From Boletus sp. NGJ (Eukaryota; Basidiomycota; Agaricomycetes; Boletales; Boletaceae), in NCBI GenBank assembly GCA_019096195.1, contig JAGTXK010000219.1, positions 930,001-994,000 of the forward strand: 64,000 nt of DNA. Reading direction: 5' to 3'. The notes under the pieces were generated by a model. That model was not told where the DNA came from, did not search any database, and was given only the letters and a program-made list of their open reading frames with translations. Of this stretch, positions 1 to 64,000 are shown one piece after another (the first letter of the stretch is position 1; each line of letters opens with the position of its first letter). The position numbers and the translations under genes were made by a program.

Positions 1-789
1 TTGGTGGATCACCAGGTCCGAGATTTCGCGTCCTGACTAGAATTTAATCCAGGTAGTCAATGCGCTCCTCACTCAACTCGACAAACTAAAACATAGAAAA
101 AATGTGTTGGTGATGTCAACCAGTAATCTTGCTAAAGCTATAGGTTTGCACATCCCTTCTCATTGCAGTGCAGAACTGCCTCTTACAAGTCGATAGACTC
201 TGCCTTCGTTGACAGGGCAGATATTATCCAATACGTCGATAACCCGCCTCGCGAGGCTATTTACGAGATTTTGCGTAGTTCACTCTGCGAATTCGTTCTC
301 AAGGGGATCGTACAGGAAGTGGTCAGTCAAGACCGTGCATCCAGCCGCTAAGAGAATCGCTGATTGGTTCGTAGTCTGTCCCTCCGTTAGAGGATGTGCT
401 GTACATGGAAAAACATGGGTGGTACTTGGAGACCCGTTCATCTGGAGAGATCATCGACCAATCTCATGCTCAAAAGGATAAGATTGGGCAGGCGCTCCTC
501 GGGCTCGCCGCTCAGTGTAGGGTATGGTACTCTTTTTTTCGCCACGCTGATAACCAACGCTGCACGACCATAGGACCACGGCCTCTCAGGTCGTGCTTTG
601 CGGCGCCTTCCCGTCCTCGCTTTAGCGCGCTACATCGGTGCTAGTGTCAATTCCTCATACACACCCGCGCCTCCTGCTCCAAACAGACTTTCATCCAAGG
701 GAGCTCTTCAGTCAGACATCAACCTGTGGCTGAATGCTATGGAGAAAGTTGTCAACGATCGGGTTACTGAACACGAGAAGTTGGCGTAG
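1..789 (+). CDS. PCH2: Pch2/TRIP13 AAA+ ATPase, C-terminal part (gene starts before window)
   Basis: Pch2/TRIP13 is a hexameric AAA+ ATPase that remodels HORMA-domain proteins (Hop1, Mad2) in meiosis and the spindle checkpoint. Exons read as 53-143, 197-321, 393-521 and 574-789 and join in phase. Visible family motifs are VVNALLTQLDKLK, the sensor-1 region ending NLAKAI joined across an intron to DSAFVDRADI, then YEILRSSLCE, and the lid-helix segment GLSGRALRRLPVLALARYI, which matches human TRIP13 well. Introns are 53, about 71 and 52 bp. The donor of the second intron could be 319 or 322. The exon before position 53 is uncertain: an intron may end at 40 or at 52. Walker A and B lie upstream of the window. 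Identity is firm from the C-terminal motifs. Confidence 0.9.
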
Positions 790-982
790 TTCGTTGATGT
801 ACCCCCCACGAGATAGTTGTCGGACATGTGTGTCGTAGAGAATACCGAGTTGACCAACCAACGCAACTGAAAGCTTCTGCAGCTGCTTTGTCGTGGTATT
901 TGATATGCGCATAAAACAGTGTATATCCAATTCCCTGACTACCCCGTGGAGGACCACAAATTAATTTCCATGAAATGACGGA

Positions 983-2971
983 TCAACTGCTGAGTGCTTG
1001 AGATAGGGCCATCGTATACAAGAAAGAAGTTAACCCACAAAAATTTATTGGCGGAACCAATGGCCGTGCCAACACACAACTCCCGATCGCTGAGGTGGCT
1101 AGTCCTCTCGCAGCTGCCAATTGTCCTGACTGCACTTTCCCCGAGTCTTTCTTCCCAGAGAGACTCTCACCATCGGCTGTCCTGCCAGCCTGGAAGTTCA
1201 CCATTTCTGTCCAATCTTCACGTGAAACGTTGGATCGACCACTTTCTGTGCGCAGATACAGGTTTTTCTGATTCCATACTCGGCGTCCGAGTCGTTCCTT
1301 GACGCGCTGGGTCTTCCGAGCGAGAGCTGGGAGAAACTCCTGAGTGTAGAAATTGGCAATGTCTTCAAAATCTTTTTGAAGGATATTCAGATGGACAGAT
1401 ACATCAAAATATTTGACGGGAGGTGACGGCCCCGAGGGTGTCAGGGAAGCGGAATCAGCAGCATCAACGAGATGGGAGGAGGATGAAGGTAGCATCTCCT
1501 TGGGTAGTACTGACGAGTTTGGATGAGATGGATCATGGTCTGGTGCTAGAGGTTGTCGTCCCTGCCGCTGCAACTCTCGCAGCTCACTGTAGTACGCTAT
1601 GTCGTTCTTCTTCCTCCGGTATGTTTGGCGCGCGATGTACCCCACAAATCGCATCAACTGCATATCTTTGTTTCTCTTTGCCGTTCCGAAGACAGACAAG
1701 AGCATGTGCCTGTTGAGAGCGAACTGAGGGGCTGGCGTTTTGTAAGGAGTGTGATAAATTTGCGTCCGCACAGCTCTGTCCACAACCCGGTCAAGTTGAA
1801 ATGCTTGGAAGAGATAGTGTCGTGCGAAAGTTGAGTGATCGACACGCGACAAGTGTTTGAGCAAGAGATGGTAAGTGGTCGAATTTGGCTTTGCATGTGG
1901 AGTCTGGTGAGGCTGAGTGGAGGCGGGGTTAAGGACGCCGAAATCGTCTTCATCGTCAAACTCAAGAGAATAATGTTGACTGGCTTGTGGAGGCAGGGGC
2001 TGTGTAAGCACTTCGAAAGCCTGAACGAGTTTGGAAACGTTTCCAGAGCGCCCGACCATATCAACGGTCGTGTTGAGTGCAGCAGTAGAGAAAGGTTGAA
2101 AGTTGGGTAATTGGGGAATACCGGCCTCGACAGTTGCGCTGTGGTCCCCTTGTACTGGTGGATGGTCGGGGAAGTCCAAGTCAATCCCATACACTAGCTT
2201 TAGAAGCTGCGAAAAGATGATCTGATCCGCGGTTTCCTTTGAGATACGCATGGCGAGGTCCAGAGCGGCAGAGGTGAAGGGTACATTGAGGGAGTTCATG
2301 TCATCCAGCAGCGTCTTGCAAAAGACTGCGCAGTCGGACTGGATCCTTGCCCTCCGAGATTTGTACATGGGAAGGGTGACTCGATGGGAAATGGACTGCA
2401 GGCTAAGACAGAATGTCCGGATATCGGGCTGGAGCTTGACGGCGTGTCTGAGCTCATCGTATACGTTCATAGAGCCATATAGGTGGCCAACGGCAGCGAA
2501 CTGCTCCAGGACGTAGTTGTAGTCATCTAAAGAGGGCTTTTGCGTTATGGAGCGAATATTGCGCATGACGGCCTTCAACCTGGCTTCATATAGGTGTGGC
2601 GCGCGAGGGGGTGCAGGACCTTGCATACGCCTAGCAGCGAACGGACGAAGGATAGAAGGGTGAGGAACGCATTTCCGAAGGACCTTTTGGTGGATTTCAA
2701 GAGGAAGACCGCTGTAGTCCAGCGCGCTCGCAAAGTCAGCGTATCTTGCCCAAACAGCCGAAGGGTCGGCGTCATCCTGGGACAGCGCGGTGCTGAGAGA
2801 GTAAAGCTTGCGATCGTGCATAGTGTCACGACCGGTGCTCGACTCGGCAGCAAGTCTGGGTTCGACGATAATTGATGTTGGTGCTGCTGGGGTGAAGTGG
2901 AGGAGGCATCGGTGTAGGAAGGGACGACGAGGGTTGGTCGTGGTTCGGAGGTTTGTTAAGGATCTCTGCAT
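983..2971 (-). CDS. PPR-like mitochondrial protein
   Basis: One unbroken frame of about 662 residues. I start at the ATG at 2971; the frame is open 23 codons further up, but only to a GTG. From that ATG the protein begins MQRSLTNLRTTTNPRRP, rich in Arg, Ser and Thr and without acidic residues, as in a mitochondrial presequence. Around residues 140-230 there are helical-repeat segments (DYNYVLEQFAAVGHLYGSMNVYDEL) of pentatricopeptide type, and further helical segments such as TYHLLLKHLSR follow. The C-terminal third is polar with Ser/Pro runs. PPR proteins of fungi mostly bind mitochondrial RNA and support its stability or translation; which RNA cannot be told. Two ACGCGT boxes lie just upstream. 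The lack of introns is unusual for this window. Confidence 0.7.
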   Translation of the reverse strand: MQRSLTNLRTTTNPRRPFLHRCLLHFTPAAPTSIIVEPRLAAESSTGRDTMHDRKLYSLSTALSQDDADPSAVWARYADFASALDYSGLPLEIHQKVLRKCVPHPSILRPFAARRMQGPAPPRAPHLYEARLKAVMRNIRSITQKPSLDDYNYVLEQFAAVGHLYGSMNVYDELRHAVKLQPDIRTFCLSLQSISHRVTLPMYKSRRARIQSDCAVFCKTLLDDMNSLNVPFTSAALDLAMRISKETADQIIFSQLLKLVYGIDLDFPDHPPVQGDHSATVEAGIPQLPNFQPFSTAALNTTVDMVGRSGNVSKLVQAFEVLTQPLPPQASQHYSLEFDDEDDFGVLNPASTQPHQTPHAKPNSTTYHLLLKHLSRVDHSTFARHYLFQAFQLDRVVDRAVRTQIYHTPYKTPAPQFALNRHMLLSVFGTAKRNKDMQLMRFVGYIARQTYRRKKNDIAYYSELRELQRQGRQPLAPDHDPSHPNSSVLPKEMLPSSSSHLVDAADSASLTPSGPSPPVKYFDVSVHLNILQKDFEDIANFYTQEFLPALARKTQRVKERLGRRVWNQKNLYLRTESGRSNVSREDWTEMVNFQAGRTADGESLSGKKDSGKVQSGQLAAARGLATSAIGSCVLARPLVPPINFCGLTSFLYTMALSQALSS

Positions 2972-3016
2972 GCTACATGCATGAGCCTCAACTTGGGGTG
3001 AAAGTTGGCGTGGTTT

Positions 3017-3046
3017 GGACGCGTCGTAAAAAATTCGCACGCGTCC
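3017..3046 (-). promoter_or_regulatory. Paired MCB-like ACGCGT boxes, inverted
   Basis: ACGCGT occurs at 3019-3024 and 3039-3044, about 48 and 68 bp upstream of the PPR-gene ATG. The flanks extend the symmetry: the left copy reads GGACGCGT and the right copy ACGCGTCC, making an inverted pair around an A/T-rich centre. ACGCGT is the core bound by MBF/DSC1 in fungi. Function here is inferred from sequence and place only. Confidence 0.4.
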
Positions 3047-3185
3047 GCGGAGAAGTTGCTCAGTAAGTCAACAGTTCTTGCACACAGATTCAATTCAGCT
3101 TGGTATCGATGTACAGAAAAGGTGTCTGTTTTATCCGTCATTTTACACCAGTACACAAAATATTGTTACAGCGCTGTCAAGAGGG

Positions 3186-4069
3186 TCACAACTTCCTGTA
3201 GACGATCAGCCTCTCCCGACCCACATGCCGCGGGATTGAAATTTCCGGGACCTTATCGAGGACTTTCTCCCAACCATCTCCGAGAACGTCGACGTAGTGT
3301 TCAGGTTTGACGAAGAACGGTGGGCCGTCATCGTCTACGGGTAGATTGAGCGGCCAGACGAGTGTGATGAGACAACCACCAGGCTTCAGTAACGCAGAAA
3401 TTTGTTTGCCCCAATCACTCCTCAGAACTGGGGGAATGGCGACGAAAAACCTAACGAACTGGCCGTCACACGGGTGCGGAGACACAGATGAGGACACACA
3501 CGTGTAGTCATAGATCAGGGTGAAGCGCTGATCATCAGGGACTGAAAAGGCGAAGAAGTCTGCTACCTCGAAGGAGACTTTGGCGTCGGGAACTCTTGAA
3601 GAACTTGCATCAAAGCGACTGACGGGGGTCAGTATAAAGTTATCGGTCTCACTTGGGCTTCTGAGGCTTACTCGCGCGCAGCCTGAATCGCCGTCGACGA
3701 TAGATCGATGGCCAACACGTCAAGTCCCAGTTGAGAGGCGATGAAGGTTGCATCGTAACCCTGTTTGACATGGATAAGTCATTCAATGAATTTAACGGAG
3801 CCTACCTTGCCACATCCCGGGATGAGAGCACGGCCATTCTTGGGAAGATCAAGCTCGCTCGACGTGATCAGGTTACGGAGGGCAGGCTGAATGTCCCCCG
3901 AGTCCCAAGGTGTGATTCCAATTTTCCTATGAGAAAATTGGACTCATTTCATTGTCTGCGCCCAGGATACTACGTGCATCACACACCATGCATTGTCCCA
4001 ACCACTGACGGGGCTTTCTTTGATAATGCGAACGAGCTCCTTGTTGGCGACTGGGATGGACTCGGCCAT
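3186..4069 (-). CDS. TPMT-family thiol/thiopurine S-methyltransferase
   Basis: Class I SAM-dependent methyltransferase of the TPMT type, which in fungi and plants methylates thiols or halides. The start MAESIPVANKELVRIIKE at 4069 joins after an intron to AWKIGITPWDSGDIQPALRNL, a family signature. The SAM-binding motif I is GRALIPGCGK followed, after a further intron, by GYDATFIASQLGLDVLAIDLS. The C-terminal exon (3186-3497) carries PPVLRSDWGKQISALLKPGGCLITLVWPL, PPFFVKPEHY and HVGRERLIVYRK, all typical of the family. About 240 residues and at least three introns. The substrate cannot be told from sequence. Confidence 0.88.
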
Positions 4070-4726
4070 GGTTTAGGTGCGATGAAGGACATCATTGAGT
4101 CTTTCCAGCCAGACGTAGTTATACGAGTAAAAAGTATCTTACGCCACCGGTTCCCATCTAAACAGTCCGTCCAAATGAGGCAAAGCGGCTGAGCCGTCGA
4201 CCCGTGCCTCTCACGGCTACCAAATTTTGTCCCGAAATGGCAAGGCTTGGCTTTTCTGGTCCGTGCGCAGAGGGGAGGGGTATATAAGCGATGGGCAAAA
4301 AAGACGACACCTCATACTTACCTTGATGGCGCACGCCCCTTCAATTAACTGGGTATGCGGGTAGTAGGGACCTTCCATAGCACGGCGACCCTGTCCATTC
4401 AGAGGGTAACTGCGGCTTGTATGGGCGTCAGCTCATGCACTGTCTCAATATTTTCCAGTCCTGCCATGGCCACTCTGGCTGGGCAGGCCGTCTTTTTTTT
4501 TTCGCACTCTCCTCTTTTTAACCCTAACCCTATGGGTATATCATAGAATTGCATGTTTCACATATATTGATGACAAGTCACAGAAGAAGCTTTCAGTCAC
4601 TCGCCTGATGTGATTGCATAGACATACAAATCATTAGTGACAACTTGTACACTGCCCATGTGAACAGACCATATATATTATACTTGACGAGCATGTTTTG
4701 ATATCAGCGCCTCGATCCCTATTTTC
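4070..4726. other. Gap between methyltransferase and SmG genes
   Basis: This 657-bp stretch holds the methyltransferase promoter, a TATATAAG at about 4281, and the SmG 3' end. On the minus strand a short coding-like segment (about 4330-4470; it contains AMEGPYYPHTQLIEGACAIK) runs into a perfect GTAAGT donor near 4321, which could be a 5' exon of the methyltransferase transcript or a very small spliced gene. I could not build a complete product. A telomere-like CCCTAACCCTA lies at 4522-4532. Confidence 0.35.
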
Positions 4727-5066
4727 CTATCGTGTGGCCTCCAAGATCTCCATCGACGTTACGCTGTTACCGCGAATCACCTGAGACGATGGGAGAATTA
4801 GACCAGATAGCAGACGATGGGAGAGATCATGCATACCACCGTGCCAATTGGATGTTTTTGGGCGGGAGTAGTCTCTTCGAGGGCATCGTCGATCACAAGG
4901 TTGAGGAATAGATCGTAGCCGCGTAGAGTACCGCTGACTTTACGGCCACCTTGCAGATGAACGAACAATTTCTTGTCCATAAACTACAAGACTCTTCAAG
5001 GTGCTATAAAGTTATGGCTGCAGACGGACGGACCTTTTTGAGTTCTGGCTGGGAGGCTTTAGACAT
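4727..5066 (-). CDS. SMX2: Small nuclear ribonucleoprotein G (SmG)
   Basis: SmG is one of the seven Sm proteins forming the ring on spliceosomal snRNAs. Three exons: 5034-5066, 4837-4983 and 4727-4780, separated by 50- and 56-bp introns, giving 77 residues against 76 in human. The protein begins MSKASQPELKK, continues FMDKKLFVHLQGGRKVSGTLRGYD (Sm1 motif) and LFLNLVIDDALE, and ends with the Sm2 motif IGTVVIRGNSVTSMEILE. Every exon join is in phase and matches the family, so the model is complete. Confidence 0.95.
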
Positions 5067-5393
5067 TCTGGAGTGTCGGTGGTGTTGAGCGCTGGCAGGT
5101 GCTTGGACGCGTCGACGGGAGTTTGCTTTGCCATGTTTGGCTCACCAAGTCATCTAGTCTAGTCATCTCTAACTGTTCTAAATAACACATTTTGTTGACC
5201 ATCACGACCAGAGTCGTCCACGAAAAATAAAACAATACCGAAACGTCCCAAGAATCCTCCTTGTCCCAAAAGTTTCAAAGTCAGTGTCGCTCCCGTTCAC
5301 CTGCCTCGCGTGCATGCGATGCTGAGCCGTGTATATCAACAGTTCCCTCACCCTCGAGCAGCTAATACATAACTAGTGCGGTGGACTGGACAG
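5067..5393. promoter_or_regulatory. Divergent promoter region, SmG / RGG protein
   Basis: A 327-bp spacer between two divergent starts. It contains one ACGCGT at 5107-5112 and no long reading frame. No clear TATA box was seen. Confidence 0.35.
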
Positions 5394-7115
5394 ATGGCCA
5401 CGCCAGCTTCCCGGACCGTACCGAACAGCCCAAACACCTCTGCTCAAGGCTCTCCTCCCAACAGAGACTGGGGCAACCTGAGGACAGGCGAATCACGGTC
5501 ATCTTTCCGTGGAATTAGTCGGGGGAGGGGCAGCCGGGGTGGTGGTGTCAGGGGCGGTCGAGGTGGAGGCCATCCGCCAAGTAACTCGGGCCAAAGAGGC
5601 GGCAGTCACTCGGATACAGCCAACAGTACACCATCTCCGTCACCAACAGTGCTCTCTGTCTCGCGTAAGCCTCTCGTGCCATCCACTGCCACGACACCGA
5701 ATGGGGTATCCGAGAAAGCTGCTAACGGTCCCGCTGATCGTGGTGGCCGGCCTAAACCGGGATCCCGTAAACAATCTCGAGCTGTTCCTGCAGTCGTGGT
5801 TGCACCCGCCTCTCCTTCTGAAACCTCCCAAACAGCTCCACCTACGCCCTCTCGATCTGCTAACCGTCGACACCGCTCTCAGCCAGGAAAAAGCCCTACC
5901 ATAACTACAAAGCCACCTCCTCTCCCTAATGCTATTAAAACACAAAAGCCACGGGGTGGCTCCACACCTGCGTCCCAGATGGTTGTGCGCAAGGATGTTC
6001 CACCACACCTCGTGGCTGCTCACCAGGCAGAGATTCGCCATGACATCGATGTGTTAGTGGAGCGTGTCAGAGCCGTCGCCATGGCTGAAAATCGTCCGAC
6101 GACTCCTGGTAGCCACATCGACTGGGCTGGTGATGAAGATGACTCCCTACCAGATCTTGATGACTGGGGCGTCACAACAACACACACCAATGCAACCCGC
6201 GATGAAGATCAGAACGAGGAGATCTCCCCGATCCTGACGGACACTCTGAAACCGCTGCCGGAGCCAAATTCAGAAGTGCACCAAGAAGAAGAGCGGGAAA
6301 TGGAAACCTATGACACTCAGCCTGAGCAAGCAGAAGAGTCGTCCATCCAACCCTCATTCCTGCCTAGTCCTACGAAAGGCGCAGCCATCACGCAGTCCAC
6401 CGCCGAGAAGGGTTCAGAACAATGTATTGTAGTGCCTGTGGAAGAACCGTCATCACCTACTCTTTTGGATGGAAGGTTTCCATTACACCACTCCCTTCCA
6501 CCCAAACCTGTCGCAGCCATGGAGAGTTTGCGTGCCCGAGGCAGATCAATCAGCAAACCTTTTAATCTTCCTCCCAAACCTTCTGTGTCTGTTATGGAGG
6601 AAGACACACTCACGACAAAAACCGCAGGACTGTCTGAGTCGATTTATGCGCCTTCCGTGGATGAACATCTTACATTGGAGAGAGAGTCGAGTGCGTCCCC
6701 CACTGAACGAGGTCTTGCTGCTTCGATTCATGCACCTGTATCTGGTTTGCCGGAATCCCATTCGGCCCCTAGCCTTCTGTCCGGTCACCCTTCATCCGCC
6801 GTCCCTCGCACCCACTCACGTTCGCAAACAGAAGGTCGACCCGGAAAGCATCAGCCGCATACTGCCCCTCCAGGTATGGTGTCGCAACGACATGGTCGAT
6901 CAGGTGCTTCCTCACCCCTTGGAAAACACGTTTATACTCATTCTCGCAATCATTCCACACCTGCCGGAGGTGCAGGCTCGCGACCACCTCACGCTTCCCG
7001 TCCTGTTATAACTGGTGAAGCAATTTCTAGGTTGGCTCGCACGATTGGCGGACTTGGACCCACTCCCCGTACCCAAGCAATCCCCGTCACGCAAGATTCT
7101 ACCATCTCATCATGA
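5394..7115 (+). CDS. RGG/Ser-Pro-rich disordered protein
   Basis: A single-exon protein of 573 residues starting at the ATG in CAGATGGCCACG; the frame is open a little upstream but only to a GTG. Near residues 40-70 there is an RGG/RG box (SFRGISRGRGSRGGGVRGGRGGG), a common RNA-binding and arginine-methylation module. Most of the rest is Ser/Pro/Thr-rich and probably disordered. A conserved-looking acidic motif HIDWAGDEDDSLPDLDDWGV lies near residue 240. No enzyme domain is visible. An RNA-binding or granule-associated role is a guess from the RGG box. Confidence 0.7.
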   Translation: MATPASRTVPNSPNTSAQGSPPNRDWGNLRTGESRSSFRGISRGRGSRGGGVRGGRGGGHPPSNSGQRGGSHSDTANSTPSPSPTVLSVSRKPLVPSTATTPNGVSEKAANGPADRGGRPKPGSRKQSRAVPAVVVAPASPSETSQTAPPTPSRSANRRHRSQPGKSPTITTKPPPLPNAIKTQKPRGGSTPASQMVVRKDVPPHLVAAHQAEIRHDIDVLVERVRAVAMAENRPTTPGSHIDWAGDEDDSLPDLDDWGVTTTHTNATRDEDQNEEISPILTDTLKPLPEPNSEVHQEEEREMETYDTQPEQAEESSIQPSFLPSPTKGAAITQSTAEKGSEQCIVVPVEEPSSPTLLDGRFPLHHSLPPKPVAAMESLRARGRSISKPFNLPPKPSVSVMEEDTLTTKTAGLSESIYAPSVDEHLTLERESSASPTERGLAASIHAPVSGLPESHSAPSLLSGHPSSAVPRTHSRSQTEGRPGKHQPHTAPPGMVSQRHGRSGASSPLGKHVYTHSRNHSTPAGGAGSRPPHASRPVITGEAISRLARTIGGLGPTPRTQAIPVTQDSTISS

Positions 7116-7371
7116 AATTTAATTTGCGACTCGCATCCTGATCTATTCGCACTGCTGTAAATTGTTTGAGTACTTGTTTTATATTCTTTGCGGATAAGTA
7201 ACTCTTGATCTCGTCGCACGTAGTCCCAAGCATATACCCACTCATCCCTTCTCCGTCATACTGGACATACCTGTATCTTGTTCTCAACGAATTAGGGTCT
7301 ATGTACCATACGTTGCGGAACTCTTATTCGTTGCTACTTTACACGCAGGTGACTCGTCGTGTGTGAAAGGC

Positions 7372-8918
7372 TTATCCTGTGCTGAAATATGATAGTTCGA
7401 GTCCGATGGCTTTAATGGGTTTCGACCGGCTTGATAGGTCCGAAACAACTCCCAAGCTGACCAGCATCTGCTTCAGGCGCCCTTCCCATAACAACGAAAC
7501 AGTCTACGGAAGAGTTGAGTGGCACAGTACAATAACATAAGGAACCAGTGCAACGGACATTGTTGGTTGATATTCTGGTTTTCACAACCCCCCTAACGTC
7601 TGATACTGAGTGAGGCGACCCTTGTTGAAGGTGACTTGGATCATTATCTCGGGACTGAGGAGAATCGTTGTCTGAGATCGGTTGCGAGAGGGTACGCCGC
7701 ATCCACCATTCTGCCCCCATGGTCCACTCGCTATCATAGCTGTAGACATTGAAGTCAAACCTTGAACACAAAGAAAGGTCCTGGGAGACCTTGGCCACAT
7801 ATGCGGCTGAAACATGGCCCATCATTGGATTGAACAAGGCTGTAATTGTAGTAGGTGGCTGAGATGGCGGTCCGCGAGGCGGGGGAGACGACGAAGACGA
7901 CTGGGTGTGAGATGATGGAGTAGACGAGTCTGAGAGCGTCGTAAACCGAATTCCGGTAGACACTGCAAAAAAAGGAACTAAATATGCTTGGGTCAAAACA
8001 GAGTTATCACCATACCTCCCGCGCTTTTCTCCTTTGCACTGATATAAAATTCTGCTCCAGCAGAAACACGGCCCTTGAGTCCACCGCCAGTAGCTTCTTC
8101 CTCGTCCACGCGTTTTGGTCGAGGACCAATCGAGGAGCTGGAATCTTCGGAAGGCTCTACGGAGTTGCCGAGCCTACCAAAATTATGCAATACACGCACT
8201 CCCCACATTCCGTCTTCAGCGCTCCAAGTATACTCGGTACACCATTTTCCGATGTCGTGCTGCAGGCTAAACATGATATTGCTCACATTCTCCCCACGCG
8301 CTCCCCCCTCTTCGGTAAGGCTGGATCGTGGGTCGGAGATGGCAGCTATTAGCGCCTGTACTGTAGGTGATAACCGAGTCGTATACAGCGCATCTAATCG
8401 ACCGGAAGGGAGGTATAGACGACCATAGAGGAGATAATCTGTCGCAGGACCCTGTCGGTCAACGTTTCAAGATGACAGATGTAAAGAGCAGCAGGAGATT
8501 ACATACCCCGCGAGTCAACACGCTGACCAGCCAGCCATTCCTCCTTTCCCTCTGGCCGTCTAGGTTTGTTATACAATTTGAATCGCTCGACCATGTCCTT
8601 GAAACGGACGTCCCGAGAGTTCTTGATGTCTAGCTCGCACGAGGTAAAGATGTATCCCACCGAGCCGTTGAGCGACGGCATCGCATTCATGGAATACGAC
8701 GTGCTAAAGAGCGGGTTTGGCGACTTGGATATCGAAAGATGCAACCCGCGCGGGACATTGAAATCGAGTATTGCTATCCCGACACTTCAGGAGAGAGGGC
8801 AGGCCATGCAAGAGGACCTACCACTGGAAGACCGGGTCAAATTAGCATAAAGGTTATCTTCGTTCCAACCAGTCGCCTTGTAATAACTTCGCAAGACGTA
8901 AGACGCGAATGAATGCAT
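7372..8918 (-). CDS. MDM10: ERMES complex subunit Mdm10 (mitochondrial outer-membrane beta-barrel)
   Basis: Mdm10 is a porin-like barrel of the ER-mitochondria encounter structure and also helps the SAM complex. Exons: 8822-8918, about 8507-8773, 8016-8451, 7559-7962 and 7372-7503. The N-terminus [22 protein letters not shown] followed by [16 protein letters not shown] matches the family start, and [61 protein letters not shown] and [10 protein letters not shown] follow in order. It ends [16 protein letters not shown]. One caution: between exons 2 and 3 the best donor (GTATGT, 8501-8506) leaves the frame off by one base, so either a weaker donor such as CGT|GTTGAC is used or the sequence has a one-base error there. 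Introns 4 (55 bp) and 3 (53 bp) are clean. Confidence 0.9.
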
Positions 8919-8999
8919 GTTCAAGTTCGTGAGGGGACTGCCGATACAGATGGCTAAGGAAAGATTACATAATGCAACATATACAACCCCCGCTTCATA

Positions 9000-11080
9000 C
9001 TATAGCATCTGCATGACCTCTGTCACAGTTGGCCGGGTCTCTGCGTCATTCCAGCACCTTTGCATGACTTCCCAAAGATGATCATCGAGTCCTCTCGCAA
9101 TGGTAGCGACATCACAAGGTCTGGGGGGCTTTTCGCTTGCAGCCACCTTGATGATGACTTGTGTGGTATGTCTGACGGTTGCCCAAGGCATCGCGTGCGT
9201 CATTAACTGCTCAGAGGTCAATAGGAGCTTGACTCGACACCAGGAAACCGATCTACCTCTAACATCGTCATTCCGAATGCATAAACGTCAGCGGCGGTGG
9301 TGAGCCTGCCCTTGTCAAAGCATAGCTCAGGTGCCAACCACCTCTGTGAGTTCGAGACTCTAAAACCAAAACCAAACATTGGCATGTTGAAATTTTTAAT
9401 CTCGCAAGACCATGCTCACCCAGCAGACTGGGTGAAGGGTACGCCAGTTATATCTTCTACAACCTGATACAGGTGTATTAGGACGGGATTCAGATTATCA
9501 TGATGCCTGCAGCGTACTCTCGAGAAACCAAAGTCTGCAAGAAGTGGGTTGCCAGCGGCATTAATGATGATATTAGCCTTTCAAAGCACATGTTAATTTT
9601 GAATATGCGCGAGAAGGCCGACACTCACCCCTTTCAAATCTCCGTGAACAACGAGTGGGTTCATGGTGTGGAGGACATGGATACCTGCACTGATACCTCG
9701 AATCTGTGGAATTACCCGCTAAACCAATTCGATAGTGATTTAACCGTCAAGACTGACCAATGCAAGGTGGTCGACGTCCGGGAAAAGGGCGACATATTTG
9801 TCAGCCGTTCCATTCGGGTGCCAAGGGCTGACGACGTAACTATCGCAGACGTCAGGTGAGTTTGCTCATACGACAGAAAAGACGCACGGGAAAGGCCCAT
9901 CATCCTGGCAAAACCCATAGAGGGGGAGAATGTGGCGTCCTTGATCGTTTTCCCATACTTTGTTCCAGATATCGACTTCGCGTCTAAATCGCTGGCAAAA
10001 TGTTTATGCAAGTACATGGACCAGCACTTATGAAGGCATACGTGTAGACTCTTGGGAGTAGAATGAACGGCACGCAAGATCTTGATGGCGACCTTTTCCT
10101 CATTTAGGTATAATCCCTCCCAGATATCCATGGAACCTGTCCCACTGACGGGGTATTGGCCAAGTCGACGTACCTCCCCTCGTTGTAATTGCATATTAGC
10201 AAGAAGTTTTCCGGTAGACTTTTGTATTCGATACAAGTTGGTACCGAGTCCCTGGGTATCATGACCTGGAATGGTTGAGAGATTCTGCAAACGGATCAAT
10301 GTCTTGGGGCGGAACTAAGAACCAACGGACACGGTTTACGTACCTGTTGCATCAGAGCCATTATGGCCTTTATGTCAGTGCCTTGTTGATGCTGGGTCAT
10401 CGCAATGATCGATTGGGTATTCTTGATATCAGAGAGATAGTGTATAATTTCGGCTTGGTCGCGTTCGTTGTTTGCCTTGAAGTCTGACTGCCAAGTCGCA
10501 GTGTCTAATGCTGCAGTGAGCTTAAGCGAGGGATCAGCCAAAGAGTATGAGGAATATGATATTTTGGACACACTTGGAGTTTCGTCAAACCGTCGTTGAT
10601 CTCCAAGTGACAGTCTTGGATCACAGTCGCCAGATCGACTTGCTTGATGAAAAGCTCGAATGAGCCTTTTGAGCACCATTTGTCTAGACGTTTGATAATG
10701 CTGCGGAGTGTGCTGGGAGCTTGCGATCAGAGTCGACGGATGTGCGGGGTGCATGAAGAAGAGACCTCTGAACACCAGCGATCAATCTCTGCTGTTCTGG
10801 CGGGGGGGCACCATCGCCGTTCTGTCGAACGACGACCAAGAAGCTGATACAGCGATCCTGAAGCTGCTTCAAGGCGTTCCTAGTGATCGGTAAGAGGTTG
10901 CGAGTAGAGCCGAGGGAGAATGAGATACTTGTTGGCGTGGGCCTGCCTGATCATGGTGATGAGGGTATTGAGAAAGCCGATGGCGGGAGCGAGCCAAGGG
11001 ACTGGGGCAAACTGGGCGGACACCTGGGCGGAGTCGAGGAAGAGAGCAGCGGCATATGGGAGTGTGGAGAGGACGGACAT
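9000..11080 (-). CDS. MLKL-like helical-bundle domain fused to TKL-type protein kinase
   Basis: The N-terminus (ATG at 11080) has a hydrophobic helix [24 protein letters not shown]; a 49-bp intron (10880-10928) then joins HANK to [21 protein letters not shown]. After another intron come [21 protein letters not shown] and [13 protein letters not shown]. This pattern is that of the four-helix MLKL N-terminal-type domain found in many Agaricomycete proteins. The kinase domain follows: [13 protein letters not shown] (Gly loop), VAIKI (Lys), [13 protein letters not shown] (catalytic loop with HGD in place of HRD), LADFGFSRV (DFG), RWLAPELCF (APE) and [11 protein letters not shown], ending [11 protein letters not shown]. 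All catalytic residues seem present, so it is probably active. Exact middle exons are not fixed. A role in regulated cell death or non-self response is inferred from architecture only. Confidence 0.8.
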
Positions 11081-11163
11081 GAATGATCAAGAGAGAGACA
11101 TGATGAGCGGGATGGGGTACTTTATGGGACCACAGCGCACAGGATGGCGTAGCGCACGTGACG
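11081..11163. promoter_or_regulatory. 83-bp divergent spacer
   Basis: The ATGs of the helical-bundle kinase (-) and the SWSAP1-like gene (+) are only 83 bp apart, so the 5' UTRs and promoter elements must overlap. A CACGTGAC (E-box-like CACGTG) sits at the right edge, about 11156-11163. No TATA box was seen. Confidence 0.5.
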
Positions 11164-12018
11164 ATGCGTCTCTTGCCCGAACCAGCACCGTCTCTGCCGA
11201 GATTCAAGTCACTCCTCGTGCATGGTCCTTATCCCCCCTCCGCACCCGTCCATCTCACTCTCTCCGTCCCACCACCACATCACGCCCTGCTCTTCACCCC
11301 ATCCCGCCCCTCCTTCTTGCAAGCTCTCCACGCTCACAACGATCAATGGCTCAACGCACACGCCGCAACTGGCACAGCGGCAACCATGAGCTCGAGGGTC
11401 ACCGTCTTGTTGGCCGCTTGATTTCATTAGTATGCTCCGTCCGAGTGACCCTTCCTCCGCAGCTATCCCCCTAGCCCCAAACACCTCGTAGCGCTCCTTG
11501 CCATGCTCCGCACACACGATGTTTCCTCCCCATCTGTCCCGGTTGCTCCGAAAGTGACCCTCGAGCGTGCACCCACTCTGCTTGTACTCCACGAACCTTC
11601 TACATATTTCCTGTCCGAGCAAGAAGAGTAAGTCGACGCCTTCGCCACCCTAGTGACCATCGCTCAGCCCATCGAAATACTCACACAAGACACACGGTGT
11701 CTTCCTATCTCCTGTTGATCACTCATGCACTTTCAATCGTCGAGTGTCTGTCGTCGCAGTCTTTGATGTATGTCATCTCTCCTTCCTAGAGGTTGTACCC
11801 ACACACGCAGCTCGTCACCCGCGAGTCTCGTGGTTTTCGATACTCGACTAGATTACCTCAAGCTCCCCGTGCTTCGGGCACCGTCCAGGAGTGCTTTCGA
11901 CCAACATGATGACCCCGAGGATGTTCCCAGACCAGAGTTTGTGCTCTTTTTCGCTGAAAAGTACTTCGAACTGTCGGGCACATTCCAATGTCAGTTGGAC
12001 TTTGGATCCGTTCCATAA
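11164..12018 (+). CDS. Hypothetical protein, possibly SWSAP1/Rad51-paralog-like
   Basis: Four exons (11164-11408, 11463-11627, 11690-11767, 11811-12018) join in phase to 231 residues; the upstream in-frame GTG is ignored in favour of the ATG. The layout resembles SWSAP1, a diverged RecA-like partner in homologous recombination: a first hydrophobic strand SLLVHGPYPPS where Walker A would be (no GKT present), then VTVFYPPSPKHLVALLAMLRTH, compared with the human YPPSTRELFRLL segment, a Walker-B-like strand TLLVLHEPSTYFL, helix SSYLLLITHALSIVE and strand ASLVVFDTRLDY. The match is by eye and weak overall. If correct, the Walker A lysine is lost. The last residues after TFQCQ could differ if one more intron exists. 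Confidence 0.55.
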
Positions 12019-12597
12019 CTTCCTGGCTCAGCCCCGCGTTCCAGTGCACGGACAAACTGAGTCGGACTCCCAAGCATATGCTTTTGTCTTGCATCGTATC
12101 GGAGAGGAGTTGGTTGAGGAGAAATTCTGAGAGACTGTTAGTCGTGTTGTTGATCGATGTTTGTATTTCGTCGAATGCGAATGGACTTAGCAGCTTGCTG
12201 TCATCTCGTCCATACCATGTCATCCGAATCCGCCGTCGGTGTATCAGGATTCTTCTCCTTTGTTCTGGAGCCAGGTTCTTCCTTACATCCCTCATTTTTG
12301 CTGGCAGTCGACTGCGCCTTTGCTGTTCTCTTTTTGGTCTTCGTCTGGTCGGCATACCTCACGAATGGCAATGTCCACTTCTTTATCCTGATGGTGATCG
12401 AGATTGCTCTATGGACAAGCGTGAAATGGTACATTTGCGATTTCTCTTTGTGACGCTGGTGCTTAGGGTGCTGCAGGTTCGTGCGAGAGTTAAGAAGGCT
12501 GCCCCTCTCCTCAGACGAGGTCGCTCAGAAAAAAGACCAATGACAACTAGATTCGAAATGTGCGATCAAGACTTTTCATTTTTTAAGTACAAGTCAT

Positions 12598-13482
12598 TCA
12601 CCGGCGTGCTCCGTCGCTGCCTTCGTACCAACGCTTTGTTCGTCTGGCGCTTTCTTGTGCCAATAAGAATACTGCGAACACGTCAGCACTATGGAGTATA
12701 AGTTGAAAAATTCGCCCTCACGCTCTCTCTCCGTCCCGTCCAAGCCTTCTCTAAACGATTGTGTCACGTCATTGCTAGCCCCTCCACCTCCTGCAGGACC
12801 CAGGGCTGCAAAGTGCTGCGCTTGGTCGATCACTTCTGTGAGACGCCCGCGGAACGTCTAATTGGAGGCCACCGTCCGAGCCAAGAGCTATCCCCACACA
12901 CAATGGCTACATACCTGCGTCAGAACTGTCCCCAGTTCAAGGCCCTGATCTTCTGATAATCTAGAGATCGAAATTAACATGTGTCCGACATCCGCTATAG
13001 TTCACTCACATCTCCATAACCATCTTCCCAAAGCCATACCATAGCCCACCCGCTCCGACGAGAGAGGAGAGCTTGACACTACGAGGCTCTGCTCTGAGCG
13101 CATTCCTAACTCTTGTTCCAAAGGCTGCCGGTGTGGCCATATCAGCCCAGTCGCTGTCAGGGTCATGGGGTGAATGAATGACTAGGTATAGGTAGACCCC
13201 ACGAATAGAGAAAGATGTACGCCAACCACATCGGGAGTGGGACTTTTGTCAAAGCCTTGATCTGTTGGAGCCCCTCGCTGAGCGTGATGATACCTGGGTG
13301 ATTGATGAGAGCATACGTCCTTATCAGAACCTCCGCCAAGATGCCCCATCCCGGGTACATCTATCTTGAAGGTACATTGTAGTTTCTACAAGATCATGTG
13401 TAGCAACAGTCAACCTGGGCGAAAAAGCACCTGCCTGATTTTCTGCGAGGATCGCGTCGATTGAGAAATAATCGTAATCCAT
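12598..13482 (-). CDS. PSF3: GINS complex subunit Psf3
   Basis: Psf3 belongs to GINS, which with Cdc45 activates the MCM helicase at replication forks. The protein starts MDYDYFSIDAILAENQ (13435-13482), continues KLQCTFKIDVPGMGHLGGGSDKD (13317-13385), ALTKVPLPMWLAYI, DSDWADMATPAAFGTRVRNALRAEPRSVKLSSL, then TFRGRL.EVIDQAQHFAALGPA and ends FLLAQESARRTKRWYEG. These are the family blocks in order. The first intron (13386-13434, 49 bp) starts with GC, not GT: the phase-0 join after CAG is forced by the protein. The promoter has two ACGCGT boxes. Inner introns near 12700 and 12950 are approximate. Confidence 0.92.
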
Positions 13483-13570
13483 GGCAAAGGCAGTGTGGTA
13501 GTAGGGAGGGCACGCGTCTTACCCTGACGCGTCAGTGGCGTGAAACTTTGCGAGCTTCACAGTCAACCAC
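13483..13570. promoter_or_regulatory. Divergent promoter with two MCB (ACGCGT) boxes
   Basis: The 88-bp spacer between PSF3 (-) and the small mitochondrial gene (+) carries ACGCGT at 13512-13517 and 13527-13532, 15 bp apart. They lie 30-50 bp from the PSF3 ATG. Paired MCBs are the usual sites of MBF, which drives replication genes at G1/S in fungi, so the assignment to PSF3 is natural. Confidence 0.6.
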
Positions 13571-14111
13571 ATGAACGCGATTAGACACTTAATACTGCTC
13601 GCACGACGGCCAGCACGGCCAGTATCACACCTCGCACTTCGGTGCCAACGCTCATTTTCATTTACACCTCAAGTACATGCAAGAATAAAAAGGCCGTCAG
13701 AGCTCGGCTCCAGCCTGGGCAGCTTCGAAGAGGTGGCAAACCTTCCCGCCATTCGAAAACTATTGAGTAATCCAGAAGCCGTGAAAGCGCTGGGAGAGAT
13801 CCAGCAGCTTATGCAAGAGAAAGGTATACATACTTGGTGTCGTCCCCCTGCTATATTGACTACGGGTATTCATGCAGGAGTTGACCCATCTACCGGCCCA
13901 ACGACTATGCAGTTGTTCCAACTCTTGTCCAGTGCGGAATTTCGCAAGGCAGGTAAGAAACTCAAGGAGGAACTCGAGAAAGCTGGTGTTGATCTGGCAG
14001 ACCAAGTAAGTTGAAGGGACGTGGTAGGCGAGGTTGGGAATTTTCACCCTCTATTTGTAGGAACTCTTGAGTGCGTGGAGGAATCTGCAGAGGAAGACGG
14101 GTGGTAATTAA
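13571..14111 (+). CDS. Small mitochondrial protein of unknown function
   Basis: Three exons (13571-13823, 13878-14005, 14061-14111) give 143 residues, all joins in phase. The N-terminus MNAIRHLILLARRPARPVSHLALRCQRSFSF is Arg-rich, amphipathic and lacks acidic residues, a good mitochondrial presequence. The mature part has helices LPAIRKLLSNPEAVKALGEIQQLMQEKG and TMQLFQLLSSAEFRKAGKKLKEELEKAGVDL and ends SAWRNLQRKTGGN. No family was recognised. It is divergent from PSF3 over 88 bp. Confidence 0.75.
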
Positions 14112-14309
14112 CCTCTGACCGAGGAGGCTAACGAGGCTGCTTGTTGGGTACTACCCGGGGTTGGATGTCACGTCGCTTTACAATTAATATTGACTTGGCT
14201 ACCCTTTAAACTTGAGCCTGGGTCGTCGTGAATCTAATTCACTCTGCGATGTGACCATCTATTAAGATACCTAATAACGAGGTTCCCTAACCAACGTTGG
14301 TCCCGCGTC

Positions 14310-16470
14310 ATGGACACACAGCCATCATCGTCTTCGCCAGCCGAGGCGCCTGAACGTCCCCTTCCTGCTACACACTTCTATTCGGTCGAATATCCAGGTT
14401 ACGTGCAGCATTATTCTGTCCCCTTGGCAGTCCGCAACCTAGGTGGTACATCCAAGCTCGAGAGTGCGTTTAAGCGCACTGCCGCGAGGAGCGAAACTCT
14501 GTTGGAGCTAAATCTCCGCTACGGCAACCCTTATGTACATCCAATACCAGGAGATGTCGTCGGGACAAGCAATATCTTGATCAAGGTCACGAAAAGAAAG
14601 CGCCGGGAGGTTGACGATGATGGTGTCATTGGAGATTACATTGCAGAACCATTAGGTGCCATTTTTAAGACCGCTCGATTTCGCAGTAAGTCTGGCTATT
14701 GTAGTTGTTGTTATGACGGATATTCACAGTGAGGGTAGCCATGGCAGATTATCAGTTTCAGCCCGAGATGTTGGACCCCGTCGCGCGGTTGCGGCTAGCG
14801 ATGGACAGGATGGACGGTAAGCTGAGATAGGATCACCACAGAAATTGCGTTGATGAGTCAAACTATTGGTTGGTAGTCGATGCAATTCGGCAGTACACCA
14901 TCCCCGAAGAACAGGAAGACTATGTTCTCTCTTCTCCGACAGGGAGCGATCCCAACATCGATCCCGGCCTTGCGAAGCATGGCGGACTATCAGTTGCACG
15001 GAGTAATTTAAGGCTCTTTCCACCGCCGATATTCAGTCGTCAAGGAATTCCTCAGAACTACAAGTAAGTCGCTCGAATCTTTCCCCACAGCATGGGCTTG
15101 ACGGTAGGTAGCTTCAAGCCAAACCCTGCCTCAATGGTCGCTACTGTCGTCAACGAAGAAACTGGTGAGGAACGTAAGCGGCTCATCAACAAGGGTCGTT
15201 GGAAGGGATATGGCCCCGCAACGGTCACCTTTGGGGAACTCATTGTTGGTAGCGTTCTTGGATTGTTTGGTTTCCATCTTACACTCCTTAGATCCCGGAA
15301 AATCCAATCCCCGCCGTGAAACAGGCCCGAAATCAAGTAAAACCGGAACTCCTGGAACGCGTGACGCAGGTCGTATAAACCCGTCGCATTCTTCTGACAT
15401 CATAGCTAATACGTCTATTAGTTGGTACGAGATCGTCCGATCTGGACACGCGCTGCCCTGTACAATCAATTCAGTCCCGCGGAGGTTAGAGAGATACACA
15501 AGTGAGGTGTCTTTCTTTACTTCATCTGTCGTCTTACGTTTTACAGTTCCAAAGTTTTACTTCCTCTTGTTTGCTATACATTCCAGGATGGACCTTGGCG
15601 GGATACTCTTATCCGTCTCAAATATGACCCGAGAAAGAAACCAGAGGCCCGGTTGTAAGCACTCATCGAGGAGTTGCATCGTTGAACTACCTCACAAATC
15701 CCACAGCTATCAGCGTATCTATTTCCGTAATGCGAATCATCCAATGTCAAGGGTCTCCATCGTCTCCCGGCGACAGGAAGGGAGGTCAGCGGCCACATAC
15801 ATCACCAGGTCCGTCGAACAAGAGGAGACGGTGGATGTTGAGCGGCGGTGACTAACATTTTCCTCGCGCCTGGGCAATATAATGGTATAACGTTGTCTTT
15901 TTTTTTTTTCCCAGCAAGTCACACATATTCGATGGTGTTACACTCACCAAGGAAACGGCAGCTTTCCAGCTCTGTGACATATATGACCCCATGTTGAAAG
16001 CTATGATTGAAAGTGAGGAAGACTTGCGTGAAACATGCGATGTAGGTATTCCAATATCTGCTGCCACGTTCCCACCTCATCTACTTCAGGAACGAGATGG
16101 GTGGTATAGCGCACATGCGTTCGAGAGGGTCAAAATCGTCCTCCGTCACAAGTTCTTTTCACTACTCCAGGGTTACGTCGCCACTCAGGAGGAGTGTGAG
16201 GTTTTACTTGAGGAAGGCGGGACGGGGAAGAAAACCCAAACCACGCGAGTCAAGAAGCTCAAATATGGCAAACACAACATGGCCAAGGGAGCGCTTCGAC
16301 CAGAAGATGCAGCAGTGTGTTTCACAGAATCGTTCTCCGTACCGGACATTCATCTCCATCTTTAGGCTGCGAGATTGCAAGCCGCTCTTGAACGTCATGC
16401 AAAGAACCTACAGGCGAATCGGAGGGAGAAACTAGGGGATCATTCGCTTACACCGGAATCCCGTTCATAA
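14310..16470 (+). CDS. TFC1: TFIIIC subunit (Tfc1/Sfc1/GTF3C5 family)
   Basis: This subunit of RNA polymerase III factor TFIIIC binds the A-box of tRNA genes. The start MDTQPSSSSPAEAPERPLPATHFYSVEYPGYVQHY carries the family's YPGYV motif, then LGGTSKLESAF, LLELNLRYGNPYVHPIPGD. Later exons give FPPPIFSRQGIPQNY, SFKPNPASMVATVVNE, KGYGPATVTFGE, GPWRDTLIRLKYDPRKKPEARF, YQRIYFRNA and an acidic/His segment. The last exon ends LQAALERHAKNLQANRREKLGD with stop at 16468-16470. At least seven introns; one near 15890-15912 has a long T run before its acceptor. Inner exon limits are approximate but identity is secure. Confidence 0.85.
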
Positions 16471-16571
16471 CGAGGAGATATTGGACCTGAGTCATACCGC
16501 ATAGTTACGATATGTGATACATGTGTCGGGGATCTATGCGCCTGCGATCAGGGGGGAGGAAAGCAATGAGA

Positions 16572-16969
16572 TCATAATGAATCCTCATTTTGCTCTGCGC
16601 GTGCTTTTTTCTGCCAAGAGGTAAGATAAAGGCGACGATTCATGAAAAGATCAAGCGTACAGATCCAACGAGTGCATAGAGAGAATTCTTGCGGAACTAC
16701 ATGATACGATGAGGGTCACGATTCCGGTTATCAAGCGGATCTAAACACACCTTGGGATCAACCTAAACAAGGCAAGTCTTAACAATGGAGAACACGTAGA
16801 CAGAAAGTACGAGTACACACCCCCCTCAACGAGCGTGTCCTGTTGGTCCGTGGCCTCTTGATACCATTACGGTGGGCCTTGCGATTTTGGTTGTGGTTAG
16901 TATGGCTGGTGATGGGTTAAGCCAGACTCTAAGTGATCGGGAAGGTACGCACTTCTTGGACTTGGCCAT
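16572..16969 (-). CDS. RPL29: 60S ribosomal protein eL29
   Basis: eL29 is a small, very basic large-subunit protein. Five exons were placed: 16953-16969, 16821-16905, 16751-16762, 16661-16696 and 16572-16610. They join in phase to 62 residues beginning MAKSKNHTNHNQNRKAHRNG, continuing IKRPRTNRTRSLRGVDPKFRKN and ending KKARAEQNEDSL. The family core MAKSKNHT.HNQ..KAHRNGIK is unmistakable. Exon 3 is only 12 nt and codes VDPK; exon 1 is 17 coding nt. Four introns of 47-58 bp in a 62-codon gene is a high density, though ribosomal genes of Agaricomycetes often have many. Confidence 0.93.
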
Positions 16970-17210
16970 CGCGTCGACTTGAAGACTCGGGGCCGTCCTC
17001 AGCGACGTCTGAACTGGTGTGGCTGAAAAACTATGCAGTCTAGGCACGGCATTTTCCGGCACTCAGTGTAGATGCTCACAGGGGTACAGTCGTCGGCCGA
17101 GCTTGGCAACTCGGCCGAGCCTGCTTGTCGGTTAAATAACACACTCGAGCAGCATTTGAAGCATTCTTTTACTTGTCGTCCACATCGCTGCCGAAATCTA
17201 CTACTATATC
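16970..17210. promoter_or_regulatory. Divergent promoter, RPL29 / LEU1
   Basis: A 241-bp spacer between divergent starts. It contains the near-direct repeat GTCGGCCGAGCTTGGCAACTC / CTCGGCCGAGCC around 17090-17121, an inverted GGCCGA/TCGGCC pair, and a TTAAATAA at about 17133, 78 bp before the LEU1 ATG. Which gene uses these elements is unknown. CCG-type triplets suit a zinc-cluster regulator such as Leu3, but the exact Leu3 site was not seen. Confidence 0.35.
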
Positions 17211-19914
17211 ATGCCAGCCTCCGTCACTGGACCTCGCACTCTGTACGATAAAATCTGGGACGACCATGTCGTGTGAGTCTTAGCCGCCCATTTTGATTGA
17301 CATTGAACTCGTTGGCCGTCAGCGATGCCATGGAGGATGGATTAGCCCTTATCTACATCGATCGGTGTGTGCATTGGCCTCACAAATAAACCTGCTGACG
17401 AGCTTGGCTCTTAGCCATCTTGTTCACGAAGTCACGAGCCCTCAGGCGTTCGAGGGATTGTACGTCCCCCATTTACTCATGTCACCTCCCTTGCTCATCG
17501 CGCGGATAGGCGGACAGCTGGGCGGAATGTTCGCCGGCCAGATTGCACCCTAGCAACTGTTGATCATAACATTCCGTGAGTGCCTTTGCACTGGCGTGCA
17601 GAAACCAGACCAGAATCCTCATTCGATCCAAGGACGATCTCCCGCAAAAACTACAAATCCGTCAATACGTTTGTAGCAGAACCCGATTCCCGCGCACAGT
17701 GTTTGGCCATCGAAGAACACGTGAAAGAATTTGGACTCACTTACTTCGGTCTGGCGGACCGACGTCAGGGTATGCAGATCTGTCCTTCTGCCAACCCCGT
17801 TGCTGAACCAATCACAGGGATTGTGCACGTCATCGGTCCCGAACAAGGTTTCACGGTGAATCGCCATCCCGTATTTTTGACACCCAGTACACAGTACTGA
17901 CTACTTACAGCTTCCGGGTATAACATGCGTCTGTGGTGATTCTCACACCTCCAGTATGTCCGTGATATTAGATCTTCGTAGTCATTCATCTTTCCTTTAC
18001 ACAGCCCATGGCGCGTTTGGCTCCTTGGCGTTCGGCATTGGAACATCCGAAGTCGAGCATGTCCTTGCTACTCAAACCTTGATGCAACGAAAGGGGAAGA
18101 ACATGCGTATCACTGTAGACGGTGAGCTCGCTGAAGGCGTGAACTCGAAGGACGTCATTCTGCATATCATCGGACTCATCGGGACAGCTGGAGGCACAGG
18201 CCATGTAATCGAATATGCCGGTTCTGTCTTCCGCGGCTTTAGCATGGAGGCTCGTATGAGCGTCTGCAACATGAGTATCGAAGCCGGTGCCCGAGCCGGT
18301 ATGGTTGCACCAGATGATGTTACCTTCGAGTACCTCCGCAATCGTCCCCTGGCTCCCAAGGGCGAAGCATGGAAACGTGCTGAAGCCTACTGGCGTACCC
18401 TCAAGACCGATGATGATGCAAAATTTGATGTCGAAGTAAAGATCAATGCAGCTGATATACCACCCACTGTAACGTGGGGCACATCCCCCCAAGATGTTGT
18501 CCCTATCACTGGTTCTGTTCCAGATCCTGCAACAATGACAGACCCCGCCAAGCGGGCTGCTGCGGAGCAGGCCTTGGCTTATATGGGTCTGCAACCAAAT
18601 ACTCGCATGGAAGACATCGCGTTGGACAAAGTCTTCATCGGTTCTTGCACCAACAGTCGTATCGAAGATCTTCGTTCTGCTGCTCGAGTTGTCTTGGCTG
18701 CCGGCCCCAACTCCAAGGTATCGCCGAACGTCCAAACTATGGTTGTTCCTGGCTCAGGGTTGGTTAGACAGCATGCAGAGGCAGAGGGACTAGATACCAT
18801 CTTCATGCGGGCTGGTTTTGACTGGCGAGAGGCTGGATGCTCTATGTGCTTAGGCATGAACCCGGATCAGTTAGCTCCCGGCGAGCGCTGCGCCAGTACA
18901 AGTAATCGAAACTTTGAAGGCCGTCAAGGGGCTGGAGGGCGGACTCACCTCGTCAGTCCTGCCATGGCAGCAGCAGCAGCTATTTCGGGCAAGCTTACTG
19001 ACGTTCGAAAATTGCTGGGATCAAGGGCCGAGAGTAATATTACCGAAGTGCCGACGCTGAAGCAATCGAGTCCATACGAGTTCTTGACAGACCCTGTATT
19101 CCCTCCTCCCGAGCCGGAACCTCTCACACACGCATCTGGCGCATCTCCCGTAGAGCTCCCCCCGTCTTCAGGCTCTGGGGTTCTGAAATTTGTCGTTGTT
19201 AAAGGGGTCGCAGCACCTCTGCACATGGCCAACGTCGACACTGATAAGATTATTCCCAAACAATTCCTCAAAACGCTGAAACGTACCGGTCTATCTAATG
19301 CGTTGTTCTACGCTATTCGCTTTGATCCCAAGACAGGGGAGAAGACGGACTTTGTCCTAAACCGTGCTCCATATGACCAGGCGAGCATCCTCGTCGTCAC
19401 TGAGCCGAACTTTGGCTGTGGTAGCTCTCGGGAGCACGCTGCATGGAGTCTGTGAGTCTTCCTGTCCGAGTCTGATCATCTGGCTCTCGGACTGACGATC
19501 ATGAATTGCAGGAACGACTTCGGAATTCGTTGCGTTATCGCTCCAAGCTTTGGCGAGATTTTCCGAAACAACGCCATGCAAAACGGTATGCTCCCCTTGC
19601 CGCTTTCTCAAGCGGAGTGCAAAGACCTTGCGGTGGACGCGGAGGCAGGTGTGGAGCTTGAGGTCGACCTCGAGAAACAGGAAGTGAGACGGGAGAATGG
19701 AAAGCCAGTGATCCGCTTCACGGTGGATCCCTTCCGACGCCACTGTTTGTTAAATGGCCTGGATGACATCGCGCTGACGCTGCGGAAAGAAGATGCCATC
19801 GCCACGTTTGAGCAGCGCAGGAGCGCAGTTTGGCCATGGCTGGATGGATTTGGATTTAAGGGGAACAAGATCCCAGTTGTCCCGATGAAGACGAACAAGA
19901 AGACGGAGTGGTGA
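17211..19914 (+). CDS. LEU1: 3-isopropylmalate dehydratase (fused LeuC-LeuD)
   Basis: Catalyses isomerisation of 2- to 3-isopropylmalate in leucine synthesis with a 4Fe-4S cluster. Starts [27 protein letters not shown]; early exons give [73 protein letters not shown]. The long exon 17956-19455 holds the LeuC core with cluster cysteines in FIGSCTNSR and [13 protein letters not shown], then [13 protein letters not shown], and passes into the LeuD domain ([25 protein letters not shown]). The last exon (from about 19513) has [18 protein letters not shown] and ends KTNKKTEW. The HNIP-TISRK join needs an AAG acceptor. At least seven introns, crowded in the 5' part. Complete as in other fungi. Confidence 0.95.
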
Positions 19915-20120
19915 AAATCCAGATGACGCTACTGTACAATGTCGTAGTGGAAAATGTTGCGAGTCTTGCCCCGTGAGCGCTTGAGCGTTACTGCATCCGA
20001 GACTGAGTCCACATGGCAAAAGCACTTGGACGAGTCCTTCCGCTGTCTCCTTCTCTGTTCCTTCTCATTTTCTGAGTAGTGGCCCAGGGTACCACTCAAG
20101 ACTGGACATTTCAGTCGCAC

Positions 20121-21845
20121 ATGCCTCCAGCGACTACAACCACTACAATCATGGCCCCTACGAGGTCTCGGGATCTCCCTTCACGGAAGCCTCAACCCAA
20201 GCTGGTGAACGCAGATGGTTCCCCGGCAAAGCAGGAACCCCCACAGTCCGTTGCTCGCAGAGCCCCACTCCCGTCGCAACAGACACCGGTGTCGGAGCAG
20301 CTGTACGCCAAGAAAATGCCCCATCGCTCTAGCAAACCAATCATCAACTGGTTCCAGCGCAAACTCGGCGGGTCAGTCAGGGCAAGGAAGATCCAGGATG
20401 GAAACAACTTGAACGTCGCCCAAGCGGCCCTCCCCAATCCCAAGAGTCATATTGGTGTCACAACCACTGTAACGCCCGCTTCACGCCCCAATGGCCGATC
20501 CACTTCTTCTCCTTGGCCGCAGGTTACCCCTCCCACATCACAGCGGCAAGGTGCTCTCCATCATCACAGAAGGGCTGTTCCGTCTGCTGTATCGCAGCGA
20601 CGTACCATCTCCCTCAACGACGTGGACAATGAGCACAATCAATCTCTATTTTCTGGTGATGACGATAACGTGGATACCTCCACCCGCCACTCGTCCCTAG
20701 CTCGTGATTCGATGTGGTCTCCTGCGAGCGCCCTCGAGGCTGATGAGGATGCGTCATTGCGTCCTCTACCCCCCAGTTCCCCTCCGTCACCTTCGCTTTC
20801 CCATTCCTCTTCATCCTACATATCTCATCCACGAACCTTCCGCAGTATTGCAGCTAGCACCAAGCCTACCACTATTCTTAGTATTGATCTGCCGCCTGCA
20901 GGTGTGGGACACATTGCCCAGGTCCCTGCGACCCCTGCATCGCAGATCTCGCCACGCCATGCAGTTCATGCACGCTCATCTTCCACCGGCACCAATGGTG
21001 GCATGGTTAGTGGCGCATCTATCACATTTTCTGCTCTCCCACTATCCTCCCAATCTGTATCGCACCCTCCTTCCTCCCTGACACCTACAAATTATACTTC
21101 ATCGAACTCCGGGCTGTTGGCACACAATATCCAGGGAATTCAAGCACCGCTCCATACGGCACACCATCCACGAAATAATCCACGTCCGTCTTCACCACCC
21201 CTTGACAACGCCTCAATGCTCACGCTCGCTTCCTCGGCATATGCGATACCCGGAGCACGCATGACCATTGGATCGTTAGGGTCCGCGACCCTGTCTGGCT
21301 TACTTGGAGGCGGCGACTCCATCTCTCACTTAGGAGGGAGTGTCCTTGGGGATCCAGAAGGCGAGAATACAAGCCAATTCCTTCTTGCTGATGACGATCG
21401 CTTAGATGTTGATGGGGAGCGGGACGTGGAGGCCAGTCTCCGCGCCCTCAGACCCAGAAGCTCGAGGAGAGGAAGCTGGGATAGTGAAGTTAGTGGATGG
21501 AGTGCCAAGGTTCTCGGCAGTGGTCCAGGCACACTGACAGGGAACAGGAATATGTGGACGAACAATAGTACGAAAACCGGCGGGCCGGTGAGCTTGGAAG
21601 ATGGGGACGACGAGAAAGTTAATGAGAGCGTGGTTGAATGCGGGGTAGGTGCAGAGTCGTCGTTGGAGCCTGAAGATCGAGGTGTGCCTCTTACTAGTGA
21701 GGTTGGCGGAGATGATGCCCGGAGTCAAGCAGAGTCGGGACGCCTTGGGACTCAAGAACAATATGAGGAAGACGTACCTTCGACGTTGGGACGGTCGACA
21801 GGTGCAGCAGCTTTGAAAGCCCCGTTCGTGGGTGAAGAAAGTTGA
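20121..21845 (+). CDS. Ser/Pro-rich disordered protein
   Basis: Single-exon frame of 574 residues from the ATG at 20121 (an upstream GTG in frame is ignored). The conserved-looking core is near residues 60-110: KKMPHRSSKPIINWFQRKLGG followed by SVRARK, a basic amphipathic stretch. The rest is Ser/Thr/Pro-rich with many short direct motifs (PSSPPSPSLS) and an acidic C-terminus. No catalytic domain, signal peptide or membrane segment was seen. The KPIINWFQRKLGG motif appears the most useful handle for homology searches. Function unknown. Confidence 0.65.
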   Translation: MPPATTTTTIMAPTRSRDLPSRKPQPKLVNADGSPAKQEPPQSVARRAPLPSQQTPVSEQLYAKKMPHRSSKPIINWFQRKLGGSVRARKIQDGNNLNVAQAALPNPKSHIGVTTTVTPASRPNGRSTSSPWPQVTPPTSQRQGALHHHRRAVPSAVSQRRTISLNDVDNEHNQSLFSGDDDNVDTSTRHSSLARDSMWSPASALEADEDASLRPLPPSSPPSPSLSHSSSSYISHPRTFRSIAASTKPTTILSIDLPPAGVGHIAQVPATPASQISPRHAVHARSSSTGTNGGMVSGASITFSALPLSSQSVSHPPSSLTPTNYTSSNSGLLAHNIQGIQAPLHTAHHPRNNPRPSSPPLDNASMLTLASSAYAIPGARMTIGSLGSATLSGLLGGGDSISHLGGSVLGDPEGENTSQFLLADDDRLDVDGERDVEASLRALRPRSSRRGSWDSEVSGWSAKVLGSGPGTLTGNRNMWTNNSTKTGGPVSLEDGDDEKVNESVVECGVGAESSLEPEDRGVPLTSEVGGDDARSQAESGRLGTQEQYEEDVPSTLGRSTGAAALKAPFVGEES

Positions 21846-22180
21846 CTTCCCTGCTATGATGTGAACACCCATTTTTGACTCGACGCCTATCGCGAGGCAT
21901 GGGTGCTATCGTTGAACGTTTGAACTCTTGTCCCTGACAATCTTTCTTGTTGCCCCTGGGCAGAATTGGTTCAGAATTCGACCACACTGCTAGCCCCTTT
22001 CTTGGCTACTCACCATATAGTGTACCCTGTATTTACTATTCACACTCGCACCCTCGCTTGATCATCCGTAACATTGTTTTCCCAATTGCCACCATCCCGT
22101 GTTGGTGTGTGCTTGAACAGATCTTGTAACAACCTCCATCCACAATTCTTTCTGCAATTTTGTCACAGTCTTCTCATCGA
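21846..22180. other. Intergenic
   Basis: 335 bp between two tandem genes, with no reading frame that looks coding. It should hold the terminator of the Ser/Pro-rich gene and the promoter of the GH125 gene. Nothing else was recognised. Confidence 0.4.
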
Positions 22181-24573
22181 ATGGTGCTGTCCGAGCTCGT
22201 GGAAAGGATTTGCTCGGAGTTGTCACGGAACTGTTCACCCCACGCTCTTCTGCAACACTTGTGGAAACTTGCGATTGATACGAGGTTCGGGCTTGGCAGG
22301 TTCGCCGTTGCGGGTGCTCTCAGTGCTGGCGCAGGCTGCCCAGACTACTCCACGTATTCACAAGTATGACAATTATGTCCGATTCCATGCCTACTAGTAC
22401 TAACGGCTTTCCAGACGTTGCACGGCAACCCTTCTTCTGGTCCTTTGGGCTTACCCTACATGCGGCCTGATCCCGCGTGCCGTACTTTCAACAGCACATT
22501 TGTCGAGGTAGATCGTGTCAAGGTCCCTCCTGGGTCAACGACGTCTTAGATGCTCATCTCGTAGAAAGTCATTTTGGATATGAATGCGCGTTTAAAGGAT
22601 CCTGATGTTGCACGCCTGTTTGAAAACACATTCCCAAATACCCTTGGTGCGTGCCGACTTGATGAGTGGTTCAGGTCTCTTTGATGTTGAACGTGACTTA
22701 CAAGATACCACCGTCAAATACCTCAACAAGGTATGCTGCCAGTCGAAATGTAATGCTAAATGTTAACCCAGCACACAGGATGAAAACTTGGCTTTTATCG
22801 TTACCGGTGACATTTCGTATGATCAATTTATAGCAGATAGATCTCCCACTGACGTCATTTCTGTAGTGCACAGTGGCTTCGAGACACTGGAAACCAGGTT
22901 TGTTCCTGTGGCCGAGAACTTCCCCAGTGCTCATGAAAATGATTAGTTTGCTCACTATCGTAGTCTCTTGTCGATTGATCACGAGCTTGCCACCCTCGTC
23001 AAGGCTGTCATCAATAATGAGGCACGATATATCTCCGAACATCCTTATTGTGGTGCTTTCCACCCCCCACCGGAGAGCGGTTTACCTCTTTCCCACAATG
23101 CATGGGCTGATCGCGTAGTCGTCAATCCGTGAGTTACCTTCTATAGACGCTTCACGACGAGAATTTGATTGACCGTATCAGCCCCATTAACAACCTATCT
23201 GTGTTTGAATGCAAGGTATGTCCCAAATTTCTTTACTGAGAAAACCCGAGCCCCGCAAACACTTGGATGATACAGTATGAACTGGACTCGCTGAGTAGTT
23301 TCATCAAATTATCCGCATCTTACTATCAAGCAACGAAAGACTCATCAATGATGAATGCCAACTGCAAGTCTTTTTTCTGCTCGTGCCTGTCAAAGATTGA
23401 TCAACACTTACGCCTGCATAGGGTTATCTGCAATCGATCAGATCTTTCGTGTCATGGACGAACAGTCCCAACCATCGTTTGACGCCAACTTCAACTTCAT
23501 CTCGTATTACAACTGGACTGGACTTCCAGGGTCCCTCGCTGGTCCAGTCAATAATGGCGGCAATGGTGAACTCAAAGGTTATACAGGTATGGTCGGAACT
23601 AGCCATCGTCCCTCTGACGATTTGTCCGTCTATGGTGAGTTTGCAACAACAATCTAGGTGCTAAACCAGCCGATCGTATGTATCAGCTTTCCTTACACCG
23701 GCAAATGCCATGCTCAGCGTTGAACTGACTAATTTGGCCACAATACTCGATGATGCTAGTATCGCACCTAACGTCAGTGTTCAGGCCAAGCAATGGAGCC
23801 GGAGCATCAAGGCAGCCATTTATGAACATGCTGTGGGTTTCGATGCCGCGGTTGCAATCAGTACTAATGAACGCTGTTGCTCAGATCATTGACAATGTCT
23901 TTGCATACGAAATTAATGGTGTGTTCTGGGGAATTTTGATGGCCAATGTGGCTGATCTGTGGATAAGGACTTGGTTCCGTCTACATGATGGATGACGCCA
24001 ACGTTCCGGTGAGCGAGCCCCTTTGGTTCAAATGGATGTACATGAATACCCTTTTAGTCTCTCCTTTCACTCCCTTACCTTGGTTTTCTTGACAGGAATG
24101 ACTCTACCTATGTCACGACGAAGAAGATATTGATGTCCCCCCAAAACCCTTATTATGCCAAGGGCCCAAACTTCAGTGGTATTGGGTTAGTGATCCGAAC
24201 TTGCGACGAACGAGTCTCAACTGCTCATCCACAGTGGTCCCCACATTGCTGCATGGAACCCGTGGCCGATGTCACAAATCACTAATATATTTGGCAGTGA
24301 CGACGACGACGAAATCCTGGAGTCCCTGTACATGATTGTCAATGTGAGTCACTGCGGTAGCTCATCCTTTCAATTATGATCCGATCAGGTATATAGAATA
24401 CGGCGGGACTTGGCTTGATCCACGAGTCGATCAACATTTACAACGGGAATGAGTACACTCGGTCGTGGTTTGCATGGGCCAATAGTTACTTGAGCGAGAT
24501 GATCTTGGATCTTGCTCAGCGAAAGCCCCACCTCCTATTCGACAGCTGTGAACTTTACACGCCGGGACAATAG
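22181..24573 (+). CDS. GH125 exo-alpha-1,6-mannosidase (Mug157-like)
   Basis: GH125 enzymes remove alpha-1,6-mannose from glycans; the fungal members are secretory-pathway proteins related to fission yeast Mug157. Exons carry CPDYSTYSQ, then GNPSSGPLGLPYMRPDPACRTF, TFPNTLDTTVKYL, AFIVTGDI followed by AQWLRDTGNQ, HPYCGAFHPP, ELDSLSSFIKLSASYYQAT, NFNFISYYNWTGLPGS, GMVGTSHRPSDDLS.YAFLTPANAMLSVEL, FAYEINGFGSVYMMDDANVPSLLSLPYLGF, GIGGPHIAAWNPWPMSQI and GLIHESINIYN. It ends LLFDSCELYTPGQ. About ten short introns. The N-terminus before CPDY is unclear: the ATG at 22181 is the first candidate, and its downstream hydrophobic stretch RFAVAGALSAGAG could be part of the signal. Inner joins approximate. 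Confidence 0.85.
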
Positions 24574-24793
24574 GTGTTTGTTCTACAAGCGCCGCGAGAT
24601 TTGAGTTGCCTACGGATGTTACTATATGGAACAATGGTTGTTGGAGGTTGGATTTTATGGGGATATATTCATTAGCACAGCCACTGTTGCTTTGTGGATA
24701 GTATTCTCTTTGATGGAGTGCGATTAACGTGTAAGGCAGGACGTACACTCGTCTCTTCATCCTTCTTCTCCATCGTCGTCCAGCGTCTAATTC
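24574..24793. other. Intergenic, short
   Basis: 220 bp between two tandem plus-strand genes. No coding signal was seen. It holds the 3' end of the mannosidase gene and the promoter of the C2-domain gene. Confidence 0.4.
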
Positions 24794-27000
24794 ATGTCCT
24801 TCACACCCCACGACATCGGGACTCTCATAGTTGTCGTACTCAAAGCGGTATGGCACTTCCGCTAACCCTCGTGACTAGCTTTCTGACAAGCCAGAGCAGA
24901 AAAACTTGCCAAATAAAAGGCATATCGGGAAACAAGCTCCATACTGCCTGGTGACACTGAATGAGGAGAAGCGTCGAACCAAGGTAATCAAGCGCGGTGG
25001 CCAGCACCCAGAGTGGGACGACGAATTCCGGTTTACCATACTCGAGGATGCAGACGCCGGCCTTGTTCGGTCTGCGCCAGGGAGTGCCACTCCCCCACCG
25101 CTGCCTCCAAAAAAGAGGGGTCCCAAGCGGATTAAGGGCGGGAGCTTTATGAGGCTTCAATGTTACGCTGATGACGCGCGCGATCCAGATTTCATTGGGG
25201 AGACACTTGTTGATCTCACGGAGGTTTTGACAAAGGGTGAGACGGATGGTAAGCCAACTGATGTCAATCCTGGTCAACCTTGTTAATCCCGTGTCAGAGT
25301 GGTTTGTTCTCATGAACAAGGACAAGTATGCAGGCGAGGTCTATGTTGAGCTGACATTCTGGTCGAATGTACGTCGTGAATGAAGTAGTTTGGCAACCAT
25401 GTTGATCTACCATTATCAGGAACCCCCACCAGAGAAGAAATCCTCGCGAAAGCCAACGATATTGAATAAGAACTATGGTGGACCCGGATCATTTGTCCCA
25501 GCGGACGGCAGTGCTTCGTTGAACGGCAACACGCATTCGACCGCTTGGCCCATGCCAGCTAGCGCAGATGGTCAGCTTAATTCCTTGCCATCATCCCTCC
25601 GTGTCTCCGGTTCCCGTCCAGAATTGTATGCACCACCTTACGAGCAAAGGAACGTGACATCGCCAGTGGAACAGATAGCCAATGATTTTGCAGAGCTTGG
25701 CGTGGTGGATCATCGATCGCGGGATAGTTGCGCAGTCAGTAAACTTTCCCTTCTCGCATACGTGCCGTCTGATACGCTTTCTTAATCCTTGAATCAGACA
25801 CTGAGGCCGTCGATATCCACAGGCTTTCATCCATTACCGCTGCCTAGTTCACAGTCCCACGAGCAGCGAGTTCAGATAGAAGAATCCAGCTTTGCATACG
25901 ACAACGCGATTACTCCATCGACCTCTCGCCTTAGCTTTAGTCCTTCCTACTACCCAACTTATGAAAATGGATCGGTCCCTAGTCCACCCCCTCCCGTCCG
26001 GAATAATGGTCCCAGATATAGCATGCCTACCTCGTCATCCGGTTTTGTAGCTATTCCCAGTATTCCTCCCTCGTCTAGCTATGCTTCAGTATCATACTCA
26101 CCTGAACCTCCCACATTCAGCGTCGCGCAGGGACATCCATCCCATTCACCGTCTTCCAATCCACCTCTGCATGCTGGATATTCCACTCATCACACGCACC
26201 CTGGATACACAACTGTGCCACCAACACCCTCTTTGACGGCACCTGCTCCCCCACCACCACCATCAAGTGTTGTTTATCATCGCATCTCACACTCATTGAG
26301 TGCTTCACAAGTACCTGACTATCATTCATATCAACAAACATCTCTGGGTCACGAACAAACTGCGCCATTTCCTACGCAGTCCGTAGAGTATGGTAATCCG
26401 CTCCCTCCACCTACCCCAGTTCATTCGACACCTCCTCAGATGTATACCGCACGCACCCCTACTACGCCGTCACCACCTTCTGAGGTCCCATCTCTTGCAG
26501 CTCCCAGTTACTTTACTACCGGGTCCAGGCCCTTGCCTCAACCCGGACAGTTCCAGCGAGATCGTCGCTATTCAGTAGCCGTCCCACCGTCCTCAAGTTT
26601 CCCTCAGCAGGTTGGCACGGCATTCTTGAAAAGCGGATCTGCTCTTCCTGGACTCCCGCACTATCGCAGAATACCCACTGCGCCTGGCTATCCACCTCTA
26701 CCCGAGTCCATGAGCTCTCGCCCGCCTCCACTACCCGTGCCTCCGCCGCAGGTACAAGGGAATCCTCCGAGGCCACCGGCAATGCCCCAACCACCCCTCG
26801 GATATCATCCCGCTCCGCCCGCGTATCAGCCACTACCGCCACCATTGACAGACATGTCTCAGCGTACACAGCTTCCACCGAGCGCTTCATCGTCCTTTGG
26901 TAATACCTTGCATTTTCAAGGACCGGCACAAAGACCACCCCAACCATATCCCAACTATGGGCAACCTCTACCGACTCCTCCTCACGGGGACTGGCAATGA
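24794..27000 (+). CDS. C2-domain, proline-rich cytokinesis protein (Inn1/Fic1-like)
   Basis: Exon 1 (24794-24847) reads MSFTPHDIGTLIVVVLKA and joins after a 52-bp intron to KNLPNKRHIGKQAPYCLVTL, RTKVIKRGGQHPEWDDEFRFTI, KGGSFMRLQCYADDARDPDFIGETLVDLTEVL and WFVLMNKDKYAGEVYVELTFW: a complete C2 domain of about 140 residues. The remaining 500 residues are disordered and full of polyproline runs (PPPLPVPPP, PPAPPPPP), expected SH3 ligands. Inn1/Fic1 proteins have this layout and act with Cyk3 and Hof1/Cdc15 at the division septum. Short introns separate exons near 25250-25300, 25370-25420 and 25735-25797. Ortholog status is inferred from domain order. Confidence 0.8.
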
Positions 27001-27249
27001 AACATCTTGTAGTCACATTATCCTCAGCAATGTATTGTCGCTCCTATCCACCTCACATCTCTCATACAACTCATGATTATTGCATCTTGGATAGTAAATG
27101 CATCACCACTTCCAGCCTTGACGGAGATCGACTTGCAATCGCTTTACATTTAGAGTGTTGCATTTCGTTTATTCCATCTACTCGTCCTTTGTTTTGACGT
27201 TAACGATAAGTAGTACGTATAATAGACACGACCTGTGCATGAGTCTTGA

Positions 27250-27804
27250 CTAGCGTTGCTCCTGTCTTGCTCTTTCGTCTCGCCAACGAGCAATTGCCGA
27301 CTCCGTGGGTACAAGACCCTGACGAGATAGCTCCATGACAGCGAGCCTACGGATCGCATTCTCAGACTGTCGAAACTCGGCTTCGTGAGACAGAAGTGCA
27401 TTATCTGCGCCGATAACCAGACCAGAGGTTGCGACTGGGCAAATATGAGAACAGTAAACAAGCGTTTGTCACACCAGACGACGCACACATAGTGACAAGA
27501 AATGTCTTGAACTGAAGGGTCTGACGCCTATCATGCGAGAGGAAAATCATGTGTGGGTTGAGTACGAACTGTGGTGCCGTTGGCGGCACTTACCGGAAAG
27601 ACGGCCATCTGTAGTGAGCCAAAGTGATGACGCCAAGGCCGAATACGCCCATCAGGGCGGCAGCCTGGTCAAAAGGCCTTCAATTGCCTCTTACTAATGG
27701 TCGGGTCAGTAGAGAAGACGGACCTTGGAACCTTCGGCTACCTGAACGGCATATGCGCGGTTGATCGCTTCGTCTCGACGGGCACGTTCCGTCGCCGACG
27801 ACAT
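27250..27804 (-). CDS. Small two-helix membrane protein
   Basis: Exon 1 (27724-27804) gives MSSATERARRDEAINRAYAVQ and ends GSK; next come AAALMGVFGLGVITLAHYRWPSFR, RQTLQFKTFLVTI and RNLWSGLVIGADNALLSHEAEFRQ, ending RWRDERARQEQR, about 125 residues over four exons. Hydrophobic segments AALMGVFGLGVITLAHY and the one around FLVTIRNLWSGLVIGADNALL suggest two membrane helices with basic flanks. Size and layout recall HIG1/Rcf-type respiratory factors, but I did not see the HIG1 motif clearly. Function unknown. Confidence 0.7.
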
Positions 27805-27929
27805 GGGGAAGGTAAGAAATGTTGTGTGATTTTGGTCCACTTTGTTTGGAATATCACCAGCACCCACCAGCACCTACAATCACGTGACCTCAATCTCTCG
27901 AATTAATAATCCTAATATACGCTGACGTT

Positions 27930-28800
27930 CATTCGAGAAAGTCGATGTATGCAAGCGAGGGTCTGTATGTACAGCTTGGATGATGCACCGTCGCCGTGCG
28001 CAACTGAGACGCGGCATAGAGAAGAGTTGATACAACTTCCGTGGAGACATTGCGGAGGTCCCAAAGCACCATCAGACGACGAACTGAGGGACGTGTCCAC
28101 TGATTGCATCTTCAACCGGGGAACTCTCCTGGAGGGATGCGTAGACAAACCTTTCTCGAATCGTCCACGCCTCTCTTCTGTGATAAAGCTGAACCTTCTG
28201 GACTGCTATCAGTGGTCTCAGACTTCAACATGCGTTTCCAGGTGGAAACCCTGGATTAGGCCGGGAACTAAGTAGGATAGTGATAGTTCGGGTAAGTATG
28301 TAAGATGGAATGTCAGTTTTGTGCGCGTGGTATGGGGCACAAGACCCCCTCAAGAGTCTGCGGACATGTCACGAATGGAAATGTTGCGATCTGCTCCGAC
28401 GGAGACGAGTTTGTGACTGAAAGGAGTGGTCGTAGCTCCCGTCGACTGGGTCCGGGCCCAGTGCTCTGCGGCGAGTTCAACAAAGACCTCTGATCCCCTG
28501 GGCAGGCTGCCATGGACTTTGGCCAAAGACGGAGCCTGTCGTGTGATACCGTGTCTAGGCAGGCATTGACAAGGTACAACGCTCTCTGAGTTGATGAGAG
28601 GACAAGTTTAGTATGTGGTGACAAGTTCTGATGATTAGAACAACCACTAGCCGAGTGCAACAGGTGAACAGCACGACTCTGTCGCAATCCAAATACTTGA
28701 ACGACACGACGGAGAGGTGACGATTGGTCCGTAGATAGTGTCTCTCCTCAATCCATCTCCTGGCACTCCCGCTGGAGATGGGCCTCTACAAGCTCGTATA
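27930..28800 (-). other. Unresolved, possibly coding minus-strand locus (WD40-like pieces)
   Basis: Between two good genes lie several minus-strand segments that read like WD-repeat pieces: SHKLVSVGADRNISIRDMS near 28370-28440 and LMVLWDLRNVSTEVV near 28040-28080. LVLSSTQRALYLVNA lies near 28600 in another frame. I could not join them into one model with good splice sites. It may be an intron-rich gene, a decayed gene, or chance. The segments are short, so caution is needed. Confidence 0.3.
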
Positions 28801-28954
28801 ATTACCTTCTCTGTCCTGCTGTTCGGGAGAGTGGGATGGGCATAGTAGTGCTGGCTTCTTGTTTTCTTGGCTTGTCTCTTGAATCATGGGAGGGGTATAC
28901 TTGCGAGAGTCAAGGGATGTATTTGAGCTTGTTTGCGAGTCTCTGACATTCAAC

Positions 28955-31329
28955 ATGAACGACGTCGACCCCGCCCGGTCGAAACGGACGCTAATGACAC
29001 CCTCCTCGCTGTCGTCCATCAAGAGATCCAAAACAGAAGAACACGAAACTAAACTAGACTATTATACCCCGCCTCCCCTCCCACTCAGCGCCGCTCAAGG
29101 CGTCGAGCGAATTCCTATCCCTGCATTTGCCAATGTGAATCACTGGTCGTCTCAGTATCTGGAGCAGCTCGCGAGCGAGCGTACCGAAATTCTCCGCGCA
29201 CAAGGCCGGCGTGTGATGGGCTTGCCCGTAGTGCTGTGAGTCTCCTTCGGCTCTCTTCAACGGCGCGCTGATCGATGAGAAAGTAACGATGGCATCGTCC
29301 TGAATTGGTACTCCTAGTAACATGTTCCATTGCTGTAGCCGCTCAATGTTCCGAGCAGGGTGCGCCCCAAGCCGGGCTTCGTCGATGATGATAGCCCTTT
29401 CGTCGTCCGTCAAAGCGCCACCCAGTTTGCAGAACATGGGAACGAAAAGCTTCGCCTCCCAGCTGTCTCCATTGGCGGTGGTTCCGGTGCTAGTGCTGCA
29501 GACGCCATCATCCTCGATTCAGACGAGGACATAAGCGGAGTTCCATCTCGTTCTCGCACTGACACACCCAGAAAACTACCAATGGATCATGGTACTTCCT
29601 TAAACCAGGATGTAATCAGTTACTCGGACTCGGACATAGAGTTGCTAGAAAGCAAAGTAGAAGATGACCCAAAGGCCTCATACCACTCTCCTCTTTCACT
29701 CGCTCGAGAACTATCTCCAGTGGAGGTCTCTGACATAATGCCATCGGACGCGCCTCCAAGTCGCGCATCAACGAGGGAAGAAGATGCAGCCGGCCAGTGT
29801 GGGCTTTGCTCCGACAGCACTGACGTGACGACCTCCGATTCCGAGGTTGATGGAGCAGACCAAGAAGCGAATGGCGGTAAAATGTCTGCCCGACACGCGA
29901 AATCGCCGTTCCTTCCGTCCCTGCAACCCGTTAGGGAGTTGCTTGCAAGAAAGAAACGGCGAACTGACCCTGAGCGTGACGTCCTGGCTGAAGGAACGAT
30001 TATCGCGCTGGGGGTATCACAGAAGGAGGGGAGAAGAAAGTTTCTCGAGGAAGCTTCTGCCATTACGAGCGACGAGAGCGACGAGGGATTAGACCATCGG
30101 GCTTCTGATCCGCAGCTTAAAAGAGTACCTTTGCCTAAAACTGATCATGGGCGTGCTCGGCGACTCTTAATGCCAGAGTCTGCTGACCTTCCGTTGGTTG
30201 CAGTCACGATGAGAGGTGATTGTCACTTCATAGAGAGAAAAGAGAAGTGAGTGTTTGATTGTCTTGGTCGCCCAGCCACTGATCATGCAACAGGTTTCGT
30301 ATAACTGGTTACTCGCTTCCTAATCCTGGCGTCTATCGACATGTAGAAGATGTTTGCATGGTTGGGAATACCGCTGTTCTCGGATGTGATAAAGGGACAC
30401 ATCAGATTTCATTCCTCTCTATCGCGGTAAGCATGCGGATTCCTGTCTGTTTGAGCGGCTATGAGGTCTTCATGGCACATGAACAGGGAAAGCCGCAAAT
30501 GATGGATGTCGCACGGTGCCCACACAGCAGTGGGCCGCGCTACCAAGATACGCAAAAGAGAGGTGTGAGCCGCCTCGCTGCAATACACGCCGAGGGTGGC
30601 CACATCAAATTTCTGTCTGGTGGCTACGATGGAACTATTCATGAGTGGACGGCTGATGTCGACAAACTGAACGAGGCTCGTTCTAGGACTGTCGTCTCGC
30701 ATGGTACATGTATAATGGCGCTGGCATACCGTGATCGTGACAGATCCATCGTGGCATCTGCGCAGAGGAGACTGCACATAACGGATCTTAACCGTTGCAA
30801 GACCACGACTCATCCTTTCTCGAATGAAATCCAACAGATACACATACATCCGCAGGCAGCGTACGTCACACTGCTCGAGGTGAGTGATGTGGCCAGTGCA
30901 CGTTGGTGATGTGTTCAATATCGTACGTTCCAAGGTCCGGCACCTCGACCGCCAAGTTCAACTGTATGACAGCCGCAAACAGGATTTTGACAGCGAACCA
31001 TGCCTGAGTTTCGGCCACCGTAACACAAATGGCAAGTTTTCGGGGGGACATACGCGAGGTAGTGTTCATCTCGTTCACTTTGCAAGGGCAAGCGAAGACG
31101 GGGATGTGTTGCTGTGGGACTTTCGAAACAGCAAGGTAGGATCTTCTTTGGTTGCAACCAAGAGGAGATGCGATGAAAGCTCTGCCCAAAGAGGGCGGTG
31201 GTCGAGAGGCGTTTCGAACAGGCTGAGAAGGTGGTACACACCATCTTTGCGGATAGGGACATTGCTGCGTTTGGACGAGGCGTCGTCACATTCTTCGAGG
31301 ACTACTTGCTCGATGGTGTACGTGGCTGA
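28955..31329 (+). CDS. WD40-repeat protein with long disordered N-terminus
   Basis: Starts MNDVDPARSKRTLMTPSSL, then YTPPPLPLSAAQGVERIPIPAF and NVNHWSSQYLEQLASERTEIL. A large exon (about 29360-30246) is acidic and Ser-rich with RELLARKKRRTDPERDV. The C-terminal half has beta-propeller pieces: KFRITGYSLPNPGVYRHVEDVCMVGNTAVLGCDKG, IKFLSGGYDGTIHEWTAD, ALAYRDRDRSIVASAQRRLHITDL, VRHLDRQVQLYDSRKQDF and FARASEDGDVLLWDFRNSK. It ends AAFGRGVVTFFEDYLLDGVRG. Likely a nuclear scaffold, given basic and acidic tracts, but partners are unknown. The stop is only 84 bp before the next gene's ATG. Confidence 0.75.
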
Positions 31330-31412
31330 GGACGTGTGGAGTGACGAATTGATTCTTGTTTGGCCAATACAATGCCCGAGTAACTTAGCCGACCCGGTCA
31401 AAGTTCAGTACC

Positions 31413-31905
31413 ATGTCCTCCAAAGGTCAAGTTCATTTGGTCGTCCGTCCAATTTCTTGCCCGACCGCCCAGTACCCTGACATCTACACCCTTTTAGCGT
31501 CTCTTGATTGGGGCCGGAAAGGCATCCCCAAGTCCTCCCGTCGGCCCAGCGCTCGGCGCGCGTGGTGTCAAATCCATGGATTTTTGTAAAGAGTTCAACG
31601 CCAGGACCGCCCACATTGAACCCGGCGTCCCAACTCCCACCATGATTCACGTCCAGCCAGACAGGACGTTCACTTTTATCACCAAAACACCACCGACGAC
31701 CTATCTCCTCAAGCAAGTCGCCGGCCTCGAAAAGGGACCCGCGCGTCCCGGACACGAAACACTTGGCACCATCAGTCTCAAACACGTGTACGAAATCGCC
31801 AAAATCAAGGCGAGAGATGACCACCTCAAGCATCTCAAGTTAGAGTCGATCGCGAGAACTGTCATTGGTACCGCAAGAACGTTGGGACTTGAGGTCGTGC
31901 CGTGA
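31413..31905 (+). CDS. MRPL19: Mitochondrial ribosomal protein uL11m
   Basis: Large-subunit protein of the mitoribosome GTPase-associated centre. Exon 1 (31413-31442) gives MSSKGQVHLV, and after a 55-bp intron exon 2 (31498-31905) continues RLLIGAGKASPSPPVGPALGARGVK. The PPVGPALG motif, the MDFCKEFNART segment and IARTVIGTARTLGLEV at the end are diagnostic of L11. Total 145 residues, as usual for fungal mL11. The PPVGPALGARGV version, not the plastid or cytosolic one, fits a mitochondrial protein. Confidence 0.93.
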
Positions 31906-33067
31906 CCCGGGCCGACCTCTGGAAGCTGTTCTGTCAGGTGCGTGCTTGCCAACATCGTGGTCCATCGGCTTATCATCTGTCCCCGATGCGACATAGTCCG
32001 TGTTATCAATCTGTCCTCATGCGTCCTCACCCACCCCCGCCCCCACCCCCCTATTGCTGCCAGTCTGTAGTTAGACATTTGTTAGGTCTACTCCCGAGGT
32101 GCTGCAGTACGCGCAACCCGTCATTCCGGAACATTAATGAACAAGCGCGGTGGCGTCATGCGCGTTCGAGTGCCCTGTACAAGGTTAAGTTCATGCACCT
32201 CATAATCAAATTCACATTTCATAATGGCGAGTCTCCGGTGCCCGTATACCGAGAGCCAACATACACTGCATCTGATCTAGCCTGACCGTTACATGTCATC
32301 GTCATGTTCCGCCGTCCAATCGTTTGTGCCATCTTTCTCCTCCGAATGACCTTACCGGAATCTTGCCATGCTGCTCACACGCTTTCCTCGCCCAGTTTCA
32401 CCACACCTTACCCGCACTCCTCCGACACGTTCTTTCCTTCTCGCTCGCCACTGTCCCATTCCTGCCTTTTCTGGTCGCTTCCCTCATGCGTGTACTTTCT
32501 CAAGCACGTGAAATTCATCTTTCTTCTTGTTTATTGCCACGATTTGTACGTCTTTGAATATTCTTGTTTGAGATTCTCACCTTGGATGCCCTTCTAAACT
32601 CTCGGTTATCCGTACCCCATCAGCCATCCTCTTATCTCTTTAATGGCAAGGCTCGTGTCAATTCCAGCGTGCCACTACGACGCCAATCCGCATGTTCCAT
32701 GGGTAAATCAGCGCTTATGCTCAACGCGTGTTGTTCCTCGATCACGTCGGCCTCGACTTAACTGCCGCATCGGACTTTACTCCACTCAAAAGACTCCAGA
32801 AACTTAATGAATCTGACTTCTCGCGGCCACACGTTTGTTGCCTCATACTCATCCTTGATCTGTCACAACAATGTCCACGTTGCGATAAATTCGTCATACA
32901 GCGGAAAAAGAAAAGAAAAGAAAAAAGAAAGCAAGACTATCTTGTGAAATGTTATTCAAATCTCGCCCTATAAAGAGTCCATCCTACCCGGCCAGTCATC
33001 TGCAGAGTTGGCTCAGCCCACCTCCCCTTTCCTCAGAAAGCATCCCAGTCATCTTTCTACCCTCGCG
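31906..33067. other. Long intergenic stretch
   Basis: About 1.16 kb without a gene I can support. A T/C-rich strand composition runs through 32290-32620, a purine tract AAAAGAAAAGAAAAGAAAAAAGAAAG lies near 32905-32930, and TATAAAGAG at 32970 is about 98 bp before the DUF6593 gene. Frames here are short and show no conserved-looking sequence. Confidence 0.4.
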
Positions 33068-33877
33068 ATGGCGGCTTCGACGAACGATGTTTTGTCCTGG
33101 ACAAACCAAGATCCCCGTGAGAGCCAACTCTTCAATACGTGGGGTGTTCTCTACCGCTTTGCGGTTCAGTCCTTTCCTTACACCTTGGCGTCGGCGATCC
33201 TGACAACCCACCGCAGACCGTAGTGAGCGGCAGCGGGCAAAGCACCACCACTCTGTGGCGGGCGGTGCGCGCCAACAGGGAGGATCGCGTTGCGAAGCTC
33301 GAGTGGGCTTCCAACGGCGGTCTTGGGCGAGCAGTGATCGGCAAGGTAAGGGAAGGAAGTGGGGGAAAATACATGCACGTTGTCTGATCAATATGTATCT
33401 GACAGAACGCGGTCCCGATGTCCGACCTCGTCCGCCCTGATCCTCGCCATCCGGTATGTTATCATCTGCGCAATACCTCGGATGCGACGCTCATCGCGTG
33501 ACTAGGGCGCTCGGATTTTCAACGCGCCCGATGGCCTACAATATCGTTGGCGGCCGTCTTCCAACACCCCTGACGTTTTGGTATGTTCCGAGCGCGCCAT
33601 CTTGCATGCAACTGACGGTCCACTCGCAGCTGGAGGACCCAGCGGGAAATGTTGTCGCTTTCTTCCGGCCCACGAGGGCCACCCGCTATCAGATCGGGGA
33701 TGTCTACGGGGAGCTGCACTTTCTCCGGAACGCGGGTGCGGGAACGATAGTGAGGTTCCTTTCCAGTAGTCACGTCATCGTACTCATGTTCCTTGACCTT
33801 AGACACACCCACCCATGATGGACACGGTTACGGTAACAGCCATGCTTTACCGATTTTGCCAGGCATTTGGTCTTTGA
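33068..33877 (+). CDS. DUF6593-domain protein
   Basis: Exons give MAASTNDVLSWTNQDPRESQLFNTWGVLYRF, then GSGQSTTTLWRAVRANREDRVAKLEWASNG, NAVPMSDLVRPDPRHP, FNAPDGLQYRWRPS, LEDPAGNVVAFFRPTRATRY, QIGDVYGELHFLRNAGAGT and finally DTVTVTAMLYRFCQAFGL. The YRWRPSS, L.D.AGNVVAFFRPTR and MDTVTVTAMLYRFC blocks are typical of the DUF6593 family, a small beta-rich domain expanded in Agaricomycetes and of unknown function. About 190 residues and five short introns (introns near 33164-33220, 33345-33405, 33451-33508 and two more). No signal peptide. Confidence 0.82.
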
Positions 33878-34179
33878 CGTCGCACTCTCCTCCATTCACA
33901 TTGTAAACTAGATCGGAGACACGCTCTCCATCATACCTATCCACGGTGACCTGTACATGTGTACTATAATTGACATGCAATGCACAAATTTCACCCGAAA
34001 CAGCTGGTGTTCCTTTTACGCAGTCAGATGACGCCTCCATCCATGTCACGCAACACGGGTTTTACGCCACACGTGGGGAAACACGATGCACGGCCAAACC
34101 TCTTACAAGTCAGAGCGACGACATTCATTTACGATCAATCGGCTGATAACAAGCACATAAAGTGATCTTTCGTGCGTGC
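33878..34179. other. Convergent intergenic region
   Basis: 302 bp between convergent 3' ends of the DUF6593 gene (+) and the AhpD-like gene (-). No coding signal; presumably both terminators. Confidence 0.4.
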
Positions 34180-35335
34180 TCACAGCTTGGCCCCTGCAAG
34201 GATCTCCTGTTCACCCGCTGTCACAGCATCAATGACCTCATCGACCTTGCGAATGACCCATTCTGTCCCCTCGTCACTGGCGAGAAATTTGTCCTCCTCA
34301 TTCAGGTTCTCTTCATAACGAGCCTTGAGGAGACCGAAGACATGACTGGTGAGCTGAGGACCGACTCTTCCTTCGGCTCGAAGTGTAGCAATTCCGACAA
34401 CCGAGCCCAAGGCCCGAGTGAGATTGCCTTGCTCCAGGTCTCCTCGCGGCAGAGGGGACAGGATCGTACCGTAGGCCTGGATGATAAACGCTAAATAAAG
34501 ATGCAGATTTAGTATTCATCAAACTCGAGGCACGTCATGCAAACGAGGCGATGCGACAGATTGTCATCAAACGGGGGGGAAAGATAAGACCACGGGGTAA
34601 GATGGAATCGAATACGTACTGATGAAATCGGGATGAAGTGCCCCCAATTTGTTGTACAACTTGACAGCATGAGGTTCATAAATGGACTTCCACAAGCCCA
34701 TACCTCTTTGGATGGTCGCCTCAATGTTCTCTGTGCTGGCTTCCCTGCGTGCGAGCAACGCTAGCGCCTCGTGCCGGCTATGTGAAACTAGATCTCACTT
34801 CTCACCTGTTTGAGTGCTTTCGTAACGCAGCGTATACGTCGTCTTCCAGCGCGTCCTTTAAGCCCGTCAAGGACAGGATCGTCTAAATTACAGTCCGTTT
34901 TATCAACTCTCTAGGAGTGAAAGCCTTGGTCCATAGACTTACCCGAGGTACGCCAACGAAGATGACGCTCTTCAACGCGGCCTCGCGCATCATGGCAGCT
35001 CTGTCCACGGCTTCGGTAAAGCTCCTTCGTGTCTCAGGCAGGCTTGGGTCGGTCCTAGTTATGAACCGATAGAGGTGTCCCACAGACGCGGCTCTGTTGG
35101 TGGTAAGGAGTGTGCATGTCTGTCATTTCGGGCTCAATGGGGCGCTGTTCAATTAGCATAAAGATCGTGTACTCGCCGAGAGGACGAGCCAACCGTTCTC
35201 TGCATTCCGTTGCCTGGCCTCGTTGAGCGCACTCGTGAACACGCAGTGCAGCCTTTCCGCAGGGGGACTTGGCCATGCCTCCGGGTTGCGCAACGTCAAG
35301 AGTTGCCTGACCACGGCGGGGAGGTGTTTGACCAT
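34180..35335 (-). CDS. AhpD-like / carboxymuconolactone decarboxylase-fold protein
   Basis: Starts MVKHLPAVVRQLLTLRNPEAWPSPP, then LHCVFTSALNEARQRNAENGWLVLS, SVGHLYRFITRTDPSLPETRRSFTEAVDRAAMMREAALKSVIFVGVPR, ASTENIEATIQRGMGLWKSIYEPHAVKLYNKLGALHPDFIS, AFIIQAYGTILSPLP and LGSVVGIATLRAEGRVGPQLTSHVFGLLKARYEENL, ending VTAGEQEILAGAKL. The all-helical pattern with HPDF...AYG...LSP and GPQLTSHVFG fits the fungal AhpD-like superfamily. I see no CxxC redox pair, so peroxidase activity is doubtful. Five or so introns; start chosen at the first ATG before the helical domain. Confidence 0.78.
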
Positions 35336-35686
35336 TTCCGACACTAGGAGGTCAGAATCTTGGCGTGTCCACCCTGTTTCTATACGACGGGACGAGTGGG
35401 AATACCTTTCCGCACATAATCCTCGTGACATTGTTCAGATGTGGTGAATTCTCCCGCAGCAAATATCCAAAGATGGATACAATTTCCAGTCACCTTGTTC
35501 AACAAGCTACATCGTTGACAACATATGTATCCAGCACAAGAGATGAAGCACAACGAAAGCACGCATCATTATGCGCGACCAAAAAACGTAACGAGCAAGA
35601 AATGCAAAGAAAAAACCGTCTACGGTGGAGGGTATCAGAGTGAATATTCCACAAGTTGCAAGTGAATGCCCGTTACTCTATAACAC
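35336..35686. other. Intergenic, tandem minus-strand genes
   Basis: 351 bp upstream of the AhpD-like gene and downstream of the GH128 gene. Nothing coding was seen. A short upstream segment near 35400-35431 could be 5' UTR exon sequence. Confidence 0.35.
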
Positions 35687-36979
35687 TTAGCCAAAGTAGT
35701 AGTAGGCCAGATCAGTGGGAGTACCCGCGGAGGTCATCAAAGCATTATTTGTGTCGACACCTTGGAGATCGCTCACCTCACCTGAAATCTTGTGAGTTGA
35801 TATAGGATAGAGTAGCAAAGGGGATTCACCAAAGGGACATGCTCCCTGCATCCACTCAGTGTTAGCGATGAATGCGGTAACCGTTCCGGCATAATTCCAA
35901 ACTTGACTCATGTCAGGGTAGGTGGCGTGGCTGAAGTCCTTTAGAACGAATTAGTTGATACGCCAAGTCATGCAACAGGTGAACGGACCGTGTCAGCAAA
36001 CTCAGTGATCATAACAGGCATGTTGTAACTGTTATGGAGCTGGGTGGCATAGTCGATAAGATGCTGAGGGTCCGTGGTATAAGCGTGGAAAGCCATAAAA
36101 TCCACCTGGGAACAAAATTTAGATGCTGTGATTGGTTGCTATCGCACATGTGACGTACGATGCAACCACCCGCACACGCAGAGAAAAATTGCTGGTACCA
36201 AGCAAGGCCAGCGTCGTCATCCGTGCAGGCAGGGGAGCCAAGTGTGTAGCCAAGTTGTTTGAGAGGATTCATGTATAGCATCCAGAGGTTGGCAGCACTC
36301 TGAGGTGACATGTTGGACTGGGAGGGCTCATTTGGCCTGCAGAGCGGCTAAGAATGGGAGACGAGAGGAACGCAGAAATAACCTACTCATTGAAGCCAAG
36401 GGCATATTTGGCGTAATCTTGGACGACCGTTTCAAGCCAACCCGAGACGGAATTGGAACCCCAGAGCATCGGCATATAATTAAGTCCAGGATATTGGTCA
36501 AGGCCGCTAGGCTTGGTAGGGCCCCAATTGTAGATACTAAAGACGGATGTGGTATCAGCGGATCTCGAAAGGGAGGATGAAGCTTACTATTGGACGTTGG
36601 GAAGGTTAGCAAAGTTTCCCAAATAAGCAGGATCGGCGTTCCAGGCAAGACCGAACTTCTTATTCGAACCGGTGGAGGTAGCGGTGGAGGAGGTTGTGGA
36701 GGGGGCTGGAGGGGGTGTAGTCGAAGTGGGAGGCGAAAGAGAGGGGGTAGAAGTAGGAAGAGAAGAAGGGACAAGAGACGAGGTTGGCCTGGGCTGGCAG
36801 CGACCGGATGAGCTGGGAGTGGAAGAGTCGCGCTTGCGCTTGGCAACGGCCTCGTGAGCGTGTGCGTGACGGGCGACTTGAGCACGGTCAGCAACGAGGG
36901 CGTTTACGTGGACAGGGCCGGAAGAAAGAGCGACGAGAGCGACGAAGGCAAGGAAGCTGAGCAGTTTGAGCGCAGCCAT
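35687..36979 (-). CDS. Secreted GH128 beta-glucanase (Asl1-like catalytic core)
   Basis: The ATG at 36979 starts a clear signal peptide MAALKLLSFLAFVALVALSSG. A Ser/Thr/Pro linker with PTSTPSLSPPTSTTPPP follows (residues about 60-100), then the catalytic core: KKFGLAWNADP, YNWGPTKPSGLDQYPGLNYMPMLWG, YALGFNEPNEPSQSNMSP, LWMLYMNPLKQLGYTLGSPAC, WYQQFFSACAGGCIV, DFMAFHAYTTDPQHLI, YNMPVMITEFADT and AFIANTEWMQG. GH128 enzymes cleave beta-1,3-glucan; the likely acid and nucleophile are the Glu residues in GFNEPNE and ITEFAD. About 350 residues, at least five introns. Likely acts in the cell wall or outside the cell. Confidence 0.9.
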
Positions 36980-37336
36980 GGCTAAAGAGAGTGTCACAGG
37001 CCTTGTGTGGTATGAAAGTAACTACTTTTTGGAAGCGAGCAGAAACTGATTATATGGGCTTACCTTATGTAATAACTCCCACGAACCCACTGCAGTCTGT
37101 CATTTGACACGACAGCGACGACGACGACGACGACGAAAAGATGCTACATAGTAATTAGGGCGGGAGTGAATGTCATGGAAACATGAGCAGACCGCTAGTG
37201 TTTGTTTGCGTAATCGTACAAATAAGGCCGCGTGCCCGCTGCACCGTTCTTTTCTTCAACCTCCAAGTTTGACACGAAGAATCGGTTCATCCATTGTTCA
37301 TCCCCCCCAAAGTTCCATTAGTTCATCCCTCTCAGC
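36980..37336. promoter_or_regulatory. Divergent promoter region, GH128 / RRM protein
   Basis: A 357-bp spacer between divergent starts. It contains the (CGA)n microsatellite noted separately and no other clear element. Confidence 0.35.
37116..37136. repeat. (CGA)n microsatellite
   Basis: Seven tandem CGA triplets in the noncoding spacer between GH128 and the RRM gene. Not within any reading frame I call. Confidence 0.8.
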
Positions 37337-38495
37337 ATGTCCGCTGCCCAAGCCGCCCATGTCACTGAAAACGGCGTGCCTCCGGCTACGCAAGACCCTC
37401 TCATCGAAGAAGCACCCGGTTTCAAGGTACTGCTCCCAGATCCGCACTCTCATTTCCTCATCCTATCCCTTCCAGGTCTTCGCTGGAAATCTTGCGTACT
37501 CCACCACGGATGAAGGGCTGAAGACTTTCTTTGCGCCCGTACGGAGCGACATGTAATTACCATCGTGTGCTTCCTATTTCTCCCCCGCTCATCCTCCCTA
37601 GCATCTCAGCACACGTCATCCTGCGCGGTGCCCGCTCCGCAGGTTATGGCTTTGTCGCCGTGTCCAGCGCAGAGGCTGCCCAAAAGGCAGTCGAGTCCCT
37701 CGACGGACAAGAACTCGATGGTCGCAAGGTCATCGTCGAGATTGCCAAGCCAGCCGAAGAAAAGGACAAGGAGAAAAAGGAGAAAAAGGCCAAGAGACGT
37801 CCAGGCAGGCGCGGTGCCAAGGCCGTGCCCGGCGAAGTCACCGAGGCCGAGGCAAATGGCGACGTCAAGACGGATGACGCTGCTACTGCCCCCGGTACCG
37901 ACGGAGCAGCCAAGCCCAAGAAAAAGAAGAAAAAGACCGCTGTATGTCTTGTTCGCTTGATCATTCATCTCCCGCACTTCTCATCGCGCTCGATTAGCGT
38001 AAGCCAAAGCGCAAGGCTGCTGCGACTGCAGAAGGCGAGGTGCCCCAGGACGACAACGATGCACCTGTCGCCGAAGGTGCAACTGACAACTCAGCCGCCA
38101 AAAAACAGTCTCGCACAAGAAAGCCCAGAGCACCACGTCTTCATCGCCCAGCCGGTGAAGATCCAGTTGGCGATCCCTCCAAGACTATGTTGTTCGTCGC
38201 CAACCTTGGCTTCAACATCGATGACGACGGTTTATCTGCCCTCTTCACCGAGGTCGGCATCAATGTCGTCTCTGCCCGCGTGGTCCGTAGGAAGTTTGGA
38301 CAGCCTAGGAGAAGCAAAGGTTATGGCTTCGTCGACGTTGGCAACGAAGAAGAGCAACAGAAGGCCATCGAGGCAATCCAAGGCAAAGAAGTTGGTGGCC
38401 GTGCCATCGCTGTCAAGATCGCTGTCAATGCCACCAAGGAAGAGGAAATTGATAACACCGGCCTCGAGGCTGACGCGAACGCTCCAGCGGCCTGA
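37337..38495 (+). CDS. Two-RRM RNA-binding protein
   Basis: Starts MSAAQAAHVTENGVPPATQD. RRM1 reads KVFAGNLAYSTTDEGLKTFFAPV (RNP2 VFAGNL) and, after an intron, SAHVILRGARSAGYGFVAVSSAE (RNP1 GYGFVAV). A Lys/Glu-rich linker KEKKEKKAKRRPGRRG follows. RRM2 reads TMLFVANLGFNIDDDGLSALF and RSKGYGFVDVGNEEEQQKAI. The tail is acidic. The protein is about 330 residues with introns near 37426-37476, 37550-37602 and 37941-37998. The organisation, with two RRMs spaced by a basic linker, is like Sbp1- or Rnp24-type proteins. RNA target unknown. Confidence 0.85.
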
Positions 38496-38801
38496 ATGCG
38501 CTCATATGATCATAACTCCAGATCCCTCTCTTGGCTTCATTATTATTTAACGCACACCGAGTACCAGTTTCTTAGTATTGTTCTTTTGCTAAGTTTTCCG
38601 CGATTTTCACGAGCGTAATTCAATCTCCGTGTCGGCGGTCTGGTGCTGTTTTCTTCCACAAACTTGTAGTGTCGCTTTCGTCAACCTGATATGCGACTTG
38701 CTACGTACTTTGATGGCTATTGATGACCCGTTCATGTCCACAGAAAACTCGTCGGTGTGAGCGTCTGATGTTTGTTCGCCCATCTTTGATCGTGCTACAT
38801 C
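38496..38801. other. Intergenic, tandem genes
   Basis: 306 bp with no coding signal. It holds the RRM gene 3' UTR and the GPATCH11 promoter. No TATA box was recognised. Confidence 0.35.
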
Positions 38802-40028
38802 ATGTCAGATGAGGACTATCTGTCTGACAAGTTCCTTGTCGAGGCTGTTGCTTCGTCCTCTCAACCAAAGACATACGCTCAAAGACGCCAAGAGTCCTTG
38901 AACCAGGGTCGTATCAAAAATGAACAGAACCGACTCAAGAGTCGTCGCCAGCGCGAGCAGGACTCCAGGGAAGAGGGTCTCCGTAAGAGCCTCTTTGAGC
39001 GCGCGAAAGAAGACAGCAAAGGAGGAAAGAACAAGGCACTGGGGATCATGCTCAAAATGGGTTTCAAGATAGGCCAATCTTTGGGTCAGAGGGAGGGCTC
39101 GCCAGCCCGTGAGGGTATCTCTTCCCCCGGCCCCTCGGGGAGCGAAACAAGAGAATCTTCTGAGCCCACGGAACGACGGAATATATCACCAGATTTAACA
39201 CACAGAGCTGAACCGCTCCCCCTGAATGAATGGTCAGGTTCGTCGTGATACACGTATCATCGCACGCCCTGTTTCATCTTGGTTATAGGCAAGAAAGGAA
39301 TTGGATTAGGGAAACGTACGAGGTCACCCGGTGCCTCCGATCGCTTGGCAAAGATGGCAAAGATGGCTGAAGATGCCAGTAAAGAGAACTTTCGAGACTT
39401 CAGTCGCCGTGAATACGAAGAAAGGCGCGCGGAAGCGCGTTTGACCCCTGCACAACGGACTTGTACGACCCTTGATGAAACGGCCGGAATCACAGTCAGT
39501 GTTCTGCTCATGTCTTGCACCTTGTTGGATGTTCATTCGTTCTGCCGTCACCCATCAGTTTAATGTCCTCTGGATCAATCCAAACGACGTTGATTCCATC
39601 CCCAAAGGCTTGATGGACGCCCTTTTGGAGTATACACAGGGCATCTCTCTGGTACCTTCCGGGAGAGGTAACGAAGCGACTCGCTTACGCGATCAGATGC
39701 GCGCAGATGCACTGCAACTCGTTACTGGTGACGAAGACGACAATGCATCAAACGACCATAACGAGATGAACAAGGCGATACAACAAGAGGACTTTCCGGT
39801 AGAAACGGTAGAAGAAGCTGCTCATTTTTTCCGTCTCGGGGTATGCCGCAATGCTTTGTCCCTGTAGGAGACTGACTTTCGCCACCACAGCCTCGAGATC
39901 GGCTGAGCTTAGTCTTGACATACCTTCGAGACAAATATGCATATTGCTTTTGGTGTGGGACCAAGTACGAGGATGATGGTGACCTGGAGAAACATTGTCC
40001 TGGGCCCAATGAAGATGATCACGACTGA
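38802..40028 (+). CDS. GPATCH11: G-patch domain protein 11 with C-terminal DUF4187
   Basis: Begins MSDEDYLSDKFLVEA; the G-patch follows at about residues 75-100 (IMLKMGFKIGQSLGQREG) and continues in exon 2 as KKGIGLGKRTRSP. DUF4187 closes the protein: EAAHFFRLGPRDRLSLVLTYLRDKYAYCFWCGTKYEDDGDLEKHCPGPNEDDHD, with the zinc-finger-like CFWC...H..C pattern. This architecture is that of GPATCH11/CENP-Y, a putative activator of a DEAH splicing helicase. About 340 residues, three introns (near 39239-39288, 39495-39559, 39840-39890). Complete. Confidence 0.9.
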
Positions 40029-40265
40029 CGTCGAGCACTTGGGAAAGAGCTAACTAGTCGAAATGTCAGAATGTGTAAGGAACGCATGCTATTGGTGGTG
40101 TACAAGTGAGAGTCCAGGGATCGTAGAATAGAATATACGTTTAGTCCGTGACGAGGGAAGTAAAGAGCGCGTGTACCGGCTACTGGCGATAGGTACGAAG
40201 AGAGATTGTTCTTTGCCATTTATGAAGGATAAAGGGTCGATGGTCTGGGGAGAAACCACCATCCG

Positions 40266-40937
40266 TCAATGAAAAACCGGAGCAGGCAAAAGCGATGGTA
40301 AGACGATAGTTTCAGGTCGATCAGCCTGCACCTGATGAGGAAAGGTTGCTGTTATCGGAGAATTCTGCGGTGTTCTACGACGAGCATAACCCGAGATGGG
40401 AGTGGTAGCATGTAACTCCCGGGAATTCTTGGCAGATTGCAACGGAGAAGGCTTGTTTCGGGCAGGTGAAGAGGACAAGCGTGGGGAAGCAGACTGAGGA
40501 GACACATGTCAGGTCCGCGGATCACGAAGGGGAGTTTAAGCGACATACCCTCCGCCCGTTTTCTACCTCTTCAACAGATGGGGCCAGTGCGGAGCTGCTC
40601 TGCCTAGCAGAGGGCTGTACATGCATTCAGAGAAACCATTGTGAGAATGGGGCGGAATGCTCACGCTGGGGGAGATATAAGGTGAAAACCGGACGGCTCG
40701 TAAACGGGAGCCATGCCGCCGATCTACCTCCACGTCTCGTGAGATGGATTCGGAGGATATAATGAAGGATGGTGATATTGGGCTGCAGCCTGGATTTGAA
40801 CTGCCAAGAGAGGACGCGGATGAACAGGAGCCTGAGCGAGAACGTGGTGTGGTGATGCGGGGTGGAGAAGGTTTTGCATCGTTGTCGAGACCGAGAGAAG
40901 CCATGAGTTCGATGAAGGAGGGAAGTGCACTAGCCAT
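40266..40937 (-). CDS. Small disordered protein with SFIELMASLGL motif
   Basis: Three exons (40549-40599 between 40728-40937 and 40266-40493) join in phase to 162 residues. The N-terminus is MASALPSFIELMASLGLDNDAK, a short hydrophobic helix; the rest is Ser/Pro/Arg-rich, with the middle exon coding SSSALAPSVEEVENGRR and the last NSRELHATTPISGYARRRTPQNSP. The introns are 128 and 55 bp. Such 'FxELMASLGL' N-termini recur in basidiomycete small proteins, as far as I recall, but the role is unknown. Confidence 0.6.
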
Positions 40938-41507
40938 TTGGGCGGAAACGGGGGCGGGTGTGTGTCGTCGTAAAGGCGGCCTTGGAGGGAGTAGGGTGGA
41001 GGAAGGGCATAGTTATAAGGAAGGCGCCTTGGAGACGGCCCACGGTTGTCACGTATGAACGGTCGTCAAATCCACGAGCGTAACCTTCCACTGTGTCCTC
41101 CAGCCTGCACGGCCAACAATAGGAACGCAAACTGGTCGGCAAGGTGATCATCCTCACTGGGACAATTAACACAGCTTTCCCGTCCCGGTTCGGAACCGGG
41201 CGTCAGAGAGACCTGCGACAGGAAAAAAGAAAAAAAAAAAAGGGGGGGGGAGGGAGTAGCCAAGGCTGTGAAGATAAGATATTGAAGAGGGTCAAAGGAA
41301 AAACCGGCCTGGCACTGGACATCGTTTGTATGCTGGATTGTCGTCCTGGGCAACCAGTGAGCGCTGCGCCGTGATTATGGCAATTACAAACGCGCCGTCT
41401 CCATAACATGGACCCAGGATAAAATTAATGGGGGCTGTGCAGCCTGCGATGTCACGTGTCACAACCTAGGCGTCGCTAATAGGCTCCTGCTCGCCTTCCA
41501 AGCAGCC
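40938..41507. other. Intergenic, divergent, with A/G-run and palindrome
   Basis: 570 bp between the small disordered-protein gene (-) and RPB12 (+). It has a poly-A/poly-G run at 41222-41255 and a perfect palindromic stem CCCGGTTC/GAACCGGG at about 41183-41199. CACGTG and CCAATC-like motifs near 41450-41520 lie close to the RPB12 start. No coding sequence was supported. Confidence 0.4.
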
Positions 41508-41814
41508 ATGAACCAATCAAGCCAGCAAAACACGTCTAGCGGGGGTGCAGGTTTCGCTCAAAATCCCCGTCAGGAGATGGAATACATTTGCGCAGGTAGC
41601 GTCATCTGCCTCTGCTGGCACTGTTGCATTATCTGACAAACATTTAAAGATTGTGGCGCAAAAAACGTGATAAAATCAAGGGAGCCCATTCGTTGTCGAG
41701 AGTGTGGTCACCGGATCATGTACAAGAAGAGGACGAAAGGAAGTAAGCCTCTCCTCTCTCTACTGGTACATGCGTTCAAGGTTTCCGCCAGTGGTCCAAT
41801 TCGAGGCACGGTGA
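41508..41814 (+). CDS. RPC10: RNA polymerases I/II/III shared subunit Rpb12 (RPABC4)
   Basis: Exons 41508-41595, 41650-41742 and 41792-41814 join in phase to 67 residues; yeast has 70. The core [36 protein letters not shown] is the family signature with the four zinc cysteines in CADC and CREC, and the end MVQFEAR is nearly invariant. Intron lengths 54 and 49 bp. The Ser/Gln N-terminal tail is normal for fungi. A very short gene that a simple ORF search would miss. Confidence 0.96.
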
Positions 41815-42249
41815 TCACTCCCGTCGCCGTCCGGGACTTGAGATTGTTACTTTGCAGTGCAATCACACATTTGACTCTACTGGGTTATAACCCATGCATA
41901 ATGTTGAACTGGATATGCCGAGGCTGGGAGCAGAGTGCGAGTCATCGGCATCGCATGTATGGTACGGAACAATACATGTTTCCATGAACGTGATGGAAGA
42001 GTGTTTGAAAGAACTCTATCTATTGAGTCGAGATGCAGACATTCACTATGTATATAGTCGGCACCTCGACAAGTACGGATCTTAGCGATATCTAAATACG
42101 AGCATAAGCTATGCATGACTACATTAATGTACTCACCCCGCTCTAAAACGGAGTATCGGGGAGACTAATAACTACAATTCTGTACAGTATAGTTAATGGT
42201 TTATTAACTGGCGATTTGCTCGTGTGACAAGAAAAAAAGATGGCTAACC
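41815..42249. other. Intergenic, convergent
   Basis: 435 bp between the 3' ends of RPB12 (+) and the second DUF6593 gene (-). AT-richer than its surroundings. No coding signal was seen. Confidence 0.4.
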
Positions 42250-42989
42250 TCACCACTTGCCCAGAATTTTGAACCAAATGTTCAGAAAGCAAGTTACAAC
42301 AATGCGGTCCAGCATAGTGACGCAACGAGGAGCAACATTGAGTTTTCTATTATCCCCAGACCACACTGCTACGTGCTTATCCTTTGAGTCGATACACTGG
42401 ACGTGACGCTTGGGTAAGCAGTTGTACGATGCTGAAAGAAAGTCACACTCACCAACATGTCGCTTCCATTTTCTCCAAGTCTCCACTTGTACTCCATTCC
42501 GGATGCTTTAAACCGCCGGGATCTACTCAGCCACATCTCAGTACAGTATCTTAACGCTGCAGGTTTCAGGAACTTACTGGCCACCGTTCTTTGTTTTGCG
42601 CAGGTCTTTCACAGAAACCTAGAAGCCAGAATAGTCATGGTCACCGGACGTGTACGGTGTAGGACGCGAATTACCTCGTCTACGCCAAACCACGCCGTAG
42701 CGTTGAAACTGGAAAACCACTCAATGTGGCCGGCCGTCTCGAATACCAAGGTATCTAGGTTCTTGCGATGGAAGGTCGTTGTTCCCATAGAGTGGCCAGT
42801 TAACGGATGCGAGAACTGAGGAAGGGCGTTTCAGCGTCAAGCCAGAGGGTAGAAAGGCAAAAGAAACACCTTGTAGAGCTCCAACTCCGCCGCGGCATTT
42901 TCTATCACCTGTAACACGCGAAAGGTACGCATGTCCGCGCTGCTATCGGTGCTGGAAACAAAGCGGAGTACAATATCAGAGTCGACCAT
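42250..42989 (-). CDS. Second DUF6593-like protein
   Basis: Exons on the minus strand read MVDSDIVLRFVSSTDSSADMRTFRVLQ and ELELYK, then after an intron HPLTGHSMGTTTFHRKNLDTLVFETAGHIEWFSSFNATAWFGVDE, KFLKPAALRYCTEMWLSRSRRFKASGMEYKWRLGENGSDML and, after another intron, CIDSKDKHVAVWSGDNRKLNVAPRCVTMLDRIVVTCFLNIWFKILGKW. The SRSRRFKASGMEYKWRL block and the closing helix ML.RIVVTCFL are typical of DUF6593; the first gene at 33.1 kb is a distant relative. About 180 residues, three or four introns. Confidence 0.72.
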
Positions 42990-43726
42990 ATCAACGTGAG
43001 CGGTGAGGTGCGAAGCGTATAGAGCAGACTTTCACTGGTTTACAGAGATTTTTCAAGAGTGTTTAGCGGATCGATTCAGGTGGACGATTTTATGGCATAC
43101 GTTTGCTTTGGGTTACAATAAATATGCAGACAATGTTTGATCCGAGTATAAACTGTTTTAGGAATGAACTCGGTTTAATAGAGGAGTGCGAAATGGATAC
43201 ATGCTTGCTCGCAAGTCGTTATTTGTACGTGATGCCACGACCAATGCACGATAAATTCAGGAGGATGAGGTCACGGGAGAGTAAACCGTTTGCTAGCGAC
43301 CAAGAGCTGTGTGCAAACTGACGAGGATACGCTAGTTCTCGTTCACCGAGATGGCGGATTCACAGCTGACGACCGGAACCTTGCTGACCAGAGTTTGTCC
43401 ATTCGGTTCCTGACGCGAAGGCTGCATGGAATATATGAGCGCCTCGAAGGAGGACCTCAGTCACCGGTTGCCCAGCCTTGAGACGTTTCCACGCGTTGTC
43501 GACGATGGAGTTGAGCCGCTGTTTCCGACATTGAAGTGGCTGTATACTACCTCAAATGTGCGTGGACCCTTACATCAGGGCTGATTCAGATTTATTGGGT
43601 GCGAATGGTAACACGATAGTACAAACAACTTGCGTATGTTGACAAGGAAACAATAATTTATCCAAGATCGTTGACTTGTCTCAGCAGGGATATAAAACTT
43701 TTTCAAGGATTCGGTCGGCAGCGACG
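42990..43726. other. Intergenic
   Basis: 737 bp. No reading frame looks coding. A TATA-like GATATAAAAC at about 43689-43698 sits 30-40 bp before the small ORF described next. The rest is AT-rich and without repeats that I noticed. Confidence 0.4.
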
Positions 43727-43828
43727 ATGTTGAAAGCTGCCCTTGTGGTCGTCGTACTACACAGCCTATGTATTATGTCTATTGTGGTACCCTCTTGCGC
43801 CGGCGACTGCCCTTTCTGGCCTTCCTAA
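43727..43828 (+). CDS. Candidate tiny secreted peptide
   Basis: A 33-codon ORF reading MLKAALVVVVLHSLCIMSIVVPSCAGDCPFWPS. The first 25 residues look like a signal peptide (short, hydrophobic, small residues before a possible cleavage at SCAG). A good TATA box lies about 30 bp upstream. The same frame continues past one stop with a His/Cys segment GHSGGHCHHLPFHRHADAS. Alternatively an intron from GTACCC or GTGGTA to GCACAG (with a CTAAT branch point) gives a different tail. Without transcript data this is only a candidate. Confidence 0.3.
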   Translation: MLKAALVVVVLHSLCIMSIVVPSCAGDCPFWPS

Positions 43829-44046
43829 TGGGGGCACAGCGGGGGTCACTGCCACCATCTGCCGTTTCACCGCCACGCAGATGCGTCAGCCGTCGGCGCG
43901 GCGGAAGATGACTGACCGGCAGCGAGCATCCAACTGTGGTCTCCCAACGTTTACAAGTTCATAAAAAAAAAACAGAGACATTAACACGACTTTTGGCGAT
44001 ACTTGTCCGGTTTCTCACAAACGATCTCCTTGACACCACCATTGCT
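43829..44046. other. bZIP gene upstream region
   Basis: 218 bp before the bZIP ATG. A run of A at about 43965 is present. No coding sequence supported. Confidence 0.3.
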
Positions 44047-45931
44047 ATGCCTGACGACACTTCAAGGAGTCTCTCTGGTGATCCTGACCTTGTGAGCATG
44101 ACCCATTCTGAATGTGTAATGACATTAATCTCGTCAAATCGTCCACGTAGGACTCAGACAATGACACTCAGTCTTACGTCGAACAGGACACTCGGAGCTT
44201 AGGTCCGGGCAAGCCTGGAAGAAAGAAGAATCCAAAGTGAGTCTTTCATCCCCCGACCGCACACCAATATTCAATTTTTTTTTTTTCAAGTTCTCAAGCC
44301 GCTCGGAGAGACCAGAATCGCATAGCTCAGCGGGAGTTTCGCCTCAGAAAACAACAGAGGGTACGTTGTCTGGCATAGTGATTGGTCGACTCCTCACTGA
44401 GTAGTTGCGTCCGTCTAGATACGTGACCTCGAAGCGCGCGTGGAGCTTCTTTCGGGCTCTCAGGATGAGGCATTCACCGATCTGCGAGCTATGCTCAAGG
44501 GTCCGTAATCATGTCTTTGGTGTTTTGACGTTGGCGTTCATCTCCGTTGCCAGACCTCATGGCTGAAAACCTGACTCTACGTAATTTACTCAAGAGTGTT
44601 TCTGGGTTCATCGCCGAAGGGGGTGGTGGTATGATACAGAAACTCGGTTTTGAGATGCACGAATGGACTGCGTTCCTCGACAAGGCGGAGACCGACACCG
44701 CTTGGGAGAGCTTTCAGTCGCGGAGGCACTCCCGAAAGACAACGCAATTGTCAAGTGCAATGTCGTCGATGTTGGGTCCACAATCTAGCGCTTCAAAACG
44801 TGCTCTCGAAGCCGATGCTCCCAGCGCTGATCGTTTCAAGAAATCCAGAACTTTGAGTGGTGACACCTCTATGGAGCGGCCGGACAGTTATCACCTACTT
44901 ATGCCAATGAGTTCCACCGTACCTCCACCCCCTCATCCGCCGGCACCTTCGATGTATCCTTCGGCCGCACGGTCGCCACAGGAAAATATATTCTCAGAAG
45001 TGCTCCGTAATGGCCACGGGAACTCGCCTGTCTTCATGGCACCCACTCCCTCCGGCACCCCTGCACACTATCCCACCCCTTCAACGTCTAATACATATTC
45101 GTCATACATGCCGCCAATGGGTATTGGTGTTGACCAGGGAATGAACTCTTTACCTTTTCCCCCCAATAAGAACGGGGCAGTAACCTCCCAGCAGCGTATC
45201 CTTCCTACCCCTCAAAGTGACGAACCAGACGATGAAGAAGCATCATCACTAGAGTTGCGAGATCCCAAAAAGATTGAAGCCTTCAAGCTCATCAAGTATG
45301 CGACCGTTTCAGGGCTATATTCGCTTGCAACTTGACCTCACCTTTTAGGTACCATCTCGAGAATTACATGAGAAATAGTGCCTATTGCTTGCCATCGTCC
45401 TTGCGCCCTACGCTGGTACAAAGGTGGATTCCTTACTTTCCGCCCGGGTCTGTTTGCTGATTGATTTTAACAGGACAATCAATCACGGTGTGTTTCCATG
45501 TCTCTATCGAGTGACATCCGGCTCCTGACACGAAACAGAAAGTGTCATTGATCGCATCGTTCATCCTGGACTAAGGGATCGTGTCATCCTACTGCGAGGT
45601 CAGGAGCACGGTCTATGTTGCGAATGGATGGACTAATGTTGTTTCAGGCCAGTTCTCTTTGACGGATTGTATTTTTGACTACAAGAAAGCGATTAAGTTA
45701 CACGGCGACGATGTTCTTGCGCACAGTAACTGGGAGTTGGCAGAATGGTGGTTGCGAAAATACTCGTTAGGACAATATTCTGTTCCGCAATCGTCGCGGG
45801 TGCTGACTTTTCACAGGTACTTGATTGAGAATACCACGCTGAATATATGCAATCGTTGGAGGCGAGAACGAGGCGAGAGCGAGCTCACGATGTCCGATAT
45901 TGGTGCCCAGGGCGACTCGCCCGCTTCTTAA
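44047..45931 (+). CDS. Yap/AP-1-like bZIP transcription factor with DUF3425-type C-terminus
   Basis: Starts MPDDTSRSLSGDPDL. The basic region, split by introns, reads NSSQAARRDQNRIAQREFRLRKQQR, with the fungal Yap-type core QNRxAQRxFRxR, followed by the zipper IRDLEARVELLSGSQ...FTDLRAMLKDLMAENLTLRNLL. The middle is disordered and Pro/Ser-rich (residues about 180-350). The C-terminal part YHLENYMRNSAYCLPSSLRPTLVQR, IDRIVHPGLRDRVILLRGQ and CIFDYKKAIKLHGDDVLAHSNWELAEWWLRKYS matches the DUF3425-like region of many fungal bZIPs. Ends GAQGDSPAS. Introns near 44091-44154, 44237-44289, 44360-44420, 44501-44553 and several later. A stress or development regulator by family; target genes unknown. Confidence 0.85.
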
Positions 45932-46138
45932 GTTAATATCCTGTTCCCTGTATTGTAGTGGGCTAAAAGTCTAACTCCCTTTTCGATGAGATATCTAATA
46001 TATATTCGCATGTTGTGACGTATCCCCTCAGATTCGGTTGAGGAAGTACAAGCAAGCCTAAGTAATGAAGGTGTTGTCAGATACATTGTCTTGTCTGAGG
46101 AACGTATGATCCTCACTAGAACGAAACGAAACGAACGA

Positions 46139-46505
46139 TCACCAGGAAGCTTTCTTCACACCTGGTATCTCATTGTTCAATGCCTTGAGCCGGAATTGAA
46201 ACTATGGTGTCTCAGTAAGAAGACGCCAACAACCGAGGTGCTCAAGGACCCACCCTGCATAGGCCAAATTCGCTCATCACACCCCGCCCTCGTCCAGACT
46301 CGGTACATCGGTTGACCACGGACGTTGGGCGAGTGTACCTCCCAAAAGAGTTGAGTTGCAACTGGGCTTGGTGACGGACGTGGGGGGGTAGCGTCTCATT
46401 GCGAGCAACATAGAGATATGCTCGGCGCATCACCTCGTTCTCCATGACGCCGCTGCGCGCATTCATGTCCCGAAGGACGCGAATGTTGGGACGAAAGTTT
46501 GGCAT
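46139..46505 (-). CDS. MRP2: Mitochondrial ribosomal protein uS14m
   Basis: Two exons (46254-46505, 46139-46201) join in phase across a 52-bp intron to 104 residues. Start ATG 46505 gives MPNFRPNIRVLRDMNARSG; the frame is open above but has no ATG. The diagnostic blocks are YVARNETLPPHVRHQAQLQLNSFG, YTRPTSVVNRCTESGRGRGV and [27 protein letters not shown]. This is the mitochondrial small-subunit S14, close to the decoding site in the ribosome head. No presequence is obvious, as in several fungal uS14m. Confidence 0.94.
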
Positions 46506-46723
46506 GTCGACGTTGTGGATAACTATCGGTTCTTTCGGACGCCTCGAGCCAAACAACCGTCAACTAAAAGGCTTGCAGCCTCGGAAAAAAAAGACACGCT
46601 CATGCAACACACCACCGTCGCCCAATAAAAAAAGCGATTTGTGAAGTGTGGCTATGGGGAGAGTGGGTAAGTTGTCGGTGATGATTTCGTGTCTTACTGC
46701 TGATTGTTGTCCGCAGCGCTAGA

Positions 46724-46969
46724 ATGCCCAGTATGATTCATCGCATCACGCATTGGCGGCGTCGCACATTTGTCTCGGCCCTCTTCGGGCTCACTTTCTT
46801 TGCCTCCGTTTTCACCGTTTCCGTGTCGAACGTTCTACCATGCCCTGTGCGGCCCGACCGGAACTATCACGCGGATAGTGAACGGAAAGCGCGAGGAGGT
46901 GGATCGCTAGTGGTCGTGGAGAAGAGGCCTAGACGGTGGATACAAGAGAGGGCTGTTACCGAGTGTTGA
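46724..46969 (+). CDS. Small single-span membrane protein
   Basis: A single-exon 81-residue frame starting MPSMIHRITHWRRRTFVSALFGLTFFASVFTVSVSNVLPCPVRPD. Basic N-terminus followed by a hydrophobic helix of about 20 residues and a hydrophilic tail ending EKRPRRWIQERAVTEC. A GTAAGT...CAG intron (46668-46716) lies in the likely 5' UTR just before the ATG. Size and topology fit a mitochondrial inner-membrane assembly factor, but I do not recognise a family. Confidence 0.6.
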   Translation: MPSMIHRITHWRRRTFVSALFGLTFFASVFTVSVSNVLPCPVRPDRNYHADSERKARGGGSLVVVEKRPRRWIQERAVTEC

Positions 46970-47273
46970 CTGTCTGCAAGATTATACGTTGAACATTGAT
47001 GTACGGGTTGACCACCCTGTCTCTGGTCTCAAACAGTGCTGCATTGGTTAGTCTCACAGACATGTCGGAATGGTTTGATCGTGTATACAAAACACGCTGG
47101 TACAGTTCCGTGGGTATGTACTCAATATTACAATGCAAATTTCCGTGTAAAGGTATCGCAGCGATAGCGGATGAGGTCGAAACATGCGCGAGGATGGTCA
47201 CTGTACTGCTCCTGATCTGTCGTCTTCACCTCGTTGTTGACGGTAATATTCTTCCTGTTCCTGGTGTGTTCCT
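46970..47273. other. Convergent intergenic
   Basis: 304 bp between the 3' ends of the small membrane gene (+) and the transporter (-). No coding signal. Some segments are AT-rich (46980-47050). Confidence 0.35.
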
Positions 47274-49828
47274 CTAGAATACGCATGTCACTTGAGTAGC
47301 TGTGCAGGAAATAGGGTGCTCGAGGAAGACGCACGGAAGAGAATGCTCCTCGATGGGTATGCAGGCTATGAATACGAGAACATTGATCGCGACCTGAGAA
47401 ATGAAAACCACACGCAATGCAGATGCATATGACTCCATTGCAGCCTTCCGAAGGGAAGGGGCAAGGTCCGGAATCGAACTGATCGAATGCCTAATATACG
47501 CGTGATCCGGTCAAGTCCAGAATCGTGGGCAGTGCTCCAAGAGCTTTCTTACCGTATTTCTTCTATGATCTGGGCAAAGGGGAGAGTGTCAGTATGCAAA
47601 TGAAGCCGCTCATATCAACCTCGCCGCTGACATCTGAAGATCCAGGTCCCGTGATTCGCGTCCTCAACTGCTGAAGCAAAACGCTCTGGACCAGCGCGCC
47701 TGACAAACTAACCCCAAGAACTTGACCCGTGGTGCGAAATAGATATGTGACTGCATGATATGGATAATCAAACTCCCCGTCATAACTGTGAGAAGGGTTA
47801 AAACTCACTTCCGGTGGCTACAGCCATGTCTTCTTTGTAAACCCCTGCGATCATCGCCTACGTGGTCCAAGCTAAAGATGAGAAGACGATAGAGGGTCAG
47901 ATACTCACGATCAACGTGGTAGTTATGAGGCTGGCCATTCCGAATCCTTGGGGTACGATGTCAAGCCATAGGTGGAGAGTTGACGTCTTGTCGTTCCACA
48001 AAGCAACGAGCACGCTTGCGAATATGCAGAGCGCAGCTGAACCCAGAGTAAGATTGTAGAGTTTCCCGGTTTTACGCATCCACCTGGACGGCCCGGATAT
48101 CAAAAACGATGTAATCGGTAGCAGGGACATGACTGACCAGCCAGCTAACACGCTGCCCGACGACAATGCGGCCTAAAACAGGTGAGTCTCGACTCGCGGA
48201 GGGAGAGATAGGACATACAGAGTGTGGTAACAAATGGAGACCTGTTAGATTAGGTCAGAGCCAAAGGTTTTGTAGAAACTTTTCCCGCTCACCGGCGCTT
48301 GTGGACGAATCCAGCCTGGCCGCAGAAAAGTACAACGGTACGTTATAAAGCTGCGGAACAAGGAAACATTGTCATGGAAGAAACATATTCGTTTGTTGAC
48401 ACTCTAACCATAGAGAATGCAGTCATCGACGCCATAAAGTTGACCAAGGCAACGGCCAACGGTGTGCGCTGCGATATTAAACGCAGCGGCATGACAGGAT
48501 AGGGCGCCAATCGTGCCTCGACATACACGAAAGCGACCCCGAAGATACCGCTGACCGTGAGCAGTCCGTATATAAGCGGGTGGGACCACGGTAGTTCTTC
48601 TGTCGTTTTGATGCTGAATGCAGATAAAATGCTTGCAACAGAGACAACCAAGGTGAAAGAGCCAAGGAAATCTATACGACCAAGTTTTGAAGATGTGCCT
48701 TCGTTTGCGACGGCATCAGGTAGCTTGATGTTGACCTTGAGCGCGACTAGGACAAAAGAGATTAACAGTAATGGTGCCTATCGGAAAAGGGTAGATGAGC
48801 GTCTTTCGCCAGGGTTGCAGCAGGGAAAGATGATCACCTGCAAGAGGAAAGCTGCGCGCCTGGTTTGAAAGTAAGTAGGGCAAGCATAGTGCGATTTGTT
48901 GATAGACCCACCACCCCCAGGTGTCATTTATCCACCCTCCAAAGGGACCACCGAGGCCAGCTCCAAGACCGAACAAGCTGGTGTAAAACTAAGAGGACTG
49001 ATGCTGGACGGGTCGAATGGGGTGACTTACATATTTGTCATTCCTTGATACAGGCCTCTGTGCTTTCTAGAGAAAAAAAGGTATTTAGACCGAGGGATAG
49101 ACAGGCGATGAAGAGGTGGCACTCACAATGGCACAAGATCAGTGATGGCAACACTGGTGACTTGGAAGGTGTGAACCTTGAGATGGAACTCGCGGAGATC
49201 ATGGACCGACCTGTCATAACACTTGACGAGGGGTGAGTAACGGAGAAGCATTTGGAGGGGTGATTGACGGACGCACCCGCCTCCGCCCATACCAGCGATC
49301 GCCCGGGCAAGAGTGAGCGTTTCCATTGAAGGGGCGAGACCACAAGCGATTGTGCCAGAGCCTGTGGTAGATTAGGAAGAGGTGTTCCGAGGGGGATCTG
49401 CGAGACCGACCGAAAAGAGTCAAGGCGAGAAGCATTGCGCCCTTCCGACCCAAAATGTCTGATAGTCGACCTGATAAGAGTTTAGAGGGAGCACGAGGGC
49501 GGCGATCGCAGGAGCTGACCATATAAGGGGGTGAAGCAGCAGACGGAGAGGAGGTATGAGGTGCCGAGATACGAGGCCTGTTGGGACTTGCTGAAGTAGC
49601 TGCCGATGGGGGATACGAGAGTGGCTACGATTGTGCCTATTGAGAAAGTTGGGAGTGACACAAGGTGGGGATCGACGGGAATGTACCATCGAGAGCGCCC
49701 AGGAACACGGCGCTCCAGAGACCAGAGACAATCCAGAAGAAATCGGGACGGGAGGGATGGGGAGGGGAGGGGAGGGAGTTGTATGAAGGGGGGTGGAGGG
49801 AGGGGATGAGGAGGGGTGAGGTGGACAT
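47274..49828 (-). CDS. MFS transporter, DHA2 family (Vba/Fnx1-like, 14 membrane spans)
   Basis: Starts MSTSPLLIPSLHPPSYN at 49828. Exons carry GLWSAVFLGALDG + TIVATLVSPIGSYF, then LGTSYLLSVCCFTPLYG, RLSDILGRKGAMLLALTLFG, METLTLARAIAGMGGGG, SIAVTDLVPLRHRGLYQGM, FGLGAGLGGPFGGWINDTWGW, FSIKTTEELPWSHPLIYGLLTVSGIFGVAFV, SQRTPLAVALVNFMASMTAFSM, AGWSVMSLLPITSFLISGPSRWMRK, LHLWLDIVPQGFGMASLITTTLI and TYLFRTTGQVLGVSLSGALVQSVLLQQL. These are MFS motifs A (GRLSDILGRK) and C-like (GLGAGLGGPFGGWIND). Related yeast and fission yeast proteins (Vba, Fnx1) load basic amino acids into the vacuole. About 12 short introns. Substrate inferred by family only. Confidence 0.87.
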
Positions 49829-50413
49829 GATGGAGGAGAGCTGGCGTCCATGGCTGATGTTTATAACATCGCTCTGGCTGCCGTCGTTCCACGTCCAACA
49901 GTCTCCGTTGTCATTCTCCGCGTACATCGGTCGTGGCCCGGCCGAACCCTCTCATTCCGTGAACGACCGTGCTCCCCAACATCCCTCCTCCGGACTCTCA
50001 GCGACCATCACCCTCCGAGAGTGTCGGCCATCTACACGACATTGGCCACCACTCTAAGCGACCTTACAGCATCTGCACCGTTCTCATGAGGTCGGGAATC
50101 TCCCGCCAGCGTAGTGTCTCCCTATGCCCTCTTTCGGTACACTCTACCGTTATCAATGTGGACTGCAAATGGGGATTATGTGGTCTTGTGCGTCTGTTGG
50201 TCGATGCGTCGTGCAGGACGAGTTTTGTAGTGGGATTTGCCGTCTGACTAAGCTGCTTTGAACGGGCTGTACCAGTATCTTTGCCGGTCATTTTTCTCTC
50301 CTCGAGCTGATTCTCGACGGTCCTCCCGCGAGTGTTCGTGCAGAGTCCAGCGACGCGATCGAGGATCCCGGATCGACCACGAAGCCGCAAGCTGCTGACC
50401 GTTCAGCTTCACC
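49829..50413. promoter_or_regulatory. Divergent promoter, MFS / AGC kinase
   Basis: A 585-bp spacer between divergent starts. No TATA box or known site stands out. The proximal part toward the transporter is purine-rich (AGGGGAGGGG-like) on the plus strand but is coding for that gene's first exon downstream of 49828. Confidence 0.35.
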
Positions 50414-52842
50414 ATGCACACACCGCCATCAACATTGTCCCCCTCACACTCATCTTGGAGGTCTGTCTTTCGTTTGCCAAAGAAGCAATTGGCAAATGTC
50501 AACGGCACTCCTCCTCTCAGGAACGTCTCTACCGTTAAGCATCCATCCGCACCCCCACCCAGCCTGTCCCCCACGCCTTCAACCCCGCACTCCGTCGACC
50601 AACGTTCGTCCTACAACTCCTCCAAGACCCAGTCGAGCGAGCTCAACCCGGCCGGAACCCCAAAGTCCTCGTACCTCGTGCCTGACTCCCAGGAGTCCCA
50701 TGCTCGGCTTCACATGAAGACTGCTCCGGTACGCGCGAGGACAAAGTCGGAGAAGCAACGTATCGACCTCCCCGCAGGCAGGTCCCAGACTGCTGATCCG
50801 TCCCAACAGTCTTTTCCCCTCCCGTCGGGACATGGCCCTTCAGCAAGTCGCTCAGGACCCTTGTCGCCTCGAGCAATGGGTGCTTCGGCCACTCGTTTCA
50901 TTCGTCGTGTCGCCTCCGCTCCAAATGCCAAGCATCTCTTTTTGTCTGGCTCGCGGTCAGCTGCGCCGACCAAGAATGGTTTACTCGCTCCAGCAGAGAT
51001 AATACCCCCCGTCCCTGGCGGCCCATCCAGCATCTCGGAGTATGGCGATGATTCCTTGGAGACCATTTCTTCAGGCTCATCAAGAAGCCGGTCGACAAGA
51101 CATGAACGATACCCAGGCTATGGAACTCCAAAGACCCGGATCGCGAATCCAACTGCCGAAGGTCCCGGCAAAGTTGCTTTCCGACGGACTTACTCAAGTA
51201 ACTCTATCAAAGTTCGATCCGTACGTCCCCTCCCTCCCTCTTTCTTTCAACGACGATGTATTCTTCGTGCAGGTGGAGGTTGGCCCTTCGAGCTTCCTCA
51301 AAATCAAAATGCTAGGTAAAGGCGACGTTGGGCGTGTCTACCTGGTCAAAGAGAAGAAAACGGACAAGTTGTTTGCCATGAAAGGCATGTCCAATTCGAT
51401 TTCACTTTTTACCAGTATTTTACCTACGATCTCAGTGCTCTCAAAGAAGGAGATGATAGAGCGGAAGAAGATCAAGCGAGCGTTGACGGAGCAAGAAATT
51501 CTTGCTACTTCTAATCACCCTTTTATAGTGACGCTTTACCATTCCTTCCAATCAGAGCAGTATCTCTACTTCTGCATGGAATACTGCATGGGCGGGGAGT
51601 TCTTCCGCGCGTTGCAAACACGTCCGGGCAAATGTCTTCCGGAGGACAGCTCACGGTTCTACGCCGCTGAAGTCGTCGCCGCACTAGAGTATCTACATCT
51701 CAATGGATTTATTTATCGCGACCTTAAACCAGAAAGTGCGTCAAAATTTTGGTTCTGTCGCCACACTCACGAGTGTGTTACTGTGCATTTGACAGACATC
51801 CTACTCCATCAATCCGGACACATCATGTTGTCAGATTTCGACCTGGCCAAGCAATCGGGGCATCCAGGGGGTCGACCTGCCACCATTCACCAGTCAGAGC
51901 CAAACGGAGTATGTGTCTCGCGTCGACCATGTGATAACCTTTGTAACACGCACCGTTCTAGGTCCCTATGATCGATACGATGTCCTGCACGGCTGATTTC
52001 AGGACGAATTCATTCGTCGGAACCGAGGGTCAGGATGGTGTTACCTGCTTTGTAAAAGGTGTCTGACGCTTGTACTTTGATTTGCAGAGTACATTGCACC
52101 TGAGGTGATTGCGGCACAAGGGCACACCGCAGCCGTGGATTGGTGGACTCTCGGCATACTCATTTACGAGATGATCGTGAGTGATTATTATTCGTATTTG
52201 GAGTGTGGGGAATTGCCAACGATTGCGTTTGCTGGTGGTGACATAGTTCGCTACGACACCGTTCAAGGGCAAGGAGAGGAACGATACGTTTGCGAATATA
52301 CGGTTGTTGCCTGTTCATTTCCGCGATACACCCAAGATATCCAGGTACGTCCATGAATCGTATGGGCGTGTTGCTGTGATGATGGAAAACTGGGGACAGT
52401 GCTTGTAAGGATGTCGTCGTGCGGCTCTTGGACAAAGAAGAGCGGGCCCGGATAGGAAGCAGGAGCGGCGCAAGCGAGGTGAAGCAGCACAAGTGGTTTT
52501 CCAAAATTAATTGGGGTCTTTTGCGCCACACACGACCACCGGTATGTCAAAAACCAGTCGATTTTCGTTTCTATGAGTGTGTCACGTGGCACCCATTTAC
52601 CGTTTCATGTGTGCGTGCTGATCGACCTGCTTGATGTGTAGATTGTTCCAACTGGGTCAAACGGAACTGATGCTGCCAATTTCCGACAGCTGAAGGAGTC
52701 GCGGTCACTGCACCTGGAGGAGCAAGGATGTATCGCTACGCCTGGTACGCCTGGCTACGATGACGGGCTGGAGTCGCCACCGGACGGGGATTTGTTTGGG
52801 GCGTTCAACAGCGTCACGATACACTACGATGGTGAATTGTGA
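50414..52842 (+). CDS. AGC protein kinase, nrc-2/Fpk1 (flippase kinase) family
   Basis: N-terminal 270 residues are disordered and Ser/Pro-rich, starting [15 protein letters not shown]. The kinase begins [37 protein letters not shown] (Gly loop, Lys) and continues [75 protein letters not shown] (catalytic loop, intron inside) and [21 protein letters not shown], with DFD in place of DFG, as in this family. Later exons have [29 protein letters not shown] and [15 protein letters not shown], and a tail ending [12 protein letters not shown]. Fpk/nrc-2 kinases activate lipid flippases and affect polarity and sterol or sphingolipid signalling. Introns are short and numerous. Complete at both ends. 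Confidence 0.9.
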
Positions 52843-53828
52843 CAAAAGTCCGTGAGCATTTGTGTAGATTTGGCTTTTTCTCATTAGACTCTGACTCTGC
52901 TTGCTTTCTGGAAAAAAAATGCTGGTTTTCACATGTATTATTTGCATTGCACAGTTCTCTTATCGTTACATTTCTTTGGAAGTACTGCACAAGCTAACTT
53001 GATCGGCCACCTTTGATACCTGATTACAAACAAACAATTCTAATTGCATGCAGCAGAAAAGAAGTTGATGGGGTCGGGAGCGCGAGGACGGGGATGCGGC
53101 GACGGAGGCGGAGAATGCAAAGAGCGGCGAGGAGCAGCTACCATATCGGGAGACGTGTTCGATTTCCATACAAGGGATGACAGGACCCCGGCAAGCGCAA
53201 AAGCGAGCGAGCCAAGGAGGAAGCGGACGAGCCAGCGAAAAAAAGTGGGGCGTGGCAGCAAAGAGTGCGCACGGCACAGTTGCTCGCTGACATGAGATTC
53301 AAACTGAGATTCGCCGAAGATGGTGCAGCGGCAACTGGAGTGCGATCACATGGAGATCGCGATACAGTGTGGGCGGAGAGTGGCCGAAAAAGGACAGGCG
53401 CAGGACGCCTCGGCGCCGAGGTGACCGTATTTGGGGGGTGGGTGGATGTTGGGGTGTGTTTGGACAGAGTTTACCGAGGGTGATTTCCGAACGCGGCCGC
53501 GGCTTGTGAGGAGGACCCTGGATTACGTAGTGTACCTAAATGGGAAGCTGCGGGAGAAAATGGAGGGAGAGGAGAGAGGGGTCACGTAAGGGCTGAATTC
53601 GGGGAATATGAATTCTCCACCGGCCATGGATTTTTATAATATACATAGTCGATCGACGAGTCGTCCGTCGACAGCCTCTCTGTCTGTTTGACTTTTTTTT
53701 TTTTTTTTTCTTTTTCTTTTCTATTCTTTTCTTTTCTTTGCCTGGCTTCTTCAGTACATAGCTCGCCTCTGACCTCGGCTCCGTCCGACGCATTCACCAT
53801 TCCGTCCCTACGCCCAGCAACGTTCGAC
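52843..53828. other. Intergenic with possible small minus-strand gene
   Basis: About 1 kb. On the minus strand 53040-53250 reads LLPRPTFFRWLVRFLLGSLAFALAGVLSSLVWKSN and then a Ser/Pro-rich tail ending FFSAACN, a plausible single-span membrane protein, but no good start exon was found. A TATA-like TTTATAATATA is at 53633-53643 and a T/C tract at 53692-53739, both likely promoter parts of the HSF-type gene. Confidence 0.35.
53692..53739 (+). promoter_or_regulatory. Polypyrimidine (T/C) tract upstream of HSF-type gene
   Basis: About 48 bp of T with scattered C, ending 90 bp before the ATG, with a TATA-like element 50 bp further up. CT-rich boxes at this distance are common near fungal transcription starts. 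Confidence 0.5.
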
Positions 53829-55893
53829 ATGCAAGACCTCTACGCTCCCTCATACCAGCCGCCCCGTCCTCAGTGGTCCCGCCATACCGACCACCAGTAC
53901 CCACAGATATCCACCGCCCAACCGCCCCTATACCCCCCAAGCTCTCCCAACGACTCCCCCAACGACGACCCGTCCCCGCAGCCCCCCATCAAGTCTCACG
54001 ACCAGCACCAGCACCAGCCCACAAAGTCCGAGTCAAAGCCCCAGGCCACCTTCCTCACAAAACTCTACGCGTAAGTATTCCTCCTCCCCCCCCCCCACTT
54101 CCTCGTCCCGCATTCGACGCGTCTCCCCCCAGCCTCCTCGAGCGTCCAGAAAACCATCACATGATCAGATGGGACCCCGCCGGCGAACACATCATCGTCG
54201 AGCGTCCCGAGCAGCTTGCCCTCCATGTCCTCCCAAGCGTCTACCGTCAATCCAGATTTGCTTCCTTCTCTCGGCAGCTCAACGTCCGTCCTTGTTTCCT
54301 GCCTGTCCCAACACACTGCTGACTGTCTCCTGCACAGATTTATGGCTTCATGCGCAAAGTGAACCTTCGCAACGTTGACCCAGCCATCGATGATCCCGAT
54401 GCAAGCACATGGTGTAAGTCTTCCGCACCGCCTCAAACCTTCTCTCCTTCTTACACAGCCACCAGCCCATCCAACCCTCAATCGCCACTCCCCTCCAGAG
54501 GTCGTCGCCAATTTCAAACGCCGCGTCCCACCCCGTCTCCCAAAGCCAAGAAAACGCGAAACGCAGGAGCCCCCGACCATCCCCCCGCCCCGCTCAGCCA
54601 TCGGTGTTGGACCCGTCTCCTTGACCGTCCCCTCCGTCGGCAGCAAGCCCAACATCCTCGGTGGTCGCGCCCGCGGATTCTCTGCCCCTGGTTCCTTCAC
54701 CCCCCTCAGCTCACCTGGTGCTGCAGGCTGGGGAACCTCATACCCACGCGCGGCTTTGCCCCCCCTCACGGTTCCCTCTGACCCTCCCCCCATCTCCCAG
54801 CACCACAGCATCTTCAACCAGTCGCACAGCCTCCAGCCCATCTCTCCCGCAGATGAATCCCCCTCCACCCAGTTCAGCGCGATGGGAACCAACTCTGGCT
54901 ATGCCCATCACACCCCGCAGGTCTCGTCCTCTCAGTACCCACAATACGAGCAGAGCTGGTCCTTTTCCCCCAACAGCTCCACCTCTAGCCATTCGGGTAG
55001 CCTTTCCTCGCTCTTGAACCCTCCGACCACCAATGGGTACGGCGCCCGGCCCACCCCTACCATCAACACCTCTTACGCGTCTTCGTACTCGAACGTGTCC
55101 ATGCACAGCGACCACACACCCCCGTCCCTGTCTCCGGACACACACAGCCGTCCAACCACGGGGTACTCCATTTCCTCCGTCTCCTCGCTGCCATACGAAG
55201 AGTCGCCTACCCACCAGACTTACCATCAGAATGACTACTCTCGTCCGGGGTCTGGTCATCACAGACCCATTTCCCCCACCCTGTCTCGTCCCCCGTCGTC
55301 TTCGAAGCAGTACGGGCCAAGTAGTTCACTCAGGGTGGGGCGGCCCCGACGCCACAGCCAAGCCATGAGTCCGTACCCGTCGCCTTACGAACATCATTCA
55401 GAGCGGCCCTCGTCTTCCCCTCAGCCAGCCGACGAACAAAACGGAACCATGCCGAGAGTGCGGAGCATGATACAATTACCCTCTGTCGACCCTTATGGTT
55501 TTAGCTCGAACCAGACCGAGTTCGCTTACTCTGCCGTCGGTGGCAATCCGTCCATCGACTCGATGGACGCCCGCAATGGCTGGGGACACCCCGCGCAGGC
55601 GACGCAGCGTCCTTCGACGAGCGCTTCGTCCATCAGCGCTGCGTCACATACCTCCTCCTCTCAGGCAAACACGCCTCCGCTTACGGACGGTTACGGCGGG
55701 GCTGAGACGGACATCAACCGTTGTAAGTCGCTTCATTCGCTGTTGTCTTACGGCGTGACTTACTGACCAATAGTCTCTTGAATAAGTCTCGCCTGATTTC
55801 GGCTTTGTGGCCTTGAACGAACATCTCCCTCCGCAATATACCAAAAACGACGGGCGGACACTAGACGCACCGGCGCCTGCGGAGGGATTCTAG
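53829..55893 (+). CDS. HSF-type DNA-binding transcription factor
   Basis: Starts MQDLYAPSYQPPRPQWS with a Pro/Gln/His-rich N-terminus. The DNA-binding domain is ATFLTKLYA + LLERPENHHMIRWDPAGEHIIVERPEQLALHVLPSVYRQSRFASFSRQLN + IYGFMRKVNLRNVDP, the HSF winged-helix fold with recognition helix SRFASFSRQLN. The next segments are WSHPTLNRHSPPEVVANFKRRVPPRLPKPRKR. The rest, about 400 residues, is Ser/Pro-rich and disordered, including SQPRHSQAMSPYPSP and VRSMIQLPSVDPYGFSSN. The last exon joins after an intron with an AAG acceptor to FSPDFGFVALNEHLPPQYTK and ends EGF. No HSF trimerisation coiled coil was obvious. Introns are 60 bp class. A developmental or stress regulator by fold; target unknown. 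Confidence 0.9.
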
Positions 55894-57025
55894 ATTTGTG
55901 GTGCACGACCGTCTTCATTCGACCTTGGACGATATTTGCCTTGCTCTCACGAAATCCGTTCCTTTTTCTTTTTCTTGTTTCTTTTTTTTTTTCTTTTTTC
56001 CCCCTCCCTTCTTTCGTTCGTGCTCCCGTCTCCCTTTAGAAGCCATATACGAAAGCGGAAGACGCCCGTCCGTCCATTTCACGAAATCCATCAATACCCG
56101 TCTCGTCGTTTGCATCGCTCTCATACATTGCGTCGTGTATACCTTGACTCATCTCATATGTAGTATCACGCTCCATTCACCCCCATTTTTGATACCTTTG
56201 TCATTGCTCGTGTCTCTGGTTGTTACATACGGTTACCCGTATACTCGTTACCCAGTTCATTGATATCCCGCTAAGCAAAATGTGTTGTTGCTTTCCATGT
56301 GGCGAGGCGTCAAGTTTTCATTTGCATGGGCGCAACCGCAACGGTCACCATCATTTGAATGGGCTGGGCCGTCGCCTGATGGATTTATTCTCACTGCCAA
56401 GTCTTGGGGGAAAGCATCGGCGTCCGTATGCCCGATTTGGATGGCACCCCGATCTGGACGAGTAGATCTGATCGCGCAGAATTCTGATCGGGGATGTCTC
56501 GAAATTGGGCCATGTCGTGGCATGCTTTGTCATGTTTGTATCGCATCCGTCATGTGACGGGACATGTGACGTTATCCCGGTACGAAAAAAAGGTTAGGTT
56601 CAGGCATGGCGCTGCAGGATGGCGTTCATTTTAGAGGACACGGGGATCGCAAATCTCATCAACGAGGCGAATGAATGGGCGTGTCTATGACCGGGTAAAC
56701 AGAAACAGTCGCTGGCGCGTGTACAGGAAGGGCCGTGCCCTTGAGGTGATCGCTTTCATTATGTGACAAGGTTCATGTGGCGTCGACATTTGCTGTCGGC
56801 ATCCACCGCAGAATAATAACGTCCATGGCAGTGTCTTACACGAGGATCGTGATCCAAGGCAAAATGAACCAATGAATGGATGCATAGAATGGGTTTTTTT
56901 TTAAAAAAAAAAAACGGATTAGGTGTCGTACGAGTCCAAGGCTAGTCAAAAGTTTACACCCGATTCGATCCAGGAGAAATACATACATCTTCTAGTTCAC
57001 GGTAAAGAATGCTCAAGGGAATATG
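55894..57025. other. Long convergent intergenic region
   Basis: 1.13 kb after the HSF-type gene and before the TVP38 3' end. A T/C tract runs 55961-56014. A + strand ORF at about 56280-56465 starts with CCCFPCG but has no other support. An A/T run TTTTTTTTTAAAAAAAAAAAA is at about 56893-56914. Confidence 0.4.
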
Positions 57026-58242
57026 CTATGCTGCATCGATACCCATGTCGCTACGCCGGGAGAGAACAAGATGGTCCGAGACGAGTTGCGCTTCAGACAT
57101 GATCTCCCGCGAACGGGATGCTGGCGGGAGGCGACCGTACGGATGCGAGGCGACGTCATCCTCGAGGGGCACATCCGGGCTCAGGAATGCCACTCTTTCC
57201 TCCGAGGTACTGCTGGATGGCTCTGTCTCGTCATCCAGTTCATCGTCCACTGCCCGCCGTGCGACCCAGCTGAGGTATACAAAGAGGGCGACGCAAAGCA
57301 GAATGCCGCCGACGGTCCAGACTCTACCCCAACCATCCTCCTTGTCTTCGGTGCCAGATGCCTTGTTTGCACTAAACGATCTGATCCCTGCGCCGATACT
57401 TGTGTGTACAATGACCTTGAAGAGGGAGAGTCCGGTACAGATCACATAGGTCTTCATGCTCAGGGTCGTCGCAGCAAGCAGGGCGTTCATGACATTGTAA
57501 GGATAGGGTGCGACGCGGACAAGGAATAGTAGTTGCGGTTTGCGTTCGATCGCTCGCACGACTCGGAAGAGACCGCGCGTTGACTGTAACCAGCGAGCAA
57601 TGCGCTCGCGGAGGAATGCACGGGATAGGGCAAAGACGACTATCGCGCCGGATAGCGCTGCAGCGTAGGATATCACCGCACCGATCCATGGTCCATAGGT
57701 ATAACCGGAGAGGGTTATCAGAGTGGAATACAACGGGAGAGGAGCTGTGAAGCGTCGAGGCACCCGATATGTGAGTCCCGAACAAACGAGGAGTGTTCAA
57801 GATGAGGACGTACGGAACGTGGTGATAAATATCAGACAAAAGAGGACAGCAAAGCCAAAGTACTCGTCGTTGCGCAGCCAATGGGACAGTTTGTCGAGGC
57901 CTTGATTGCACGAGTCGTGAAGACAGAGAAGAGCCTTTAGCACATAGTCGAGTCATGAACCTCTTGTTGCTCACCATCGAACACCTGCGTTTTCCAGAAT
58001 GCGATCGCGAGCACGAAACCGAGACTGGTTGCGCCGTAGGCCAGTACGGGGGACCATTTCTTGAGCAGATTCCATATTCGGAGCCCGCGGGGACGAACAT
58101 AGCGATACGACTGGGAGCGAGGGCAGGAGGATGACGGAGGAGGAAGGCGAGCAGGGATGAAGGAATGAGCGGGACGGTGCGTGCTGCGGAATGGGGTTGT
58201 CCGCGAATTGGAGGGGATATCGCTAGCGTTCTCGTCTGCCAT
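57026..58242 (-). CDS. TVP38: Golgi membrane protein Tvp38 (VTT/DedA family)
   Basis: Starts MADENASDIPSNSRTTPF at 58242 with a hydrophilic N-terminus, then KKWSPVLAYGATSLGFVLAIAFW and after introns LDKLSHWLRNDEYFGFAVLFCLIFITTFP, then IPLYSTLITLSGYTYGPWIGAVISYAAALSGAIVVFALSRAFLRERIARWL and YNVMNALLAATTLSMKTYVICTGLSLFKVIVHTSIGAGI, then GILLCVALFVYLSWVARRAVDD and an acidic tail ending DMGIDAA. The SGYTYGPWIGAVISYAAALSGAIVVF region is the VTT/DedA core. Yeast Tvp38 resides in the Golgi. About 390 residues, three introns. Complete. Confidence 0.9.
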
Positions 58243-58372
58243 TTGTGCTTGCTGGCTGCTGGAGTGAGTGCTTCGAAGAGTTGGGATCCGGTCCACGTGG
58301 CGGCGCGGTGGGAAATATGAAAACTGGGGCCATCGTCATTGCAACACTCACACGCGCCGAGTAACGCTCGCC
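58243..58372. promoter_or_regulatory. 130-bp divergent promoter, TVP38 / coiled-coil protein
   Basis: Two ATGs are only 130 bp apart on opposite strands. The spacer is GC-balanced, without a TATA box; a CACGTG lies at about 58294-58299 (GTCCACGTGGCG). It probably drives both genes. Confidence 0.45.
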
Positions 58373-58741
58373 ATGGCGCTTCAGCGGGTCCTCGTGCCAC
58401 GTCGGCGCGCATCCAAACAGCGGACTGGTCATGCAGACTTTTACGCGTCGCTGCTTCCCGCGATGATTCCTGTCGCGTTGCTCGGTTCGGCGGTGTACAT
58501 GGCGAGTCCTCGTCTTTGCGGCGGCGTCGGGGATGGCTGATTCTCCTCTTTTTTTCCTTAGGGCCTCCATCTTGCCCAAAGTCGGCTCGCCCACGAAAAA
58601 TTCCTCGACGAGGCGAAAGAGCGCATCCGTGCTCTCGAAGAAGAAGTCGATTCCCTCCAGAGAAATCCCCCGTCTGTACAGGTCCCCGCCGTCTCGACTT
58701 CTCCATCCACCAAAACGGGCTCTTGGTGGTCGTGGTCGTGA
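58373..58741 (+). CDS. Small single-span membrane coiled-coil protein
   Basis: Exon 1 (58373-58501) codes MALQRVLVPRRRASKQRTGHADFYASLLPAMIPVALLGSAVYM and exon 2 (58562-58741) codes GLHLAQSRLAHEKFLDEAKERIRALEEEVDSLQ, ending TKTGSWWSWS. The hydrophobic segment MIPVALLGSAVYMGLHLAQ crosses the intron and is followed by a charged coiled coil. The join in frame works best if the intron starts GC at 58502 (GCGAGT) and ends TAG at 58561; the alternative GT donor at 58493 drops VYM. About 102 residues. Likely a mitochondrial or ER membrane protein of unknown function. Confidence 0.65.
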
Positions 58742-58826
58742 TCATCCTCGTCTCTGATGGCAGTATATATAACATAATATGACTCGTAAAATGCGGTACA
58801 ATGAGCTCAACGGCCAACTCGAGATC

Positions 58827-60301
58827 TCAACCCGTGTTCGAAAGCACCCTGTTGACAAGCATAGATTTGAATTTGTCGTAAAGCTTTGCGGAACTAACAT
58901 GGGTCAGTGAGCGATGGTCTACGTGACTTGAGAGACACCAAGTACCTCAGGATCGCAGCTGCGAGACCTGCACAGGGCTGGACAATGTCCTTTCCGCGTC
59001 TCACCCTGAATATATCATACGCTGACAAGACAATTGATCAGCAGACAGACGAGCTCGCAGCTATAGTTTCTGGCTCACAAACAAAGATAAAGTCCATGAT
59101 CAACTTTGCCCGGGAAACCTGCAGCCAGTAGTTCTTGCGTCGGAGCCTCGCGAGTTCCTTCTCGTCTAGTTTCGCGATCTTTGGCCGGGATTTGGATGTC
59201 GCCCCTTCCAACGACTCTTTATACGCTCGGTTCTCAACTGTTGGCATGATTTCAGCAAAACATTGCGATCGCATGGTCGACAGTTACCTGCACGCTGCTG
59301 ACCCTCCACGATATTCATTTCAACGCCATTCTCGACTAAACCAACAAGAGTGCCAAAAAGCCAACACCAATCTGCAAAACGTGCCGCTCTAGCACCTAGC
59401 TTGGGACCGACTAATCCAAGTCGTGAGAGCGTATATATATCGTCGGAGAGGCCATTCACCAGGTCCAGGAGGACGGGAGGCGGCGCAGAAAGCAGTGCTT
59501 GCAAGAACGGGTGCGAGACAAGGTTACCAGTAAAGGACAGTGGTACTTTTGTTGTTGGAACGTCCACGAGGCTGTGGGGAATCGACGATGAACCGCTCGA
59601 GGAGTAGGGAACGGCCTTCTGTGCCACTATGGTGCTCAATGGCGTCAGCCAGTTGAACAGAATGAGCATTTTCCTAATGGCCAGAGGTGAGAACACAAAG
59701 ACGATTTTTTGAAGCATAGTACCTTGTAAACGAGAAACCACCACGGGCAGACTCGAGTCTCCTCACCAGCCCTTGTTGCGAGGTAGCCTTGCTATTCCGG
59801 AACAGAGCCTTGGTATGCAACAGTAGGTATACAAGTATCGAATATTGCATCAGTTTCTGTCGCCCAGAATGTGTCAAATGCGGCTGCACTCGCAGTAAAG
59901 TATGCAATACGCACGAATGCCTTGTCCCGGCCTTCGCTGGTGACTAGCATATCACGCCACACCTCGTGCCTGCCGACCTTTTTTTCCGCCTCCACTGCGC
60001 GCTCACTCTCCTCGTCGACTTCTTCATCCTCATCGGCAGCTTCTCCAACCACACCTTTCTCGGTTGCTTGCCCTTCAGACTTGTCGTCGTACAAACCCAC
60101 GGTAGTGTGTGTAAAGTGTGACTGAGTCGCTGTGCTGGGACGAGGTGTCCGGGGCGGGTGCGCAGAGAGTGGGTTCATCTGAAAGGAGCTGCCCACATCA
60201 AAGCTGGGCGGTGTGTAGAACTGCGCCTGCATTGAGTCGCGCAACGACGAGGATGGCATGAAGTCTGCGTCCTCAGATTGAGGAAAGGATATTGAGGACA
60301 T
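58827..60301 (-). CDS. PEX11: Peroxisome proliferation protein Pex11
   Basis: Pex11 shapes and divides peroxisomes. The ATG at 60301 gives MSSISFPQSEDADFMPSSSL, a Ser/Pro and then acidic N-terminal tail (DEDEEVDEESERAVE), followed by VTSEGRDKAFKLMQYSILVYLLLHTKALFRNSKATSQQGLVRRLESARGG, the family's N-terminal core. Then KMLILFNWLTPLSTIVAQKAVPYSS, LVNGLSDDIYTLSRLGLVGPKLGARAARFADWCWLFGTLVGLVENGVEM, ending YWLQVSRAKLIMDFIFVS, YDIFRVRRGKDIVQPCAGLAAAILS and SAKLYDKFKSM. The end SNTG stops at 58827. At least four introns. Length and motif order fit basidiomycete Pex11/Pex11C. Confidence 0.9.
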
Positions 60302-60480
60302 GGCGGTCCGCGAGGAGACCGGTGTGAGCTTAGTGAAAGTATTGACACCTGCGGTACATGTCAAACGTCGTCCACGTCTAGAACAAACAGCGTGCAAACA
60401 AAGCATAAAGCACGACTCGTACACCGACAAAGGGATCGCAGAGCGGCGAAATTGTCCGGGAACTCTCAGTTGGCAAGGAA

Positions 60481-61023
60481 ATGTCGTTTGGTTTCCGCTC
60501 TCCAATATCCCGTTCCGAGGCCACTTCACCTCATCCGGTCAGGCCAACCTTTGACACGGAGCTTCTCCGCGCATACATGAAGAAGCTTCTCCAGACAAAG
60601 CTGCAGCACGCGATTTGGTCTTCCGACCGGGATCAAGTGAAGTCATGGATGAAGGATATCAAGGAGCGAGTCAAGGATCGGATGATAGAGATTCAACCAT
60701 CTGGTTTGTGAGTTACGGCGGCGGCAGTCACAGCTGCACGTTGACATCCTGCGACCAGCAAATACATCGTGCTCGTTCAAATAAACGAAAATCTCAATCA
60801 GGGCGGACGGTGGGTCTACGATTGCTGGTGGTGTGTACGCTGACTGACCCTTGTAGTGCCGACATGATCTCACATTGGGAAGACGGAGACGCATGTGTAC
60901 ATGAGCTGTTTTACAATGTTTGCTCGACTCGACTCTGCCTTGTGGAAGACTGAATAACGCTCTCTTTCGCAGGACTCGATCATCTGCACCTGCATCGCAC
61001 TCGCTGTCCGCAGTTCGCCTTGA
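60481..61023 (+). CDS. Tctex-1 family dynein light chain
   Basis: Starts MSFGFRSPISRSEATSPHPVRPTFDTELLRAYMKKLLQTKLQHAIWSS, then DRDQVKSWMKDIKERVKDRMIEIQPSGLKYIVLVQINENLNQGG, RADMISHWEDGDACVHELFYN and DSIICTCIALAVRSSP. The FD.ELL..Y.KKLLQ.KL start and the Tctex-1 core (IKERVK..M..I...KYI) are diagnostic. Tctex-1 light chains sit on dynein intermediate chain and help cargo binding. About 130 residues in four exons, introns near 60713-60760, 60805-60854 and 60918-60973. Complete. The gene starts 180 bp from the PEX11 ATG, in divergent orientation. Confidence 0.93.
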
Positions 61024-64000
61024 CGGTCGAGAGTGGTGTATAGCTATATCGCCGAGGAAAGTCACACTGCAAGTATATCCATAGCATCAGAGGCGAGTTA
61101 TGCCCGCGTGATGACGACGGTGTTTGGTATCCCATCGTCCGTTATGTTTATTTTGCTGTCGAATCCGCGCCCATCTTTGCCGCAAATTCCCTGCGGTCGG
61201 TTCGTCTGGCATCCGTTTTAGATCCACTTCTCGGCTGCACATCATATTGCGAAGATGGTCCAGCAGCTCTTCACCCGGCGAATCCTTATCATCCACAACG
61301 CCAATCCGTCAACCCAAACTTTCAACCACTCCTTCACCCGCCCGTTCGTCCAGGACACGCGCTGTAGCCACGACTTTGTCACGCTAGAATATCCTGGCTC
61401 GGATGATCATCTCACCTCTTCCTTGACTCGGCGACTGCCGTTTACTCCTCCTGGGGATATCTATTACCCGCCTGGATATCTCACGCGACAGATTAGTGCT
61501 TCAGCCTCCCCTTCCCGGGAATGTCGCGTTGCCCACTCTTTGATCTCCGAGGAGTCAGTGATGGACGCTATAAGCCACGGGAAAAGTCCATCGGACGATC
61601 TCAATGTTGGAACTCAGTCGCATCTCAGCACTCGACCAACGCGCGAAGCTGCGTGCCAGGGTCGGACTGATTGCGTTGAACGTCGCTGTCATCCCTGACA
61701 ATGTCGAGGTCAAGGAGGTCCTGGCGTATTTTCACTACGCCGCCATTCATTTGGGACTCCCCATACATTGCCCCCCTCGAGCCGTGGAATCAGCACAGTC
61801 ACTGATCCCACTGGAAGAGATTTGGCAATATGATTTTCAAACACTACTGGATTTGGTGGTCGTTATCGAAAGGGTCCGTATACGTCCGTGAGAGCCCGTT
61901 GTTGATACGATTACTCCGCTTCAGGAATTTTCTCGTTCATTTCTTGGATCTGGGCGTTGTGCTGATACCTCAACTGCGCACCCAACGGCCTGGCATCATG
62001 ACTCTGACTGGGACACGTGTATCAACATGCATGAGTTGGAGATATGGATACTTTGCCCAGCCCTGTTACGGTCGAGTCCGTCCCATCAAGCGAGAAATCG
62101 CCGAGTGATTGCCCCCTGAGTCCACTGTAGACCGTGTTGTTACGTCGACAGCATGCACCCCTCCCACTTATCACGCGTAATTGGGAATATCCAATCTCGT
62201 CTGGTCCGTTCATTCAACGGCCCTTATTCTTGTCTTCCGATGCTATTGTAGAAGGGCAATATGAGCCCAGCATTCGTACACCGCAACACCGTGTACGGAT
62301 GTTGCCCCGCTCGTTCTCACCTGCACATAGATTCAGACGCGGCTACACGCTATCGATCCACCGTTTTATCCCCTTCCCGCGATGGCTTAGCCTAACGTTT
62401 TCTTGTCAGTGTGACCCCATCGTGGCAAATCGGTGCCTATCTCTACCGCCGACATATCCGATAATTAGCTCCTATCCGTTATCCTCTCGTATTTTCGTGG
62501 CAGGACAGAACAGGTGCGGACTGCCACACACTGCGCGTGTACTGCGAGCTACCAATCAGGCTGTGACTCCCATGCGACATGATCAGGCGCAAAGGTGGGT
62601 GGTGCTCAGCCAGGCGCCAGCTGCACGGACCCATCATAATACAGTGTTGATGGAAAAGCCCCGTTTCTAATATCGAACAGCCCTATACCCTCCCCATAGG
62701 CTGTGGTTTACGTTGGCACCCTGAACAGCAGTCAATGCTGCCACGATGCCACTTCAACGTGCTAAGCGGAACAGCAGATAGTGCTCACGATATGAATGCT
62801 GCAGTCGAGTACGTGAAAGCGGGATTGTACGCAGTGACTGGGGCCGTCGGCAGAGCGTCTGGTCTCCGTTCCAGGATGGCTGGTCATAGAAATGAGTTCA
62901 CTTACAAAAATGCCACGTGGTACCCAAATTAGTTTGTGCCTCGATTGAGAGGTGAACTGGCTCACCTCAGGAAATGGATGTCTCCGGGGTCCTTCATCCC
63001 CATTGTTCGACAGACAGATTTCCTCCTCCGCCCCGCCAACAGATCGACGACCTGAATTCGGTTCCTATTGCCGACGTAATGGGCGCCTTACTACGATCAC
63101 TGGGATTTCCGCCAACTGAACGCGGCGACGTCCGAGGAGGTTTCGGTCCACGACCACCGGTGGCCGTCGGGATGGCGTGTATGACGCGGGTGGCCGTCCA
63201 GCGTTTCCAAGTTTGCAGCTTAAAAGGCCTTTTAGTCTGAACATAGTTCCAGTGAGAATGTTCTCGGAGTCAAAATAAACCGGGAATCGGCTCGTTGGAT
63301 ATCGGACTTTGTTAGGCTGACCGCATCAGCCGCAGAAATATTCCCAGAGTCCACGACGGGTGTCGATGCCCATTGTCAGCCGTTTTCGGGCTGCAAACGA
63401 AGCAGTTCAGCGGGCGTACGTTTTCCTCGAACGGACTAACGGGGACTTGGCAAAACTCGGGTGCGTGGGCAATGTTTCGTAGTAGCGTTAATTCACGAGT
63501 CACTTTGATGAAACCATACCATATGATGCCACATGATGCGGGCCGTGCGCGGAAGGCTTTTAGAGCGGCGGAACACAGGGGAGTATCCGAGCGCTGAACA
63601 GTTGGACCAAGATATCCAAAGGGGGGAAAGCTTGGGTACGTTGACCGGATGCGCTCGTGCACATAGGGAAATGGTAAGCAAATTTGCGGGTTGCGATATC
63701 GTGGTGCAGGTACATTGGCGGTGATCGTCTGATAGCAAATTACGAGGGTGCCACGAAGGGCCGGAGGGGTGCCAGCAAAGGTTGAGAAGCCACGGACGTA
63801 GCTGACAAGTCCGAGGCCAAGCTTCTGGGAATCTAAACGCTTTCGATCATCGCGTGAAGTAAAGGGGGAAAAGGCCAATGAAGGATGGTTTCGCTAACGT
63901 AGTAACCATAGCCACCAGCCTTTTTTGGTGGATCAAAAGGGGTGGAGGTGAACAAAGTTGGGAGGTTTGCATAAAGATAAGGAGTGTGTCGAAATTGATT
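61024..64000. other. 3-kb region without a gene that I can name
   Basis: Several plus-strand segments look mildly coding: about 61390-61520 (DDHLTSSLTRRLPFTPPGDIYYPPGYLTRQ), 61620-61890 (ALDQRAKLRARVGLIALNVAVIPDN and VKEVLAYFHYAAIHLGLPIHCP) and 62045-62130 (MDTLPSPVTVESVPSSEKSPSD). They are not in one frame and I could not connect them with clean splice sites. On the minus strand 63700-63880 reads LGLGLVSYVRGFSTFAGTPPALRG, reminiscent of a monocarboxylate-type MFS segment, perhaps the 3' part of a gene that begins beyond the window. No transposon, repeat or RNA gene was recognised. Confidence 0.3.

Follow-up and report, generated by a model that had tools for sequence, protein, structure and literature searches.

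A putative MLKL_N-like domain joined to a complete-looking kinase in one Boletus gene, and a paralog with an altered catalytic loop

Introduction

Can a helical domain of the MLKL type be carried by a kinase that looks catalytically intact, and what would such a protein do in a fungus? This question was raised by a gene of Boletus sp. NGJ, which had been predicted from its sequence to encode an MLKL-like bundle followed by an active-looking kinase. In animals, the pseudokinase domain of MLKL is phosphorylated by RIPK3, which frees the N-terminal bundle, and the plasma membrane is then attacked. The gene is situated in a stretch of 64,000 nucleotides (assembly GCA_019096195.1, contig JAGTXK010000219.1, positions 930,001 to 994,000), which is called the window in the following.

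Related helical domains are described to act in cell death of fungi, plants, and animals (PMC12881547, PMC9950082). According to a figure legend in a 2025 review, fungal HELL domains occur on kinase or pseudokinase proteins (PMC12881547). In addition, MLKL-family homologs have been reported for Glomeromycotina (PMC8778642), and a comparison with rotifers mentions a fungal MLKL (PMC11476962). A search of the open-access literature listed no paper in which a fungal MLKL_N-kinase protein had been studied by experiment.

Results

The Gene Model

The coordinates that had been given in the original prediction were found to be the coding extent of a gene on the minus strand; the strand had been left out. 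The features are compiled in Table 1. The 12 exons are joined to a single open frame, and every intron has GT-AG borders and a length of 39–86 nt. For intron 3 there are two candidate phase-0 acceptors. The acceptor at 10488 leads to an intron of 86 nt and a protein of 493 aa, while the acceptor at 10521 leads to an intron of 53 nt, which has a CTGAT branch-like site and is close to the usual intron size of this gene, and a protein of 504 aa. The latter is the preferred candidate. Residues are numbered here according to the 493-aa version.

The model is based on reading frames, splice sites, and homology, and it was not recovered by a crude ab-initio gene finder. A first version of the finder did not call any gene, and a second version merged the gene with its downstream neighbor and mis-spliced the kinase. 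Three intron penalties were used with the second version; the best model lacked exon 1 at one of them and kept it at the other two.

Table 1. Features of the kinase gene and its surroundings, given as positions in the window.
Feature	Position	Strand	Remarks
Whole coding region	9000..11080	minus	12 exons, from reading frames and splice sites; ATG at 11080, stop codon ends at 9000
Exons 1-4	11080-10929, 10879-10766, 10712-10574, 10520 (or 10487)-10344	minus	
Exons 5-8	10284-10042, 9991-9888, 9839-9758, 9718-9629	minus	
Exons 9-12	9577-9518, 9463-9420, 9359-9257, 9206-9000	minus	
N-terminal extension, hydrophobic stretch, about residues 1-29	10994..11080	minus	boundary approximate, from the start of the paralog's Pfam match
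Residues 15-135, gapless match to residues 10-130 of L005	10574..11038	minus	spread over exons 1-3; interrupted by introns 1 and 2
Linker, putative helical domain to kinase	10144..10520	minus	"brace-like" by position only; no clear similarity to L005
Gly loop	10114..10143	minus	read from sequence; third Gly replaced by Asp
VAIK, ATP-binding Lys	10081..10092	minus	residue 248
Catalytic loop HGDLKG	9629..9646	minus	followed by AN at 9577-9572, beyond intron 8
DFG	9527..9535	minus	residue 371
APE	9326..9334	minus	residue 400
MDM10, mitochondrial distribution and morphology protein	7993-8918	minus	Pfam; 3' part outside the scan
Tau95-type domain	14238-14729	plus	Pfam
Aconitase	17881-19452	plus	Pfam
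Second, ordinary-looking protein kinase	51003-51968	plus	Pkinase 1.3e-33

The Kinase Domain

When the 493-aa protein was compared with Pfam, the best families were PK_Tyr_Ser-Thr (7.6e-30) and Pkinase (5.5e-26), and at E<=1 only kinase-type families were matched, with neither NACHT nor NB-ARC among them. The PDB matches of the kinase included Eph receptors, RIPK4, and B-Raf. The motifs VAIK, HGDLKGAN, DFG, and APE are present as had been predicted, and the predicted Gly loop is preserved in part, as GTGSMD retains GxG and has an Asp at the third Gly position. The alpha-C Glu was found within RREVDIW, and HGDLKGAN at residue 351 aligns to vHrDlaarN of an Eph receptor. By motif reading, this looks like a complete TK/TKL-type kinase that would be active. 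Residues confined to tyrosine kinases, as listed in the motifs of PMC3937382, are absent: the loop reads DLKGAN, and there is no Pro ahead of RWLAPE.

The paper cited describes FslK kinases, which have expanded in mushroom-forming fungi (Agaricomycetes) and are near to tyrosine kinases (PMC3937382). The window kinase resembles them in being TK-related without the TK-only residues, a likeness that stems from motif reading. In contrast to most of them, it carries a putative N-terminal domain, as additional domains are given for only 16 of the 241 FslK members (PMC3937382).

The N-Terminal Region and a Paralog With the Same Layout

Direct searches with the N-terminal region of the window protein did not return an MLKL-type domain. 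Pfam yielded nothing for the first 183 aa at E<=1 and nothing relevant for the first 135 aa or a 194-aa version at E<=10. A phmmer search of the PDB returned no MLKL or HeLo chain (best E 0.53). The whole genome was also searched with the profiles PF22215 (MLKL_N) and PF17111, with zero matches. This says little, because the search was performed exon by exon and the domain is split across three exons; indeed PF22215 missed even the paralog described below.

The paralog was found through its kinase, when the full window protein was searched against its own genome. The best match beyond its own exons (C22:1871999-1872358, 36% identity over residues 365-483, E 9.1e-15) led to a gene, L005, with 14 exons and 526 aa, in which the parts have the same order as in the window gene. 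The junction of its intron 5 is doubtful, and the donor was chosen to maintain the frame. The common layout also supports the window gene model, because an accidental fusion of two neighboring predictions is unlikely to occur twice.

The N-terminus of L005 did match Pfam MLKL_N (PF22215). Residues 33-133 were aligned to positions 9-112 of the 142 positions of the profile. The N-terminal piece alone scored 26.5 bits (E 5.1e-6) and just missed the curated cut-off of 27 bits, and the whole protein scored 23.3 bits (E 4.8e-5). None of eight shuffled L005 N-termini matched MLKL_N, a weak control as shuffling also destroyed the helical pattern, and two of the eight gave weak unrelated Pfam matches (0.018 and 0.081). 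In the PDB the L005 N-terminus had an engineered protein as its sole match (E 0.013) and no MLKL or HeLo chain, and a two-sequence profile of both N-termini again found no such chain (best E 0.41).

The N-termini of the window protein and L005 are clearly similar to one another. They could be aligned without gaps over 121 residues with 22% identity (E 7e-13 for this single comparison). The Smith-Waterman score was 115, compared with 26.9 on average for shuffled sequences (sd 4.5, z 19.7), and without the first segment it was 89, compared with an average of 23.4; in both cases none of 2000 shuffles reached the score. For the linkers z was only 2.0, and 90 of 2000 shuffles reached the score. When the genome was searched with the L005 N-terminus, exon 3 of the window gene was the only match besides L005 itself (E 0.112). 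By way of the alignment, window residues 38-135 correspond to L005 residues 33-130, that is, to the MLKL_N match of L005.

Intron positions were also compared. Introns 2, 5, and 8 of the window gene are at the same codon and in the same phase as introns 2, 7, and 12 of L005, and in the gapless alignment the sites of window intron 3 and L005 intron 4 coincide, at Q135/H130. For intron 1 there is an offset of one base, and for the remaining six window introns no L005 intron was found at the same place.

The original prediction had also assigned a hydrophobic helix of the MLKL type to the very N-terminus. A hydrophobic stretch is indeed present at about residues 1-29. The most hydrophobic span of 19 residues near the N-terminus (26-44) has a mean of 1.39 on the Kyte-Doolittle scale. 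This is below the usual transmembrane level of about 1.6, and a strong transmembrane-like first segment was not seen. Moreover, the stretch precedes the part that corresponds to the MLKL_N match of L005, so it is not simply helix 1 of MLKL. Basidiomycete MLKL-like domains are described to carry an N-terminal extension (PMC9815663), and the extension of about 29 residues agrees with this description.

Taken together, these comparisons give good support to an MLKL_N-like domain that is situated at the N-terminus of the window protein and fused to the kinase in a single gene. The MLKL-type domain of the original prediction is thus upheld by way of the paralog, and not by any direct Pfam or PDB match of the window sequence. 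Its central statement, that such a domain and a catalytically complete-looking kinase reside in one gene, was borne out by the 12-exon frame, the homology with L005, and the motifs.

The Catalytic Loop of the Paralog and Other Related Kinases

L005 retains VALK and DFG, while its catalytic loop reads VHGNLKCTN, compared with VHGDLKGAN in the window protein. For comparison, 16 loci were fetched, which are a choice from 56 exon matches to the window protein and not a census. HGD was found in 7 of the 19 other kinase places of these loci in an alignment projected on the window sequence, and by eye in five further places (two in L006, two in L007, and one in L020); the reading covered these 12 of the 19. 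In this related set the Asn of HGN appears to be unusual, and L005 is probably a pseudokinase. Mushroom kinases often have an HGN form. L005 keeps the putative helical domain and has lost the catalytic Asp, which hints at an importance of the domain in its own right.

The upstream frames were inspected by eye for 18 of the 20 kinase places, with one of the three L019 copies among them. When the 16 loci were searched with both N-termini (tblastn), nothing better than E 0.32 was found beyond L005, and the two-sequence profile gave nothing better than E 0.63 for the 15 other kinase loci with their 19 kinase places. As to further paralogs with the same fusion, which had been considered in the original prediction, L005 is one, and the other fetched loci did not yield any at these levels.

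A kinase tree was built from 21 rows, projected on the window sequence. It placed the window kinase and L005 together with a support of only 0.27 and did not resolve them as sisters. Kinase identities to the window protein over common columns were 42% for L008 and L012, 41% for L015, and 35% for L005, values that are biased because they are derived from local matches. Whether the fusion arose once is neither shown nor excluded by the kinase tree. The similarity of the N-termini and the intron sites speak for a single origin, with the reservation that the intron sites in the kinase part might be general to the wider kinase set.

Two further observations were made on the kinase matches. In L019 (G000:C107:187500-197000) two near-identical kinase copies are present in inverted orientation within about 4 kb, and a third related copy is nearby. 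The contig pairs C59/C127, C35/C50, and C10/C94 of the same genome (G000) share their kinase matches at equal or almost equal scores, which may mean that parts of both haplotypes have been retained in the assembly.

Genomic Surroundings

On the minus strand the kinase gene is followed by MDM10 (PF12519), the ATG of which is at 8918, 81 bases past the stop of the kinase gene. Pfam matches at E <= 0.01 were obtained for 8 of 20 scanned window stretches, namely three MDM10 pieces, a Tau95 domain, an aconitase, a weak WD40, an RRM, and another kinase. These 20 stretches, which were taken from 70 long open frames in a genome region where introns break most genes, yielded no NLR or HeLo gene. Elsewhere in the genome NLR-type P-loops gave 18 exon matches, 17 of them above the cut-off, and the 17 NLR-type loci had no match to the N-terminal profile better than E 2.5. 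At G000:C101:546759-616044, three NPHP3_N-type P-loop matches lie within 70 kb, a possible NLR cluster.

Discussion

What might a protein of this kind do? We favor the view, with a probability of about 50%, that the window protein belongs to a fungal MLKL_N-plus-kinase kind and acts as an effector of defense or non-self cell death, which is freed by kinase-controlled phosphorylation. In the resting state the kinase and the linker would keep the bundle quiet. Clustering induced by a partner would then allow the kinase to phosphorylate the activation segment, either its own or that of the dead-looking L005, so that release by the intact kinase could occur in cis, in trans, or by action on L005. 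The freed bundle would oligomerize at the membrane and permeabilize it, resulting in defense or non-self cell death. That the window protein kills cells is what we infer. A simple transfer of the MLKL mechanism is made less likely by the extension of about 29 residues, which precedes the part of the protein that corresponds to MLKL_N.

The chief rival explanation is that the kinase is the output and that the helical domain only dimerizes, tethers, or aims it, as an integrated recognition or assembly domain that does not kill by membrane action. The retained catalytic motifs are in line with this, as selection seems to maintain the enzyme, and so is the only moderate hydrophobicity of the first segment. 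For wheat Pm13, too, both killing and the perception of effectors are left open by the authors as functions of the MLKL_NTD (PMC10951266). On the other hand, L005 retains the putative helical domain without the catalytic Asp, which suits a role beyond serving catalysis, and the cell death functions of the related domains (PMC12881547, PMC9950082) also speak against a mere accessory. We regard this explanation as the less likely one, though a serious competitor.

A second explanation is markedly less probable, that is, an ordinary member of the related TK/TKL-type kinases of this genome with an unrelated helical N-terminus, so that the MLKL_N match of L005 would be a chance resemblance between helical sequences. 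It could draw on the missing Pfam match of the window sequence itself, on the score of L005 just under the cut-off, and on the 15 other kinase loci without a profile match better than E 0.63. However, the match covers most of the profile and lies ahead of a kinase, which is the MLKL layout, and the shuffled N-termini, weak control as they are, all missed MLKL_N. That the fusion is a prediction artefact made of two genes, or a decayed gene, is very improbable, as the ambiguous acceptor of intron 3, a window model derived by sequence alone, and a gene finder that failed and dropped exon 1 at one of three penalties are countered by a frame that is open across 12 exons and by a collinear paralog with common intron positions.

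The favored view, an effector freed by its own kinase, can be compared with several known systems. Animal MLKL has the same order of MLKL_N, linker, and kinase-like domain, and in the window protein, too, a kinase-type domain lies C-terminal of the putative helical domain. In contrast to the window gene, which retains the catalytic motifs (VAIK, HGDLKGAN, DFG), MLKL of animals is a RIPK3-driven pseudokinase; the HGN loop is found in L005. Fungal HET-S and HELLP effectors combine a HeLo or HELL domain with an amyloid signaling motif. In the window protein the putative helical domain is followed by a kinase. The BaMLKL domains of NLRs share with it an MLKL_NTD-like domain with an additional N-terminal segment, but they sit on receptors and not on a kinase (PMC9815663).

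Pm13, the AelMLKL of Aegilops in wheat, has an N-terminal MLKL_NTD, a C-terminal kinase with all key residues, and 476 aa (PMC10951266), thus a similar size and, for the N-terminus by way of L005, a putatively similar type of domain. It differs in that it is a plant protein with a kinase of the LRR_8B subfamily and a resistance function established with mutants (PMC10951266). The fungal HELL-kinase or pseudokinase proteins of the review also unite an MLKL-like helical and a kinase-type domain in one protein, a comparison made here at the level of their description (PMC12881547). The architecture is not new, as it is described from fungi and plants (PMC12881547, PMC10951266), and an intact kinase on an MLKL-type domain, from which the original prediction had derived a possible reversal of the control logic of animal MLKL, has precedents in Pm13 and the fungal HELL proteins.

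The most useful new point is that two copies, one with an active-looking and one with a dead-looking kinase, are present in the same genome. It is tempting to draw a parallel to the RIPK3-MLKL relay, with the HGD protein acting on the HGN paralog, both carrying the killing domain and the enzyme itself being an executioner; we consider such a relay quite improbable. At present, the value of the gene is that of a well-described example, with its gene structure and a contrasting paralog, of an architecture that is mentioned in a review. If the mechanism were as proposed, it would be a one-protein control of necroptosis, in which the kinase is the executioner and a dead-kinase sister is present in the same cell. 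If this were true, it could be tested whether the split between RIPK3 and MLKL in animals may have descended from a bifunctional ancestor.
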